Source: Pseudonocardia alni (GTDB lineage: Bacteria; Actinomycetota; Actinomycetes; Mycobacteriales; Pseudonocardiaceae). From it: a stretch of 64,000 nt of DNA. Below, in pieces: positions 1 to 64,000 of this stretch (position 1 is its first letter; every line of letters starts with the position of its first letter). The stretch is from positions 4,960,001-5,024,000 of the forward strand of contig NZ_PHUJ01000003.1 in assembly GCF_002813375.1 (NCBI RefSeq). The letters run 5' to 3'. The notes below the pieces were generated by a model, which did not search any database, was not told the origin of the DNA, and saw only the letters and a program-made list of their open reading frames with translations. The translations under genes and the position numbers were made by a program.

Positions 1-532
1 GCACACCACGCCACGACGCCCGGCCGGTGTGGTGCAGCAGCGCCCCGGCCGGGTCGTCGCCCGCGTCGACGTCCGGCCACAGCCGGGCGAGTACGCCCCG
101 GCACGGCGCCGCCGGCAGCGTCCACGCCGGGTCGGTGGTCCGGGTGATGTCGTGGGTGTGCACCAGGACCTCGGTGACGCCCATCGCGGCGAACCCGGCG
201 GCGTCGGCGTCGCCGTAGGGGTGCCAGCCGCGCACCCCGCCGGGTGCGGTCCGGACGGCGGCGGCGAGCATCGCCCCGCCGGTCGCGGCGACCTGCAACA
301 GCCCGGCGGTGCCGACGGCGTCGGGCACCACGATCTCGAACGGCGGATAGTCGTCGGGCGGGGCGATCGCCACCTGGGCGGCGTAGCCGAACAGGTCGTC
401 CGCGACGTGCACCACGGTGTCGCGGCACGACCAGTCCAGCGGTCCGGCCGGGGCGGACCAGCCGTCGTCGGGTACCGCCCCCAGGGCTCCGACCATCGTC
501 GTCACCGCGTTCTCGACGTCGTCCGCGCGCAT
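1..532 (-). CDS. DinB/MDMPI-like maleylpyruvate isomerase N-terminal family protein (3' end outside window)
   Basis: The reverse strand reads open from an ATG at 532 to the window edge, about 177 codons, starting MRADDVENAVTTMVGAL. It carries features of the DinB/mycothiol-dependent maleylpyruvate isomerase N-terminal fold: an N-terminal helix, a WSCRDTVVHVADDL segment with a potential metal-ligand His, and a later VLVHTHDITR segment. Family members are metal-dependent four-helix bundles, often thiol transferases that use mycothiol; the exact substrate cannot be told. A -10-like CACGGT lies 6 bp before the ATG, so the message may be leaderless. The gene is divergent from the NYN protein gene. 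The C-terminus is missing only because the window ends. Confidence 0.72.
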   Translation of the reverse strand, partial: MRADDVENAVTTMVGALGAVPDDGWSAPAGPLDWSCRDTVVHVADDLFGYAAQVAIAPPDDYPPFEIVVPDAVGTAGLLQVAATGGAMLAAAVRTAPGGVRGWHPYGDADAAGFAAMGVTEVLVHTHDITRTTDPAWTLPAAPCRGVLARLWPDVDAGDDPAGALLHHTGRASWRGV

Positions 533-586
533 CGGTGAACCGTGCCCTGCGGGCGGGCACCCGGGCCAGCGCATTAGGCTTCCGCG

Positions 587-1741
587 GTGGCCCACGAGGA
601 CGAACGCATCGCACTGCTGCTCGACTACGAGAACCTCGCGATCGGCGCCCGCGACGGGCTCGGGGTCGTCCCCTTCGACTTCGGCCCGGTGGCCGACGCG
701 CTCGCCGAACGCGGGCGGGTGGTGGTCCGCCGCGCTTACGCCGACTGGTCCTCCTTCGACGAGGACCGCCGCCTGATGGCCCGCGCCCAGGTGGAGCTCA
801 TCGAGATCCCGCAGCGGATCGGCGGCTCCCGCAAGAACGCGGCGGACATCAAGCTCGCCGTCGACGCGATCGAGCTCGCCTACGAGCGGGAGTTCATCAC
901 CACCTTCGCCATCGGCACCGGCGACTCGGACTTCACCCCGCTCATGCACAAGCTGCGCGAGCTGGACAAGCGCGTGATCGGGATCGGGGTGCAGTCCTCG
1001 ACCTCGGCGTTGCTGCCGCCCTCCTGCGACGAGTTCCTGTTCTACGACCGGCTCCCCGGTGTCGAGCCGACCCAGGCGCCCGCACCGCCGCGTCGTCGCC
1101 GGGGGAGTCCGCGCCCCGCCCCGGCCCCGGCCGCGGGACCGGTCGCGACCCCCGCCCCGGTCGCGGTCCCGGAGCCGGAGCCGGTCGTTCCGCCGGACCC
1201 GTTCGACGTCACGTTCTCCGACGGGCGCGACGACACCGCCACCACCGGGGCCGAGGAACGCGACGTCGCGGGCCTCGTCGTCAGCACCCTCGTCGGACTG
1301 ACCCGCCAGGCCGACGGCCCGGTCCTGGCGTCGCGGCTCAAGCGCGCGATCCTGCGCAAGGACCCCACGTTCGACGAGGCCGACCACGGCTTCCGCGGTT
1401 TCGGCGAGCTGCTGCGCCATCTGCAGGACCGCGGTGCGGTCACGCTGACCACCGGTGCGGCGCAGGGTGACCCCGAGGTGGCGCTGCCCGACGACCCGGA
1501 CGCCGACCACGACGCGTTCGCGCTGCTCGTCGACGTGGTGCGCGGGATCGCCGCGGCCGGGGACCCGCCGCAGCTGTCCGGGCTGAAGAACCAGCTCCGC
1601 AAGCGGGTCCCGGACTTCTCCGAGAAGCGCTACGGCTTCGGCAGTTTCCTGTCCTTCGCGAAGGCGGCCCGCGCCCGGGACCTCATCGCGATGGAGTGGA
1701 GCGACGACACCGGCGACTACGTGCTGCGTCCGACGTCCTGA
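587..1741 (+). CDS. NYN domain protein with two C-terminal LOTUS/OST-HTH domains
   Basis: This 384-residue protein begins with a NYN (PIN-like) nuclease fold: ALLLDYENLAIG at about 8-19 holds the first acidic residue, and FAIGTGDSDFTPL at about 106-118 is the typical second acidic motif. A Pro-rich linker (about 165-215) is followed by two OST-HTH/LOTUS modules at about 225-290 and 305-380, each with the KRAILRKDPTFDE or KNQLRKRVPDFSE type of helix and a conserved F-G-F stretch. NYN-LOTUS proteins are thought to bind or cut RNA; the target here is unknown. The start is GTG at 587. A TAGGCT hexamer at 575-580 is 6 bp upstream and there is no Shine-Dalgarno, so a leaderless transcript is likely. 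Confidence 0.85.
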   Translation: MAHEDERIALLLDYENLAIGARDGLGVVPFDFGPVADALAERGRVVVRRAYADWSSFDEDRRLMARAQVELIEIPQRIGGSRKNAADIKLAVDAIELAYEREFITTFAIGTGDSDFTPLMHKLRELDKRVIGIGVQSSTSALLPPSCDEFLFYDRLPGVEPTQAPAPPRRRRGSPRPAPAPAAGPVATPAPVAVPEPEPVVPPDPFDVTFSDGRDDTATTGAEERDVAGLVVSTLVGLTRQADGPVLASRLKRAILRKDPTFDEADHGFRGFGELLRHLQDRGAVTLTTGAAQGDPEVALPDDPDADHDAFALLVDVVRGIAAAGDPPQLSGLKNQLRKRVPDFSEKRYGFGSFLSFAKAARARDLIAMEWSDDTGDYVLRPTS

Positions 1742-1749
1742 CCGCAGAC

Positions 1750-1788
1750 GACCGCGCCCCCGCCGACGTGGTCGGCGGGGGCGCGGTC
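1750..1788. terminator. 18-bp perfect hairpin between convergent genes
   Basis: Arms at 1750-1767 and 1771-1788 are perfectly complementary with a GTG loop. The hairpin sits between the NYN gene and the oppositely directed DUF2188 gene, so it probably ends transcription from both sides. Confidence 0.75.
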
Positions 1789-1804
1789 GCGGTACTGCGG
1801 GGAC

Positions 1805-2701
1805 TCAGCGGCCTGCGGCCTTGCGGGTCCCGCGCTGGAACAGCTTGCCCGCACGCGAGGTGACCGCACCGGTCACCCCGAACGCGGTGGCGACCGCCCC
1901 GGCGGCGACGCGGCTGGTGAACCGGATCGGGTTCAGCGGCTTGTAGACGCGCAGGGCGAAGTCGTCCAGCTGCGAGGCGGCCCGCTCGCCGTTCTCGTAG
2001 AGCCGGCGGGCCAGGCGGGCCCCGGTGTCGTCCAGGTCGTCCTCGACGCGGGCGCTCACGCGCGCGGTCCGGTCCGCGGTGCGCACCGCGGAGTCGGCAC
2101 CCTGTTCGGCGACGGCCTTGACGGTGGCGGCGGACCGCTCCGCGGACGACGACACCTCGCCGGCGACCTGCTTGCCGGTGCGCTGGGCGTTCCCGGCCAG
2201 CTGCTCGCCGGTGGCCTTCGCGGCCTCGGCGGCGGCCTTGCCCGCCTTCTTCGGGTCCTTGCCCTGGTCGTCGACCTTGCGGGCTTCGGCGGCGACCTTG
2301 TCGGCGCCCTTCTTGACGGTCTCGCCGGCCTTCGCCGCGCTGTCACCGGTCTCGCCGGCGACCTTCTTGGCGGTGGTCCGCGTGTCGGCACCGATCTTGT
2401 CGGCGGCCTTGCCGGTGGTCTCGGCGGCCTTCGACGCGGTGTCACCGGCCGCGGTGGCGGTGGTGCTCGCGACGGCCTTCGTGGCGGTGCCGGCGTCGGC
2501 GTCGGCGTCGATGGAGCGGCGTTCGCGCACCGAGCCGTCGGTGCCGTACACGACGAGGTTGCCGCCGCCGTCGTTGGCGATGATCTCCACCGCCCGGGTG
2601 ATGGCCTCGGCCTGGGTGCTCGTACGGGCACTCGGGCGCTGGGCGTCTTCCTTCTCGACGGTCCAGCCGTCGTCGACCGGCTTGACGTGGCGGTCGGCCA
2701 T
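1805..2701 (-). CDS. DUF2188 domain protein with LEA-like Ala/Lys-rich repeats
   Basis: The 298-residue protein has an N-terminal DUF2188 domain (about 1-65, VKPVDDGWTVEKEDAQR ... GNLVVYGTDGSV). A long, low-complexity Ala/Lys/Thr/Glu-rich helical region follows (about 75-220), built of imperfect units such as KAGETVKKGADKVAAEA, like group-3 LEA or apolipoprotein-type helices. The C-terminal 70 residues are more ordered, with a weak hydrophobic stretch (AAGAVATAFGVTGAV). LEA-type proteins protect membranes or proteins during drying and osmotic stress; that role is inferred. GGGGAGG precedes the ATG. A sigma-F/B-like promoter lies 70-100 bp upstream, which fits a stress role. Confidence 0.8.
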   Translation of the reverse strand: MADRHVKPVDDGWTVEKEDAQRPSARTSTQAEAITRAVEIIANDGGGNLVVYGTDGSVRERRSIDADADAGTATKAVASTTATAAGDTASKAAETTGKAADKIGADTRTTAKKVAGETGDSAAKAGETVKKGADKVAAEARKVDDQGKDPKKAGKAAAEAAKATGEQLAGNAQRTGKQVAGEVSSSAERSAATVKAVAEQGADSAVRTADRTARVSARVEDDLDDTGARLARRLYENGERAASQLDDFALRVYKPLNPIRFTSRVAAGAVATAFGVTGAVTSRAGKLFQRGTRKAAGR

Positions 2702-2773
2702 GGCGGGTTCCTCCCCTTTGCGGGACTCACTCGGGCGAACCGGGGTATCCGGATCGGTCTTCTCTCCCCGGAG

Positions 2774-2799
2774 ATGCCCGATGATCGCTGTGCGTAAAC
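2774..2799 (-). promoter_or_regulatory. Sigma-F/sigma-B-type promoter of the DUF2188 gene
   Basis: Read on the reverse strand, GTTT (2799-2796) is followed after 16 nt by GGGCAT (2779-2774). This fits the actinobacterial stress-sigma consensus GTTT-N15-17-GGGTAT with one mismatch. It lies about 70 bp before the DUF2188 start codon. Confidence 0.6.
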
Positions 2800-2804
2800 G
2801 CAGG

Positions 2805-3203
2805 TCAGCGAGGGGTGGTGAGCGTCTCGTTCCGTCGCGCGACCGCGATCACGGCGGTCAGGGCGCCGAGGACCAGCGGTGTGACGACCAGCGCCCCGCC
2901 GTGCAGGACGAATGCCTGGGTGAGCGCCGCACCGACCATCAGCAGGACGAGCCCGGTGGCGGCCGGTACGGCCGAGCGCCGGGTGCACAGGCCGATCCCG
3001 CCGGCCAGCTCGAGGAACCCGACGACGTAGCGCAGCCATTGGCCGAGGCCGATCCCGTCGAAGATCGCGACGGCGAACGGGTCGCCCCAGAACTTCGGCA
3101 GCGCCGAGGCCAGGACGAAGAACAGGCCGAGCAGGATCTGCAGCACCCACAGCGCACGATGTGCGGCGACCGGCATACGACGGGTGGGGGAGGGGGCGGT
3201 CAT
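2805..3203 (-). CDS. DoxX family membrane protein
   Basis: The 132-residue protein has four predicted membrane segments (about 15-35, 55-75, 80-100, 105-125), beginning RALWVLQILLGLFFVLASALPKFWG, with the F/LELAGGIGL motif common in DoxX proteins. The family is loosely linked to thiol/oxidative-stress complexes and quinone-linked functions; no partner is adjacent. The ATG at 3203 was chosen over an in-frame codon 18 bp upstream because GGAGG sits just before it. It lies upstream of, and on the same strand as, the DUF2188 gene, with about 100 bp between them that hold the stress promoter. Confidence 0.78.
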   Translation of the reverse strand: MTAPSPTRRMPVAAHRALWVLQILLGLFFVLASALPKFWGDPFAVAIFDGIGLGQWLRYVVGFLELAGGIGLCTRRSAVPAATGLVLLMVGAALTQAFVLHGGALVVTPLVLGALTAVIAVARRNETLTTPR

Positions 3204-3595
3204 GGTGGCCTCCGCGGGCACGGCCCCGGCGGTTCCGGAGCACTCACCGCCTACGACCGGCTGGCCCCGGAGAACTCATCGCCTCGCGCGGCGACCGGGG
3301 CGGGATACACCACCGGGCATCGGGCCCGCGGCGCGTGGCCGCGGTACCCGATGACCCGATGGTGCCCGGCATCGACAGGGGCTCCCGGTTCTGCAGATGC
3401 CGGTCACGGGGTTCAACGCCCGACCCGCCGTCGGGTTGTGGGTGCAGTGGCTCCTGTCTCGCCCGCCACCGTGAGCGGCGCCGCCCCCGCGACGGGCGGG
3501 AGCGGATCGCGGTGTGCGTCCGATGAGGAGCACTCCGTCACGATCGCCGGTAGAAGACCGGCGACGGACGGAGAGATCCAGGCCATACTTCTCGT
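3204..3595. other. Gene-free stretch upstream of the DoxX gene
   Basis: About 390 bp between the divergent DoxX gene and the small acidic protein gene. I see no convincing coding frame or RNA gene. It presumably holds the DoxX promoter; a CATACT hexamer at 3584-3589, 6 bp before the next ATG, is the only clear promoter element. Confidence 0.5.
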
Positions 3596-3850
3596 ATGCG
3601 CGATGAGCGGTGGCGGGTCGAGGTCGGTACGGAGAACGCGACGTGGCTGGCGACGCAGTGCCGCACCGCGATGCTGGCCCGGGAGTACCGGCCGGTCGAC
3701 GTGGGCGACGGCGTCGTGGAGTTCGACCGGCTCGCCCTCGGCGCGATCCGCGAGCTCGGCGAGGAGGAGGACGGCTACATCTCCGACGACGCCGAGGGCG
3801 TGCGCATCTGGATCGGCGACGACGCCTACGAGCTCGAACGCCTCGACTGA
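3596..3850 (+). CDS. Small acidic hypothetical protein
   Basis: An 84-residue, strongly acidic protein with no membrane segment and no family I can name. It starts MRDERWRVEVGTENATWLA and ends in a run of acidic and aromatic residues (EGVRIWIGDDAYELERLD). Coding is supported by strong third-position GC bias, by a CATACT -10-like hexamer placed 6 bp before the ATG, and by a hairpin shortly after the stop codon. It is convergent with gltD. It could be a small regulator or an accessory subunit; nothing in the sequence decides this. Confidence 0.65.
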   Translation: MRDERWRVEVGTENATWLATQCRTAMLAREYRPVDVGDGVVEFDRLALGAIRELGEEEDGYISDDAEGVRIWIGDDAYELERLD

Positions 3851-3871
3851 GCCCGGGGACGATCCCGGGAC

Positions 3872-3910
3872 GACGAAGGGCCCGGCCGCGAACGGCCGGG
3901 CCCTGTCGTC
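3872..3910. terminator. Hairpin between the small acidic protein gene and gltD
   Basis: A 12-bp perfect stem (877-888 with 893-904 of the 3000s), loop CGAA, extended by 5 bp on each side after one bulge. It separates convergent genes and probably acts in both directions. Confidence 0.75.
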
Positions 3911-3922
3911 ACGCCGGGTGGA

Positions 3923-5366
3923 TCAGGCGATCTGCCGGTCGGTGGGGTCGATCGGGCGTGGCAGCACGGTGCGCCCGGTCAGGTACTCGTCCACCCCGGC
4001 GGCCGCGGACCGGCCCTCGGAGATGGCCCACACGATCAGGGACTGGCCGCGGCCCATGTCACCGGCGACGAACACGCCGTCGGCGGAGGACATGTAGCGG
4101 TCGTCGCGGGCGACGTTGCCGCGCTCGTCCAGGTCGACCTCGAGGTCGTTCAGCAGGGCGCCCTTCTCCGGGCCGACGAAGCCCATCGCGAGCAGCACCA
4201 GCTGCGCGGGGAGCTCCTGCTCGGTGCCCTCGACGGGCTCGAAGCCGTTGTCCCCGCGCTTGACCTCGACGATCCGGATGCCGGCGAGCTTGCCGTCGGC
4301 GTCCTTCACGAACTCGGTGGTGTTGACCGAGAACAGCCGGTCGCCGCCCTCCTCGTGCGCGGAGGACACCCGGTAGACCGTCGGGTAGGTCGGCCACGGC
4401 ATGTTGTCGGTGCGCTGCTCGGGCGGGGTCGGCATGATCTCCAGCTGGGTCACCGAGCGCGCACCCTGGCGGTGCGAGGTGCCCAGGCAGTCGGCGCCGG
4501 TGTCACCGCCGCCGATGATCACGACGTCCTTGCCCTCGGCCGAGATCGGCGGCGCGTCCAGGTCGCCCTGCTGCACGTGGTTGGCCCACGGCAGGAACTC
4601 CATCGCCTGGTAGACGCCCTCGGCGTCGCGGCCCTCGGCGGGCAGGTCTCGCCACGCCGTCGCACCGCCCGCGAGGACGACCGCGTCGAAGTCGGCCCGC
4701 AGCTGCTCGACGGTGACGTCGGTGCCGACGTCGACCGAGGCCCGGAAATGGGTGCCCTCGGCGACCATCTGCTCCAGGCGCCGGTCCAGGCGCGCCTTCT
4801 CCATCTTGAACTCGGGGATGCCGTAGCGCAGCAGTCCGCCGATGCGGTCGGCCCGCTCGAACACGACGACCTCGTGCCCGACCCGGGTCAGCTGCTGGGC
4901 GGCGGCCAGCCCGGCCGGCCCCGACCCGATGACGGCGACCTTCTTGCCGGTCTTCACCTCGGGCACCTGCGGGGTGACCCAGCCCTCGTCCCACGCCTTG
5001 TCGATGATCTCGATCTCGACCTGCTTGATCGTGACCGCGTCGTCGTTGATGGCCAGCACGCACGCCGCCTCGCACGGGGCGGGGCACAGCGTCCCGGTGA
5101 ACTCCGGGAAGTTGTTCGTGGCGTGCAGGCGCTCGATCGCCTCGCGCCAGTCGTGGCGGTAGACCAGGTCGTTCCACTCGGGAATGAGATTCCCGAGCGG
5201 ACAGCCCTGGTGGCAGAACGGGATGCCGCAGTTCATGCAGCGCCCGGCCTGGGACTCCAGGGTCTTCGCCGGGAAGTCCTCGTAGACCTCGCGCCAGTCC
5301 ATCAGCCGCAGGTCCACCGGCCGCCGGGTGGGCGTCTGCCGGGGAGTGGTCATGAAGCCCTTGGGG

Positions 5367-5374
<8 letters not shown>
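3923..5374 (-). CDS. gltD: Glutamate synthase (NADPH), small subunit
   Basis: The 483-residue beta subunit of NADPH-GOGAT passes electrons from NADPH through FAD and iron-sulfur clusters to the large subunit, which makes glutamate from glutamine and 2-oxoglutarate. Visible are the N-terminal Cys groups ([17 protein letters not shown] and CPAPCEAAC) for two 4Fe-4S clusters, the FAD-binding [13 protein letters not shown] motif, the NADPH-binding [11 protein letters not shown] motif and the C-terminal [17 protein letters not shown] motif. Length matches the family. The ATG at 5374 overlaps the gltB stop codon by 8 bp (ATGGGTGA), so the two subunits are translationally coupled. Confidence 0.96.
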
Positions 5375-9938
<4,564 letters not shown>

Positions 9939-10438
9939 CTGCTCCTCCTGTCGTCTCGGTGCACCTGGAGTCACCCGCATCGGACGACCCGGACCGGGCA
10001 GCTCGCTGCGGTCCGAAGAAGGTTCTCAGAATACAGCGCGCAGCCCGAGTGGGACGTGCGACGAGGGCCGTTCAGGTGCACCGTGCCGCCGGGTGGGTGA
10101 CCGGCGGACGGAATCCTCTTCCGGGCACGCCGAGCGGCCGGGCGCTGACTTCCAGTACCCGGCCATTCCTGCGGCACGGTTCGACCACACACCCCGGCGA
10201 GTGCGGTCTGGCGAGTGCACAGAGTCGCACGCCGCCACCGCGATGCGCTACTGAGAGCGGCCCACCGGTCCCGTGATGTGGATCGCTGACCATGCGAGCA
10301 GGTCGACGTTGCCGGCTCGTGTCCGGACGGTGAGCGAGGCGTGACCATCCGTCGGGAGCGGCGTTCTCCTGCATGGGATCGCCGGGGGCGTCCGCACCGT
10401 TACGCAGCGCGTCCCCGGGTCGGGCAGACTGCTCCCTC
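9939..10438. other. 500-bp divergent intergenic region before gltB and the FhuF-like gene
   Basis: No convincing gene is seen here. It contains the gltB leader and -10 box on the reverse strand and the -10-like hexamer of the FhuF-like gene at its right end. The middle (about 10100-10380) shows nothing I recognise. Confidence 0.5.
10028..10033 (-). promoter_or_regulatory. Probable -10 box of gltB
   Basis: TATTCT on the reverse strand is a full match to the actinobacterial TANNNT element and one of the few AT-rich sites here. It would give a leader of roughly 80 nt before the TTG start. No good -35 is visible. Confidence 0.45.
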
Positions 10439-11260
10439 GTGAACGTGCCCCCGATCCGCGTCGCCACACCCGGGCCGCCGCAAGCTTCACCCGGGCGGGT
10501 GACCGGCGGCCGGGTGGTGGAGGTACTCGCCGACGTCGCGACCATCGGTCCCTGGTTCGCGGTGGCGACACCCGCCGCCTCCGGGACCGTCCGGTGGGCC
10601 GACCTCTACGCCGCGCCGGTCCCCGGCGGCCCGGACCCGCTCGGCCGGCGGATCGGCGAGGTCACCACCGCGCTCGGCGGGGACCGGCGGATCGGGGCCT
10701 CGGTGGCGGTCATGGGGCTCGCGGCGCGGATCGTGTCGATGCCCTTCGCGACCGTGGCCCTGCACGGTGTGCTCCCGTCGCTCGGCGAGCTGCGCCGCGA
10801 CCCCGGCGCCGCCGACCCGTGGGCGCCGAGCCTGTCCGCCGGGCCCACCGGCGTCGCCACCCCGGACGTCGCCGACGACCCGGCGGGCGCCGCGGACCTG
10901 CTCGCCCGCGAGCTCGCCGCCACCCACCTCGATCCGCTGTACGCCGCCGTCGCCGCCCGGGCCGTGGTGTCGCCGCGGGTACTGCGCGGCAACGTCGTGT
11001 CCTCGATCGGCGGGGCGGCACGGGTGATGGAGGCCATGCGACGCCCGGACCGGCGCCGCTATCTGGCCCTGCTCGACGCGCTCGCCGACCACCCGGTGCT
11101 GCGCGGGCCGCTGCCGTCGGGGGCCACCGGCCGGCTGCTCCGCCTCGACGACACCGACGCGGACACCGAGTGGGCGTTCCGGCGCCGCTCCTGCTGCCTC
11201 TACGTCCGCGCCCCCGGCGGCGGGACCTGCGGCGACTGCGTGCTCGTCGGCCGGGCCTGA
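10439..11260 (+). CDS. FhuF-like (2Fe-2S) protein, possible ferric-siderophore reductase
   Basis: This 273-residue protein ends with the FhuF-type 2Fe-2S signature: two adjacent Cys (RRRSCCLYVRAPGG), then CGDC. FhuF proteins reduce ferric iron in imported siderophores in the cytoplasm. The rest (about 20-250) is the helical FhuF-like body with little other motif content. GTG at 10439 was preferred to an upstream ATG because a CAGACT -10-like hexamer lies 8 bp before it and the longer N-terminus looks non-coding. No iron box is visible near it, unlike the siderophore-binding protein gene at 59 kb. Confidence 0.78.
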   Translation: MNVPPIRVATPGPPQASPGRVTGGRVVEVLADVATIGPWFAVATPAASGTVRWADLYAAPVPGGPDPLGRRIGEVTTALGGDRRIGASVAVMGLAARIVSMPFATVALHGVLPSLGELRRDPGAADPWAPSLSAGPTGVATPDVADDPAGAADLLARELAATHLDPLYAAVAARAVVSPRVLRGNVVSSIGGAARVMEAMRRPDRRRYLALLDALADHPVLRGPLPSGATGRLLRLDDTDADTEWAFRRRSCCLYVRAPGGGTCGDCVLVGRA

Positions 11261-11281
11261 TCCGGACCCACCGGACCGGGT

Positions 11282-11306
11282 CCTCCCGCGCACACCGCGC
11301 GGGGGG
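11282..11306. terminator. Hairpin between the FhuF-like gene and the Asp23 gene
   Basis: A stem of 6 strong pairs (CCCGCG/CGCGGG), extended by three more including one G-T pair, loop of 7 nt, between convergent genes. Confidence 0.5.
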
Positions 11307-11316
11307 GCGGAGGGGA

Positions 11317-11679
11317 TCAGGCAGGCAGCGCGATGTCGGCGACGGTCACCCGCACCCGGGCGTCGAGGCCGCAGACCGTCGCGACCTCCTCGGTCACCTC
11401 CCGGCGCACCCGCTCGGCCAGCTCGGCGCAGTGGGTGCCGAACCGCACCCCGACCGTCACCCGGATCTCGGCCTCGTGCCCGTGCACCGACGCGACCAGG
11501 CCCTGCACCCGCAGTTCCTCGGGGACCGGGTCACGGGGCAGCCAGTCCGCGGCCAGCCCCAGCAGGGTCTGCGCGACGTCGCCCATCAGCGCCGCCACCC
11601 CCGGCACCCGCCGGACCCGCCGCGCCGCCACCCGTGCGACGGCCAGGTCGGAGACGGTGACCGTCGTGCGCCCGCTCAT
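11317..11679 (-). CDS. Asp23/Gls24 family envelope-stress protein
   Basis: A 120-residue protein of the Asp23 (alkaline shock protein) type: VSDLAVARVAARRVRRVPGV at the N-terminus, the VASVHGHEAEIRVTVGVRFG strand pair and the CGLDARVRVTVADI C-terminus are typical. Asp23 proteins sit under the membrane and respond to cell-envelope stress. Its ATG overlaps the stop of the preceding zinc-finger/Asp23 gene by 4 bp (ATGA). It is the third gene of a tightly coupled operon that starts with a sigma factor. Confidence 0.82.
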   Translation of the reverse strand: MSGRTTVTVSDLAVARVAARRVRRVPGVAALMGDVAQTLLGLAADWLPRDPVPEELRVQGLVASVHGHEAEIRVTVGVRFGTHCAELAERVRREVTEEVATVCGLDARVRVTVADIALPA

Positions 11680-12248
11680 TCCGGTTCCTCCCACAGGTCC
11701 TCGACCAGGATGTCGACCCCGGCGATCGGCACGCCGAGCGTGCGGTCCCCTGCCGAGATCATCATCTGCCGGACGCGCGCGGTGACCGAGGCGAGGTCGA
11801 CCCCGAACCGGGCCGCGACGGTCACCCGCACCCACACCGCGGCCGGGTCCTCCCCGGAACCGTCCGGGGCGCGCACCTGCTCGATCCGGCACCGACGGGC
11901 CCGCAGCCCGTCCATCGTGTCCACGACGTGCCGCAGCGCCGCCTCCGCGGTCGGCCTGCCCAGCCAGGCGTCCGGCCCCAGGGCGAGCAGCTCGTGCGGG
12001 CGCAGGTCCGCGACGACCGCGCCCATCACCTGCTCCAGCACCGACGGCGGCGGTCGCAGCGGCTCGGCCGCCATCCGCGCCACCAGCCCGCCGAGCCGGT
12101 CGTGGTCCGCGTGCGCGCGCATACAGTGCGGGCAGGTCAGCTCGTGCTCGTCGAGCACGCCCGCCTCCGCGTGGTCCCAGACGTCGGCGGCGTCCCGGCC
12201 GCAGGCCAGCGGCTCGACGCGCTCCGCCCCGCTCCTCTCTACCGCCAT
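11676..12248 (-). CDS. ZAS-type zinc-finger protein fused to an Asp23-like domain (putative anti-sigma factor)
   Basis: The 190-residue protein starts with a short zinc-binding helical region in which His35, Cys39 and Cys42 form HELTCPHC, the HxxxCxxC motif of ZAS anti-sigma factors. Residues about 75-185 resemble Asp23 (AAVWVRVTVAARFGVDL ... IAGVDILVEDL). There is no membrane segment, so it would be a cytoplasmic anti-sigma factor. The gene overlaps the sigma-factor gene by 10 bp and the next Asp23 gene by 4 bp. Control of the upstream sigma factor is inferred from motif and position. Confidence 0.75.
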   Translation of the reverse strand: MAVERSGAERVEPLACGRDAADVWDHAEAGVLDEHELTCPHCMRAHADHDRLGGLVARMAAEPLRPPPSVLEQVMGAVVADLRPHELLALGPDAWLGRPTAEAALRHVVDTMDGLRARRCRIEQVRAPDGSGEDPAAVWVRVTVAARFGVDLASVTARVRQMMISAGDRTLGVPIAGVDILVEDLWEEPE

Positions 12249-12877
12249 GCCCGCATCCTCTCCGCCAGTGCCCCGCGCGCCCGGTGGATCCGGCCGCGGA
12301 CGGCGGTCTCACCCGCCCCGGTGATCTGCGAGATCTCGCTGTAGCCCAGCCCCTCCAGCTCCCGCAGCACCCAGGCCGTGCGCTGGTCCTCCGGCAGCGA
12401 CGCCACGGCCCGCGACAGGGCCGCCATCTCCGCGTCCACCTCGGCGGCCCGCTCCGGGGTGGGGGAGCGGTCGTCGGCCGGGGCGCCGGGCCCGTCGTCG
12501 GTCGGGAGCGGTTCGGTCCGTCGCCGCCGCCGGACCAGCGCGGTGCAGCGGTGGGTGACGATCCGGTACATCCAGGTGGAGAAGGCCGCCTCGCCGCGGA
12601 AGGTGCCGATCCGCCGCCAGGCGTCGACGAGCGCGTCCTGCAGGGCGTCCTCGGCGTCGGTGGCGTCGCCGAGCACCCGGACCGCGACCCGGAACAGGGC
12701 GTTCTGGTGACGGCGGGCCAGCTCCTCGAACGCGCCGACGTCGCCGTCCTGGGCCCGGACGACCAGCGTGGTCTCGTCCAGCGCGGCCCGCGACGGCACC
12801 CGCGCCGGCCGTGCCGACGGCACGCCGGGGCCCGGGGGCCTGGCGGCCGGTGGGCCGCTGACCTGTGCGTTCGCCAT
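12239..12877 (-). CDS. ECF-type RNA polymerase sigma factor
   Basis: A 212-residue sigma-70 family protein. Region 2 (about 38-105) includes AFEELARRHQNALFRVA, DAEDALQDALVDAWRR and STWMYRIVTHRC. Region 4 (about 145-205) contains LPEDQRTAWVLRELEGLGYSEIS and the helix-turn-helix that ends GRIHRARGALAERM. There is no region 3, so it is an ECF factor. An N-terminal extension of about 35 Pro/Ala-rich residues is present. Directly downstream and overlapping by 10 bp is a zinc-finger protein that is probably its antagonist. The neighbouring Asp23 and CsbD genes suggest an envelope or general stress regulon. Confidence 0.88.
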   Translation of the reverse strand: MANAQVSGPPAARPPGPGVPSARPARVPSRAALDETTLVVRAQDGDVGAFEELARRHQNALFRVAVRVLGDATDAEDALQDALVDAWRRIGTFRGEAAFSTWMYRIVTHRCTALVRRRRRTEPLPTDDGPGAPADDRSPTPERAAEVDAEMAALSRAVASLPEDQRTAWVLRELEGLGYSEISQITGAGETAVRGRIHRARGALAERMRAWR

Positions 12878-12994
12878 GGACGCCCCGTCGGGGTGTGGGA
12901 AGTGGAGGGTGGGGTAGTCCACCCGGTCAGCGACGGTAGCGACCGGCTCGCACCCTCGCCCGCCGGACACGCGATCAGGAAGCAGGTGAGCCCC

Positions 12995-13168
12995 ATGGGT
13001 CTCGGAGACAAGATCAGCAACAAGGCCGAGGAGCTGGGTGGCAAGGCCAAGGAGGCCACCGGCAAGGCCACCGACGACAAGGACCTGCAGGCCGAGGGCA
13101 AGGCGGACCAGGCCACCGGCAACCTGAAGCAGGCCGGCGAGAAGCTCAAGGACACCTTCACGAGCTGA
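12995..13168 (+). CDS. CsbD-like general stress protein
   Basis: A 57-residue hydrophilic protein, MGLGDKISNKAEELGGKAKE onward, with the CsbD family pattern of Gly-Lys-Ala-rich repeats and the LQAEGKADQATGNLKQAGEK signature. CsbD proteins are small, probably disordered, and induced in general stress; their molecular function is not settled. The ATG at 12995 has AGGTGAG upstream. It is divergent from the sigma-factor operon and followed by a very strong hairpin, so it is probably a single-gene transcript. Confidence 0.88.
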   Translation: MGLGDKISNKAEELGGKAKEATGKATDDKDLQAEGKADQATGNLKQAGEKLKDTFTS

Positions 13169-13178
13169 CCCGCGCACG

Positions 13179-13221
13179 ACGACGGCGGCGGCACCCCGCA
13201 GCGGGGTGCCGCCGCCGTCGT
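13179..13221 (+). terminator. 21-bp perfect hairpin after the CsbD gene
   Basis: Arms 13179-13199 and 13201-13221 pair without mismatch. The -10 element of the next gene starts only 8 bp after the hairpin, which shields the two transcription units from each other. Confidence 0.85.
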
Positions 13222-13241
13222 GTGTGGCTAGGGTCCGAGCC

Positions 13242-13559
13242 GTGACCGACCCCGCCGCAGGACCCGGCCCGCAGGCCGTCGCGGACGCCGTGCTCGCCCA
13301 CCCGTCGGTGCTGCGGCTCGACGGCGGCCCGTTCGGCTCGATCGCGTCGTACCTGCCCGGGCACCGGGTCCAGGGTGTGCGGCTGGCCGACCCGGTGGAG
13401 ATCGCCGTCGTCCTGCGGCTGGGCAGGCCGTTCGCCGTGGTCGCCGACGAGGTCGCCGACCGGGTCCGTGCCGTCCTCGGTGACGACACCCTGGCCGTGG
13501 ACGTGACCGTCGCCGACGTCGGTGCGGGCGAGGCTCCGGGCGGGTCCGTCGCACCGTGA
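13242..13559 (+). CDS. Asp23-like protein in the stress island
   Basis: A 105-residue protein. It contains VLRLDGGPFGSIASYLPGHR, a VEIAVVLRLGRPFAVVADEV segment and a DTLAVDVTVADV C-terminal strand, which match the layout of actinobacterial Asp23/Gls24-like proteins found beside CsbD. The sequence is diverged, so the family call is moderate. GTG at 13242 was chosen because TAGGGT (13229-13234) ends 7 bp before it and no ribosome-binding site is seen. That makes a leaderless message likely and rules out the longer upstream reading frame, which runs through the terminator. Confidence 0.65.
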   Translation: MTDPAAGPGPQAVADAVLAHPSVLRLDGGPFGSIASYLPGHRVQGVRLADPVEIAVVLRLGRPFAVVADEVADRVRAVLGDDTLAVDVTVADVGAGEAPGGSVAP

Positions 13560-13596
13560 CCCGCGCCCGGGCCGTCGCACGGTGACCGGGCTCGCC

Positions 13597-13602
13597 TAGA
13601 CT
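13597..13602 (+). promoter_or_regulatory. Probable -10 box of tig
   Basis: TAGACT, a good actinobacterial -10, lies 168 bp before the tig start. This implies a 5' leader of about 160 nt; no -35 of standard spacing is obvious. Confidence 0.45.
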
Positions 13603-13770
13603 CGCGCGAGCCCCGCCGTCACCGGGCGCGTCCCACGTACCCGGCGGCCGGTGGCACGGGACGCCCGGCGCAGAGCCGGGATCGTCCGGCGCCGGCGGGC
13701 GGGGCCACCGACCGGGGGCCGCGCGAGCCGCGGCCCGTTGCAGCACTCGTACCGCCCAAGGAGTTCCACC

Positions 13771-15216
13771 GTGAAGAGCACCGTCGAGCACCTCAGCCCG
13801 ACGCGCGTCCGGATCAACGTCGAGGTGCCGTTCGACGAGCTCAAGCCCGACTTCGACCGCGCGTACAAGAAGATCGCCCAGCAGGTCCGGATCCCCGGCT
13901 TCCGCCCGGGCAAGGCGCCGGCCCGCATCCTGGAGGCCCGGATCGGCCGTGGCCCCGTCCTGGACGAGGTCGTGAACGCCGCGATCCCGGTGAAGTACCA
14001 GGAGGCCGTGGTGACGTCCGAGGACGTCAAGCCGATCGGCCGGCCCGACATCGAGGTCACCGAGATCGCCGACGGCGAGCGCATCGCGTTCACCGCCGAG
14101 GTCGACATCCGCCCCGAGATCACCCTCCCCGACCTGGACGGCCTGACCGTCGAGGTCGACGAGACCGAGGTGACCGAGGACGAGGTCACCGAGCAGCTCG
14201 ACCAGCTGCGCGCCCGGTTCGGCACCCTGGCGGGTGTCGAGCGTCCCGCGCAGTCCGGTGACTACGTCCAGATCGATCTCTCCGCCGCCGTCGACGGCAC
14301 GGAGATCGAGGAGGCCACCACCACCGGCTTCTCCTACGAGGTCGGCCAGGGCGGTCTCATCGACGGCATCGACGAGGCCCTCGAGGGCATGTCGGCCGAC
14401 GAGGAGAAGACCTTCACCTCGAAGCTGGTCGCCGGTGAGCACGCCGACAAGGACGCGGAGATCACCGTCAAGGTGACCACCGTGAAGGAGCGTCACCTCC
14501 CCGACGCCGACGACGAGTTCGCCCAGCTGGCCTCGGAGTTCGACACGCTCGACGAGCTGACCGAGAACCTGCGCGAGCGTCTGGGCCGGTCCAAGCGGAT
14601 GGAGCAGGCCGCGCAGGCCCGCGACCGTCTCCTGGACAAGCTCGTCGAGGACACCGAGGTGCCGCTGCCGGAGTCGGTCGTCGCCGCCGAGGTCGAGACC
14701 CGCACCCACGACGCGGTGCACGCCTTCGACCACGACGAGGACAAATTCGGCGAGTTCCTCTCCTCGCAGGACAAGACCCGCGAGCAGTTCGACACCGAGA
14801 CGCGGGAGGAGGCCGAGAAGGCCGTCCGCTACCGCCTCGTGCTCGACACCCTGGCCGACCGCGAGGAGATCTCGGTCGGGGACCAGGAGCTCACCGAGCG
14901 GATCGTCTACCAGGCGCAGCAGTACGGCATGGCCCCGGAGCAGTTCGTCCAGCAGATCCAGCAGGCCGGCCAGCTCGGCGTGATCTACCAGGACGTCCGC
15001 CGCTCCAAGGCGCTGATCACCGCGGTGCGCGCCGCCACCGTCACCCTGCCGGGTGGCGAGGCCGTCGACCTGTCCGACCTGCTCGGGCCGGACGAGGACG
15101 AGACCACCGTCGAGGAGATCCCCGCGGCCGACGTGGACGGTGCCGACGACACCGCCGACGACGCCGCGGACACCACCGCCGACGAGGCCTCCGGCAAGGC
15201 CGACGCGAAGGCCTGA
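13771..15216 (+). CDS. tig: Trigger factor, ribosome-associated chaperone and prolyl isomerase
   Basis: The 481-residue protein binds the ribosome exit site and helps nascent chains fold. The N-terminal ribosome-binding domain (1-150) carries GFRPGKAPARI, the equivalent of the GFRxGKxP signature. The FKBP-type domain (about 160-245) has GDYVQIDLSAAVDG and FSYEVGQGG. The helical C-terminal chaperone domain runs to about 430. The last 40 residues are an acidic Asp/Thr/Ala tail common in actinobacteria. The GTG start follows AAGGAG. It stands just before clpP1-clpP2-clpX, the usual order in bacteria. Confidence 0.97.
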   Translation: MKSTVEHLSPTRVRINVEVPFDELKPDFDRAYKKIAQQVRIPGFRPGKAPARILEARIGRGPVLDEVVNAAIPVKYQEAVVTSEDVKPIGRPDIEVTEIADGERIAFTAEVDIRPEITLPDLDGLTVEVDETEVTEDEVTEQLDQLRARFGTLAGVERPAQSGDYVQIDLSAAVDGTEIEEATTTGFSYEVGQGGLIDGIDEALEGMSADEEKTFTSKLVAGEHADKDAEITVKVTTVKERHLPDADDEFAQLASEFDTLDELTENLRERLGRSKRMEQAAQARDRLLDKLVEDTEVPLPESVVAAEVETRTHDAVHAFDHDEDKFGEFLSSQDKTREQFDTETREEAEKAVRYRLVLDTLADREEISVGDQELTERIVYQAQQYGMAPEQFVQQIQQAGQLGVIYQDVRRSKALITAVRAATVTLPGGEAVDLSDLLGPDEDETTVEEIPAADVDGADDTADDAADTTADEASGKADAKA

Positions 15217-15253
15217 TCGGCGGTCGTCGCGCGGTCCCGCACGACTCGTCGTG

Positions 15254-15264
15254 CGCTGTCGGCG
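15254..15264 (+). promoter_or_regulatory. Candidate ClgR operator before clpP1
   Basis: CGCTGTCGGCG followed by AAC resembles the actinobacterial ClgR motif, CGCYNANRGCG with flanking A/T positions; within the 11-base core the only mismatch is T for the central A. It lies 42-52 bp upstream of a TAGGGT -10 box, a suitable place for an activator. ClgR control of clpP1P2 is known in related genera. Confidence 0.5.
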
Positions 15265-15280
15265 AACATCGGGCGTCGTT

Positions 15281-15311
15281 CCCTACGCGGGGCATCCGCT
15301 CCGCGTAGGGT
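15281..15311 (+). promoter_or_regulatory. Inverted repeat and -10 box of clpP1
   Basis: Arms CCCTACGCGG (15281-15290) and CCGCGTAGGG (15301-15310) are perfect inverted repeats with a 10-nt spacer. TAGGGT at 15306-15311 is a likely -10 element and overlaps the right arm, leaving a leader of about 145 nt. Confidence 0.5.
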
Positions 15312-15460
15312 CGGCTCCGAACCGGTCCCCAACCGGACCGTGAACGGGTTCGCAAGACCCGACACCGGAGAACCGAGAGCGATCCAGAGGAAGACTCCGG
15401 GACCCTCTCCCGCGGCGTCCGCGCCACGGGGGCGGGCCCGACTTCGGAAAGCAGGGTGAA

Positions 15461-16108
15461 GTGAGCCAGCAGGACACCGGCCCGTCCGCGGGCCGCGGCA
15501 CCGGGCCGCAGATGCGGTCCGGCATCAGCGCGATGTCGCTGTCCGACTCCGTGTACGACCGCCTGCTCCAGCAGCGCATCATCGTGCTCGGTCAGCAGGT
15601 GGACGCGGAGATCTCGAACCGCATCGCGGCGCAGATGCTGCTGCTCGCGGCCGAGGACCCGGACAAGGACATCGAGCTCTACATCAACTCGCCCGGTGGC
15701 TCGGTCACCGACGGCATGGCCATCTTCGACACGATGAACCTGATCCCGTGCGACGTGGCGACCACGGCGATGGGCATGGCCGCGTCGATGGGGCAGTTCC
15801 TGCTGTCGGCGGGCACCCCGGGCAAGCGCTCGGCGTTGCCGCACGCACGGATCATGATGCACCAGCCGTCCGCGGGCGTCGGTGGCACCGAAGCCGACAT
15901 CACCATCCAGGCCGAGCAGTTCCGCCGCACCAAGCGGGAGATGGCGGAGCTGATCGCCCAGCACACCGGTCAGTCGGTCGAGACCATCGAGCGGGACTCC
16001 GACCGGGACCGCTGGTTCTCCGCGCCGGAGGCCAAGGACTACGGCTTCGTCGACCACGTCGTGACGCACGCCGGGCGGATCGGCGAGCAGAACGGGAGCG
16101 ACAAGTGA
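15461..16108 (+). CDS. clpP1: ATP-dependent Clp protease proteolytic subunit 1
   Basis: A 215-residue serine peptidase subunit that forms the Clp core with ClpP2. The catalytic triad is visible at family spacing: Ser109 in GMAASMG, His134 in MMHQP and Asp183 in DSDRD. YINSPGGSVTDG and ERDSDRDRWFSAPEA are standard ClpP motifs. About 20 N-terminal residues before RSGISAMSLSDSVYD are probably removed as propeptide. The GTG start at 15461 has GGGTGA close upstream; an ATG at codon 18 is an alternative. The stop overlaps clpP2 by GTGA. Confidence 0.95.
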   Translation: MSQQDTGPSAGRGTGPQMRSGISAMSLSDSVYDRLLQQRIIVLGQQVDAEISNRIAAQMLLLAAEDPDKDIELYINSPGGSVTDGMAIFDTMNLIPCDVATTAMGMAASMGQFLLSAGTPGKRSALPHARIMMHQPSAGVGGTEADITIQAEQFRRTKREMAELIAQHTGQSVETIERDSDRDRWFSAPEAKDYGFVDHVVTHAGRIGEQNGSDK

Positions 16109-16800
16109 GCACCTTCGACCCTCGCCACCCGGAGTCGATGACCGACCTGCGCGGCCCCGGAGGCTGGGCGCCGGACCCGGCCCGCTCCCGGTACGTGCTC
16201 CCGTCCTACGTGGAGCGCACCAGCTACGGGGTCAAGGAGTCGAACCCGTACAACAAGCTCTTCGAGGAGCGCATCATCTTCCTCGGTGAGCAGATCAACG
16301 ACACCTCGGCGAACGACACCATGGCGCAGTTGCTGGTGCTCGAGTCGCTCGACCCGGACCGCGAGATCTCGCTGTACATCAACTCGCCGGGCGGGTCGTT
16401 CACGTCGCTGATGGCGATCTACGACACCATGCAGTTCATCCGTCCCGACATCCAGACCGTCTGCCTCGGGCAGGCGGCGTCGGCCGCGGCGGTGCTGCTG
16501 TGCGCGGGCACCCCGGGCCGCCGCATGGCGGTCGAGAACGCCCGCATCCTGATCCACCAGCCGGCCACGCAGGGCGTGTACGGCCAGGTGTCGGACCTGG
16601 AGATCCAGGCGGCGGAGATCTCCCGCATCCGCAAGCGGATGGAGGAGGTCATCGCGCGGCACTCGAACCGTTCCGCGGACCAGGTGCGCGAGGACATCGA
16701 CCGGGACAAGATCCTCACGGCCGAGGAGGCCAAGGAGTACGGCCTGGTCGACGAGATCGTGCAGAGCCGCAAGCTGTCCGGTACCGCCGGCGGCAAGTGA
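16105..16800 (+). CDS. clpP2: ATP-dependent Clp protease proteolytic subunit 2
   Basis: A 231-residue paralogue of ClpP1. The catalytic residues are present: Ser126 in GQAASAA, His151 in LIHQP and the matching Asp200 in DIDRDKI. An N-terminal extension of about 30 residues ends near RSRYVLPSYVERTSYGVKES and is probably processed. In actinobacteria ClpP1 and ClpP2 form a mixed two-ring tetradecamer that works with ClpX or ClpC. The GTG start overlaps the clpP1 stop (GTGA), so the two are made in equal amounts by coupled translation. Confidence 0.96.
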   Translation: MSTFDPRHPESMTDLRGPGGWAPDPARSRYVLPSYVERTSYGVKESNPYNKLFEERIIFLGEQINDTSANDTMAQLLVLESLDPDREISLYINSPGGSFTSLMAIYDTMQFIRPDIQTVCLGQAASAAAVLLCAGTPGRRMAVENARILIHQPATQGVYGQVSDLEIQAAEISRIRKRMEEVIARHSNRSADQVREDIDRDKILTAEEAKEYGLVDEIVQSRKLSGTAGGK

Positions 16801-16806
16801 CACCCG

Positions 16807-16840
16807 GGTCACCGGCGGCCGGTTCCGGCCGCCGGTGACC
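16807..16840 (+). terminator. Hairpin between clpP2 and clpX
   Basis: Arms 16807-16822 and 16825-16840 are perfectly complementary (about 15 usable pairs with a GTTC loop). It suggests that clpX is transcribed separately from clpP1P2. Confidence 0.7.
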
Positions 16841-16901
16841 GCCCGGCGACCCGCCGGGGAACCGGACACCGCTTCCGGTCCCCGTGCGGGCCGCGGGCAG
16901 G

Positions 16902-16907
16902 TACCGT
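16902..16907 (+). promoter_or_regulatory. Possible -10 box of clpX
   Basis: TACCGT lies 63 bp before the clpX start and after the terminator-like hairpin. No -35 is convincing. Confidence 0.35.
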
Positions 16908-16970
16908 CAATCCGCACGGGGCGACGGGCGCGACGCGAGAACGCCGGACCAGGACTGGGGATCGACACCT

Positions 16971-18260
16971 ATGGCACGCATCGGCGACGGCGGGGACCTG
17001 CTCAAGTGCTCGTTCTGCGGGAAGAGCCAGAAGCAGGTCAAGAAGCTCATCGCCGGCCCCGGCGTCTACATCTGCGACGAGTGCATCGATCTCTGCAACG
17101 AGATCATCGAGGAAGAACTGGCCGAGGCCGGTGAGGTCAAGCTCGACGAGCTGCCCAAGCCCACCGAGATCCACGAGTTCCTCGACCAGTACGTCGTCGG
17201 TCAGGCCACCACCAAGCGCACGCTGTCGGTGGCGGTCTACAACCACTACAAGCGCATCCAGGCAGGCGAGCGCAGCCGTGCCGCGGGCGGCGACGCCTCC
17301 GACGGCATCGAGATCGCCAAGTCGAACATCCTGATGCTCGGCCCCACCGGGTGCGGCAAGACCTACCTGGCGCAGACGCTGGCCAAGATGCTCAACGTCC
17401 CGTTCGCCATCGCCGACGCGACCGCCCTCACCGAGGCCGGCTACGTGGGCGAGGACGTCGAGAACATCCTGCTCAAGCTCATCCAGGCCGCCGACTACGA
17501 CGTGAAGCGCGCCGAGACCGGCATCATCTACATCGACGAGGTCGACAAGATCGCGCGGAAGTCGGAGAACCCGTCGATCACCCGCGACGTGTCCGGCGAG
17601 GGTGTGCAGCAGGCGCTGCTGAAGATCCTCGAGGGCACCACCGCGAGCGTCCCGCCGCAGGGCGGCCGCAAGCATCCGCACCAGGAGTTCATCCAGATCG
17701 ACACGACGAACGTCCTGTTCATCGTGGCCGGCGCCTTCGCCGGGCTGGAGCGGATCATCGGCGAGCGGGTCGGCCAGTCCGGTATCGGCTTCGGCGCCGA
17801 CATCCGCTCGAAGAAGGACCTGGACTCCGCGGAGCGCTTCGCCGAGACCCTCCCCGAGGACCTGATCAAGTTCGGCCTGATCCCCGAGTTCATCGGCCGA
17901 CTGCCGATCGTCGCCTCGGTGACCTCGCTCGACAAGGACGCCCTGGTCAAGATCCTGACCGAGCCGCGGAACGCCCTGGTGAAGCAGTACCGCAAGCTCT
18001 TCGAGATGGACGGCGTGGAGCTGGAGTTCGCCGAGGACGCCCTCGACGCCGTCGCCGACCAGGCGATCCTGCGCGGCACCGGCGCCCGTGGCCTGCGGGC
18101 GATCATGGAGGAGGTGCTCCTCCCGGTCATGTACGACATCCCCAGCCGCGACGACGTGGCGAAGGTCGTCGTGACGGCACAGACGGTCAAGGACAACGTC
18201 AACCCGACGATCGTCCCGCGCCAGCCGCAGCGCCGGGAGCGCCGCGACCGCTCGGCCTGA
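16971..18260 (+). CDS. clpX: ATP-dependent Clp protease ATP-binding subunit ClpX
   Basis: The 429-residue AAA+ unfoldase feeds substrates into the ClpP core. The N-terminal zinc-binding domain has [11 protein letters not shown] and CDECIDLC (four Cys). Walker A is GPTGCGKT at about 124-131 and Walker B is [10 protein letters not shown] at about 183-192. Sensor and pore regions and the IGF-type loop (SGIGFGADI) follow. Length is normal. The ATG at 16971 has only a weak ribosome-binding site (GGGGAT). Separation from clpP2 by a hairpin and a -10-like box suggests its own transcript. Confidence 0.97.
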
Positions 18261-18281
18261 GCCGCGGCCAGAACCGACCCG

Positions 18282-18313
18282 ACGCCGGTCCCACCTGCAG
18301 GTGGGACCGGCGT
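18282..18313 (+). terminator. 32-bp perfect palindrome after clpX
   Basis: The sequence 18282-18313 is fully self-complementary (14-bp stem with a 4-nt loop when folded) and is followed by a T-rich TTGTCGTTTC, the most intrinsic-like terminator in the window. Confidence 0.85.
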
Positions 18314-18393
18314 TGTCGTTTCGAGACCCGCTCGGGTTGCTGCGCCCCTCCGCACTACTTAGCGTTGCTCCGTCAACTACGACGGAGGGCGAC

Positions 18394-19776
18394 ATGTCCG
18401 GATTTCTCACGCGGGAGCGCATCGTTGCTCCACCCGGATGGAGCCGGTGGCTCGTCCCACCGGCCGCGCTGTCCATCCACCTGGCGATCGGCCAGGTCTA
18501 CGCCTGGAGCGTCTTCAAGACCCCGCTGGCGAACGCACTCGACCTGTCGGGCGTCGCCACGGCGCTGCCCTTCACGCTCGGCATCATCATGCTGGGCCTG
18601 TCCTCGGCGCTGTTCGGCACGAAGGTCGACAGCAACGGCCCGCGCTGGGCGATGGTCGTCGCGTCGAGCTGTTTCGTCGCCGGGTTCCTGATCTCGGGTC
18701 TCGGCCTCTACGCCGAGCAGTACTGGCTGGTCGTGCTGGGTTACGGCTTCGTCGGCGGCATCGGCCTGGGCATCGGCTACATCTCGCCGGTCTCCACACT
18801 GATCAAGTGGTTCCCGGACCGCCCGGGCCTGTCCACCGGCCTGGCGATCATGGGCTTCGGCGGCGGCGCGCTCATCGCGACCCCGCTGACGAACTCGCTG
18901 CTGTCGGCGTTCGGCGGTTCCGGTGACGGGGCCACCTCGGCCGGCATCGGGTCCACGTTCCTCACGATGGGCCTGATCTACCTCGTCTTCATGTCGGTCG
19001 GCTGGATCCTCATCCGGGTGCCCGCCGAGGGCTGGACGCCGCCGGGCTGGGACCCGTCGACGGCCAAGAAGAGCGGGATGATCTCGACCGGCAACGTCTC
19101 GGCGAACACCGCGATCCGCACGCCGCAGTTCTGGCTGCTGTGGGTCGTGCTGTGCTTCAACGTCACCGCGGGCATCGGCATCCTGGAACGGGCCTCGCCG
19201 ATCTTCCAGGACTTCTTCGCGGAGAACGGGGCCACCGCCACCCTCGCCGCGGCGGCGGGCGGGTTCGTCGCGATCCTGTCGCTGGCGAACTCGGCCGGGC
19301 GCATCGCCTGGTCGTCGCTGTCGGACGTGCTGGGTCGCAAGAACATGTACCGCATCTACCTGGGCGTCGGCGCGCTGCTGTACCTGCTGATCACGCTGAT
19401 CCCGAACCAGTCGCGGGCGCTGTTCATCGTCGCCGCGGTGCTGATCCTGTCGTTCTACGGCGCCGGGTTCGCCACTGTCCCGGCGTACCTGCGGGACCTG
19501 TTCGGCACCTACCAGGTCGGCGCGATCCACGGCCGGCTGCTGACGGCGTGGTCCACCGCGGGCGTCCTCGGCCCGCTGATCGTCAACGCGATCGCCGACG
19601 CGCGGATCGAGGCCGGTGTCGAGGGCCCGGCCCGGTACACGACCGCGTTCATCATCATGATCGTGTTGCTGGTCATCGCGTTCGTCTGCAACGAGCTGAT
19701 CAAGCCGGTCGACGCGAAGCACCACGAGCCGTCCGCGCAGGCGGCCCGCACCCCGACCCAGAAGGAGACCGCGTGA
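18394..19776 (+). CDS. OFA-family MFS transporter (oxalate:formate antiporter-like)
   Basis: A 460-residue carrier with 12 predicted membrane segments. PPAALSIHLAIGQVYAWSVF at the start and the YISPVSTLIKWFPDRPGLSTG loop (the RxGxxxG-type motif of OFA carriers) place it in the oxalate/formate antiporter family. The real substrate is uncertain: OFA members move monocarboxylates or dicarboxylates. GGAGGG precedes the ATG at 18394. Its stop overlaps a 48-residue membrane protein gene, which is typical for this subgroup. Confidence 0.88.
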   Translation: MSGFLTRERIVAPPGWSRWLVPPAALSIHLAIGQVYAWSVFKTPLANALDLSGVATALPFTLGIIMLGLSSALFGTKVDSNGPRWAMVVASSCFVAGFLISGLGLYAEQYWLVVLGYGFVGGIGLGIGYISPVSTLIKWFPDRPGLSTGLAIMGFGGGALIATPLTNSLLSAFGGSGDGATSAGIGSTFLTMGLIYLVFMSVGWILIRVPAEGWTPPGWDPSTAKKSGMISTGNVSANTAIRTPQFWLLWVVLCFNVTAGIGILERASPIFQDFFAENGATATLAAAAGGFVAILSLANSAGRIAWSSLSDVLGRKNMYRIYLGVGALLYLLITLIPNQSRALFIVAAVLILSFYGAGFATVPAYLRDLFGTYQVGAIHGRLLTAWSTAGVLGPLIVNAIADARIEAGVEGPARYTTAFIIMIVLLVIAFVCNELIKPVDAKHHEPSAQAARTPTQKETA

Positions 19777-19919
19777 GCAGCGTTGCCGAGACCGGCGGGT
19801 CGTCGACCTGGGGGCCGGTGCAGTGGATCGGGGCCGTCCTGGCCTGGGTGTGGGTCGGCGTGCCGTTCGCCTACGGGCTGTACGAGCTCGTCCTGAAGAT
19901 CCCCGCCCTGTTCGGCTGA
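19773..19919 (+). CDS. MFS transporter small subunit (48 residues)
   Basis: A 48-residue protein with one membrane helix (WIGAVLAWVWVGVPFAYGLY) after a short polar Ser/Gly N-terminus. It starts at a GTG that overlaps the OFA transporter stop by 4 bp (GTGA). Small single-helix proteins in this position beside OFA-type carriers are annotated as MFS transporter small subunits; the partner role is inferred from position and shape. It is short enough to be missed by gene finders. Confidence 0.8.
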   Translation: MSSVAETGGSSTWGPVQWIGAVLAWVWVGVPFAYGLYELVLKIPALFG

Positions 19920-19985
19920 GTCTTCGCCCGCCGTTCACCCGGACGGTCCGGTTCGTCATCACTCGTCCGGGTTAGAACGGCGGGC

Positions 19986-21530
19986 GTGGTTCTCTCCCGA
20001 CGCTCCCTGTTCCGCACCGCGGCCGCCGGCGGTCTCGCCGGCGCCGCGACCCTCGTCCTGCCGGGGGCGGCTGCGGCCGCACCCGCCCTGGTGCGCTCCG
20101 GCCGGCCGGTCCTGACCCACGGTGTCGCCGCCGGTGACGTCCGGCCCGGCTCCGGGCTCGTCTGGACGCGCGCCGACCGGCCGTCGCGGATGGTCGTGGA
20201 GGTCGCGGGCTCGCCGGACTTCCGGCGGGCGCTGCGGGTCCCCGGCCCGGTGCTGACCCCGGACACCGACCTCACCGGGAAGCTGCGGGTCCCGGCGACG
20301 CGGGGGCGGGTGCACTACCGCGTCGTCGCCCAGCCGCTCGACGGCGGTCCCGCGAGCGCGCCGCTGACCGGCTCTTTCCGGGCGGTCCCCGGGCGCGGCG
20401 AGCCGGTGCGGATCCAGTGGTCCGGCGACGTCGTCGGGCAGGGCTGGGGCATCGACCGCGCCACCGGCGGCATGCGGATCTTCTCCGCGATGGCCGACCG
20501 CGACCCCGACCTGTTCCTGCACTCCGGCGACACCGTCTACGCCGACGGCCCGCTCACCGAGACCGTCACGCTGCCCGACGGCCGGGTGTGGCGCAACGAG
20601 ATGACGCCCGAGAAGGCGAAGGTCGCCGAGACCCTGACCGAGTTCCGCGGCCAGTTCGCCTACAACCTGCGCGACGACAACCTGCGCCGGTTCGCCGCCT
20701 CGGTCGGTCAGATCGTGCAGTGGGACGACCACGAGGTCACCAACAACTGGTACCCGGGGGAGATCCTCACCGGTGAGGTGGGGGAGCGCTACACCGAGAA
20801 GCGGGTGGACGTGCTCGCGGCCCGCGGGTTCCGCGCGTTCCACGAGTGGCAGCCGGTCGACCCACGCACCGCCGTCGACGGACGGGTGTACCGGCGGGTG
20901 CCGTTCGGCCCGCACGTCGAGGTGTTCGTGCTGGACATGCGCACCTACCGCAGCGCGAACTCCGCCAACACCGGACGCGGCGAGCGGATCCTGGGGGAGG
21001 CCCAGGCCCGCTGGCTCGTCGACGCGCTCGCGTCCTCCCGTGCGACGTGGAAGATCGTCGCCTCGGACATGCCGATCGGGGTACTGGTGCCCGACGGCGA
21101 CACCGCCTGGGAGGCCGTCGCCAACGGGGTGCCGGGGCCGCCGAGCGGGCGCGAGTCCGAGATCGCCGGGGTGCTCGCCGGGATTCGCCGGCGGAGGGTC
21201 CGCAACGTGGTCTGGGTGACCGCGGACGTGCACTACACCGCCGCCCACCACTACGCCCCCGAGCGCGCCGCGTTCACCGACTTCGACCCGTTCTGGGAAT
21301 TCGTGTCCGGCCCGCTGCACGCCGGTGCCTTCGGTCCGAACGAGCTCGACCCGACCTTCGGTCCGCGGGCGGAGTTCGTGCGCGGACCGTCCCGGCAGGG
21401 GGCGAGCCCACTGGAGGGGTTCCAGCACTTCGGGGAGCTCGACGTCGCCCCCGACGGGACGACCCTGGAGGTCCACCTGCGCGACCAGGCCGGCGCCTCC
21501 CTCTGGACCACCACCCTGCGCCGGACCTGA
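19986..21530 (+). CDS. Secreted PhoD-type alkaline phosphatase (phosphodiesterase)
   Basis: A 514-residue PhoD family metallophosphatase. The N-terminus has a Tat signal, SRRSLFRTAAAGG, with a hydrophobic stretch ending PGAAAAAP. The PhoD N-terminal domain is at about 35-125. Metal-site motifs follow: LHSGDTVYADG, WDDHEVTNNW, the MRTYRS segment and WVTADVHYTAAHHY. These enzymes release phosphate from phosphomono- and diesters outside the cell, using Ca and Fe. The start is GTG at 19986 with a TAGAAC-like hexamer 7 bp upstream. No PHO box was identified. It is convergent with the next MFS gene. Confidence 0.9.
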   Translation: MVLSRRSLFRTAAAGGLAGAATLVLPGAAAAAPALVRSGRPVLTHGVAAGDVRPGSGLVWTRADRPSRMVVEVAGSPDFRRALRVPGPVLTPDTDLTGKLRVPATRGRVHYRVVAQPLDGGPASAPLTGSFRAVPGRGEPVRIQWSGDVVGQGWGIDRATGGMRIFSAMADRDPDLFLHSGDTVYADGPLTETVTLPDGRVWRNEMTPEKAKVAETLTEFRGQFAYNLRDDNLRRFAASVGQIVQWDDHEVTNNWYPGEILTGEVGERYTEKRVDVLAARGFRAFHEWQPVDPRTAVDGRVYRRVPFGPHVEVFVLDMRTYRSANSANTGRGERILGEAQARWLVDALASSRATWKIVASDMPIGVLVPDGDTAWEAVANGVPGPPSGRESEIAGVLAGIRRRRVRNVVWVTADVHYTAAHHYAPERAAFTDFDPFWEFVSGPLHAGAFGPNELDPTFGPRAEFVRGPSRQGASPLEGFQHFGELDVAPDGTTLEVHLRDQAGASLWTTTLRRT

Positions 21531-21608
21531 CGACCGCGTCCGCAGCCTCCGGCGTGGCCGGCAGCGGTGCGCCGACCCCCGCCGGGGTGCGACGACGTCT
21601 CCGGCCGC

Positions 21609-21672
21609 GTCCACACCCTCCGGCGGGCTCCCACACCTGTTGCGACGGGTGTGGGAGCCCGCCAGGGGGTGT
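21609..21672. terminator. Long inverted repeat between phoD-like and MFS genes
   Basis: A 16-bp perfect inner stem (21620-21635 with 21646-21661) continues after one mismatch for 10 more pairs. It forms one 64-nt hairpin between convergent genes and is probably a bidirectional terminator. Confidence 0.75.
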
Positions 21673-21695
21673 GGATCAAGGGGACGGCTCCGTGG

Positions 21696-23393
21696 TCAGC
21701 GCCGGGGGGCGATGTCCGGCTCCGCGGGGGGCCGGGCGGTGGTGGCCGGTCCGGGGACGGGGGTGGTGGTCACGGCCACGGCGGCCGGGGTCGCAGGGAC
21801 CGCGGCCGGGCTCGGAGGGGCCGCGGGCGGGGTGGCCCGCCCGGCGTCCGGGCCCGTGCCTGTCCCTGTGACCGCGTCGGGCACATCGGTAGCACCGGCC
21901 GTGTCGGGCCCGGCGGCCGCGTCGGACCTGTCAGCCGCGTCGGAACTGTCGGCCGCGTCGGAACTGTCGGCCGCGTCGGAACTGTCGGCCGCGTCGGACC
22001 TGTCGGGCGCGGTGGCTGCACCCTCCGCGGCGGGTGTGACGGAACCGGTGGGCGCGGTCGCGTAGGCGGCGGACAGACGACGGTAGGGGCGGCTCGCCAG
22101 GGCTGCGAGGGTCAGCACCACGCCCAGGGCGCCGCAGACCACGAACACCAGGGCGATCGCGCGGGCGGTGCCGGTGCCGAACCAGGAGCCGATCGCGGCC
22201 GCACCGGCGCCGCTGTCGCTCATGTAGGGAACCACCACCAGCTCGGTGAACGGGGCCAGCAGGAACGCGGTCAGCGGCGACGCGGCCTGCTCCACGCTCT
22301 GCGCGAACCCGAAGACCCGGCCCTGCCGCCCGTAGGGCACGACCCGCTGCAGCACGGTCTGCTCGGCGGCCTCGGCGAACGGCATGAGCAGCATGAACAC
22401 CGCCATGCCGAGCGTGAGCATCAGGATCGAGGCCTGCAGCGGGAACAGCATCGTCGAGGCCCAGAGCACGGCGTTGACCAGTAGCAACGTCCGGACCGGG
22501 CGGCTGCCCAGCCCGATCCGGGCGACGAGGAGCCCGCCGACGATCACCCCGGCGGACAGCACGCCCCACAGCAGCCCCCAGGCCGCGACCGACATCATCG
22601 ACAGGCCGTAGGGGTCCATCAACGCCATGAACGCCCCGCCGAGCAGGTTGTTCACACAGGAGAACACGATCAGTGCGGGCAGCCCCGGCACACCCGCGAC
22701 GAGCCGGACGGTGCCGCGCAGGTCGAGGCCGCCCCGCTCCTCGACGGTCACGGGGACGGCCGGGCCGGCCGGTGCGGGCACGGCCGGGATCCGGACCCGT
22801 GACAGGTGCACCAGCGACACGACCAGCACGACGAGGGCGGCGACGAGCACCGACCGCATCCCGTCCACCGCGACGAGCAGCCCGGACGCGACCGAGGTGA
22901 CCAGGAAGCTCACCCCGGTCGCGGTCCCGACCAGCCCGTTGGCGCGGTCCCGGACCGCGGCCGGGACGAGCAGGGTGACCAGCGTCGGCAGCGCGATCGT
23001 GCGCAGGTTCCCGGCGATCACACCCAGCATCAGCGCGACGACCAGCGCCCACAGCAACGGGTCCGTCGGGTCGCGGAACGCCCCCTCGGGGGCGAGCAGC
23101 AGCAGGACCAGGCACAGCGCGTAGACCACGGCGGACACCGCCGCCGAGACCTGCATGACCGCGCGCTTGCCGAACCGGTCCACGACCCCGCCGAACGGGA
23201 TCCCGGTCAGCGCCGTCGCCACCAGGAAGATCCCGGCGATGATGCCGGTCGCCGCGACCGACCCCGTCTCCAGGAACACCCAGAACGTCACGGCGAACCA
23301 CACCGTGAAGTTCACGACCGACACCACCAGGGTGCTCACCAGCAGGTGCGCGAAGACCCGTTGCGTGCCGTGCCGGAGGTCGAGCTGCGTCAT
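21696..23393 (-). CDS. MFS transporter with repetitive C-terminal tail
   Basis: A 565-residue MFS carrier. About 12 membrane segments fill residues 10-425, with the GVVDRFGKRAVMQ loop between segments 2 and 3 (the MFS A-motif) and similarity to enterobactin-exporter/macrolide-efflux type MFS proteins. The last 130 residues are non-membrane, Ala/Pro/Thr-rich, and include five copies of a six-residue Ser-Asp-Ala-rich unit. The substrate is unknown. ATG at 23393 follows a weak GAGG. The tail is low complexity and may be variable between strains. Confidence 0.82.
   Translation of the reverse strand: MTQLDLRHGTQRVFAHLLVSTLVVSVVNFTVWFAVTFWVFLETGSVAATGIIAGIFLVATALTGIPFGGVVDRFGKRAVMQVSAAVSAVVYALCLVLLLLAPEGAFRDPTDPLLWALVVALMLGVIAGNLRTIALPTLVTLLVPAAVRDRANGLVGTATGVSFLVTSVASGLLVAVDGMRSVLVAALVVLVVSLVHLSRVRIPAVPAPAGPAVPVTVEERGGLDLRGTVRLVAGVPGLPALIVFSCVNNLLGGAFMALMDPYGLSMMSVAAWGLLWGVLSAGVIVGGLLVARIGLGSRPVRTLLLVNAVLWASTMLFPLQASILMLTLGMAVFMLLMPFAEAAEQTVLQRVVPYGRQGRVFGFAQSVEQAASPLTAFLLAPFTELVVVPYMSDSGAGAAAIGSWFGTGTARAIALVFVVCGALGVVLTLAALASRPYRRLSAAYATAPTGSVTPAAEGAATAPDRSDAADSSDAADSSDAADSSDAADRSDAAAGPDTAGATDVPDAVTGTGTGPDAGRATPPAAPPSPAAVPATPAAVAVTTTPVPGPATTARPPAEPDIAPRR
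21916..22005. repeat. Five 18-bp tandem repeats within the MFS gene tail
   Basis: Five head-to-tail units of GCCGCGTCGGAACTGTCG with few changes encode the (D/S)SDAA repeat of the transporter C-terminus. The unit is a multiple of 3, so copy-number changes keep the frame. It is not CRISPR, since there are no spacers. Confidence 0.9.
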
Positions 23394-23486
23394 GGTCCAC
23401 CGTCCTCTCGGGGTGATGGACCGACGCCGACGGCCGAACTCATCGCCCGCCGCGACGGTGGACGATGAACCGGACTGGTCAACCGA

Positions 23487-23909
23487 TCATGCCGTCATGT
23501 CGAGGTGGGCGACCACCTTCGACGGGCGGATCCGGACGACGAGCTCGCCGGGGACGCCGTTGCGCCGGCCGAACTCCTCGGCCCGGTCGGCGCCCATGTA
23601 GCGGCCTCCGAGCGCGGTCGCGGTGCGCAGGAGCTCGTCGGGGTCCGTGCTGATCTCGGCGACGCCCTGCACCTGCACGAAGGCGTACGGCGGCGCGGGC
23701 AGGTCGGCGGTGAGCACGACCCGCGGGTCGCGGACGATCGCCCGCCCCTTCGCGGTGTCCGCCCCGGTGTCGAAGACGATCGTGTCGTCCTCGACGAGGA
23801 ACCAGACCGGCGCGACGAGCGGGCGCCCGTCCTTCGCCGTCCAGCCGAGCATTCCGGTACGGGTGCCGTGGTTGAGGAACTCGACGACGTCGGGTGTGAG
23901 AACGGGCAT
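23487..23909 (-). CDS. PPOX-class pyridoxamine 5'-phosphate oxidase-like protein (probably F420- or flavin-linked)
   Basis: A 140-residue split-barrel protein. LNHGTRTGMLGWTAKDGRPLVAPVWFLVEDD at the N-terminus, RDPRVVLTADLPAPPYAFVQVQGVAEI in the middle and RIRPSKVVAHLD at the end are typical of the PPOX-class family common in F420-producing actinobacteria. The cofactor and substrate cannot be told from sequence. TAGGCT on the reverse strand (23922-23917) ends 7 bp before the ATG, so the mRNA is probably leaderless. It is divergent from the protease-like gene. Confidence 0.82.
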   Translation of the reverse strand: MPVLTPDVVEFLNHGTRTGMLGWTAKDGRPLVAPVWFLVEDDTIVFDTGADTAKGRAIVRDPRVVLTADLPAPPYAFVQVQGVAEISTDPDELLRTATALGGRYMGADRAEEFGRRNGVPGELVVRIRPSKVVAHLDMTA

Positions 23910-24101
23910 GTCGCCGAGCCTAGGGCGAGAACCCGCCCGACCACCCGGGCGACACCGGGTCGGGTCCGCCCGGACCGGCCGCGACCACACGCGCTCACCG
24001 CCGGGGCCGTGCCGGCAGGCAGCCGTGGCCGTAGCCGCGTGGCGGTCCCGAAGACCCGCCGGGGGTGCCGCGTCGCCCGCCGCCGGGGGAGGGTGTCCGC
24101 C

Positions 24102-24623
24102 ATGGACGAGCTCACACCCGGCACCCTGCTCGGCCGCCAGGTCGACGGCGTCACGTGCGGACCCTCGGTGCTGGTGGTGACCGCGGTGCTGGCCGGCTCG
24201 GGGTGGCCCGGCGTGGTGGCGGACCGGTTCGCCGCCGCCCAGCAGACCGCGCACCGCCAGGCCAACCGGCTCTGGCCGCGCGCCCTGGGTACGACGCCGT
24301 GGGGGATGCGGGCGTGGCTGCGCCGGCACGCGCCCGCCGCGGGACCGTTCCGGATCCGCCCGGCGACCCGCGACGCGCTCGCCGCGGTGCCCGCCGCCGT
24401 CGGTCCGGTCCCGCTGCTGGTCGGATCCCGGTGGCTGCCGCGGCACTGGGTGCTGGTCCTGGGCGTCGACGACGACGGCCGGTGGCGCGTCTACGAGCCC
24501 GGCTGCGGCCGGGTGCGGGCGTTCGACCCGGCGTTGCTCCGGCGGGGCGACCCGGCGGCCGTCGGCGGGGTGCTGGGGTGGCCGCGGCCGTGGTGTCTGC
24601 TGCTGCCCGTGGGCCGGGCGTAA
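24102..24623 (+). CDS. Uncharacterised papain-like (C39-like) cysteine-peptidase fold protein
   Basis: A 173-residue cytoplasmic protein with no signal peptide. GVTCGPSVLVVTAVLAG places Cys19 at the start of a hydrophobic helix, HWVLVLGVDDDGRW places His115 before a strand, and RVYEPGCGRV follows. This Cys-helix, His-strand, D/E/N order is the plan of C39-like and other papain-fold peptidases. I know no characterised close relative. GGGGGAGG lies upstream of the ATG. It sits between a PPOX gene and a formamidase gene with no obvious operon, and no substrate peptide is nearby. Confidence 0.6.
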   Translation: MDELTPGTLLGRQVDGVTCGPSVLVVTAVLAGSGWPGVVADRFAAAQQTAHRQANRLWPRALGTTPWGMRAWLRRHAPAAGPFRIRPATRDALAAVPAAVGPVPLLVGSRWLPRHWVLVLGVDDDGRWRVYEPGCGRVRAFDPALLRRGDPAAVGGVLGWPRPWCLLLPVGRA

Positions 24624-24668
24624 ACGAGCGGTGATCCGGACGTCACGGACGCGGGTGAGGGTGGGGAC

Positions 24669-26014
24669 ATGGCTCCCCCCGATCCCCGCCCGCTGCTCGC
24701 CGCGCTCGGCCGGCGCGATTTCCTCCGCGCGGCCGCCACCGTCACCGCGGCCGGAGGGCTGGCCGGCTGCGGCACGTCCGCCACCGTCCCCGGGTCCGTC
24801 GCGGCGACGCTGCCGGACGGTCCGCTGCAGCCCGGTGCGGGCGACATCCCCGGCGACCACTACCTCGGGTCCGACCCGGCCGACGTGCGCTGGGGCTACG
24901 TCCCGGCGATCGGGGCCGCTCCGGTGCTGACGATGCGGTCGGGGCAGACCGTCACCATCGACACCGTCTCCCACGAGGGCATCCTGGAGGACCAGGGCCG
25001 GGACCCGGTCGCGTGGTTCGGGCGCCACGGGGTCGCGGCCGACGGTGTGCTCTCCGATGCCGTCGCGGTCGCCCGGGACTACCGGCGCACACCGCGCGAC
25101 GTCGACGCCGACGGCCCGCACGTCATCACCGGGCCGGTGTTCGTCGAGGGTGCGCGCCCCGGCGACGTCCTGAAGGTCGAGACCCTGTCCGCGGTGCCCC
25201 GGGTGCCCTACGGCGTCGTCTCCAGCAGGCACGGGAAGGGGGCGCTCGGGCGCACCGCGTCCGGCGCGCCGCCCGCCGGGATCGCCCTCGACGAGGTCAT
25301 GCCGCGCCGGCCACCGACGGGCGCGCCACCGGCGACCCCGCGCGCTACGGCACCGTCTCGGTGTTCACCCCGGTCCGCGACGGGGCGGACGGCCCCGAGG
25401 CCCACCTGGCGTTCGGCGAGGGCCAGGAGGTGTCGTTCCCGCTGCGCCCGTTCATGGGCACCATGGGGGTCGCCCACGCCGCGGCCGACGCCGAGAACGC
25501 CCCGGAGCTGAACTCGATCCCGCCGACCCTGGGCGGCGGCAACATCGACATCCGGCTGCTCGGCCCGGACTCGGCGTTCTACCTGCCCGTCCGCGCGGAG
25601 GGGGCGCTGTTCCACGTCGGCGACCCGCACCTGGCGATGGGTGACGGGGAGGTCGCGCTGACCGCGCTGGAGGGTTCGCTGCGTGCCACGTTCCGGCTCA
25701 CCGTGTGCCGGCCGGGGGAGGGTACGGCGCCGTCGGTGGCCTTCGGCCACCCGTTCGGCGAGACCCCGCACGCCTGGGTGCCCATCGGGCTCTCCGACCC
25801 GGACGGGAGCGTCGGCGGCCAGAAGGGCGACCTGGACGTCGCGATGCGCCGGGCCGTGGTCAACGCGCTCGACTTCCTGCAGGAGGACCGGGGCATGGAC
25901 CGCGCGACGGCCTACGCCTACCTCTCCGCGGCGGCGGACTTCGCGGTCTCGCAGGTGGTGGACCGGACCGTCGGGGTGCACGGGGTCATCCCCAAGGCGC
26001 ACTTCCGGTCCTGA
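24669..26014 (+). pseudogene. Acetamidase/formamidase family Tat-lipoprotein, frameshifted
   Basis: The N-terminal part has a Tat motif (RRDFLRAAA) and a lipobox (LAGC), followed by the acetamidase/formamidase fold (HYLGSDPADVRWGYVPAIG; GHITGP-like VITGPVFVEGARPGDVLKVE). Near 25299-25301 the reading frame must change by one base: upstream coding is in one frame to EVM, downstream coding continues as APATDGRATGDPARYG in another, through FGEGQE, MGDGEVALTALEG and FVIPKA-type segments to 26014. Loss of one G in ATGGCC explains this exactly. Without it the protein would be about 449 residues and full length. It may be a recent mutation or a sequencing error; activity is unlikely as written. Confidence 0.75.
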
Positions 26015-26057
26015 GCGCGCGGGTCCGGGGGCCGGGAATCGTGTCGGTGTCGACTCG

Positions 26058-26063
26058 TAGACT
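26058..26063 (+). promoter_or_regulatory. -10 box for leaderless valS
   Basis: TAGACT ends 6 bp before the valS GTG, which puts the expected transcription start on the start codon. Confidence 0.6.
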
Positions 26064-26069
26064 TGACAT

Positions 26070-28706
26070 GTGACCGAGACCCTGCCAGCGCGTACCGCCG
26101 ACCTGCCCGCGAAGTGGACCCCGGGCGAGGTAGAGGGCGACATGTACCGCCGCTGGGTCGACGCCGGGTACTTCCGGGCCGACCCGTCGTCGGACAAGGA
26201 CCCGTTCTGCATCGTCATCCCGCCGCCGAACGTCACCGGCAGCCTGCACCTGGGCCACGCGATGGACCACACGCTCATCGACGTGCTGACCCGGCGCGCC
26301 CGCATGCAGGGCCGTGACGCGCTGTGGCTGCCCGGCATGGACCACGCCGGCATCGCGACCCAGTCGGTCGTCGAGCGGCGGATGGCGGCCGCGGGCGAGC
26401 CGGACCGGCACACGATCGGCCGTGCGGCGTTCGTGGAGAAGGTCTGGCAGTGGAAGGCCGAGTCCGGCGGCTCGATCCTCGGGCAGATGGAGCGCCTGGG
26501 CGACGGTGTCGACTGGTCGCGCGAGCGCTTCACCCTCGACGAGGGCCTGTCCCGCGCCGTCGCCACCGTCTTCAAGAAGATGTTCGACGACGGGCTGATC
26601 TACCGGGCCGAGCGCCTGGTCAACTGGTCTCCGGCGCTGCGCTCGGCGATCTCCGACATCGAGGTCGACCACATCGAGACCGAGGGCGAGCTGGTCTCCA
26701 TGCGCTACGGCGACGGGGACGCCTCGCTCGTCGTCGCCACCACCCGGGTCGAGACGATGCTCGGTGACACCGCGATCGCGGTGCACCCGGACGACGCGCG
26801 CTACGCGCACCTGGTCGGCACCGAGGTCGAGATGCCGATCACCGGGCGGCGGATCCCGGTCGTGGCCGACGACTACGTCGACCCGGAGTTCGGCTCCGGC
26901 GCCGTCAAGATCACCCCGGCGCACGACCCGAACGACTTCGAGCTGGGCCGCCGCCACGACCTGCCGATGCCGACGATCATGGACGAGGCCGGCACCATCG
27001 CCGGGACCGGTACCCGCTTCGACGGCATGGACCGCTTCGAGGCGCGCGAGGCCATCCGCGAGGAGCTGCGCGCGCAGGGCCGGATCGTCGCCGAGAAGCG
27101 CCCCTACCTGCACTCGGTCGGGCACGACTCGCGCACCGGGGTCCCGATCGAGCCGCGGCTGAGCCTGCAGTGGTTCGTCAAGGTCGAGCCGCTGGCCCGG
27201 TCCGCGGGCGACGCGGTCCGCTCCGGCGAGACCGTCCTGCACCCGAAGGAGCAGGCCAAGCGGTACTTCGACTGGGTCGACAACATGCACGACTGGACCA
27301 TCAGCCGGCAGCTGTGGTGGGGCCACCGCATCCCGGTCTGGTACGGCCCGGCCGGCGAGGTCGTGTGCGTCGGACCGGACGAGGAGCCGCCGTCGGGCGA
27401 GGGCTGGCGCCAGGACCCCGACGTCCTCGACACCTGGTTCTCCTCCGGCCTGTGGCCGTTCTCCACGCTGGGCTGGCCGGACGAGACCCCGGACCTGGAG
27501 CGCTACTACCCGAACTCGGTCCTGGTCACCGGCTACGACATCCTGTTCTTCTGGGTCGTCCGGATGATGATGTTCGGGACCTACGTGATGGGGAAGGCCC
27601 CGTTCCGCGACGTCTACCTGCACGGGCTCATCCGCGACGAGCACGGCAAGAAGATGTCGAAGTCCAAGGGCAACGTCATCGACCCGCTGGCGCTGATCGA
27701 CTCCTACGGCGCGGACGCGCTGCGGTTCACCATCGCCCGCGGCTCCAATCCCGGCACCGACATGTCGCTGTCGGAGGAGTGGGTCGCCGGGTCCCGCAAC
27801 TTCACCACGAAGCTGTGGAACATCACCCGGTTCGCGCTGGCCAAGGGCGCGGACGCGAGTCTGCCGCTGCCCGTCGAGGCCGACCGCACCGACGCCGACC
27901 GCTGGATCCTGGGCCGGCTCGCCGAGGTCCGCGAGCAGACCGACGAGCTGCTCGACGGCTACCAGTTCGCCAAGGCGACCGAGGGGCTGTACCACTTCGC
28001 ATGGGACGAGCTGGCCGACTGGTACGTCGAGCTGTGCAAGACCCAGCTCGACGACCCGGCCACCGAGCCGGGCACCCGGGCCGTCCTCGGACACGTCCTC
28101 GACGCGCTGCTGCGGATGCTGCACCCGATCGCGCCGTTCGTCACCGAGGCGCTGTGGACCGCGCTGACCGGCGGCGAGACCGTCGTGACCGCGGCCTGGC
28201 CGACGGCCGACGGCACCGGGGCGCCGGTCGACCCGGCCGCCGCGGCCCGGGTCGCCGACGCGCAGAAGGTCATCACCGAGGTCCGCCGGTTCCGCACCGA
28301 GCAGGGCCTGCCCGACCGCAAGGCCGTCGCCGCCCGCCTCACCGGCCTCGACGCCGCCGGGCTGACCGCGCACGAGCGCGCGCTGCGCTTCCTCACCCGG
28401 CTCGACCCGGCCGGTGACGACCTCGCCGTCACCGCGAGCTTCGAGGTCGCCACCTCCGGTGGGCCGGTCACCGTCGAGCTCGACACCTCGGGGGCGATCG
28501 ACGTCGCCGCCGAGCGCGCCCGGCTCGGCCGCGACCTGGCCGCCGCGGAGAAGGAGCGCGACGCCGCGGACAAGAAGCTGAACAACCCCAAGTTCACCGA
28601 GAAGGCACCGGCCGAGGTCGTCGACGGGATCCGTGCCCGGCACGCGACCGCCGTCGCCGACATCGACCGCATCACCGCGCGGCTCGCCGCGCTCCCGGAG
28701 GCCTGA
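26070..28706 (+). CDS. valS: Valyl-tRNA synthetase
   Basis: An 878-residue class I synthetase that charges tRNA-Val. The HIGH-type motif is [11 protein letters not shown] (about 54-64), the editing domain follows ([15 protein letters not shown]), and the KMSKSKGN motif is at about 528. The C-terminal arm (about 815-878) is a charged coiled coil ([19 protein letters not shown]), the normal tRNA-binding end of ValRS. GTG at 26070 is set by the -10 box 6 bp upstream and the absence of a Shine-Dalgarno. folC starts 7 bp after the stop. Confidence 0.97.
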
Positions 28707-28713
28707 TCCCGCC

Positions 28714-30351
28714 GTGGCGAAGGAGTACGACGAGTTCGACGACTTCACCGAGGCCGACTCGCCGACCTACGGCGGCGACCGGTGGGCCGAGGGCGGGTTC
28801 GGCGACTCGCCCGACGGTGAGCCGTCCGGCGGCGACGCCGAGCAGGAGCAGGACGACGAGCCCGGTGGCGAGGACCGCTCCGACGCCCCCGAGGCGTCCG
28901 ACGCGGCGCCGGAGGACACCCAGGAGGCCCTGATCGCGGCCGTCCTGGACGAGATCCGCGGCGGGGGAGACCCCGACGTCGTCCCGGCCCAGTCCACCGT
29001 GACCGGCTACGCCGAGTTCCTCGCCGTCGACGCGGCGCTGGACCGGCGCTGGCCGGAGTCGGTGATGGAGCCGTCGCTGGAGCGCATGCAGGCGCTGTGC
29101 GACGCACTGGGCGACCCGCAGCGCGGCTACCCGGTCGTGCACCTGACCGGGACCAACGGCAAGACCTCCACCTCCCGGATGGTCGACGCGCTGCTCACCG
29201 AGATCGGGCTGCGGACCGGGCGCTACACCAGCCCGCACCTGCAGCGCGCCACCGAGCGGATCAACCTGGACAACCGCCCGGTCACACCCGAGCGCTACGT
29301 GGCGGCCTACCGCGAGGTGGAGCCGCTGGTCGAGCTCGTCGACGCCGGGCGCGGCGACGCGCCCGCGCTGAGCAAGTTCGAGGTGCTCACCGCGATGGCC
29401 TTCGCGGCGTTCTCCGACGCCCCGGTCGAGGCCGCGGTCATCGAGGTCGGTCTCGGCGGGCGCTGGGACGCCACCAACGTCGCCGACGCGCACGTCGCCG
29501 TCGTCCTGCCGGTCGGGCTCGACCACGCCGAGTACCTCGGTGACGACATCACCGACATCGCCCGCGAGAAGTCCGGGATCATCAAGGAGGGCTCGGTCGC
29601 CGTCCTCGCGGCCCAGGACAAGCGGGTCGCCGAGGTCCTCCTGGAGCGCTGCGCCGAGGTCGGCGCACAGGTCGCCCGGGAGGGCGCCGAATTCGGCGTC
29701 GTGGAGCGGGAGCTCGCCGTCGGCGGGCAGCGCCTGGAGCTGCAGGGCCTGTCCGGCCGCTACGACGAGATCTTCCTGCCGCTGCACGGCGAGCACCAGG
29801 CGTCGAACGCGGCGGTCGCACTGGCCGCGGCCGAGGCGCTCGTCGGCGCCGGCACCGCGCAGCCCCTCGACCCCGACGCGGTCCGCGCCGCGTTCGCCTC
29901 GGTCCGCTCACCCGGGCGGCTCGAGCCCGTCGAGGGCGGGCCGGACCGGCCGACCGTGCTGCTCGACGCCGCGCACAACCCGGCCGGAGCCACCGCGCTC
30001 GCGGGCGCGCTGGGCTCGGAGTTCCGCTTCACCCGGCTCGTGGGCGTGATCGGGGTGCTGCAGGGCAAGGACGCCCGCGGCATCCTGGAGGGGCTGCAGC
30101 CGGCGCTGCACGAGGTCGTCGTCACCACCAACTCCTCGCCCCGTGCGATGGACCCCGACGAACTCGGCGCGCTCGCCGCCGAGGTCTTCGGGTCCGAGCG
30201 GGTCAGTGTCGAGCCGTCGCTGGCCGAGGCCGTCGAGCAGGCCCGCGAGATCGCCGAGGAGGCGGGCGGGTCCGGGGTCGGCGTCGTCGTCACCGGGTCG
30301 GTCGTCACCGTCGGCGAGGCGCGGGCGCTGTTCGGGAAGGAACCGGAGTGA
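28714..30351 (+). CDS. folC: Bifunctional folylpolyglutamate synthase/dihydrofolate synthase
   Basis: A 545-residue Mur-ligase-fold enzyme that adds glutamate to folates. The P-loop is HLTGTNGKTSTSRM at about 142-155. EVGLGGRWDATN, LDHAEYLGDDITDIAREKSGI and the C-terminal LLDAAHNPAG motif are family hallmarks. The first 100 residues are an unusual acidic extension (DEFDDFTEADSPTYGGD and a Glu/Asp/Gly-rich stretch) before the conserved core at about 105. GTG at 28714 is 7 bp after valS. The stop overlaps the DUF4233 start (GTGA). Confidence 0.95.
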   Translation: MAKEYDEFDDFTEADSPTYGGDRWAEGGFGDSPDGEPSGGDAEQEQDDEPGGEDRSDAPEASDAAPEDTQEALIAAVLDEIRGGGDPDVVPAQSTVTGYAEFLAVDAALDRRWPESVMEPSLERMQALCDALGDPQRGYPVVHLTGTNGKTSTSRMVDALLTEIGLRTGRYTSPHLQRATERINLDNRPVTPERYVAAYREVEPLVELVDAGRGDAPALSKFEVLTAMAFAAFSDAPVEAAVIEVGLGGRWDATNVADAHVAVVLPVGLDHAEYLGDDITDIAREKSGIIKEGSVAVLAAQDKRVAEVLLERCAEVGAQVAREGAEFGVVERELAVGGQRLELQGLSGRYDEIFLPLHGEHQASNAAVALAAAEALVGAGTAQPLDPDAVRAAFASVRSPGRLEPVEGGPDRPTVLLDAAHNPAGATALAGALGSEFRFTRLVGVIGVLQGKDARGILEGLQPALHEVVVTTNSSPRAMDPDELGALAAEVFGSERVSVEPSLAEAVEQAREIAEEAGGSGVGVVVTGSVVTVGEARALFGKEPE

Positions 30352-30758
30352 GCGACGTGCCGGGTGTGCCCGAGGGTGTGCGGCCGCCGCCCACCGACCC
30401 CATGAAGGGTGCCCGCGGCGTGTTCGCCGCGACGCTGATCCTGGAGGCGATCGTCGTCCTCCTGGCGCTGCTGGTGCTCCCGCGCTTCGGCACCGGGTCG
30501 ACCGCGCTCGGCTTCGGGGTGGTGGCGGGCATCGCCGTCGCCATGATCCTGGCGTCCGGGGTGCAGCGGCGGCCGTGGGGGCTCACCGCGGCGCTGGTGC
30601 TGCAGGTGGCGCTGCTCGTCGCGGCGCTGGTGTTCCTGTCCTCGCTGGTCGTGGTCGCGGTGGTGTTCATCCTCGTGTGGGCGGTCCTGGTCTGGATGCG
30701 GCGCGAGGTGGCCCGCCGGATGGCGGCGGGGACGCTGCCGTCGCAGCAGCAGGACTGA
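30348..30758 (+). CDS. DUF4233 membrane protein
   Basis: A 136-residue protein with about four membrane helices (LILEAIVVLLALLVLPRFG, ALGFGVVAGIAVAMI, LTAALVLQVALLVAALVFL, LVVVAVVFILVWAVLVWM) and polar ends. DUF4233 proteins occur almost only between folC and ndk in actinobacteria; their role is unknown. The GTG overlaps the folC stop by 4 bp, so it is cotranslated with folC. The C-terminal MRREVARRMAAG is cytoplasmic by the positive-inside rule. Confidence 0.85.
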   Translation: MSDVPGVPEGVRPPPTDPMKGARGVFAATLILEAIVVLLALLVLPRFGTGSTALGFGVVAGIAVAMILASGVQRRPWGLTAALVLQVALLVAALVFLSSLVVVAVVFILVWAVLVWMRREVARRMAAGTLPSQQQD

Positions 30759-30817
30759 CACACGGCGGTCCGGGCGCACTCGTGACGGTGGGTGCCGGAC
30801 CCCCGGCGGGTCGTCGC

Positions 30818-30823
30818 TACCCT
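30818..30823 (+). promoter_or_regulatory. -10 box for leaderless ndk
   Basis: TACCCT ends 7 bp before the ndk GTG. This indicates a separate leaderless promoter after the folC-DUF4233 unit. Confidence 0.55.
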
Positions 30824-30830
30824 GTCGCGC

Positions 30831-31241
30831 GTGACTGAACGCACTCTCGTCCTGGTCAAGCCCGACGGCGTCGCGCGCAAGCTCGTCGGTGAGGTCGTCT
30901 CGCGCATCGAGCGCAAGGGCCTCGGTCTGGTGGCCCTCGACCTGCGCACGGTGGACCGTGAGCTGGCCGCCCAGCACTACGCCGAGCACGACGGCAAGCC
31001 CTTCTTCGAGGAGCTGCTGTCGTTCATCACCTCCGGCCCGGTCCTGGCCGCGGTCGTCGAGGGCCCCCGCGCCATCGCCGCCTGGCGGCAGATCGCCGGC
31101 GGCACCGACCCGGTGGAGAAGGCCACCCCCGGCAGCATCCGTGGCGACCTCGCCCTGGAGACCGGTTCCAACCTGGTGCACGGCTCGGACTCCCCGGAGT
31201 CGGCCGACCGGGAGATCAAGCTCTGGTTCCCGAACCTGTGA
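30831..31241 (+). CDS. ndk: Nucleoside diphosphate kinase
   Basis: The 136-residue enzyme moves the gamma-phosphate between nucleoside triphosphates and diphosphates. [18 protein letters not shown] at the start, the Kpn-type loop and the active-site NLVHGSDS with phosphorylated His117 are all present, at the usual length. GTG at 30831 was chosen over an upstream in-frame codon because it follows a TACCCT -10 box by 7 bp and gives the exact family N-terminus. The stop overlaps the following GNAT gene. Confidence 0.97.
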
Positions 31242-31762
31242 CCGCAGGCGTCCCGGCCGTCCGCCGGGTCGTCGACCCCCACCCCGGCGCCGCCGCCGCG
31301 CTCGGTGACCTCTGGATCGCCGTGACCGAGGCCGGCGGCGCCGTGGACTTCGTGCCCGGCGCCGACCCGGACGAGGTCCGCGCACTGGCGGTCGAGACCG
31401 TCGACGCCGCCCGGTCCGGCGCGTCCCGGATGTTCGTGCTGGGGGAGGACACCGCCCCGCTGGGCACGGTCTTCCTGGTCCCGGGCACCGGCATCGCCGC
31501 GCACCGCGCCGACGTGCAGCGTCTCATGGTCCGCCCTGACCTGCAGGGACGTGGTCTCGGCACGGTCCTGCTCGACGCCGCCGTCGCCCACGCCCGGGAG
31601 ACGGGCCTGGCGATGCTGACCCTCGGCGCCCGCGGCGGCACCCCGCTGCCCGCGTTCTACGCCGCCCGCGGCTTCGTCGAGTACGGCAGGCTGCCCGGCG
31701 GGGTGCTGCTCTCCCCGGAGGACGCGCGCGACGTCCACCTGTTCTTCCTGCCGCTCGGCTGA
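31238..31762 (+). CDS. GNAT family N-acetyltransferase
   Basis: A 174-residue acetyltransferase. The acetyl-CoA site is visible as [27 protein letters not shown] (Q/RxxGxG/A), followed by [26 protein letters not shown], the standard GNAT C-terminal strand-helix. The acceptor substrate cannot be inferred. The GTG start overlaps the ndk stop by 4 bp, so it is coupled to ndk. Confidence 0.85.
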
Positions 31763-31830
31763 CCCCCGGCCCGCGGGAAGATCGAATCCCCCCGACGGCC
31801 GGATGGCAGAGGCCGTCCCCGCGGTCCACC

Positions 31831-32616
31831 ATGTGGGCCATGACCGTGCTCACCCCGCGCCCGACGACCGCGGACCTGGTCCGTGGAGTCGTCGTGGCGG
31901 TCCTGGCGATCCTGCAGGTACTCGTGTCGGCGTCCGGGGGGTCGGGGATCGGCGCCGTCGCGCGCGACTACGACACCCCGCTGCTGGCCGCGGGATGGGC
32001 GTTCTCGATCTGGGGTCTGATCTACCTGGGCGTGCTGGTCTACGCCGGCTACGCCCTGCTGCCCGGCCAGCGCGGCCGCGAGGTGCACCGCCGCGTCGGC
32101 TGGTGGGTCGCGGCGACCGCGGTGCTCAACCCGCTGTGGATCGCGGCCTTCTCGAACCGCTGGGTGGTCACCGCCGAGGTGCTGCTGGTCCTGCTCGTCG
32201 TCGCGCTCGGTGTCGTCTACGGACGGCTGTCCCGCAGCGTCGCCGACGGCTGGGCGGAACGGCTGGCGATGCGACTGCCGCTGGCCGTCTATCTCGGCTG
32301 GTCCTCGGCCGCGCTGGTGCTGGGGCTGATGGCGGCCGGCGTCGCGGTCGGGCTGCCGTCAGACGGGGTGCTCCCGCAGGTCGCGGCGATCCTGCTGCTC
32401 GTGATCCTCACCGCGGTCGTGCTGTCGGTCGTCGGCTCCACCGCCGGGTTCGCGGGCTTCGCGGGGGCGCTGTGCTGGGCGCTGCTGGGCGTCGTCGCCA
32501 ACGACCGGCCGATCGCCGTCACCGTCGTCGCGACCGTCGCGGCGGGGATGATCGCGGTGCAGGCGGTGCGCCGGATCACGCGGTCGGTCCAGCCGGCCCG
32601 GCTGGCCCTGGGCTGA
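31831..32616 (+). CDS. TspO/MBR-like tryptophan-rich membrane protein
   Basis: A 261-residue polytopic membrane protein with 7-8 hydrophobic segments. AGWAFSIWGLIYLGVLVYAGYALLP, the NPLWIAAFSNRW segment and LPLAVYLGWSSAALVLG resemble TspO/MBR (tryptophan-rich sensory) proteins, though it is longer than the 150-170 residue core family. TspO proteins bind porphyrins and other hydrophobic ligands. The start may be ATG 31831 or ATG 31840; there is no strong ribosome-binding site. It stands alone between ndk-GNAT and dapA. Confidence 0.7.
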   Translation: MWAMTVLTPRPTTADLVRGVVVAVLAILQVLVSASGGSGIGAVARDYDTPLLAAGWAFSIWGLIYLGVLVYAGYALLPGQRGREVHRRVGWWVAATAVLNPLWIAAFSNRWVVTAEVLLVLLVVALGVVYGRLSRSVADGWAERLAMRLPLAVYLGWSSAALVLGLMAAGVAVGLPSDGVLPQVAAILLLVILTAVVLSVVGSTAGFAGFAGALCWALLGVVANDRPIAVTVVATVAAGMIAVQAVRRITRSVQPARLALG

Positions 32617-32706
32617 GCCGGCGGCTGAGAGGAAACCCGCACCGGGACGTCGGTCCCGCTTGCTACGGTCGCACCGGCAGGAGCAGCGGTACCAGGGAGG
32701 CCCGGC

Positions 32707-33585
32707 ATGATCACCGGAAGCATCGTCGCGATCGTGACCCCGATGCACGACAGCGGCGAGGTCGACCACACGGCCCTCGGCGAGCTCGTCGAGCGGCAGG
32801 TCGACGCGGGCACCGCGGCGATCGTCTCGGTCGGCACGACCGGCGAGTCGTCCACGCTGTCGGTGCTCGAGCACACCGAGGTCATGCGGCGCACCATCGA
32901 GGTCGCGAACGGCCGGGTCCCGGTCATCGCCGGCACCGGGGCGAACTCCACCGCCGAGGCGATCCACCTGACCCGCGCCGCGCGGGCGGCCGGCGCCGAC
33001 GGCGCGCTGCTCGTGACGCCGTACTACAACAAGCCTCCGCAGGAGGGCCTCTACCAGCACTTCAAGCGGATCGCCGAGACCGTCGACATCCCGCAGTACC
33101 TCTACAACGTCCCGGGTCGCACGGCCTGCGACATGCTGCCGTCGACGGTGGCCCGGCTGGCGGAGATCCCGAACATCGTCGGCCTCAAGGAGGCCAAGGG
33201 CGACCTGGACCGGGTCCGCGAGCTCGTCGCGCTGGGCCTGGACGACTTCGCGCTGTACTCCGGTGACGACGGCACCGCCCGCGCGTCGATGCTCGCCGGG
33301 TTCCACGGCGACATCTCGGTGACCGCGAACGTCGCCCCCGAGACGATGGCCCGGATGTGCAAGGCCGCCGTCGCCGGTGACGCCGAGACCGCCTCCGCGC
33401 TCGACGCCGACCTCGCGGGCCTGCACGCGGCGCTGTTCTCCGAGCCGAACCCGATCCCGGTGAAGTGGGCGCTGGCCGAGCTGGGACTCATGCCCGGCGG
33501 GATCCGGCTGCCGCTGGTGCCGCTGGACGAGTGGCACCACGAGGACGTCCGCGCCGCGCTGCGGGCCGCGGGCCTGCTGTCCTGA
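32707..33585 (+). CDS. dapA: 4-hydroxy-tetrahydrodipicolinate synthase
   Basis: The 292-residue TIM-barrel lyase condenses pyruvate with aspartate semialdehyde in lysine and diaminopimelate synthesis. The N-terminal GSIVAIVTPM, the GTTGESSTL motif (Thr pair), Tyr133 in LYNVPGRT and the Schiff-base Lys161 in GLKEAKG are all present. CCAGGGAGG stands before the ATG, and a TACGGT -10-like box at 32664-32669 gives a short leader. Family members also include other pyruvate aldolases, but the motif set fits DapA. The stop overlaps or abuts the carboxylase gene. Confidence 0.92.
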   Translation: MITGSIVAIVTPMHDSGEVDHTALGELVERQVDAGTAAIVSVGTTGESSTLSVLEHTEVMRRTIEVANGRVPVIAGTGANSTAEAIHLTRAARAAGADGALLVTPYYNKPPQEGLYQHFKRIAETVDIPQYLYNVPGRTACDMLPSTVARLAEIPNIVGLKEAKGDLDRVRELVALGLDDFALYSGDDGTARASMLAGFHGDISVTANVAPETMARMCKAAVAGDAETASALDADLAGLHAALFSEPNPIPVKWALAELGLMPGGIRLPLVPLDEWHHEDVRAALRAAGLLS

Positions 33586-36500
33586 GCCCCGCGCTCCCCG
33601 GGGCGCTGCTCGTCGCCAACCGCGCCGAGATCGCCGTCCGGATCATGGAGACGGCGTCGGGGCTGGGCGTGCGCACGGTCGCCGTGCACGCGGCCGACGA
33701 CGCCGCCTGCGCGCACGTCGCCCGCGCCGACGCCGCCGTCGCGCTGCCCGGCACCGGCGCCGCCGCCTACCTCGACGTCGACGCGCTGGTGCGGGCCGCC
33801 GTCGACGGCGGGGCCGGTGCGCTGCACCCCGGCTACGGGTTCGCCTCCGAGAGCCCGGCGCTGGCCCGGGCCTGCGCGGACGCCGGCGTGGTGTTCGTCG
33901 GGCCGTCGCCGCGGACGCTGGAGCTGTTCGGGGACAAGGCCGCCGCCCGCGACCACGCGGGGGCGCTCGGCGTACCGGTGCTGGAGGCCGTCGAACCCGC
34001 CGACGGCGCCGCGCTGCTGTCCCGCCTCGGCCCCGGCGGCGGCGTCATGGTCAAGGCCCGCTCCGGCGGCGGCGGGCGCGGGATGCGCCCGGTCACCGAC
34101 CCGGCCGACCTCGACGACGCCGTGCGCCGCTGCTCGTCCGAGGCACTCGCCGCGTTCGGCGACGGTGCGGTGCAGGTCGAACGCCTCCTCCCGGCCGCCC
34201 GGCACGTCGAGGTGCAGGTCCTCGGCGACGGCACCGGCGCCGTCGTGCTGGGGGACCGGGACTGCTCCGCGCAGCGCCGCCGGCAGAAGCTCGTCGAGAT
34301 CGCGCCCGCCCCCGCCGTGCCCGCCCCGGTGCGCGCGCGGCTGCACGAGGCCGCGCTGCGCCTGTGCGACGGCTACCGCGGCCTCGCCACCGTCGAGTTC
34401 CTGCTCGCCGGGCAGGACATCGCGTTCCTGGAGGTCAACCCGCGGATCCAGGTCGAGCACACCGTCACCGAGGAGACCACCGGCCTCGACCTCGTCGAGC
34501 TGGGGCTGCGGGTCGCGTACGGCGCCCGGCTCGCCGACCTCGGCCTCGCCACCCCGCCCGCGCCGCGCGGGGCCGCGGTGCAGGCCCGGGTGACGACCGA
34601 GACCGTCGGGCCGCTCGGGACCCTCGTCCCGGCCGCCGGGACCCTGACCCGCTTCCAGCCGCCCGCCGGGCGCGGGGTCCGCGTCGACACCCACGGCTAC
34701 GCCGGGTACCGGGTCGGGCCCCGCTACGACCCGCTGCTGGCCAAGGTCGTCGCCCGCGGGGCGACGCCGGCGGCCGCGGCCGCCGCCGCCCGGCGTGCCC
34801 TCGCCGGGTTCGACGTGGCCGGCGTCGCGGTCACCCTGGGGCTGCTGCAGGCCGTCCTCGCCCGCCCCGAGCTGGTCGACGGGACACTGGACACCACCTT
34901 CGTCGACCGGCACCTGGCCGAGCTGGCCGCGGCGCCCCGCGAGACCGTGCTGCCCGCGCCCGGTGCGCCCGCGACCGGTGACGCCGCCGGGAACGGATCG
35001 GCGCCGGGCCCGGCGGTCGAGGTCCCCGCGGACCGGACCGCCGTGCGCGCGTCCCGGCCCGGCGTCGTGGTGGCGCTGCCCACCCCGGCCGGGCAGGTCG
35101 TCGCCGCGGGCGGCGAGGTCGTCGTCCTCGAGTCGATGAAGATGGAGCACCCGGTCATCGCGGAGCGGCCGGCCCGGGTGGAGACGGTCGTCGTCACCGT
35201 CGGGGACGCGGTCGAGGCGGGGGAGCTGCTCGCCGTCCTCGCCGACGCCGACGCCGCGGACGCCCCCGGCCGTGGCGAGGACGTCGACCCCGACCGGATC
35301 CGGCCCGACCTGGCCGAGGTCCGCGACCGCCACCACGGCGGGCTCGACGCCGGCCGGCCCGCCGCCGTCGCACGCCGGCGGTCGGCAGGGCGGCGCACCG
35401 CCCGGGAGAACGTCGCCGACCTGCTCGACCCCGACAGCCTCGTCGAGTACGGCGCGCTGACCCTGGCGGCGCAGCGGGCCCGGCGCAGCACCGCCGAGCT
35501 CGTCGCCCGCACCCCCGCCGACGGGATCGTCACCGGCACCGGGACCGTCGGCGGACGCCCGGTCGCCGTGCTGGCCTACGACTACACCGTGCTCGCCGGC
35601 ACCCAGGGCGTGCTCAACCACCGCAAGACCGACCGGCTCCTCGAGCTCGCCGAGCGCGACCGGCTGCCGGTCGTCGTGTTCGCCGAGGGCGGCGGCGGGC
35701 GGCCGGGGGACACCGACACCTCCGCCGTCACCCAGCTCGACGTGCCGACCTTCCGGCTGTTCGCCCGCCTGCGCGACCGGGTCCCGACCGTCGCGGTCGT
35801 CGCCGGCTACTGCTTCGCCGGCAACGCGGCCCTGGCCGGGGCCTGCGAGCTGATCGTCGCGACCGAGGGCAGCAGCCTGGGCATGGGCGGCCCGGCGATG
35901 ATCGAGGGCGGCGGGCTCGGCGTCGTCGCCCCCGGTGATGTCGGCCCGATGCCGGTGCAGTGGGCGAACGGCGTGGTCGACCTGCTCGTGCCCGACGACC
36001 GGGCCGCGGCCGCCGCGGCCCGCCGGTACCTGCGCCACGTCGCCGGGGACCCGGTGGCCGGCGGGCACGCCGACCAGCGGCTGCTGCGCCACCTCGTCCC
36101 GGAGAACCGGCTGCGCGCCTACGACGTCCGCCGCGTCGTCGACACCCTGTGCGACACCGGCTCCGTCGTCGAGCTGCGCGGCGGGTTCGGCGCGGGGCTG
36201 GTCACCGCACTGGCCCGGCTCGACGGCCGCGCCGTCGGCGTGATCGCCAACGACCCCGAGCACCTCGGTGGCGCGATCGACGGCGACGCCGCGGACAAGG
36301 CCGCCGCGTTCCTGGCGCTGTGCCAGGCCCGCGGGCTGCCGGTCGTGTCGCTGTGCGACACCCCGGGGTTCATGGTCGGCCCGGACGCCGAGCGCACCGC
36401 GACCGTCCGCCGGTTCGGGGCGATGTTCGTCGCCGGCGCACGGCTGACGGTGCCGCTGGTGACGGTCGTGCTGCGCAAGGGCTACGGCCTCGGCGCGATG

Positions 36501-36782
36501 GCGATGGCCGGCGGTGACCTGCACGCGCCGGTGCTCACCGTGGCCTGGCCGACCGGCGAGCTCGGCGGGATGGGGCTGGAGGGCGCGGTCCGCCTCGGCT
36601 TCCGCGACGAGCTGGCCGCGATCACCGACGAGACCGCGCGGCGGGCCCGCTACGACGAGCTCGTCGCCGGGTACTACGAGCGCGGCAAGGCGCTCGGCGT
36701 GGCGACGGTGTTCGAGATCGACGACGTCATCGACCCCGCCGACACCCGGGCCGTGGTCTCCCGCGCGCTGCGCGGGCGCTGA
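33531..36782 (+). CDS. Single-chain biotin-dependent acyl-CoA carboxylase (BC-BCCP-CT fusion)
   Basis: One polypeptide of about 1080 residues carries a whole acyl-CoA carboxylase. Biotin carboxylase starts at GALLVANRAEIAVRI (about 23), with the ATP-grasp SGGGGRGM at about 180 and EVNPRIQVEHTVTEE at about 300. The biotin-carrier domain has ESMKMEH (Lys at about 536). The carboxyltransferase half (about 590-1083) starts at ARENVADLLDPDSLVEYG and contains GYCFAGNAALAGACE and GYGLGAMAMAGG. Similar single-chain enzymes are known as long-chain acyl-CoA carboxylases in mycobacteria. The start is unresolved: GTG 33531 overlaps dapA by 55 bp, while a CTG at 33582 would give a 4-bp overlap. Confidence 0.9.
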   Translation: MAPRGRPRRAAGRGPAVLSPALPGALLVANRAEIAVRIMETASGLGVRTVAVHAADDAACAHVARADAAVALPGTGAAAYLDVDALVRAAVDGGAGALHPGYGFASESPALARACADAGVVFVGPSPRTLELFGDKAAARDHAGALGVPVLEAVEPADGAALLSRLGPGGGVMVKARSGGGGRGMRPVTDPADLDDAVRRCSSEALAAFGDGAVQVERLLPAARHVEVQVLGDGTGAVVLGDRDCSAQRRRQKLVEIAPAPAVPAPVRARLHEAALRLCDGYRGLATVEFLLAGQDIAFLEVNPRIQVEHTVTEETTGLDLVELGLRVAYGARLADLGLATPPAPRGAAVQARVTTETVGPLGTLVPAAGTLTRFQPPAGRGVRVDTHGYAGYRVGPRYDPLLAKVVARGATPAAAAAAARRALAGFDVAGVAVTLGLLQAVLARPELVDGTLDTTFVDRHLAELAAAPRETVLPAPGAPATGDAAGNGSAPGPAVEVPADRTAVRASRPGVVVALPTPAGQVVAAGGEVVVLESMKMEHPVIAERPARVETVVVTVGDAVEAGELLAVLADADAADAPGRGEDVDPDRIRPDLAEVRDRHHGGLDAGRPAAVARRRSAGRRTARENVADLLDPDSLVEYGALTLAAQRARRSTAELVARTPADGIVTGTGTVGGRPVAVLAYDYTVLAGTQGVLNHRKTDRLLELAERDRLPVVVFAEGGGGRPGDTDTSAVTQLDVPTFRLFARLRDRVPTVAVVAGYCFAGNAALAGACELIVATEGSSLGMGGPAMIEGGGLGVVAPGDVGPMPVQWANGVVDLLVPDDRAAAAAARRYLRHVAGDPVAGGHADQRLLRHLVPENRLRAYDVRRVVDTLCDTGSVVELRGGFGAGLVTALARLDGRAVGVIANDPEHLGGAIDGDAADKAAAFLALCQARGLPVVSLCDTPGFMVGPDAERTATVRRFGAMFVAGARLTVPLVTVVLRKGYGLGAMAMAGGDLHAPVLTVAWPTGELGGMGLEGAVRLGFRDELAAITDETARRARYDELVAGYYERGKALGVATVFEIDDVIDPADTRAVVSRALRGR

Positions 36783-36795
36783 CCGGCGCCGGTGG

Positions 36796-37605
36796 TCAGG
36801 ACCGCTCCGCCCCGTCCGTGGACGGCTCCGCGGCGTCGGGTGCGACCGTGGGACCCGCGCTCGTGGTCTTCACGTTGCGCACGATGTCGCGGCCGAAGGT
36901 GACGTCGACCCGCTCGGCCACGGCCAGCTCCAGCACGGCGATCATGACCTCGCCGGAGATGCGGCGCATCCGCTCGATCGTCTCGTAGACACGCGGCCAC
37001 TGGTCGTCGGGACGGCCCTCGGCGTCGAAGGGCTGCCAGATCTCGCCGAGGAACAGATCGACGTAGAGCCGGGCGACGGCGTCGGCGTGCTTGCGCAGCT
37101 GCTCGACGACGTCGAGCGAGCGAGTGATCGGGATGCCGAGACCGGTCAGCTCGGCCGCGGCGTTCATCAGCCGCGGGCTGATCTCCTCGTAGGTGTCGTC
37201 GCCCAGCTCGCGCAGCAGGCCCATCTTGACCCCGCGCTTGGCGACGCCGACGTCGGTGCTCTCGTACCGTTCGGCGAGCTCGGCGAGGTGCACGATCTGC
37301 CGGTCCTCGGGCGCGAACAGCGCGCGGACGGTCCGGATGAACTGCACGACCTGCTCGGTGGAGCCACCGGTGGTGTCGAGCAGCTTCTTGATCGTGTCGA
37401 GCTTGACGCCCTCGTCCTGCAGGTCCTGGATCAGCTCCAGACGCGCCGCGTGACCGGGGCCGTAGTAGCCCGTCCGGGCCTTGACCTGCGGCGGAGGCAG
37501 CAGCCCCCGGGACTGGTAGGCGCGGATGTTGCGCACCGTGACACCGCTGGACCGCGCCAGCTCGTCGATGGTGCGCCAGTCCGCCGACTCCGGGTCCTCG
37601 ACCAT
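36796..37605 (-). CDS. MerR family transcriptional regulator
   Basis: A 269-residue regulator. The MerR winged helix is at residues about 10-75: TIDELARSSGVTVRNIRAYQ, SRGLLPPP and TGYYGPGHAARLELIQDLQ. A longer helical C-terminal part than usual (about 80-250) may bind a ligand. TATTCT on the reverse strand ends 7 bp before ATG 37605, so the message is probably leaderless. It is divergent from the reductase-desaturase operon with 87 bp between, and repeats in that gap suggest it controls both. Acyl-CoA or fatty-acid sensing is a guess from context. Confidence 0.88.
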   Translation of the reverse strand: MVEDPESADWRTIDELARSSGVTVRNIRAYQSRGLLPPPQVKARTGYYGPGHAARLELIQDLQDEGVKLDTIKKLLDTTGGSTEQVVQFIRTVRALFAPEDRQIVHLAELAERYESTDVGVAKRGVKMGLLRELGDDTYEEISPRLMNAAAELTGLGIPITRSLDVVEQLRKHADAVARLYVDLFLGEIWQPFDAEGRPDDQWPRVYETIERMRRISGEVMIAVLELAVAERVDVTFGRDIVRNVKTTSAGPTVAPDAAEPSTDGAERS

Positions 37606-37628
37606 GACACGAAGAATAACAGGCGAGC

Positions 37629-37693
37629 ATGTGACACAGGATCCAGGAGGCACCGGTTGCTATGTGACATCAAACCGTGCACAGTTGATGTCA
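37629..37693 (+). promoter_or_regulatory. Promoter and candidate MerR operator of the reductase-desaturase operon
   Basis: TTGCTA (37657-37662), a 17-bp spacer and CACAGT (37680-37685) form a promoter whose start would fall on the reductase ATG. TGACATCAA (37665-37673) and TTGATGTCA (37685-37693) are perfect inverted repeats over it. ATGTGACA also occurs at 37629-37636 and 37662-37669, 33 bp apart. Confidence 0.55.
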
Positions 37694-38751
37694 TGTTCCG
37701 ATCCGCTCCTGGCACGACCTCGCGCCGCCGGGGCCTGCTGGCCGCCGCGAGCGCCCTCACGACCCCGCTGCTGCCCGAGGACTTCCTGACACTGGTCGAC
37801 CCGCTCTGGTCGACCACGTCGCTGCGCGGCCGGGTCGTCGCCCGTCGCCGCGAGACCGGCCGTGCGGTCTCGGTGACCATCGAGCCCGGGCGCGCCTGGG
37901 CCGGGCACCGCGCCGGCCAGTACGTCGGCATCGGCGTCGAGGTCGACGGCGTCCGGCTCACCCGGAGCTACTCGCTGACCTCGCCCGAGGACGCCGAGCA
38001 CCTCACCGTGACCGTGCAGGAGGTCGACGGCGGCGCCGTGTCGCCGACCCTGGTCCGCGACCTGCCGATCGGCACGATCGTCGAGCTCGACCAGGCGGCG
38101 GGCGGTTTCGTCCTGCCCGACCCGCTCCCGGAGAAGCTGCTGTTCGTCACCGCGGGCAGCGGCATCACCCCGGTGATGGGCATGCTGCGCACGCTCGACC
38201 GCGCCGGGACGATGCCCGACGTCGTGCTCGTGCACGGCGCCCGCACGTCGGAGGACACGATCTTCCGCGCCGAGCTGGCCGGCCTCGCCGCGCGGCACCC
38301 GTCGCTGCGGGTCGTGCTGCGCCACAGCGCCGTCTCCGGGCGGCTCGACCCCACGACCCTCGACGCCGCCGTCGCCGACAGGGCCGACCGGGCCGTGTAC
38401 GCCTGCGGCCCCGACGGCCTGCTCGACGCCCTGGAAGGTGCCTGGGACGGCGTCACCGCCGAGCGCTTCACCCCGCCGGCCCGCGCCACCGAGGGCACCG
38501 GCGGCACCGTCGACCTCGGCGGCGACGACGTCGTCGTCGAGTCCGGCCAGAGCCTCCTCGAGGCGGGGGAGGCCGCCGGGAAGCTCATGCCCAGCGGCTG
38601 CCGGATGGGCATCTGCTTCGGCTGCGTGCTGCCGCTGCGCGAGGGCCGGGTGCGCGACCTGCGCACCGGCGAGGCGCACGGCGAGCCCGGCGACCTGGTC
38701 CAGACCTGCATCAACTCCGCGTGCGGGCCCGCCCGCATCGACCTTCCCTGA
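37693..38751 (+). CDS. Ferredoxin reductase-like electron donor of the desaturase (Rv3230c-like)
   Basis: A 352-residue flavoprotein. The FAD-binding barrel has RSYSLTSPE (RxYS), the NAD(P)H domain has FVTAGSGITPVMGMLR and VYACGPDG, and a C-terminal plant-type 2Fe-2S domain carries CRMGICFGC plus a last Cys in LVQTCINSACG. This order (FNR then ferredoxin) matches the mycobacterial reductase Rv3230c that serves stearoyl-CoA desaturase DesA3, and here too it precedes the desaturase gene. The ATG at 37693 is 7 bp after a CACAGT -10-like box. Confidence 0.9.
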   Translation: MFRSAPGTTSRRRGLLAAASALTTPLLPEDFLTLVDPLWSTTSLRGRVVARRRETGRAVSVTIEPGRAWAGHRAGQYVGIGVEVDGVRLTRSYSLTSPEDAEHLTVTVQEVDGGAVSPTLVRDLPIGTIVELDQAAGGFVLPDPLPEKLLFVTAGSGITPVMGMLRTLDRAGTMPDVVLVHGARTSEDTIFRAELAGLAARHPSLRVVLRHSAVSGRLDPTTLDAAVADRADRAVYACGPDGLLDALEGAWDGVTAERFTPPARATEGTGGTVDLGGDDVVVESGQSLLEAGEAAGKLMPSGCRMGICFGCVLPLREGRVRDLRTGEAHGEPGDLVQTCINSACGPARIDLP

Positions 38752-38780
38752 TCCACCCGCTCCGACCGAAGGAGGTCCTC

Positions 38781-39962
38781 ATGACCGCCGTCCTGGAGAA
38801 CCCCACGCACGCCGAGCCCGGCCCGGAGGAGACCGGCCGCGAGCAGCACCCGCAGCGCCCGGTGCTGGAACTCGTGCCGTCGTCGCGCCGCGAGGACGTG
38901 GCCGCGACCACCGACCTGACCGCCGAGCAGATCGAGGAGCTCGGCCGTCGCCTCGACGCCATCCGCGACCGCGTCCTCGCCGAGCGCGGCGCCTCGGACG
39001 CCGAGTACATCCGCGGCGTCATCCGCAAGCAGCGCGCCCTGGAGATCGGCGGCCGCGCGCTGCTGTTCGCCGGTGTCCTGCCCCCGGCCTGGATCGCCGG
39101 GACCGCCATGCTCTCGATCGCCAAGATCCTCGAGAACATGGAGATCGGGCACAACGTCATGCACGGCCAGTGGGACTGGATGCGCGACCCGAAGATCCAC
39201 TCGTCGACCTGGGAGTGGGACAACGTCTCGTCCTCGGCGGAGTGGAAGCACTCGCACAACTACATGCACCACACCTACACCAACGTCGTCGGCAAGGACC
39301 GCGACGTGGGCTACGGGATCCTGCGACTGTCCGAGGAACAGCGGTGGACGCCGTACTACCTGGGCAACCCGCTCTACAACTTCCTGCTCAGCCTGTTCTT
39401 CGAGTACGGCGTCGCGCTGCACGACCTCGAGGTCGAGAAGGTCGTGGCGGGGCAGAAGCCGCTGAGCCGGGTCTGGCAGCAGATCAAGGCGATCGGCCGC
39501 AAGACCGGCCGCCAGATCCTCAAGGACTACGTCGCGTTCCCCGCGCTGGCCGGGCCGTTCTTCCTGCCGGTGCTCGCGGGCAACCTCACCGCGAACCTGG
39601 TGCGCAACGTCTGGACGCACGCGGTCATCTTCTGCGGCCACTTCCCGACCGGCGCGGTCCAGTTCACCGAGGAGCAGCTGGAGGACGAGAGCCGCGGCGA
39701 GTGGTACGTCCGTCAGCTGCTGGGCTCGGCCAACCTCGACGGCGGCCGGTACTTCCACCTGATGACCGGCCAGCTGTCCTTCCAGATCGAGCACCACCTG
39801 TTCCCGGACCTGCCCAGCAACCGCTACGCCGAGATCGCCCCCGAGGTCCGGGAGCTGTGCCGGGAGTACGGGCTGGAGTACACGACCGGGCCGCTGTGGA
39901 AGCAGTACATGCAGGTCCTGGGCACGATCAACCGACTGGCCCTGCCGAACGGGAAGCGCTGA
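38781..39962 (+). CDS. Membrane acyl-CoA (delta-9 type) fatty acid desaturase, DesA3-like
   Basis: A 393-residue integral membrane di-iron desaturase that puts a double bond into fatty acyl chains. The three His boxes are visible: HNVMH (about 124), HSHNYMHH (about 157) and QIEHHLFP (about 335), with membrane segments near 90-115 and 245-290. A 75-residue polar N-terminus precedes the core. AAGGAGGT lies just before the ATG, a near-perfect ribosome-binding site. It is cotranscribed with the reductase gene 29 bp upstream, and the pair is probably controlled by the divergent MerR protein. Confidence 0.92.
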   Translation: MTAVLENPTHAEPGPEETGREQHPQRPVLELVPSSRREDVAATTDLTAEQIEELGRRLDAIRDRVLAERGASDAEYIRGVIRKQRALEIGGRALLFAGVLPPAWIAGTAMLSIAKILENMEIGHNVMHGQWDWMRDPKIHSSTWEWDNVSSSAEWKHSHNYMHHTYTNVVGKDRDVGYGILRLSEEQRWTPYYLGNPLYNFLLSLFFEYGVALHDLEVEKVVAGQKPLSRVWQQIKAIGRKTGRQILKDYVAFPALAGPFFLPVLAGNLTANLVRNVWTHAVIFCGHFPTGAVQFTEEQLEDESRGEWYVRQLLGSANLDGGRYFHLMTGQLSFQIEHHLFPDLPSNRYAEIAPEVRELCREYGLEYTTGPLWKQYMQVLGTINRLALPNGKR

Positions 39963-39999
39963 TAGCTTCCGATCCGTCCGGGTCGGCGGAGGGGCGATC

Positions 40000-40401
40000 G
40001 TGCGGCACCTGGTGGGGATCCTGGTCGGGCTCGTCGAGACGGCGGTGGCGCTGGTCGTCGCCGGTGCGGGGATGGACCTCGACCGGGTCCCCGCCGGCTC
40101 GGGTCTGCTGCTCGTCGGCGGGCTGCTGCTGGGCGCGGTGGTGCTCGCCGCCCGTCTGTCCCCGGGTGCACCGCTGACCGGGGCCGTACTGCTCCTGGCC
40201 GGCTCGGCGTGGACGCTGTTCGACCCGCAGGCGCCGTTCGCGCTGGGCCGGGGGCTCGGCTACCTGCTGAGCCTGCAGCACGGGATGCTCCTGGCCGGGC
40301 TGCCGGCCGTGGCCGCATTCGTCGTCCCGCGGCGGCGGGCCGAACCCGGCCCGCCGCCGTCCTGGGCGCACGGCCCGTCGTCGGGGCCGGTCGTCCACTG
40401 A
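40000..40401 (+). CDS. Hypothetical four-helix membrane protein
   Basis: A 133-residue hydrophobic protein with about four membrane segments (LVGILVGLVETAVALVV, SGLLLVGGLLLGAVVLA, LTGAVLLLAGSAWTLF, GMLLAGLPAVAAFVV) and a Pro/Ser-rich cytoplasmic tail. No family recognised. CGGAGGGG lies before the GTG start. It is 37 bp after the desaturase stop and may share its transcript; a link to lipid desaturation is only positional. Confidence 0.68.
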   Translation: MRHLVGILVGLVETAVALVVAGAGMDLDRVPAGSGLLLVGGLLLGAVVLAARLSPGAPLTGAVLLLAGSAWTLFDPQAPFALGRGLGYLLSLQHGMLLAGLPAVAAFVVPRRRAEPGPPPSWAHGPSSGPVVH

Positions 40402-40414
40402 CCGGCCCGGCCCG

Positions 40415-40516
40415 CTACAGGGCGGGGAGGACGTCGAAGCCGTGCACCTGCGCGATCCGGCCGTCGCCGTCGGTCACGACGATGTCGAACCCGACCACCG
40501 GAGGCTCGGCGCGACG
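40415..40516 (-). pseudogene. C-terminal remnant of an NTF2/SnoaL-like protein
   Basis: The reverse strand codes the last 30 or so residues of a SnoaL/NTF2-like protein (GFDIVVTDGDGRIAQVHGFD then VLPAL and a stop at 40415). Upstream the frame breaks almost at once (stop at 40517-40519) and no start exists, so the rest of the gene is gone. Immediately beyond lies a fragment in the opposite direction, which suggests a deletion junction near 40500. Confidence 0.55.
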
Positions 40517-40603
40517 TCACCCTCGCCGAGCTGGCGCTGGAGACCTTCCTGCCGCCGACGACGCCACGCGCGCCGCCCTCACCGCCCGCGCCGGCCGGTG
40601 AGC
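40505..40603 (+). pseudogene. C-terminal fragment of an unknown gene, frameshifted
   Basis: The forward strand reads DVTLAELALETFLP and, after a one-base shift, DDATRAALTARAGR with a stop at about 40603. It looks like the helical C-terminal end of a lost protein of unknown family, joined to the SnoaL remnant. No start codon or ribosome-binding site belongs to it. Confidence 0.4.
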
Positions 40604-40608
40604 CCCGC

Positions 40609-41784
40609 TCAGCCCGCGACGCCCGGGGACAGCGACAGCACCGGCACCGTCCCGTTCAGCGCGAAGGCCCCGACCACCTGCTGCTTGTAGACGATCGGGT
40701 TGTGCACGGCGAGGGTGCGCGCGTTGCGCCAGTGCCGGTCCAGCGCCCGGTCGACGTCGACGGTGGACGCGCCGCCGACCTCGAACAGCTCCGAGGTCGC
40801 GTCCAGCACCAGCTGCGGCACCGTCGACTGGGCCCGGTACACGTCGAGCTCGGCGGCCGGGCCGTGGCCGGGCTCGGACAACGCCCGCTCCAGCGAGGCG
40901 GCCGCGGCGTCGACGACGGCGGCGACGGTGAACGCGGCCGCGTCGACCTTCCCGACGACCTGTTGCACCAGCGGGTCGTCCCTGGGCAGGTCGGCGTTGC
41001 CGTAGGGCCAGTTGCGGCGCCGGTCGCGGACGTAGGCGGCGGCGTCGTCGGCGGCGCGGCGGGCGATCCCGGCCAGCGCCGCCAGCTGCACCAGCTGCAG
41101 GAACCCCTGCCGGACCGGCTGGTGGGCATCGGTCGGGGCGGGTCGCACCTGGGCCGGGTCGACCTCGACCGCGGTGAACCGGGTCGTGCCGCTGGCGGTC
41201 AGCTTCTGCCCGAACCCGCGCCAGTCGTCGACCCGCTCGACACCGGGCGCGGAGGTCTCCACCAGCACGCTCACCCGGCTGCCGTCCTCGTCGAGCGCGA
41301 CGACGTCGACGAGGTCGGCGTAGAGCGTGCCGGTGCAGTAGAACTTCTCGCCCTCGAGCAGCAGCCTGTCCCCGTCGCGGCGCAGCACCGTGGTGGAGGA
41401 GTTGCGCACGACGCCGCCGCGCTCGGAGATGGCGTTGCCGACGAGCCTGCCGGCCGCGACCTGCTCCAGCCGACCGCGCAGCACCGGGTCGTCGGCGGCA
41501 CCGGCCGACCACAGCTCGGCGAACAGCAGGTGCGTCCGCAGCGCCTGCGGGATGTTCGAGTCCGCCGCGCCCAGCTCGACGAGGAGCGCGAACAGCTGAC
41601 GCAGCGAGGCCCCCGCGCCGCCGGCCTCCACCGGCAGCCGGACCGCGCCGAACCCGGCGTCGCGCAGGGCGGCGATCTCCTCGACGGGCAGCCTGCGGCT
41701 CAGCTCGCGCTCCACCGCGCCGGCGGCGATCTTCTCGAACAGCGGGCGGAACCGGGCGTGCAGCTCGGCGTCGGTCACGGGCAC
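40609..41784 (-). CDS. Acyl-CoA dehydrogenase family flavoprotein (DszC/SfnB-like)
   Basis: A 391-residue member of the acyl-CoA dehydrogenase/flavin monooxygenase superfamily. The helical N-terminal domain (about 1-120), the central beta domain with GNAISERGG and EGEKFYCTGTLYADLVDV, and the C-terminal helices (RAQSTVPQLVLDATSELFEVGGAST and RHWRNARTLAVHNPIVYKQQ) match DszC/SfnB-type FMNH2-dependent monooxygenases better than beta-oxidation enzymes, since the usual catalytic Glu is not evident. The GTG start at 41784 follows AGGAG. It lies between gene remnants. Confidence 0.82.
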   Translation of the reverse strand: MPVTDAELHARFRPLFEKIAAGAVERELSRRLPVEEIAALRDAGFGAVRLPVEAGGAGASLRQLFALLVELGAADSNIPQALRTHLLFAELWSAGAADDPVLRGRLEQVAAGRLVGNAISERGGVVRNSSTTVLRRDGDRLLLEGEKFYCTGTLYADLVDVVALDEDGSRVSVLVETSAPGVERVDDWRGFGQKLTASGTTRFTAVEVDPAQVRPAPTDAHQPVRQGFLQLVQLAALAGIARRAADDAAAYVRDRRRNWPYGNADLPRDDPLVQQVVGKVDAAAFTVAAVVDAAAASLERALSEPGHGPAAELDVYRAQSTVPQLVLDATSELFEVGGASTVDVDRALDRHWRNARTLAVHNPIVYKQQVVGAFALNGTVPVLSLSPGVAG

Positions 41785-41874
41785 GGGGGTCTCCTGGGAG
41801 TTCGGGGACGCGCGTGGGGAGCAGGTCGGCGCCAGCGTAGGTGCCCGGCCCGCCGGTCCGCCGTGACGCGTGCC

Positions 41875-42211
41875 TCAGCGGGCGTGCGCCCCGGACGGCG
41901 CGACCCGGGCGATCAGCCCGCCGGTGTCGTCGGCCATGTCGGCCAGGGTGTAGACCGGCCGGGCCCGGCGCGTCAGGAACCCCCAGGCCGAGATCCGGGG
42001 CCGGACAGGTGCGTCGAGCGGCCGACGTCGCGGTTGTCGAACCGCACCACCCGGAACCCGCGGCCGGCCAGGGCGGCGCAGAGGTCGTCGCGCCACCAGT
42101 CCAAGGACGACCCAGGCCCATCACCAGAACCACCACCGGGCCGGCCGGGTCGCCGAAGGACCGGTGGCACAGCCGGACCGCGCCGACGTCGGTGTACTGC
42201 TCGGGTTCCAC
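41875..42211 (-). pseudogene. Truncated, frameshifted alpha/beta hydrolase
   Basis: Three pieces in different frames make up the first 100 or so residues of an alpha/beta hydrolase: RLCHRSFGDPAGPVVVLVMG from a GTG at 42211; then DWWRDDLCAALAGRGFRVVR and FDNRDVGRSTHLSG after a shift near 42120; then PVYTLADMADDTGGLIAR after another near 42000, ending at a stop at 41875. The nucleophile elbow (GxSxG), acid and His that should follow are missing. The gene is dead and truncated. Confidence 0.7.
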
Positions 42212-42263
42212 ACCCCGCGTTCGGTCGGACGCGACCCGCTGGTTCGTCCCGAACGGACGTGGC

Positions 42264-42269
42264 TACCCT
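42264..42269 (+). promoter_or_regulatory. -10 box for the leaderless radical SAM gene
   Basis: TACCCT ends 8 bp before the GTG at 42278; no Shine-Dalgarno precedes the start. Confidence 0.5.
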
Positions 42270-42277
42270 GGTGCAGC

Positions 42278-44251
42278 GTGGCACCCACCTCCGTATTCCC
42301 CGCCCTGGAGCCGATCCTGCCCCGCGTCGCCAAGCCGGTGCAGTACGTCGGCGGTGAGGGGAACTCGCAGGTCAAGCCGTGGGACTCCGCGGCCGTCCGC
42401 TGGGCACTGCTCTATCCGGACGCCTACGAGGTCGGCCTGCCCAACCAGGGCGTCCAGATCCTGTACGAGGTCCTCAACGAGCGCGCCGACGCACTGGCCG
42501 AGCGCTGCTACGCGGTCTGGCCCGATCTCGAGGCCCTGATGCGCGAGTCGGGGGTGCCGTCGTTCACCGTCGACGCCCACCACGCGGTCGGTGACTTCGA
42601 CGTCCTCGGCGTCTCCTTCTCCACCGAGCTCGGCTACACCAACCTGCTCACCACGCTCGACCTGGCGGGGATCCCCCTGCACGCCCGGGACCGCGACGAG
42701 AGCCACCCGGTCGTCGTCGCCGGTGGGCACGCGGCGTTCAACCCGGAGCCGGTCGCGGACTTCGTCGACCTCGCCGCGCTCGGTGACGGCGAGGAGGTCG
42801 TCGGCGACATCACCGACGTCGTGCGGGACTGGAAGGCGCAGGGACGCCCGGGCGGGCGCCGGGAGCTGCTGCTGCGGCTGTCGTCGACGCCCGGCTGCTA
42901 CGTGCCGTCCCTCTACGACGTGACCTACGCCGACGACGGTCACATCGCCGCCGTCACCCCGGCCGACGAGCGGGTCCCCGCGAGCGTGCAGAAACGCACC
43001 ACGATCGAGCTGGACGACTGGCCGTACCCGAAGAAGCCGCTGGTCCCGCTGGCCGAGACCGTGCACGAGCGGGCCAGCGTCGAGATCTTCCGCGGCTGTA
43101 CCCGCGGCTGCCGGTTCTGCCAGGCCGGGATGATCACCCGCCCGGTGCGGGAGCGGTCGCTGCAGGGCGTCGGCGAGATGGTCGACGCGTCGGTGCGCGC
43201 CTCCGGTTTCGACGAGGTCGGCCTGCTGTCGCTGTCGAGTGCCGACCACTCCGAGATCGCCGAGATCACCAAGGGCCTCGCCGACCGCTACGAGGGCACC
43301 AACACCTCGCTGTCGCTGCCGAGCACCCGGGTCGACGCGTTCAACATCGACCTGGCCAACGAGATCTCCCGCAACGGCCGCCGCTCGGGGCTGACCTTCG
43401 CCCCCGAGGGCGGCTCCGAGCGCATCCGCCGCGTGATCAACAAGATGGTCTCCGAGGACGACCTCATCCGGACCTGCGCCGAGGCGTTCTCCCAGGGCTG
43501 GCGGCAGGTCAAGCTGTACTTCATGTGCGGGCTGCCCACCGAGACCGACGAGGACGTCCTGGAGATCGCCGGCATGGCCTACCGGGTGATCGAGGCCGGG
43601 CGGAGGGCGTCGGGGCGCAACGACGTCCGCTGCACCATCTCCATCGGCGGGTTCGTCCCGAAGCCGCACACCCCGTTCCAGTGGGCCGCGCAGTGCCACC
43701 CCGAGGTCGTCGACTCCCGGCTGCGCAAGCTGCGCGAGGCGGTCAACGCCGACCGGAAGATCGGCCGCAACATCGGCATGCGCTACCACGACGGCGAGCC
43801 CTCGCTGATCGAGGGACTGCTCGCCCGTGGCGACCGCCGGGTCGGCGCCGTCATCGAGAAGGTCTGGCGCGACGGCGGCCGGTTCGACGGCTGGTCCGAG
43901 CACTTCTCCTACCGCCGCTGGGTCGACTCCGCCGCCGAGGCCCTGGAGCCGCAGGGGGTGTCGCTGGACTGGTTCACCACCCGCGAGCGCGACGCCGACG
44001 AGATCCTGCCCTGGGACCACCTCGACTCCGGCCTGGAGCGCGACTGGCTCTGGGAGGACTGGCAGGACGCGCTCGACGGCCGCGAGCAGGACGACTGCCG
44101 CTGGACGCCGTGCTTCGACTGCGGCGTCTGCCCGTCCACCGGTACCGACATCGAGGTCGGCCCCAGCGGGACCACCCTGCTGCCGCTGACCGTGGTCAAC
44201 CCGACGGCCTCGGCCGCGGGGTCGCTCGGGGGCGCACACCCGGGTGGCTGA
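42278..44251 (+). CDS. B12-binding-type radical SAM protein (TIGR03960-like)
   Basis: A 657-residue radical SAM protein. The N-terminal half has a cobalamin-binding-like Rossmann domain (LYPDAYEVGLPNQGVQILYE ... VDAHHAVGDFDVLGVSFS). The radical SAM core carries GCTRGCRFCQAGM with the CxxxCxxC cluster at about 274-281, and the C-terminus has CFDCGVCPSTGTDIEVG, three more Cys. Its reaction is unknown; the family is conserved beside DUF2344 and RNase E genes and may modify RNA. GTG at 42278 fits a leaderless start. The stop overlaps the next GNAT gene by 8 bp. Confidence 0.9.
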   Translation: MAPTSVFPALEPILPRVAKPVQYVGGEGNSQVKPWDSAAVRWALLYPDAYEVGLPNQGVQILYEVLNERADALAERCYAVWPDLEALMRESGVPSFTVDAHHAVGDFDVLGVSFSTELGYTNLLTTLDLAGIPLHARDRDESHPVVVAGGHAAFNPEPVADFVDLAALGDGEEVVGDITDVVRDWKAQGRPGGRRELLLRLSSTPGCYVPSLYDVTYADDGHIAAVTPADERVPASVQKRTTIELDDWPYPKKPLVPLAETVHERASVEIFRGCTRGCRFCQAGMITRPVRERSLQGVGEMVDASVRASGFDEVGLLSLSSADHSEIAEITKGLADRYEGTNTSLSLPSTRVDAFNIDLANEISRNGRRSGLTFAPEGGSERIRRVINKMVSEDDLIRTCAEAFSQGWRQVKLYFMCGLPTETDEDVLEIAGMAYRVIEAGRRASGRNDVRCTISIGGFVPKPHTPFQWAAQCHPEVVDSRLRKLREAVNADRKIGRNIGMRYHDGEPSLIEGLLARGDRRVGAVIEKVWRDGGRFDGWSEHFSYRRWVDSAAEALEPQGVSLDWFTTRERDADEILPWDHLDSGLERDWLWEDWQDALDGREQDDCRWTPCFDCGVCPSTGTDIEVGPSGTTLLPLTVVNPTASAAGSLGGAHPGG

Positions 44252-44792
44252 GAACGGACTGTCCTCGATCCCGGACCCGGCCGTCGCCGACGCCGACGGG
44301 TCCTCCTGGGAGTACGGCGGCAGACGCCTGCGGGTCCGGGTCGCCGACGAACGCGACGTCGCCGCGCTCGCCCGGCTGCGCCGCCTCTGGCTGGAGGAGC
44401 GCGCCGGGCGGCCGGTCGAGGACCCGTCGTTCGCCGAGTCGTTCGCCGCCTGGTGGCGGGTCGAGCAGCCGCGCCGGGCGTTCTGGGTGGCCGAGGCGGG
44501 CAGCGACCGCGCCGGGTGGACACCGGTCGGGTCGATCAACGTGCTGGAGACCGTGCAGATGCCCCGCCCCGGGGGCCGTGGCACGCGCACCGGGCAGGTC
44601 GGGAACGCCTTCGTCCTCGCCGCGTTCACCGAGGCGGGGGTGCCGCGGGTGCTGCTGTCGGCGGTCGTCGCGCACGCCAGGGCCCGCGGGTACCGGCGGC
44701 TGATGCTCGCCCCGACCGCGGGGAGCGCCGCGTTCTACCGGCGTGCCGGGTTCCGGCCCGCCGGCGACGCGCTGCTGGTACTGGAGCAGTAG
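44244..44792 (+). CDS. GNAT family N-acetyltransferase
   Basis: A 182-residue GNAT enzyme. VRVADERDVAALARLRRLWLEER begins the domain, and GQVGNAFVLAAFTEAGVPRVLL followed by AHARARGYRRLMLAPTAGSAAFYRRAGF covers the acetyl-CoA site and the C-terminal strand-helix. The substrate is unknown. The GTG start overlaps the radical SAM stop by 8 bp, so the two are coupled. The DUF2344 gene follows with its own promoter. Confidence 0.83.
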   Translation: MAENGLSSIPDPAVADADGSSWEYGGRRLRVRVADERDVAALARLRRLWLEERAGRPVEDPSFAESFAAWWRVEQPRRAFWVAEAGSDRAGWTPVGSINVLETVQMPRPGGRGTRTGQVGNAFVLAAFTEAGVPRVLLSAVVAHARARGYRRLMLAPTAGSAAFYRRAGFRPAGDALLVLEQ

Positions 44793-44838
44793 ACCGTCCC
44801 GGTCGGGGCGGCCGGGCGGCCTCCTAGACTCACCGGTC

Positions 44839-45657
44839 ATGGCACGCGTGAAGGCAGGAGCTGCGGCGAACCCGGCACCCCCGACGGTGCAGCGGGTCCG
44901 CCTGCGCTTCGCCAAGCGCGGCCGGCTGCGGTTCCTCTCGCACCGCGACGTGGCCCGCAGCTTCGAACGCGCGGTCCGCCGGGCCGGTGTCCCGGTCTCG
45001 CACTCGCACGGCTTCAGCCCGCACCCGCGGCTGTCCTGGGTCGGTGCCGCCCCGACCGGGGCGGCCAGCGAGGCCGAGTACGTCGAGATGGGGCTGACCC
45101 GCGAGGTCGACCCGGAGCTGGTCCGGGAGGCCATGGACCGGGCGCTGCCCGACGGGCTCGACGTCGTCGCGGCGGCGGTCGCGACGCCGCCCGCGCTGGC
45201 CGACCGGATCGACGCCGCCCGCTGGCGGCTCGAGATCCGCGGGCTCGACCCCGCCGAGGTGCGGTCCGCGGTCGAGCGGTTCCTCGCCGAGACCTCGGTC
45301 GTGGTGACCCGGGTGACCCCGTCCGGGCGCAAGGAGATCGACGTGCGCGCCGCCGTCGTGACTCTGTCGGTCGAACCGCAGGTGAGCGGCACACCGGCCG
45401 ATCATGTCCCGTCCGGGGCGGCGGGTTCCCCGGGTTCGGTCACCGACTGTGCGATACTGACGGCGGTCGTACGGCTGACGACACCGACCGTCCGACCCGA
45501 TGACGTACTGGGCGCGCTCACCGTCGTCGCAGACCTGGCGCCGCCGGTACCGGTGACGGCCACCCGGTTGGCGCAGGGCCTGCTCGACGACGGGTGCGAC
45601 CTGGTGGATCCGCTCGGTGCGGTCCCGGCGACCCGGGCCCGGCCGGACGGTTCCTGA
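44839..45657 (+). CDS. DUF2344 (TIGR03936) protein, partner of the radical SAM protein
   Basis: A 272-residue protein. RVRLRFAKRGRLRFLSHRDV, RAGVPVSHSHGFSPHPRLSW and AAPTGAASEAEYVEMGL are the DUF2344 signature. The domain is often fused to, or next to, the TIGR03960 radical SAM protein, so a shared function (probably in RNA maturation) is inferred. ATG 44839 follows TAGACT (44825-44830) by 8 bp and lacks a ribosome-binding site, so the gene has its own leaderless promoter. RNase E starts 168 bp downstream. Confidence 0.87.
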   Translation: MARVKAGAAANPAPPTVQRVRLRFAKRGRLRFLSHRDVARSFERAVRRAGVPVSHSHGFSPHPRLSWVGAAPTGAASEAEYVEMGLTREVDPELVREAMDRALPDGLDVVAAAVATPPALADRIDAARWRLEIRGLDPAEVRSAVERFLAETSVVVTRVTPSGRKEIDVRAAVVTLSVEPQVSGTPADHVPSGAAGSPGSVTDCAILTAVVRLTTPTVRPDDVLGALTVVADLAPPVPVTATRLAQGLLDDGCDLVDPLGAVPATRARPDGS

Positions 45658-45825
45658 CGCGGACGGCACTTCCCGCCTCCGGTCCGGCGTCGAGCACCAT
45701 CCCCGAAGACCGGGGAGCGACACCAGATGTGCCGTACCGCGCAACCCGCGCGAGCTGCGGAACGTACGCGCAAGGTCCCTGAGCGGCCGCCTCCGACGTG
45801 AGGCGCCCGGGGGCGAAGGAGCTGA

Positions 45826-48800
45826 ATGTCCGTGAACGACGCGCCCGCCGGTAGCACCGGCGGGCTCTCCGAGCTGCCGGAGAAGATGCGGGTCCATGCC
45901 CTGGCCAAGCTGCTGGGCACGGCGAGCCGCGATGTCCTGGCGACCCTGGTCGGTCTGGGCCAGGAGGTCCGTAGCGCCCAGTCCAGCATCACCCGTGCGA
46001 CGGCCGAGCAGGTCGTCGCGGCGCTGCGCCCGGTCACGGACGCCGCCGGGGCCACCTCCCCGGACCCCACCGACGGGGCCGAGCCCGCCGCGGCGGAGGC
46101 CGCCCCCGCGGCCGACACGCCGGACGCCGCACTCGCCGAGGCCGCAGCCGTGCTCGACATCGACTCGGCCGACGCCGGGGACGCGACCACCGAGGTCCGG
46201 GCGAACCCGTTCGACACCGGTTCCGGTGCTTCCCGGGGCGGGTCCGCGCCCGCACTGGCGCCGGTCTTCGCCGTCCCGATGTTCCAGGCCCCCACCGCCC
46301 AGGGCGCCGCGCAGACCGCCCCGGCGGCCGCCGAGCCCGCCGTCGACGACGCGGCCGAGCAGCCCGGTGGCGAGGACGGCACCGACGGCGGCGCCCGCCG
46401 CGGCCGTAAGAGCCGCCGTCGCAAGGACCGCGACACCGACACCACCGCGTCCCCGGCCGCGGACTCCGGGGCCGCCACCCCGGCGGCCGACGACGCCGAC
46501 CCCGACGGGACCACCGACGCCGACGACCGGGGCGACGGCTCCGACGACGACGGCGAGGACGAGAACGGCAACCGCCGTCGTCGCCGCCGGGGCCGTCGTG
46601 GCCGCGGCCGCGGCAAGGGCGGCGAGGACTCCGGCGAGGACGGCGACGACTCGGAGGACTCCGACGAGTCCGGTTCCGAGGACGCCGGTTCCACCGGGGC
46701 CGACTCCGAGGACTCCGACTCCGAGGACGCCGACGACTCCGACGAGCAGTCCCCGGGCGGCTCGCGCCGCCGGCGGCGCCGTCGTCGTCGCGGGGGGTCC
46801 GACGTCGAGGACCGTTCCGAGGACGACCCGCCCAACACCGTCACCCGGGTCCGCGAGGCCCGGAGCGAGTCCCGCCAGGACTCCGGGTCGTCCTCCGACG
46901 ACCAGGTCCAGGGCGTGCGCGGCTCCACCCGGCTCGAGGCCAAGCGTCAGCGGCGGCGGGACGGCCGCGACGCGGGCCGCCGCCGTCCGCCGATCCTGTC
47001 CGAGTCGGAGTTCCTGGCCCGGCGCGAGTCGGTCGACCGCCAGATGGTGATCCGCCAGCGCTCCGACCGCACCGAGATCGGCGTGCTCGAGGACGACATC
47101 CTCGTCGAGCACTTCATCACCGGCGGCAACTCCGGCAGCTCGATGGTCGGCAACGTCTACCTCGGCCGCGTGCAGAACGTGCTGCCCTCGATGGAGGCGG
47201 CCTTCGTCGACATCGGGCGCGGCCGCAACGCCGTGCTCTACGCCGGTGAGGTCGACTGGGACGCCGCCGGCCTCAACGGCAAGGCGCGCAAGATCGAGCA
47301 GGCGCTGTCCTCCGGCGACCAGGTGCTGGTGCAGGTCACGAAGGACCCGGTCGGCCACAAGGGCGCCCGGCTGACCACGCAGATCTCCCTCGCCGGCCGC
47401 TTCCTGGTCTACGTGCCCTCCGGCGGCGCCGCGGGCATCTCCCGCAAGCTGCCCGACACCGAGCGCAAGCGCCTCAAGGAGATGCTGAAGGAGATCGTCC
47501 CGGCCGACGCCGGTGTGATCATCCGGACCGCCTCCGAGGGGGTCTCGCACGAAGCCCTCGAGCGCGACGTCCGCCGCCTGCAGGCGCAGTGGGAGGTCGT
47601 CAAGGAGAAGGCGAACAAGACCGGCCCGGGCGCACCCAAGGCCCCGACGCTCCTCTACGAGGAGCCGGACATGCTGGTCAAGGTCGTCCGCGACCAGTTC
47701 AACGAGGACTTCTCGAAGCTGATCGTGTCCGGCGCCGACGCCTGGGACACCGTGTCCGGCTACGTCGGGCACGTCGCGCCCGAGCTCACCGACCGGATGC
47801 ACCGCCACACCGGCCCGTCCGACGTCTTCACCGAGTACCGGATCGACGAGCAGCTGCTCAAGGCGCTGGACCGCAAGGTCTGGCTGCCCTCGGGCGGCAC
47901 CCTGGTGATCGACCGGACCGAGGCGATGACCGTCGTCGACGTCAACACCGGCAAGTTCACCGGCTCCGGCGGCAACCTCGAGGAGACCGTCACCCGCAAC
48001 AACCTGGAGGCGGCCGAGGAGGTCGTCCGCCAGCTGCGGCTGCGTGACATCGGCGGGATCATCGTCGTCGACTTCATCGACATGGTGCTCGAGGCGAACC
48101 GGGACCTGGTCCTGCGCCGCCTCACCGAGTGCCTCGCCCGGGACCGCACCCGCCACCAGGTCGCCGAGGTGACCTCGCTCGGTCTGGTCCAGATGACCCG
48201 CAAGCGGGTCGGCGGCGGGCTGCTGGAGCACTTCTCCACCACCTGCGAGCACTGCCGCGGGCGGGGCGTGATCGTCTCGACCGACACCGGTCCGGATCAC
48301 CAGCACGGCCGTTCCGGCAACGGCGGGCAGCACGGGAACGGCTCCGGCAACGGGAACGGCTCCGGCAACGGGAACGGCAACGGCGGCGGATCCGGCAACG
48401 GGTCCGGCTCCGGGAACGCCGGCAACGGCGACTCCGACGGCGGCGGGCGTCGCCGTCGTCGCCGCGGTGGCAACGGCAACGGCGAGCCCGGCAACGGCGA
48501 GTCCGGCCACGGCGGCTCCGGGAACGGGGACGCCGACCGCCACGACGCCGACCGCCACGCTCCCGACCGCAACGGCTCCGGACACCGCAACGGCTCCGAC
48601 CGTGCCGGGGACCGGGACGGCTCCGGCGACACCGCGCGCGTCGACGCCGCCGCGGGTGCCGCGGCCGTCGCCGCGGGCAGAAGCCCGAAGGGCGACGACG
48701 GCGCGGCCGCCGGGTCCACCGGGGTCTCCGTGCCGGCCACGGCCGACACCACCGTCACCGACGCCGCACCCGCACCGGCCCCGGCCGACGACGAGACCGT

Positions 48801-49218
48801 CGTCGCCGAGCCGCGCGGTGAGCTGACCGGTTCGGCCGCCCCGGTGGTCGCCGAGCCCACCGGGGCCCCGCAGGCTGCGACCCCGGCCCAGGACGTGGCC
48901 CCGGCCCAGGACGTGGCCCCGGAGCCGGCGGGGACGCCCCCCGCCGCCCCGGAGCCCGACGCACCCGCACCGCGCCGCCGCCGGGTCAGCCGCTCCGGCG
49001 GCGCCCCGGTCCGCGGTGGTGAGGCGGTGGTCATCACGACCGCCTCGACGCCGGAGGAGTCCGCTCCGCCGGCGGCCACGACGGCACCGGCCGACGCGGG
49101 AACGGCGGCCGCTCCGGCCGTCGCCGCGCAGCCGGAGCCCGCCGCGGCCGTCACCCGTACCCGCCGTCCACGCCGGGCGGCCTCCCGTCCGGCGGGTCCG
49201 CCCCAGGACGGAGGGTGA
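45826..49218 (+). CDS. rne: Ribonuclease E/G with long N- and C-terminal extensions
   Basis: An 1130-residue endoribonuclease. The N-terminus (about 20-65, MRVHALAKLLGTASRDVLAT) resembles the IF2_N fold. An acidic, Arg-patch-rich disordered region covers about 70-390. The S1/catalytic core begins near 400 (VGNVYLGRVQNVLPSMEAAF), the metal-binding VDVNTGKF and VDFIDM motifs hold the catalytic Asp pair at about 705 and 750, and CEHCRGRG is the Zn-link. The last 310 residues are Gly/Asn/Ser-rich with Arg runs and then Ala/Pro-rich. GAAGGAG precedes the ATG. It starts RNA decay and rRNA processing. Confidence 0.95.
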   Translation: MSVNDAPAGSTGGLSELPEKMRVHALAKLLGTASRDVLATLVGLGQEVRSAQSSITRATAEQVVAALRPVTDAAGATSPDPTDGAEPAAAEAAPAADTPDAALAEAAAVLDIDSADAGDATTEVRANPFDTGSGASRGGSAPALAPVFAVPMFQAPTAQGAAQTAPAAAEPAVDDAAEQPGGEDGTDGGARRGRKSRRRKDRDTDTTASPAADSGAATPAADDADPDGTTDADDRGDGSDDDGEDENGNRRRRRRGRRGRGRGKGGEDSGEDGDDSEDSDESGSEDAGSTGADSEDSDSEDADDSDEQSPGGSRRRRRRRRRGGSDVEDRSEDDPPNTVTRVREARSESRQDSGSSSDDQVQGVRGSTRLEAKRQRRRDGRDAGRRRPPILSESEFLARRESVDRQMVIRQRSDRTEIGVLEDDILVEHFITGGNSGSSMVGNVYLGRVQNVLPSMEAAFVDIGRGRNAVLYAGEVDWDAAGLNGKARKIEQALSSGDQVLVQVTKDPVGHKGARLTTQISLAGRFLVYVPSGGAAGISRKLPDTERKRLKEMLKEIVPADAGVIIRTASEGVSHEALERDVRRLQAQWEVVKEKANKTGPGAPKAPTLLYEEPDMLVKVVRDQFNEDFSKLIVSGADAWDTVSGYVGHVAPELTDRMHRHTGPSDVFTEYRIDEQLLKALDRKVWLPSGGTLVIDRTEAMTVVDVNTGKFTGSGGNLEETVTRNNLEAAEEVVRQLRLRDIGGIIVVDFIDMVLEANRDLVLRRLTECLARDRTRHQVAEVTSLGLVQMTRKRVGGGLLEHFSTTCEHCRGRGVIVSTDTGPDHQHGRSGNGGQHGNGSGNGNGSGNGNGNGGGSGNGSGSGNAGNGDSDGGGRRRRRRGGNGNGEPGNGESGHGGSGNGDADRHDADRHAPDRNGSGHRNGSDRAGDRDGSGDTARVDAAAGAAAVAAGRSPKGDDGAAAGSTGVSVPATADTTVTDAAPAPAPADDETVVAEPRGELTGSAAPVVAEPTGAPQAATPAQDVAPAQDVAPEPAGTPPAAPEPDAPAPRRRRVSRSGGAPVRGGEAVVITTASTPEESAPPAATTAPADAGTAAAPAVAAQPEPAAAVTRTRRPRRAASRPAGPPQDGG
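48318..48440. repeat. Gly-Asn-Ser-coding repeats in the RNase E tail
   Basis: Short imperfect repeats of GGCAACGGGAACGGCTCC type encode a GNGSGNGNGSGNGNG tract in the C-terminal disordered region. Flexible Gly/Asn/Ser and Arg-rich segments are common where RNase E binds RNA or partner proteins. Confidence 0.75.
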
Positions 49219-49399
49219 CGGCGACCCCGGCGGAGAGCACTCCGACGGGGTCGCGTAACCTTGACCGACAGAAGCCACGCCTCTGCACACGACAGTGTTC
49301 GGCACGGGGGCCGTGGTGTGCGCGCCGGGGACCGGCGCGAGCTGTGAAAGCCCGAGCGCACCAGATGCGCCCCCGATGTTCAGGAGTCGTGCGTCAGCG
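49219..49399. other. Leader region between rne and rplU
   Basis: About 180 bp with no gene. A TTGACC (49261-49266) could be a -35 for the ribosomal protein operon, but no good -10 is found at the expected distance. No known L21 leader motif is recognised. Confidence 0.35.
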
Positions 49400-49705
49400 A
49401 TGTACGCGATCGTCAAGACCGGCGGCAAGCAGTACAAGGTGGCCGTCGACGACGTGGTCACCGTCGAGAAGCTCGACGGTGAGCCCGGCGCCGAGATCAT
49501 TCTGCCCGCCGTTCTGCTCGTCGACGGCGACCAGGTGACCACCGACGCCAGCGGCCTCACCTCCGCGGTGACGGCCACCGTCGTCGAGCACACCAAGGGT
49601 CCGAAGATCCGGATCCACAAGTTCAAGAACAAGACCGGGTACCACAAGCGTCAGGGGCACCGTCAGCCCCTGACGAAGGTCCAGGTCACCGCGATCGGCA
49701 AGTAA
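49400..49705 (+). CDS. rplU: 50S ribosomal protein L21
   Basis: A 101-residue protein, [20 protein letters not shown] onward, with the C-terminal [14 protein letters not shown] and the [11 protein letters not shown] basic region that binds 23S rRNA. Length and sequence are standard. The ATG was set by the universal [13 protein letters not shown]-terminus. rpmA follows 12 bp downstream. Confidence 0.97.
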
Positions 49706-49717
49706 GGAGCCCGCGTC

Positions 49718-49975
49718 ATGGCACACAAGAAGGGTGCGTCCAGCTCCCGTAACGGTCGCGACTCCAACGCCCAGTACCTGGGTGTGAAGCGTTTCGGCGG
49801 CCAGTCGGTCAAGGCCGGCGAGATCCTCATCCGTCAGCGCGGCACCGCCACCCACCCGGGTGTCAACGTCGGGCGCGGCAAGGACGACACGCTGTTCGCC
49901 CTCGCCGCCGGGACCGTCGAGTTCGGTTCCAAGCGCGGCCGCAAGACCGTGAACATCGTGCCGGCCGAGGTCTGA
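49718..49975 (+). CDS. rpmA: 50S ribosomal protein L27
   Basis: An 85-residue protein, [20 protein letters not shown] onward, with [22 protein letters not shown]. The N-terminus is the short actinobacterial form without the cleaved extension seen in Firmicutes; it reaches the peptidyl-transferase centre. AAGGAG lies upstream. It is followed by a hairpin and then obgE. Confidence 0.97.
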
Positions 49976-50000
49976 GCGACCCGCCAGCACAGCGACGCCG

Positions 50001-50035
50001 ACGGCGGGTCACCCCGGTAACGGGGGGCCCGCCGT
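50001..50035 (+). terminator. Hairpin after rpmA
   Basis: Stem of about 14 pairs with one bulge and one mismatch, loop GTAA. It may end or thin out rplU-rpmA transcription before obgE. Confidence 0.55.
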
Positions 50036-50095
50036 TCGTCGTGTCACCACCCACCGCGGCCCCGCCGCGGTTACGACAACGACAGGAGCACCGTC

Positions 50096-51595
50096 ATGTC
50101 CCGGTTCGTGGACCGCGTCGTGCTGCACGCGACCGCGGGTGCCGGGGGCAACGGCTGCGCCTCGGTACACCGCGAGAAGTTCAAGCCGCTCGGCGGCCCC
50201 GACGGCGGCAACGGCGGCCGGGGCGGCTCGGTCGTGCTCGTCGTCGACGCGGGTGTGCACACGCTGCTCGACTACCACCACCGCCCCCGTGCGGAGGCGA
50301 AGAACGGCACGCAGGGGCAGGGTGCGTTCAAGCAGGGCGCGAACGCCCCGGACCTGGAGCTGCGGGTCCCCGACGGCACCGTCGTTCTCGACGCCGGCGG
50401 CGAGGTCGTCGCCGACCTGGTCGGTGTCGGCACCCGGTTCGTCGCCGCCGAGGGCGGACGGGGCGGGCTCGGCAACGCCGCGCTGTCCTCCGCCGCCCGC
50501 AAGGCCCCCGGCTTCGCGCTGCTCGGTGAGCCCGGCGACGAGGTCGAGCTGACCCTGGAGCTGCGCAGCCTCGCCGACGTCGGCCTGGTCGGGTTCCCCA
50601 GCGCGGGCAAGTCCTCGCTGGTGGCGGCCCTGTCCGCGGCCCGCCCGAAGATCGCCGACTACCCGTTCACCACCCTCGTGCCCCAGCTCGGCGTGGTCAG
50701 CGCGGGGGACGACACCTTCACCGTCGCCGACGTCCCCGGCCTCATCCCGGGTGCCGCCGAGGGCCGCGGCCTCGGCCTGGAGTTCCTGCGCCACATCGAG
50801 CGCTGCTCGGTGCTGGTGCACGTCGTGGACTGCGCGACCTTCGAGACCGAGCGCGACCCGGTGTCCGACATCGAGGCACTGGAGACCGAGCTGGCGCACT
50901 ACGCCGAGGCTCTCGGCACCAGCGCGCTGGGGGAGCGGATCGACCAGCGCCCGCGCCTGGTCGCGCTCAACAAGATCGACGTCCCGGACGCCGCGGACCT
51001 GGTCGACATGGTCCGCGAGGACCTGACCGAGCGCTTCGGCTGGCCGGTGTACGCGATCTCCACCGCGTCCCGGGCCGGGCTGCGGGAGCTGAGCTTCGCG
51101 ATGGCCGAGCGGGTCGCCGCGGCCCGTGCCGCGCGCCCGGAGGCCGAGCCGAGCCGGATCGTGCTGCGCCCGCGCGCCGTCGACGACACCGGCTTCACCA
51201 TCACGCCCGACCCGGAGCTCGACGGCGGGTTCATCGTGCGCGGGGAGCGCCCCGAGCGGTGGATCCGCCAGACCGCGTTCGAGAACGACGAGGCCGTCGG
51301 CTACCTCGCCGACCGGCTCGCCCGGCTCGGCGTGGAGGAGGCGCTCGCCAAGGCCGGAGCCGTCCCCGGCTGCCCGGTCACCGTCGGCCAGGTCACCTTC
51401 GACTGGGAGCCGTCCACCCCGGCCGGCGTCGCCGCCCTGCTCACCGGGCGCGGCACCGACATCCGGCTGGAGGGCAACGACCGGGTCGGCGCCGCCGAGC
51501 GCAAGCGCGCCCGGGGCGCGCGCCGGAACCACCTGTCCGACGCCGAGCTCGCCGCGGGCGCCCGCTACTCGTCGGACCACGAGATCGAGGAGTGA
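50096..51595 (+). CDS. obgE: GTPase Obg/CgtA
   Basis: A 499-residue ribosome-assembly GTPase. The Gly-rich Obg fold is at 1-155 ([20 protein letters not shown]). The G domain has G1 [10 protein letters not shown]2 with [10 protein letters not shown]3 DVPGLIPGA and G4 NKID. A C-terminal OCT domain (about 350-440) and a basic tail follow, typical for actinobacteria. CAGGAG precedes the ATG. It is one of the conserved rplU-rpmA-obgE-proB run. Confidence 0.97.
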
Positions 51596-51602
51596 GACCC
51601 GC

Positions 51603-52715
51603 GTGAGCACGCGCGCCGCACTGGGTGCGGCGAAGCGGATCGTGGTGAAGGTCGGGTCGTCGTCGCTGACGAGCCTGACCGGTGGTCTCGACCCGGCCCG
51701 GCTCGACGCCCTGGTCGACGCCCTGGTGGGGCGTCGCGCCGCCGGTGCGCAGGTCGTGCTCGTCTCCTCGGGGGCGATCGCGGCCGGCCTCGCGCCGCTG
51801 CAGCTGCGACGCCGGCCGCGTGACCTGGCGACCCAGCAGGCCGCCGCGTCGGTCGGGCAGCTGCTGCTCGCCCACGCCTACTCGGCGTCGTTCGCCCGGC
51901 ACGGGCAGGGCATCGGGCAGGTGCTGCTCACCGCCGACGACATGATCCGCCGCTCGAACTACCGCAACGCCCAGCGCACGCTGGAGCGGCTGCTGCAGCT
52001 CGGGTCGCTTCCGGTGGTCAACGAGAACGACACCGTCGCCACCGCCGAGATCCGGGTGGGCGACAACGACCGGCTCGCCGCGCTCGTCGCGCACATCGTC
52101 GGCGCCGACGCGCTCGTGCTGCTCTCCGACGTCGACGGCCTCTACGACGGCCACCCGCGCGACCCCGGGACGTCGCTGATCACCGAGGTCGACGACCCGG
52201 CCGAGCTCGCGGGGGTCAGCGTCACCCGCCCCGGGTCGGGACTGGGCACCGGCGGCATGGCCACCAAGGTCGAGGCGGCCGCGATGGCGTCGGCGGCCGG
52301 GATCCCGGTGCTGCTGACCTCCGCCGACCGGATCGCCGATGCCCTGGCCACCACCGAGGACGGCCCGGAGGTCGGCACCGTGTTCCGCGCCGCCGGGACC
52401 CGGATGGGTGCCCGCCGGTTCTGGCTGCGGCACGCCGCCGACGTCCGTGGGGCCCTCGACCTCGACGACGGCGCGGTCGAGGCCGTCCGCCGCCGTCGTC
52501 GCTCGCTGCTCGCCGCCGGGGTGCACGGCGTGTCCGGTGACTTCGACGCCGGCGACGTCGTCGAGCTGCTCGCCCCCGGTGGACGGGCCATCGCACGGGG
52601 TGTCGTCTCCTACGACGCGACCGAGCTGCCGCACATGATCGGCCGCCGGACCCGCGAGCTGCCGCCCGAGCAGCGGCGCGAGCTCGTCCACGCGGACGAC
52701 CTCGTTCTGCTCTAG
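51603..52715 (+). CDS. proB: Glutamate 5-kinase
   Basis: The 370-residue first enzyme of proline synthesis phosphorylates glutamate. [15 protein letters not shown] starts the amino-acid kinase fold; [37 protein letters not shown] and [11 protein letters not shown] are the conserved substrate and ATP motifs. A C-terminal PUA domain (about 280-365) is present, as in E. coli. GTG at 51603 lies 7 bp after obgE, so they form one operon. Confidence 0.96.
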
Positions 52716-52739
52716 ACGGCGGCAGGGCACAATGCCCGC

Positions 52740-53978
52740 ATGTCGGCCGACCGCGCCCGTTCCGCGCTGGTCGCGTCCCTGGTCCGCGACGGCCGGGTGC
52801 GCACCTCCGCGGTCCGCGCGGCACTGGAGACGGTGCCGCGCCACCTGTTCCTGCCGGCCCTCGACCCCGGCGGGGCCTACGCCGACGTCGCCGTCCCGAT
52901 CAAAATCGACGACGGCGTCACGGTCAGCTCGGTCTCCCAGCCGTCGATGGTCGCGATCATGCTGGAACAGCTGGAGGCCGGGCCGGGACACCGGGTGCTG
53001 GAGATCGGTGCGGGGGCCGGCTGGAACGCGGCGCTGCTGGCGGAGCTGGTCGGTCCGGACGGGGCCGTGACCACCCTCGACATCGACGACGACCTGGTCG
53101 CCGGGGCCCGGGCGAACCTGGACGCCGCCGGGTTCGACGACGTCGACGTCGTCGTCGGGGACGGGGCGCTCGGGTACCCGCCCGCGGCGCCCTACGACCG
53201 GATCCAGCTGACCGTCGGCTCCACCGGCGTTCGGCCGGAGTGGGTCGCCCAGCTCGCGCCCGGCGGCCGGCTGCTGCTGCCGCTCACGGTGCGCGGCAGC
53301 CAGCTGTCGGTGGCGTTTGTCCACACCGCTCCGGGACGGCTGCACTCGCGGTCGGTGCGCAGCTGCGCGTTCGTCCGGCTGCGCGGGGAGGGTGCCGACC
53401 CGGGCGCCGAGGTCGCGCTGCCGGACGGCCGGTGGCGGGTGCAGCCCGCCTGCGGCTCCGATGACGCCGACGTCCCGGACCCGCGGGCGCTGGCCCGCGC
53501 GACCACGGGTGCGGGCTCCGACCGGCCGGTGGCAGCGGCGGGCACGGTGGCGGATCTGTGGGACGGGCTCGGGCTGTGGTGCGCGGTCGCCGACCCGGGG
53601 GTGGTGCGGCTGTTCGGCCCGGCCGAGGGTGGGGCGGCACCGGCGCTGTTCGACCTCGGTGGTGTCCGCGCGACGCTGGGCCTGGTCGCGGGCGACGGGT
53701 GCGCGGTGCTGCTGGCGAACCCGGAGGCGACGGTGCGGGCCTGCGGGCCGGACGGTGACCGCGCCGCCGAACGGCTGGCCGGGCTGGTCGCGGGGTGGGT
53801 CGACGCGGGCCGGCCGCACGCGGCGGACCTGCGGATCGAGGCGGTCGTCCCGTCGCTCGCCGGTCCCGGTGGCGGTGCGGAGCGCGGGTCCGTTGTGGAC
53901 CGGGCCGGGCCGGCGGACGTGGTGGTGGACGGCGCGGGTACCCGGCTGACGCTGCGCTGGGGTCCGGCCACGGCCTGA
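52740..53978 (+). CDS. PCMT-like methyltransferase with extra C-terminal domain
   Basis: A 412-residue protein. Residues 1-190 form the protein-L-isoaspartate O-methyltransferase fold: VPRHLFLP, VSSVSQPSMVAIMLEQL and the SAM motif VLEIGAGAGWNAALLAELVG. The last 210 residues have no family I know (strand-rich, LGLWCAVADPGVVRLFG, TLRWGPATA end). Similar two-part proteins occur in actinobacteria, some near lanthipeptide genes, but no precursor peptide is seen here. CACAAT at 52728-52733 ends 6 bp before the ATG, suggesting a leaderless message. Confidence 0.8.
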   Translation: MSADRARSALVASLVRDGRVRTSAVRAALETVPRHLFLPALDPGGAYADVAVPIKIDDGVTVSSVSQPSMVAIMLEQLEAGPGHRVLEIGAGAGWNAALLAELVGPDGAVTTLDIDDDLVAGARANLDAAGFDDVDVVVGDGALGYPPAAPYDRIQLTVGSTGVRPEWVAQLAPGGRLLLPLTVRGSQLSVAFVHTAPGRLHSRSVRSCAFVRLRGEGADPGAEVALPDGRWRVQPACGSDDADVPDPRALARATTGAGSDRPVAAAGTVADLWDGLGLWCAVADPGVVRLFGPAEGGAAPALFDLGGVRATLGLVAGDGCAVLLANPEATVRACGPDGDRAAERLAGLVAGWVDAGRPHAADLRIEAVVPSLAGPGGGAERGSVVDRAGPADVVVDGAGTRLTLRWGPATA

Positions 53979-54087
53979 CACGCGGGGTCACGGCCCGGAG
54001 CCGGGCCCGGGGCGACACGGTCCCGCACCGCTGCGGCGGCGCGGAGCCCGTGGCCCGGTGCCCCGGCCCACCCGGCGTCCCCGGGCG

Positions 54088-54120
54088 GGCCGCCGGCGGA
54101 CCCCGCGCCCGCCGGCGGCC
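54088..54120. terminator. Hairpin between the PCMT-like and lipoprotein genes
   Basis: A 12-bp stem of GC-only pairs (arms 54088-54099 and 54109-54120) with a 9-nt loop, between convergent genes. Confidence 0.55.
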
Positions 54121-54146
54121 GGCCCGCGGTGACCGGGGCACGGTGC

Positions 54147-54530
54147 TCACCGGGACCGGGTCGTCCGTTTCGGACTCGTCGTCGTCGTCGTCTTCGTCGT
54201 GGTCCTCCTCGTGGTCTGCGGCGCCGAGGTCGCCCGGGGTGCCGGGGTCCGCGCGGCGGAGGTCCGCGGTGTACCCGGGGACCGGGCGACGACCGTGCGG
54301 TGGTGGTCGTGGTCGTCGTCGAGTGCGGACACCGGTACCCACCGCGGTCCGGCCGGTGACACGACCGCCTCGGGCGCAGGGCAGGCGGCCGGGTCCACCT
54401 CGAGGTAGTCGTCGCCGTCGGCCTCCAGGACCCCGCACACCTGCCGTTCCGGCCCGGTCGAGCAGGCGGTCAGCGGGGCGCCGGCGACGAGGACCAGTGC
54501 GAGCGCGGAGAGCCAGGTCGCGGTCCGCAC
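54147..54530 (-). CDS. Small Thr-rich lipoprotein
   Basis: A 127-residue exported protein with a signal peptide (TWLSALALVLVAGAPLTAC) and lipobox LTAC, Cys23 being lipidated. The middle is acidic (EADGDDYLEVDPAACPAPEA) and the last 35 residues are Thr/Arg/Ser/Pro-rich, as if cell-wall linked or disordered. No family recognised. GTG at 54530 is 3 bp after the stop of the DUF4333 gene, so it is the second gene of a two-gene unit. Confidence 0.65.
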   Translation of the reverse strand: MRTATWLSALALVLVAGAPLTACSTGPERQVCGVLEADGDDYLEVDPAACPAPEAVVSPAGPRWVPVSALDDDHDHHRTVVARSPGTPRTSAARTPAPRATSAPQTTRRTTTKTTTTTSPKRTTRSR

Positions 54531-54533
54531 GGC

Positions 54534-55070
54534 TCAGACCTGCTCGACGTCGAAGTTGACCAGACCGCCCTGGACCTCGGTCACGGTCGCGCGGACGTCG
54601 ATCGAGTCCTCGTCGGAGGTGACGCGGCAGCCGACGGCCTGGCCGGTGGTGGGGGCGAGGTCGCCGTCGCAGGTGGTGGCGTCGATCGGGACGCCGGCGT
54701 TCTGCGCGACGAGCGAGCCGACGGTGTCCTGCAGCAGCGCCTTCGGCACCGGGCGGGGCTCGGTGGTGATGTCGAAGGAGACGGTGTCCCCGTCGACGGC
54801 GGTGACGGTGACGACGGCGCCGACCGGCTGGCCACCGGAGTGGAACTCGCAGGTCCGGCTCGCCCCGACGGTCGCGTCGAGGTCGGTGGCGCAGTCGGCC
54901 TTCCCGTTGTCGAGGGAGACGCCCTGCGCGCCCAGCTTGCTGACGATCTGCTGCTCGACGCTGTCCGCCGGGACGGAGGCGAGGCTGCAGGCCGTGGTGC
55001 CGAACAGGACTGTGCTCGTCGCCGCGGCGATGAGGCCGAGCCGGGCGAGGCTGCGCAGGGTGGCGTTCAT
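54534..55070 (-). CDS. Lipoprotein with two DUF4333 domains
   Basis: A 178-residue exported lipoprotein. The signal peptide ends in a FGTTAC lipobox. Two tandem DUF4333 repeats follow (about 30-100 and 105-178), each with a xxVEQQIVSKLGAQG-type helix, a conserved Cys pair (DCATDL/TCEF and TCDGDL/GCRV) and a DTVSFDI or GLVNFDV end. DUF4333 proteins are secreted actinobacterial proteins of unknown role. GGAG precedes the ATG. Heptamer direct repeats lie about 90 bp upstream, next to the SARP gene end. Confidence 0.8.
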   Translation of the reverse strand: MNATLRSLARLGLIAAATSTVLFGTTACSLASVPADSVEQQIVSKLGAQGVSLDNGKADCATDLDATVGASRTCEFHSGGQPVGAVVTVTAVDGDTVSFDITTEPRPVPKALLQDTVGSLVAQNAGVPIDATTCDGDLAPTTGQAVGCRVTSDEDSIDVRATVTEVQGGLVNFDVEQV

Positions 55071-55156
55071 GGTGTCTCCTCGGGTGGTGGCCCCGGCGGC
55101 CCGGGCGGCCGGTGGGGCGAACACCACGAACTCTGCGGTGGGCCACTGGCACTCCA

Positions 55157-55174
55157 CTTGCAGCGGCCTTGCAG
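55157..55174 (-). promoter_or_regulatory. SARP-type heptamer direct repeats before the DUF4333 lipoprotein gene
   Basis: On the reverse strand CTGCAAG occurs twice with a 4-nt spacer (55174-55168 and 55163-55157), an 11-bp period. A weaker GTGCAGG lies about 10 bp further upstream. SARP regulators bind just such heptamer repeats. The -10 hexamer expected 8 bp downstream (CAGTGG) is weak. Confidence 0.5.
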
Positions 55175-55204
55175 GGTCCTGCACGCGGTCCCGCGGAGCG
55201 CGGC

Positions 55205-58111
55205 TCAGGCGCTCCGGCCCACCACCCGGGTGGCGACGGTGCCGCCGTCACCGAGCTCGTCGAGGACTGCGGCGATCGCCGCCCGCCCACCCGCGACGCC
55301 CTCGGTGAACGCGGTGGCGTACCGCTCCGCCGAGCCGCCGAGCGCGGCCCGGACCAGGGCGACGTTGCGCTCGGAGTCCTGCGGGTCCATCTCCTCGGGC
55401 CGGTAGCCGACCTCGCCGCCGACCGCGGACACCGCCCCCAGCAGCAGGGCGCCCCGTACGCCGTCCCCGGACTGCCCCAACGCGCCCGCGAGGGCGTGCA
55501 CCGCGACCAGCCAGGACGTCACGTCGGGCTCGCCACCGAGGAACCGCACGAGCGACTCCGCCTCGTCCAGCGCGGCCGGGTCGCCGCGGTCGAGCAGGGT
55601 CTTCACCAGGTGCCAGCGCGAGGACCCGTCGGCGAACCCGTGCCCGGCCCGCCGCGCGACGGCCACCGCGGACCGCAGCACGTCCAGCGCCGTCGCCGTG
55701 TCCCCGCCGAGGCGCGCGAGGTGCCCGGCGGCCATCAGCGTCTCGGACTCACCGGGGCCGTCCCCGGCCGCGCGCGAGACCGCGAGTGCCTCGCCCAGCA
55801 GGGCCTGTGCGGCCGCCGGGTCGGCCGCCGCGGCCAGGTAGGCCCGGAACGCGAGCCCGCGGGCGACCTTCGTCGGGTGCCGGGCCGGGTCCATCCGTTC
55901 CAGCCCGGCGGCGACGTCGGCGGCCGCACCGGCCGGGTCACCGGCCAGGTAGCGCAGGGGACCGGAGGCGAAGTGCGCCAGCCCGACGGCCTCCGGGTCG
56001 GCGTCCGGCCCGGCCGCGGCCAGCGCGGCGGTGGCCCACCCGATGCCCTCGGCGACCCGGCCGAAGCGGTACCAGTACCAGCCCAGCACCCCGGCCAGGC
56101 GCAGCGCGTCGTCGACCGCGGCGGTACTCCCGTCGGCGAGCGCGGCCCCGAACGCGGCCCGCACGTTCGGCTGCTCGGCTCGGACCCGCCCGAACCAGCG
56201 GGCCGCGTCGTGGCCGAGCCAGGCGGCGTCGGCCTCGGTGACGACGTCGAGGACCCAGCGCCGGTGCGCGGTGCGGGCCGCCGTATGCGCGGCGTCGTCG
56301 AGCAGGGTGTCGCCGAAGGCACGCAGGGACTCCAGCAGCGCGAACCGGCGGGGGCCCGGTGCGCCGGTGTCGACGCCGACCAGGGACTTCGCGACGAGCG
56401 TGGCCAGCCCGTCGCGGACCGGCACCCCGGCGACGTCGGCGGCCGCGGCCGAGTCGAACCCGCCGGTGAACACCGACAGCGCCCCGAACAGCCACCGATC
56501 GGCCGGGCCGAGGTCGTCGACCGACAGCGCGATGGTGTGCTCCAGGCTCCGGTGCCGGGCGGGGGTGCCCCGGCCGGCCCCCACGAGCAGGGAGAACCGG
56601 TCGTCGAGGGCGTCGGCGATCTCCCCGACCGACAGGGTGCGGCTGCGGGCGGCCGCCAGCTCGACGGCCAGCGGGAGCCCGTCGAGCCGGGCGCAGACCT
56701 CGGCGACGCGGGCCCGGTCGTCGCCGGTGGGGGCCACGCCGGGCGCCGCGGCCGACGCGCGGTCCAGGAACAGCTGCTCGGCCGCGGCGGGGGACAGCGG
56801 CGCGAGCTCCAGCAGCTGCTCACCGGGCAGGTCGACGGGCTCGCGGCTGGTCGCGACCACCCGCACGCCGGGGCACTCGGGCAGCAGCGTGGTGAGCAGC
56901 TCGGCGACGGCGTCGAGGACGTGCTCGCAGTTGTCGAGCACCAGCAGGCCGGGGGTGCCGGCCAGGGCGGCGGCGAGCTGGTCGGCGCCCTGGGCGGTGA
57001 GCACCCCGGCGGCCTCGGCGACGACGGGGGCGAGCAGCGCGCCGGAGGTCCCCGGGGCGAGGTCGGCGAGCTCGGTCCACCACACCGGACCGCCCGTGTC
57101 GGCGGCGACGGCCAGCGCGACGCGGGTCTTGCCCACCCCGCCGGGGCCGACGACGGTGACGAGCCGGTGGGCGTCGAGGGCGGCGCGCAGCCCGGCGAGG
57201 TCGTCGTCGCGGCCGAGCAGCGCCGTCGACGGCACCGGCAGCGGCCTGCGGGTGGCCCCGGCGGCGGGCGCCGGGGCGTCGGCGGCGGGGGCCCGGTGCA
57301 GCAGCTCCGGGTCGTGGGCGAGCACCGCCCGCTCGGTCGCGGCGAGTCCGGGCCCCGGGTCGACGCCGAGCTCCTCGGCGAGCAGGTCCCGCGCGGTCCG
57401 CAGGACGGCGAGGGCGTCGGCCTGGCGCCCGGCGCGGTAGAGCGCGCGGGCCCGCAGCTCCCACGCGCGCTCGCGCAGCGGGTACTCGGCGGTGAGCGCG
57501 GCCAGGTCGTCGAGCAGCGTCACGTCCTCGCCGGTGGCGAGCGCGGCGGCGGCCCGGTCCTCGCGGATCCCGGCGCGCAGCTCGGTCAGCGCGGCCACCT
57601 CGGCGGCCAGGAAGGCGCGGTCGGCGAGGTCGCCGAACGGGGTGCCGTCGCCGGTGGCCAGCGCCAGGTCCAGCACGGACACCGCCTCGTGCGGGCGTCG
57701 CTGCGCCAGCGCGGTCGCGCCGCGGGCGGCGAGCTCGCGCATCGCCCACACGTCGACCTGCTCGGGCCGGACGGCCAGGGCGTAGCCGCCGCTGCCGCGG
57801 ACCAGTACCGTCGCGGCCCCGCGGGCCGAGCGGCCGGGCTCCAGGACACCCCGCAGCCGGGCGACGTAGGTGTGCAGCGCCTGCTTCGAGGCCGGGGCGG
57901 GTTCGGAGTCCCAGACGGCGTCGATGAGCAGGTCCTCGGTGGCCGGACGCCCGGCGGCGACGACGAGCGCGGCGAGCAGCGCCCGCGGGCGCGGCCCGCC
58001 GAGCGCCAGGTCGTCGCCGTCACGGCTCGCCCGCACACCACCGAGGACCGAGAGCTGCAGTGACGACGCCTGCGGGGGGACCGCCTCCGCAGGCACGGCA
58101 GGACCGGACAT
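55205..58111 (-). CDS. AfsR/SARP family transcriptional regulator (BTAD-NB-ARC-TPR)
   Basis: A 968-residue regulator. The winged helix of the OmpR/SARP type is at about 18-110 (LSVLGGVRASRDGDDLALGG), the BTAD helical domain at about 115-265 (YPLRERAWELRARALYRAGR), and an NB-ARC/STAND ATPase follows with P-loop GPGGVGKT at about 325 and LVLDNCEHVL. TPR-like helices fill 560-960. Such proteins activate antibiotic or secretion genes in response to signals. TAGGGT ends 6 bp before ATG 58111 (leaderless), with a palindrome over the -35 area. Confidence 0.92.
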   Translation of the reverse strand: MSGPAVPAEAVPPQASSLQLSVLGGVRASRDGDDLALGGPRPRALLAALVVAAGRPATEDLLIDAVWDSEPAPASKQALHTYVARLRGVLEPGRSARGAATVLVRGSGGYALAVRPEQVDVWAMRELAARGATALAQRRPHEAVSVLDLALATGDGTPFGDLADRAFLAAEVAALTELRAGIREDRAAAALATGEDVTLLDDLAALTAEYPLRERAWELRARALYRAGRQADALAVLRTARDLLAEELGVDPGPGLAATERAVLAHDPELLHRAPAADAPAPAAGATRRPLPVPSTALLGRDDDLAGLRAALDAHRLVTVVGPGGVGKTRVALAVAADTGGPVWWTELADLAPGTSGALLAPVVAEAAGVLTAQGADQLAAALAGTPGLLVLDNCEHVLDAVAELLTTLLPECPGVRVVATSREPVDLPGEQLLELAPLSPAAAEQLFLDRASAAAPGVAPTGDDRARVAEVCARLDGLPLAVELAAARSRTLSVGEIADALDDRFSLLVGAGRGTPARHRSLEHTIALSVDDLGPADRWLFGALSVFTGGFDSAAAADVAGVPVRDGLATLVAKSLVGVDTGAPGPRRFALLESLRAFGDTLLDDAAHTAARTAHRRWVLDVVTEADAAWLGHDAARWFGRVRAEQPNVRAAFGAALADGSTAAVDDALRLAGVLGWYWYRFGRVAEGIGWATAALAAAGPDADPEAVGLAHFASGPLRYLAGDPAGAAADVAAGLERMDPARHPTKVARGLAFRAYLAAAADPAAAQALLGEALAVSRAAGDGPGESETLMAAGHLARLGGDTATALDVLRSAVAVARRAGHGFADGSSRWHLVKTLLDRGDPAALDEAESLVRFLGGEPDVTSWLVAVHALAGALGQSGDGVRGALLLGAVSAVGGEVGYRPEEMDPQDSERNVALVRAALGGSAERYATAFTEGVAGGRAAIAAVLDELGDGGTVATRVVGRSA

Positions 58112-58117
58112 ACCCCG

Positions 58118-58152
58118 ACCCTACGAAGATGATCCGGATCTCCGGAATCATC
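58118..58152 (-). promoter_or_regulatory. -10 box and near-palindrome upstream of the SARP gene
   Basis: TAGGGT (58123-58118) is the -10. GATGATCCGGA and TCCGGAATCATC (58128-58152) form an almost perfect inverted repeat covering the -35 position, a good place for a repressor or autoregulator. Confidence 0.5.
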
Positions 58153-58174
58153 TGCTCTGATGATGCGTGGCCGG

Positions 58175-58609
58175 TCAGCCGCGCGGCTCCAGGTGGACCA
58201 GCGGGATCTCCCGGGTGGTGCTGCGCTGGTAGCCGGCGTAGTTGCGGTACTTCCCGGCGATCTGCGGCCAGAGCGTCGCGCGGTCGGCCGGGTCGGCGAT
58301 CCGGGCGCGCATGGGCACGCGTGGCCCGCCCTGCACGGCGACCTCGACGTCCGGGTCCGCACGCAGGTTGAGGAACCAGGCGGGGTGGCGGTCGTCGCCG
58401 CCCCGGGAGGCGACGACGACGTAGCTCCCGTCACCGTGGACCGGTGCCGTGAGCAGCACCGTGCGCGGCTCGCCGGAGCGCCGGCCGCGGGTGGTCAGCT
58501 CGACGACGGGCATCCCCATCGCCGAGTGGCCGACCTTCCCACCGGTCAGCCGGATCAGCAGACGGTGGCCCGCGTTCATGGCCTTCAGCGCGATGTCGGG
58601 TGGGTTCAC
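58175..58609 (-). CDS. Nitroreductase/deazaflavin-dependent oxidoreductase family protein (DDN-like)
   Basis: A 144-residue split-barrel protein. GKVGHSAMGMPVVELTTRGRRSG is the DDN/DUF385 signature that contacts F420, and ASRGGDDRHPAWFLNLRADPDVEV with AGYQRSTTREIPLVHLEP completes the family pattern. These enzymes use F420H2 to reduce quinones or nitro compounds. The GTG at 58609 was chosen because TAGGGT (58622-58617) ends 7 bp before it; a GTG 6 bp further up would overlap the expected transcription start. Confidence 0.87.
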   Translation of the reverse strand: MNPPDIALKAMNAGHRLLIRLTGGKVGHSAMGMPVVELTTRGRRSGEPRTVLLTAPVHGDGSYVVVASRGGDDRHPAWFLNLRADPDVEVAVQGGPRVPMRARIADPADRATLWPQIAGKYRNYAGYQRSTTREIPLVHLEPRG

Positions 58610-58646
58610 GACCACGACCCTACCGGCGGGTAGTCGTCGCGGCGGG

Positions 58647-59666
58647 TCAGCCGGTGGCGGCGATCTTCTCCAGCGACGGCCGCAGCTGGTCGATCAGCCA
58701 CCCGGTGGAGACCACGTTGGGGGCCTGCAGGGCGACGGCCTGGTCGAGGGTGAGGGCGGTGTAGGTGCCGTCACGGACCGCGCGCACCCGCCGGACCAGC
58801 TCGTTGCCCTCGAACGTGGCGCGGTCACCGGCGGCGGCGAAGGTCATCAGGAGCAGATCGGCCTCGGAGAGCCGGGAGACCTCCTCGTAGGAGACGCCGA
58901 CGGTCCCGGGGGCCAGCGCGTCCGACGCCGGTGCGGACCGGAAGGACTCCGGGACCTGCAGGCCCAGCGACCGCATGAACACCGTCGACAGGTTCTGCTC
59001 GCCGACGACCATCGGCAGCACCTCGCCGCGGGCCTGTCCGTAGAGGTAGGTCTTCCCCACGAGGCCGGGCAACCGGTCGCGGACCTCGGCGACCCGTCGG
59101 TCCGCGTCACCGATGAGCTCCTCGACCTCGGCCTCCCGGCCCAGTGCCCGGCCGATCAGGCGCGCGTCGTCCTGCATGGGGGAGCCGTAGAGCGTCCGCG
59201 GGTAGACCACGGTCGGCGCGATCCGGGCGAGCCGGTCGTAGGTCGCCCGGTCGGCGATCTGGTAAGCGCTCGTCGCGAGGATCAGGTCCGGCCGGAAGGC
59301 GGCGATCTGCTCCGGGTCGACGGTCGTCTGCTCGGCCGGGATCGACAGCACCTCGGCGGGGAGCGGGGCGAGGTAGGGAAGGTGCGGGGTGGACCCGGCC
59401 GGGTTCCGTACCGCACCGACGACGGGGGCACCGAGCGTCTGCGCCACCGCGAGGTCGTTCGCGCCGAGCGCGACCACCCGGGTCGGCGGCGCCGGGACCG
59501 TCGTCTCCCCGAACGCGTGGGTCAGCGTGACCGGGAAGGTGCCGTCGCCGGTGCCGGCCGGGGCGGGTGCGGGGGCGGCCGCCGGCCCGCCGCACCCGGC
59601 GAGCAGCAGCACGGCGGCGAGGACGACGACGAGGACCGGGATCCGACGGGCCTGGCTCTGCGACAT
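58647..59666 (-). CDS. Iron-siderophore ABC transporter substrate-binding lipoprotein
   Basis: A 339-residue lipoprotein of the FepB/FhuD type. The signal peptide VLVVVLAAVLLLAGC ends in the lipobox LAGC, followed by a Pro/Ala-rich linker. The periplasmic-binding fold has PPTRVVALGANDLAVAQTLG, AAFRPDLILATSAYQIADRA and WLIDQLRPSLEKI. It would capture ferric siderophore at the cell surface; no permease or ATPase gene is in the window. GAGGAG precedes ATG 59666. An IdeR/DtxR-type iron box lies 19 bp upstream. Confidence 0.9.
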   Translation of the reverse strand: MSQSQARRIPVLVVVLAAVLLLAGCGGPAAAPAPAPAGTGDGTFPVTLTHAFGETTVPAPPTRVVALGANDLAVAQTLGAPVVGAVRNPAGSTPHLPYLAPLPAEVLSIPAEQTTVDPEQIAAFRPDLILATSAYQIADRATYDRLARIAPTVVYPRTLYGSPMQDDARLIGRALGREAEVEELIGDADRRVAEVRDRLPGLVGKTYLYGQARGEVLPMVVGEQNLSTVFMRSLGLQVPESFRSAPASDALAPGTVGVSYEEVSRLSEADLLLMTFAAAGDRATFEGNELVRRVRAVRDGTYTALTLDQAVALQAPNVVSTGWLIDQLRPSLEKIAATG

Positions 59667-59684
59667 GCACACTCCTCGATGAGA

Positions 59685-59703
59685 TCAGGTCTGCCTAACC
59701 TAA
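59685..59703 (-). promoter_or_regulatory. IdeR/DtxR iron box
   Basis: On the reverse strand TTAGGTTAGGCAGACCTGA matches the 19-bp consensus TTAGGTTAGGCTAACCTAA at 16 positions. It sits over the promoter of the siderophore-binding protein gene, so iron should repress it. Confidence 0.75.
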
Positions 59704-59732
59704 CCTGCTGGAGTGTCGTCGTCACGACGCGG

Positions 59733-61844
59733 TCAGCCGTCGACGGCCAGCACGAGCGGCAGCACCTCCGGAGCCCCGGCCCGCCGCAGCGCCCGCGCGG
59801 CGACCGTCATCGTCCAGCCCGAGTCGACGACGTCGTCGACCAGCAGCACCGGCCCGTCCACCCCGGACAGGTCCGGCACGGTCGCGCTGTCGAGCCCCTC
59901 CCACACCGCGGCCAGGCGCTGGGCGGAGTTCTCGGTCGCCGCGGGGCGCTCGCCGGCGGGGGACAGGGTGCCGAGCAGCGGCAGCCTGCCGATCTCGGCG
60001 ATCCGCCGGGCGAGGTGGTCGAGCTGGTGCGGGCGGGTGCGTGAGCCGATCCCGACCACGCCCACCGGGCGCTGTTCCCAGCCCCACCCGGCGAGCACCC
60101 GGACCAGCGCGTCGAGCACGTCGGCCGGCACCGGGTCGTCGCCGCCGGTCACGAGCTCGCGCAGCCGGGTGCCCCACCCGATGTCGGACAGCCGTCCGAT
60201 CGCCCGGCCGGACGCGGCCTGCTCGCCCGCGCCGATCCTCCCGGACAGCGGGACCCCGATGTCCTTCATCCCGGACGGCCACATCTTCCGCGGCGCGACC
60301 TCGATCCCGGGCCGGGTCAGGCGCTCGGCGGCGGCCTGCTCGCCGTCGGCGGACACCTCGTCGGACCAGACGGTGCCGGTGCAGGTGTCGCAGCGCCCGC
60401 ACGGCGTCGGGTCCGGGTCGTCGAGCTGGCGGCGCAGGAACACCAGCCGGCACTCGGTGGTCGCGATGTAGTCGAGCATCGCCTGCTGCTCGGACCGGCG
60501 GGCGGAGTTCACGCGCTCGTGTCGCTCGGTGTCGTAGACCCACTCCCGGCCGGTCGCGACCCAGCCGCCCTTGACCCGCTTCGCGGCGCCGTCGGCGTCG
60601 AGGACCTTGAGCAGCATCTCCAGCCGGGTGCGGGACAGGTCGACCCGGGTCTCGATCGAGGCAGTGGACTGCGGCCGGTCCGACAGCACGGCGAGGGTCT
60701 GGCGGACCAGCGGCTCGGGCGGGAACGCCAGCGACGCGAAGTAGGCCCAGATGTCGCGGTCCTCGCGGCCGGGCAGCAGCACCACCTCGGCCCGGTCCAA
60801 GGCACGCCCGGCACGACCGATCTGCTGGTAGTAGGCGACCGGCGAGGCGGGCGCGCCGAGGTGCACGACGAACCCGAGGTCGGGCTTGTCGAAGCCCATG
60901 CCCAGCGCGGAGGTCGCGACCAGGGCCTTCACCCGGTTCTCCATCAGGTCGGACTCGGCGGCCAGGCGGTCCTCGGGGTCGGTGCGCCCGGAGTAGGAGC
61001 GCACGGCGACACCGCGCTCGCGCAGGAACTCGGCGACGTCGTCGGCCGCCTGGACGGTGAGCGTGTACACGATCCCGGCGCCGGGCATCTCGTCGAGCCT
61101 GGCCGCGAGCCAGGCCAGCCGCCGCGCCGGGCTCGGGAGCCGGACCACCGCCAGGCGCAGCGACTCGCGGTCCAGCGAGCCGCGCAGGACCAGGGTGTCC
61201 TGCTGGTCGCGCCCCATGCCGAGCTGCTCGGACACGTCGGTGACGACCCGGTCGTTCGCCGTCGCCGTGGTCGCCAGCACCGGGATCCCCGACGGCAGCT
61301 CGGCGATCAGCGTGCGCAGCCGCCGGTAGTCCGGGCGGAAGTCGTGGCCCCAGTCGGAGACGCAGTGCGCCTCGTCGACCACCAGCATCCCCGCGCTCGC
61401 CGCCAACTCCGGCAGCACCCGGTCCCGGAAGTCGGGGTTGTTGAGCCGCTCCGGGGACACGAGCAGCACGTCGACGTCGCCGTTCGCGATGTCGGCGTAG
61501 ACCGCGTCCCACTCGTCGGCGTTCGCCGAGTTCACCGTGACCGCCACGATCCCGGAGCGGATCGCGGCGTCGATCTGGTTGCGCATCAGCGCCAGCAGCG
61601 GCGACACGATCACCGTCGGCCCGGCGCCCTGAGCGCGCAGCAGCGCGGTCGCCACGAAGTAGACCGCGGACTTGCCCCAGCCGGTGCGCTGCACGACCAG
61701 CGCGCGGCGGTGCTGGGCGACGAGCGCCTCGATCGCCCTCCACTGGTCCTCGCGCAGCCGGGCCTGCGGGCCGGCCAGCTGCTGCAGGACGGTCTCGGCG
61801 CGCTCGCGCAGGTCGGTGCTCGATGCGGTGGTCACGGCGCCCAT
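59733..61844 (-). CDS. RecQ family DNA helicase fused to a phosphoribosyltransferase-like domain
   Basis: A 703-residue protein. The helicase core has RTGWGKSAVYF (motif I), VVDEAHCVSDWGHDFRPDYRRL (motif II, DEAH), ATTATAND and VAYYQQIGRAGRA (motif VI). The RecQ zinc-binding region ends in CGRCDTC (about 485). There is no clear HRDC domain. Instead the last 200 residues contain GPVLLVDDVVDSGWTM, the PRPP-binding motif of type I phosphoribosyltransferases (ComF-like). RecQ unwinds DNA in repair; the role of the PRTase part is unknown. ATG 61844 was chosen, GTG 61835 is possible. Confidence 0.88.
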   Translation of the reverse strand: MGAVTTASSTDLRERAETVLQQLAGPQARLREDQWRAIEALVAQHRRALVVQRTGWGKSAVYFVATALLRAQGAGPTVIVSPLLALMRNQIDAAIRSGIVAVTVNSANADEWDAVYADIANGDVDVLLVSPERLNNPDFRDRVLPELAASAGMLVVDEAHCVSDWGHDFRPDYRRLRTLIAELPSGIPVLATTATANDRVVTDVSEQLGMGRDQQDTLVLRGSLDRESLRLAVVRLPSPARRLAWLAARLDEMPGAGIVYTLTVQAADDVAEFLRERGVAVRSYSGRTDPEDRLAAESDLMENRVKALVATSALGMGFDKPDLGFVVHLGAPASPVAYYQQIGRAGRALDRAEVVLLPGREDRDIWAYFASLAFPPEPLVRQTLAVLSDRPQSTASIETRVDLSRTRLEMLLKVLDADGAAKRVKGGWVATGREWVYDTERHERVNSARRSEQQAMLDYIATTECRLVFLRRQLDDPDPTPCGRCDTCTGTVWSDEVSADGEQAAAERLTRPGIEVAPRKMWPSGMKDIGVPLSGRIGAGEQAASGRAIGRLSDIGWGTRLRELVTGGDDPVPADVLDALVRVLAGWGWEQRPVGVVGIGSRTRPHQLDHLARRIAEIGRLPLLGTLSPAGERPAATENSAQRLAAVWEGLDSATVPDLSGVDGPVLLVDDVVDSGWTMTVAARALRRAGAPEVLPLVLAVDG

Positions 61845-61943
61845 GGTGGACCCGACCCCCGACAACGACCCGACGCGGGCCGCCGGGGTGTGAGCCGGGC
61901 CACCCGTCCGACGCGCGGCGGGCCGGGCGTGCAGGATGATCGC

Positions 61944-62837
61944 GTGTCGTCCGACAGCCCCGCCCACCGCCCGGTCTTCGGCTCCGTGGCGGACGTGACC
62001 GCCCGGCTCGCCGACGCCGGCTACCTGGCCTCGACCGCCGTCGCGACGACGGTGTTCCTCGCGGACCGGCTCGGCAAGCCGCTGCTCGTCGAGGGCCCCG
62101 CAGGCGTCGGTAAGACCGAGCTGGCCAAGGCCGTGGCCGCGGCGACGGAGTCCGGGCTGGTCCGCCTGCAGTGCTACGAGGGCATCGACGAGGCCCGCGC
62201 GCTCTACGAGTGGAACCACGCCAAGCAGCTGCTGCGGATCACCGCCGGTCAGCGCGGTGACGACGGCGCGGACTGGGACGCCACCCGCGACGACGTGTTC
62301 TCCGAGGAGTTCCTGCTCCCGCGCCCGCTGCTCACCGCGATCCGGCGCACCGACCCGACCGTGCTGCTGATCGACGAGATCGACAAGGCCGACGTCGAGG
62401 TCGAGGGCCTGCTGCTGGAGGTCCTGTCCGACTTCCAGGTCTCCATCCCCGAGCTGGGCACGGTCACCGCGAACCGGCGCCCGTTCGTGCTGCTGACCTC
62501 GAACTCCACCCGTGAGCTGTCCGAGGCGCTCAAGCGCCGCTGCCTGTTCCTGCACCTGGACTTCCCCGACGCCGACCTGGAGCGGCGGATCGTGCTCACC
62601 CGCGTCCCGGAGCTGACCGAGCAGCTCACCGACGCCCTGGTGCGCACCGTGCGGGTGCTGCGCGCGATGGAGCTGCGCAAGGCCCCCAGCGTCGCCGAGA
62701 CGATCGACTGGGGCCGCACCCTGCTCGCCCTGGGCCTCGACACCCTCGACGACGACGCCGTCCGCGCCACCCTCGGTGTCGTGCTGAAGCACCGCTCGGA
62801 CGCCGACAAGGCCGCCGCCGAGCTGCGGCTGAACTGA
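61944..62837 (+). CDS. MoxR family AAA+ ATPase
   Basis: A 297-residue AAA+ ATPase. Walker A is EGPAGVGKTELAKA (about 50), RLQCYEGIDEARALYEWNHAKQLL is typical of the CoxD/MoxR subgroup, Walker B is VLLIDEIDKAD, and LLTSNSTRELSEALKRRCLFL is the sensor and arginine-finger region. Such ATPases usually work with a VWA-domain protein to mature metalloenzymes, but no VWA gene follows. CAGGAT at 61932-61937 ends 6 bp before GTG 61944, so it is probably leaderless. Confidence 0.92.
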   Translation: MSSDSPAHRPVFGSVADVTARLADAGYLASTAVATTVFLADRLGKPLLVEGPAGVGKTELAKAVAAATESGLVRLQCYEGIDEARALYEWNHAKQLLRITAGQRGDDGADWDATRDDVFSEEFLLPRPLLTAIRRTDPTVLLIDEIDKADVEVEGLLLEVLSDFQVSIPELGTVTANRRPFVLLTSNSTRELSEALKRRCLFLHLDFPDADLERRIVLTRVPELTEQLTDALVRTVRVLRAMELRKAPSVAETIDWGRTLLALGLDTLDDDAVRATLGVVLKHRSDADKAAAELRLN

Positions 62838-62983
62838 ACGGCCCAGTCACGCACCGCTGATCGGCTGTCAAGGTCTGCACCCCTATGGAGTGAAGATCGG
62901 ATCGATCGGGGCACCGGGCGTAACCGGGACGCGTGGCGCGAGTTGTCCCGGTTACACGCTCCCCAGCGACCGGAGGTCCACCG

Positions 62984-63856
62984 ATGACCGCCCTCCCGGA
63001 ACTGCCCCGCACCGCCGGCCGCCTGCTGCGCGCCGGACTGGCCGCCGGCGCCGTGCTCGCGCTCGGGCTCGCCACCGCCGGCACCGCGTCGGCGCAGGAC
63101 GGCGCCCCGGACGCCGGCGTGCACCCGGGGGTCATGACCCGTACCGGACCCGAGGGTGCGCAGTGCACCGCGAACTTCGTCTTCACCGACGGGTCCGCGA
63201 CCTACCTGGGGCAGGCCGCGCACTGCGCGGGCACCGGCGGATCCACCGAGGTGGACGGGTGCGAGGCCGGGTCGCTCCCGCTCGGCACCCCGGTCGAGGT
63301 CGAGGGCGCCGCCGCACCGGGCCGGCTCGTGTACTCCTCCTGGCTGAGCATGCAGGAGCGGGGCGAGACCGACCCGGAGACCTGCCGGTTCAACGACTTC
63401 GCGCTGGTCGAGCTCAGCCCGGACGACGCCGCTCGCACGAGCCCCACGGTGCCGTTCTACGGCGGCCCGACCGGGGTGGCCGCCGACGGCGTCGCGACCG
63501 GCGGGATCGTCTACGGCTACGGCAACTCCTCGCTGCGCCAGGGCGTGCGCGCGCTGAAGCCGAAGACCGGCACCTCGACCGGTACCGGGGGCGGCGGCTG
63601 GACGCACACCGTCGTCACCGTCCCGCCCGGCGTGCCCGGTGACTCCGGCTCGGGCTACCTGACCGCCGACGGCCGCGCCCTCGGCGTCCTCTCGACGCTG
63701 AACCTGGCTCCGGCTCCCGGCACGAACGGCATCAGCGACCTGCGGAAGATCCTCGACTACGCCAACGGCCCCGGCGGCCACGGCGGAGCACTGCGCCTGG
63801 TCGAGGGCGACCGTCCCTTCACCCCGCAGCCGGTGCCGATCGACCCCGCCTTCTAG
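62984..63856 (+). CDS. Secreted trypsin-like (S1) serine protease
   Basis: A 290-residue exported protein. The signal peptide LLRAGLAAGAVLALGLATAG ends near TASAQDG. The catalytic His is in QAAHCAG, an Asp is in FNDFALVEL and the Ser is in PGDSGSGYLT, the S1 order. Two Cys pairs may form disulfides. CGGAGG precedes the ATG. The fold resembles actinobacterial chymotrypsin-like proteases without a long propeptide. It stands alone, followed by a hairpin. Confidence 0.85.
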   Translation: MTALPELPRTAGRLLRAGLAAGAVLALGLATAGTASAQDGAPDAGVHPGVMTRTGPEGAQCTANFVFTDGSATYLGQAAHCAGTGGSTEVDGCEAGSLPLGTPVEVEGAAAPGRLVYSSWLSMQERGETDPETCRFNDFALVELSPDDAARTSPTVPFYGGPTGVAADGVATGGIVYGYGNSSLRQGVRALKPKTGTSTGTGGGGWTHTVVTVPPGVPGDSGSGYLTADGRALGVLSTLNLAPAPGTNGISDLRKILDYANGPGGHGGALRLVEGDRPFTPQPVPIDPAF

Positions 63857-63874
63857 GCGGAGGACCCCCGCGGT

Positions 63875-64000
63875 GTGGGACCGCGGTGCACCCCGGCGCT
63901 CCGGTCGTGGCTCGGCGGCTCGACCGGAGCGCCGGTGTACGTGCTCCGCGACGACTCGGGCGGGGTCGACGCCGTCCGCACCCGGCACCCGGACCCGGGC
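63875..64000 (+). CDS. Possible start of a gene at the right edge (doubtful)
   Basis: From a GTG at 63875 an open frame with strong third-position GC runs to the window end (GSTGAPVYVLRDDSGGVDAV). However, a 15-bp palindrome lies inside it and no clear ribosome-binding site exists. It may be the beginning of a real gene or just GC-rich spacer. No family recognised. Confidence 0.25.
   Translation, partial: MGPRCTPALRSWLGGSTGAPVYVLRDDSGGVDAVRTRHPDPG
63893..63935 (+). terminator. Hairpin after the serine protease gene
   Basis: Arms 63893-63907 and 63921-63935 are 15-bp perfect inverted repeats with a 13-nt loop, about 40 bp after the protease stop codon. Confidence 0.55.

Follow-up and report, generated by a model that had tools for sequence, protein, structure and literature searches.

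A predicted three-repeat SARP operator, conserved at orthologous loci, between an AfsR-like regulator gene and a DUF4333 lipoprotein gene in Pseudonocardia

Three repeats spaced by 11 bp lie between a gene for an AfsR-like large SARP and a gene for a DUF4333 lipoprotein in Pseudonocardia alni, and we regard them, with a probability of about 0.8, as the predicted operator through which the adjacent SARP would switch on the lipoprotein gene. The basis of this reading is the sequence itself, its conservation, its geometry and its co-occurrence with the regulator; from these we infer that the SARP binds the site and activates instead of repressing, where the −10 element and the start site lie, and that the ATPase/TPR part of the regulator senses a signal. 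SARPs have been studied mostly as switches of antibiotic clusters. All coordinates without a genome label refer to the window, that is, the whole stretch of 64,000 nucleotides that was analysed.

On the minus strand, from 55174 to 55146, the site reads CTGCAAG-4-CTGCAAG-4-GTGCCAG, followed by 10 nt and the hexamer CAGAGT. It is placed between the stop codon of the AfsR-like gene (55205-58111) and the ATG of the DUF4333 gene at 55070, 76-104 nt 5′ of the latter. Heptamers 1 (CTGCAAG, 55168-55174) and 2 (CTGCAAG, 55157-55163) are separated by GCCG, and heptamers 2 and 3 (GTGCCAG, 55146-55152) by TGGA. The two exact CTGCAAG copies with a 4-nt spacer and the weaker third that the initial annotation had reported are present as described, on the minus strand; its coordinates also take in a fourth, weak TGCAGG just upstream, which is common only to the near-identical genome G043. 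The −10-like hexamer CAGAGT (55130-55135), whose promoter function is putative, begins 17 nt downstream of the first base of heptamer 3, and a probable ribosome-binding site, GAGGAG, stands at 55076-55081, both on the same strand as the repeats. Scans of 53900-58800 for consensus promoters and terminators found none.

The regulator gene (55205-58111, minus strand) encodes 968 amino acids and was characterized by Pfam, phmmer and orthologue searches. Its product, the likely activator, has the domain order that defines the SARP family, an N-terminal OmpR-type DNA-binding domain (Trans_reg_C, PF00486, 30.9 bits, 2.9e-7, cut-off 26.2) and then a BTAD (PF03704, 108.8 bits, 4e-31, cut-off 22.1), and it matches the AfsR structures 8jke/8k60 at 5e-39 in phmmer; the suggestion that the nearest gene upstream of the repeats encodes a SARP is borne out by these matches. 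A P-loop, GPGGVGKT, can be read in the sequence, and the AAA_16 and TPR_12 matches (23.8 and 23 bits) lie under the Pfam cut-offs of 32.6 and 30.1. The base-contacting residues T88 and R92 of AfsR align to T81 and R85 in the window regulator, and other DNA contacts of AfsR are partly changed (Q48 to R41, K95 to G88). A gene of the F420H2-dependent quinone reductase type (58175-58615) stands 63 bp upstream of the SARP gene on the same strand, and also adjoins the SARP gene in G043, G039 and G029. The neighbours that were checked, in the annotated part of the window, have housekeeping or general functions: RNase E/G, L21, L27, Obg, an amino-acid kinase with PUA (ProB-type), PCMT, the F420H2-dependent reductase, a substrate-binding protein and a RecQ-type helicase.

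The likely target (54534-55070, minus strand) encodes a 178-amino-acid protein with two DUF4333 domains (PF14230, 2.2e-15, in two stretches), which was classed as a lipoprotein from its signal sequence, read by eye. Cys28, at the lipobox, is invariant among 10 aligned proteins, as are four further cysteines at positions 60, 74, 134 and 148. The structure model is confident from about residue 30 and suggests two similar halves, each of a helix plus a sheet. Foldseek returned no match at an E value of 0.001 or better, and the best VIA-align rows, which include cystatin-like and NTF2-like folds, reach a Z of at most 6.1, as unrelated folds do; with structural matches at that level, no function was drawn from the fold. 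The domain is widespread: 143 of the 150 genomes sampled from the family have a match. Behind this gene lies a Thr-rich, lipoprotein-like gene without a Pfam family (54147-54530, minus strand), possibly on the same transcript. The initial annotation had taken the two lipoproteins together as the target; the DUF4333 gene is common to the orthologous loci, and tblastn detected no copy of the Thr-rich gene in the 13-kb loci around it in G043, G039, G028 and G029, so that the pair is not the unit.

Taken by itself, the repeat is real yet within chance. Exact 7-mers recur at 11-bp spacing in 11 pairs and one triple within the window, as against 8-32 pairs and 0-6 triples in 20 first-order Markov resamples of it. 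In a genome scan for the heptamer pair, the exact 18-base pattern proved unique in the 5.99 Mb genome, but with up to two mismatches there were 13 matches compared with 63 for the reversed control; likewise, the triple TGCAAG/TGCMAG/TGCMAG with up to two mismatches gave 20 matches in the 62 genus genomes compared with 53 for its control. Loose copies are therefore not enriched and, as the resample counts match as well, the repeat is not significant on sequence grounds alone. A regulon with the same triple (up to two mismatches) within the P. alni genome was also considered and dropped, as only the window site matched.

It is conservation at orthologous places that raises the repeat above chance. 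Besides the own genome, four of the 62 genus genomes (G043, G039, G028 and G029) gave close orthologues of the regulator (E of 1e-200 or better), and a further ten gave weaker matches, at 1e-100 or better; the first look of this search scored part of the candidates, in the own genome 13 out of 38. In all four, a DUF4333 gene lies directly behind the regulator with the box between them. Across the five genomes, the three TGCMAG cores keep 17 of their 18 positions invariant. The other box positions have two such out of 11, the stretch from the stop codon to the box one out of 30, that from the box to the −10 two out of 10 and the −10 hexamer itself three out of six; for the leader the count is 17 of 45, and for the last codons of the regulator 14 of 21. 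Gaps were scored as not invariant, and the counts are the same with G043 dropped. The core of heptamer 1 is kept in all four genomes, heptamer 2 carries a single change in G029 (TGCGAG), and heptamer 3 contains TGCCAG in five of five. The cores are spaced 11/11 in the window, G043 and G029, 12/11 in G039 and 22/11 in G028, the first figure running from heptamer 1 to the next core; this is the geometry of SARP operators, the 12-bp spacing of G039 lying outside the 11-or-22 definition. At 17 nt from the start of the last heptamer stand CAGAGT (window, G043, G039), GAGTCT (G028) and CAGAAT (G029), so a hexamer of the form NAnnnT occupies that place in five of five loci, compared with 1.6% of positions in control loci. 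A SARP-like geometry had been proposed from the P. alni sequence, with loss of the repeat in strains that have the same genes named as what would speak against it; the repeat is kept at the same place in four other genomes with a close regulator orthologue, and the proposal came through this computational check. That the repeats are a chance pattern without function, which their unremarkable number in the window and the lack of loose copies would allow, is very improbable given that the core bases are kept where the flanks have diverged, among orthologues at 63-73% regulator identity; it was conservation, not the repeat itself, that led us to reject chance alone. In the G029 locus (L059), the SARP orthologue changes reading frame between tblastn segments at about 4388-4390, and the protein encoded by the DUF4333 gene (about 6581-6831) apparently lacks one of the two domains.

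The box also goes with an adjacent SARP gene when DUF4333 genes are surveyed more widely. Upstream regions were scored for 34 DUF4333 loci out of 45 match rows, the 11 rows left out being second domains, close neighbours of scored rows and G015, a near-twin of G014. The nine SARP-adjacent loci score 13-14 of 14, which none of 200 resamples reaches in any of the nine, a further point against chance, and the 25 loci without an adjacent SARP score 8-11; the sites themselves served to shape both this score and the strict rule. Under an earlier, stiffer score the five orthologous loci reached 18, 18, 17, 14 and 14, and the highest of 25 other loci, L021, also reached 14; four of those 25, scoring 11-13, were later assigned to a second SARP described below. 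The strict rule has one match in the window, at the repeat site, none in 1.02 Mb of control loci (both strands), and matches in seven of the eight other positive loci; it misses G026 because the middle core there is CCCG. A BTAD profile found nothing in 65 other DUF4333 loci (25 from the genus and 40 from the family search), some of these stretches being short (L214, 2.5 kb; L200, 3.9 kb); its eight of eight among the positives holds by construction, since most positives trained the profile, and tblastn agrees with this result.

Other DUF4333 genes have upstream words of their own. Three of them (L021, L023 and L024, in G032, G037 and G058), with no SARP gene nearby, share a palindrome-like word resembling AGGGTGGTGCCAGTACCCCTG, perhaps the mark of another DUF4333 regulator. 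At L185 (G021:C85), CGGCAAGTCGGCGCCAAG stands about 300 nt 5′ of the DUF4333 match, just after GACTTGC repeats that run in the opposite direction; there is no BTAD gene in the 12 kb covered, and this locus is a possible exception to the rule that the box goes with a SARP.

In four genomes, G001, G010, G023 and G026, the DUF4333 gene lies behind another large regulator (BTAD plus AAA_16), which BLASTP aligns to the window protein over the SARP domain alone, at about 42%. Cores spaced 10 and 11 lie in the gap behind this second SARP, and CACGGT stands as far from them as the −10-like hexamer does in the window. Seven of the 62 genomes have an orthologue of the second SARP at 1e-200 or better, and a similar box was found behind it in all seven. 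Three of these orthologues were out of sample: G052 and G049 have strict matches and G018 has one core mismatch (the G049 contig ends ahead of the SARP domain, so that this part was not covered). In these three, the box stands directly 5′ of a FAD_binding_4 oxidoreductase gene with no DUF4333 gene between; in the other four, an oxidoreductase gene 80-82% identical lies behind the DUF4333 gene (by Pfam for two of them). The oxidoreductase gene is absent from the window and its four orthologous loci. Because the second SARP has the box with a DUF4333 gene or with the oxidoreductase alone, the box is tied to the regulator, and it is the cargo that varies. In G047, a 45% relative of the window regulator is followed by 11-bp-type repeats and a FAD_binding_4 gene, with no fitting −10 at the set distance from the repeats.

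Further SARP-like sites were found in the genus. In the own genome (G000), a search with the one-mismatch pair turned up CCGCAAG-4-CTGCAAG, with CACGGT at SARP distance, at C3:1546090-1546107 (L002, 1501-1518), ahead of a membrane-protein gene at C3:1546189; this site may be a target in trans of the window regulator or of another SARP. Orthologues of the membrane-protein gene occur in G043, G028, G024 and G018, making five of 62 genomes with G000. In G028, G024 and G018 the gene stands behind yet another BTAD gene, with 11-bp repeats between that score 13, 12 and 13 and fall outside the strict rule because the last core is CAAC or CAAA. In G000 and G043 there is no BTAD gene in the 12 kb covered, and the site keeps two exact cores and CACGGT. 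The own genome has three BTAD matches, and another large BTAD plus AAA_16 regulator lies at C3:5025933 (L172), about 8 kb from the window SARP gene; one regular expression found no box match there.

These observations bear on the possibility that the box is a real operator whose main user is another OmpR-type protein, either one of the two other BTAD proteins or a PhoP-like response regulator. PhoP-like response regulators also bind 11-bp direct repeats, AfsR and PhoP sites overlap according to excerpts of PMC10936776 and PMC10972967, and the CTGCAAG site 5′ of the membrane-protein gene in G000 and G043 has no BTAD gene in the 12 kb covered. The box is nevertheless found at nine of nine DUF4333 genes with an adjacent SARP and at none of 25 without, and the second SARP, different outside its SARP domain, has its own variant of the box. 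We consider another main user unlikely, and favour the adjacent AfsR-like protein.

The 20 genus-wide triple matches include three at the window locus (G000, G043 and G029). Twelve of the 20 were inspected and five followed, picked by appearance; as they were chosen by eye, the matches elsewhere are a lead only. In G006, G007 and G031 (L168, L169 and L170), repeats of the TGCCAG type at 11-bp spacing stand 5′ of ABC-type ATPase genes, named by eye, and are perhaps export switches of the same kind. A BTAD gene lies no more than about 3 kb away in these three and in G016, where the match adjoins an oxidoreductase-like gene; at G021:C218 there is none in the 6.5 kb covered. Outside the genus, 80 AfsR-like loci (up to 45% identity) were kept from 588 confirmed stretches, and none contains a DUF4333 match. 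The strict rule has four matches in 2.13 Mb there, at three loci, a frequency that applies to SARP loci only, these stretches having been picked for holding SARPs; at L087 and L157 the match lies in the gap before the SARP gene, and at L105 before an ABC-type ATPase gene.

The closest known likeness is AfsR-afsS of Streptomyces coelicolor, where afsS is the next gene after afsR and is read in the same direction. By convention, a −10 element starts at −12. With the two repeats of the afsS promoter extending from −40 to −19, where they overlap the −35 region (PMC10936776, in excerpt, as below), the last of them starts 17 nt before the −10, as in the window; the same source gives SARP repeats as 11 or 22 bp apart with the last one 8 bp from the −10. 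Like AfsR, the window protein is large and has a SARP domain, with a probable P-loop ATPase part and a likely TPR end; 11-bp direct repeats over the −35 region are likewise common to the two systems. In contrast, the window repeat is CTGCAAG/GTGCCAG and not the CGTT(T/C)ATCG of the afs box, there are three repeats as opposed to two, the SARP domains are about 41% identical, and the target is a DUF4333 lipoprotein and not AfsS, a 63-amino-acid sigma-like protein. The window system would work like afsR-afsS but differs from it in lacking an afsS target. The unit is most likely a module of the afsR-afsS type, with regulator, operator and small target in the same direction and the lipoprotein in the place of AfsS.

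AfsR recruits polymerase to the poor afsS promoter via its SARP-domain protomers (PMC10936776), and a comparable sequence of events is the most likely one here. Some signal would activate the ATPase/TPR part of the AfsR-like protein, whose SARP-domain protomers would then bind next to each other along a single face of the DNA, immediately 5′ of a poor −10, and recruit RNA polymerase to turn on the DUF4333 lipoprotein gene and perhaps, in this strain, also the Thr-rich gene behind it. Sequence does not give the direction of control, and the leader of about 60 nt is partly conserved, so the neighbour might bind the box as a repressor, or the main product might be something other than the lipoprotein gene, such as a leader RNA. 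The box, however, covers the −35 region at a fixed distance from the −10, which is where SARPs activate, and SARPs are described as activators (PMC10936776; PMC10972967, both in excerpt); repression or a leader RNA seems less likely still than another main user, and activation of the lipoprotein gene remains the reading we prefer.

Other characterized SARPs share parts of this arrangement. The operators of PimR, SanG and PolR have heptamers with 4-nt spacers, as in the window, and their consensus CGGCAAG is one base from CTGCAAG (PMC3367932, in excerpt). Unlike the window regulator, these SARP-LAL proteins have antibiotic genes as targets and a LAL-type C-terminal half, and the PimR site, unlike the window box, does not overlap the −35 region. 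EmbR of Mycobacterium tuberculosis controls cell-wall and cell-envelope genes and not an antibiotic cluster. Its SARP domain is related to that of the window regulator (2fez, phmmer 1.5e-30), from which it differs in having an FHA domain and no ATPase/TPR part (PMC10936776). Among the matches listed in a search of open-licence PMC titles and abstract openings, no paper joins a SARP with DUF4333. The expectation that this would be a new kind of SARP target needs narrowing: a DUF4333 target is unusual, but control outside antibiotic synthesis is already known, AfsR acting on afsS and nutrient genes (PMC10936776).

A wider reading, which we offer tentatively and at somewhat less than even odds, is that the large SARPs of Pseudonocardia belong to small stand-alone cassettes located outside antibiotic clusters, each with a regulator, an operator and a single cargo promoter. 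The regulator would keep its operator while the cargo is exchanged: DUF4333 genes have come under two different SARPs, and at other loci the cargo would be FAD-binding oxidoreductases, a membrane protein or ABC exporters. On this view the lipoprotein serves in a response to envelope or redox conditions that the ATPase/TPR part senses, and the AfsR-like protein would perhaps also act in trans at G000:C3:1546090.

A conserved SARP operator before a lipoprotein gene would offer a simple system of one regulator and one promoter, in which the signal of a large SARP and the role of a DUF4333 lipoprotein can be tested together. The rule that emerges, a regulator, 11-bp repeats and a −10 at a fixed distance, found boxes at orthologues outside its making and therefore may help to predict SARP targets, and related bacteria appear to use similar predicted switches before other genes.
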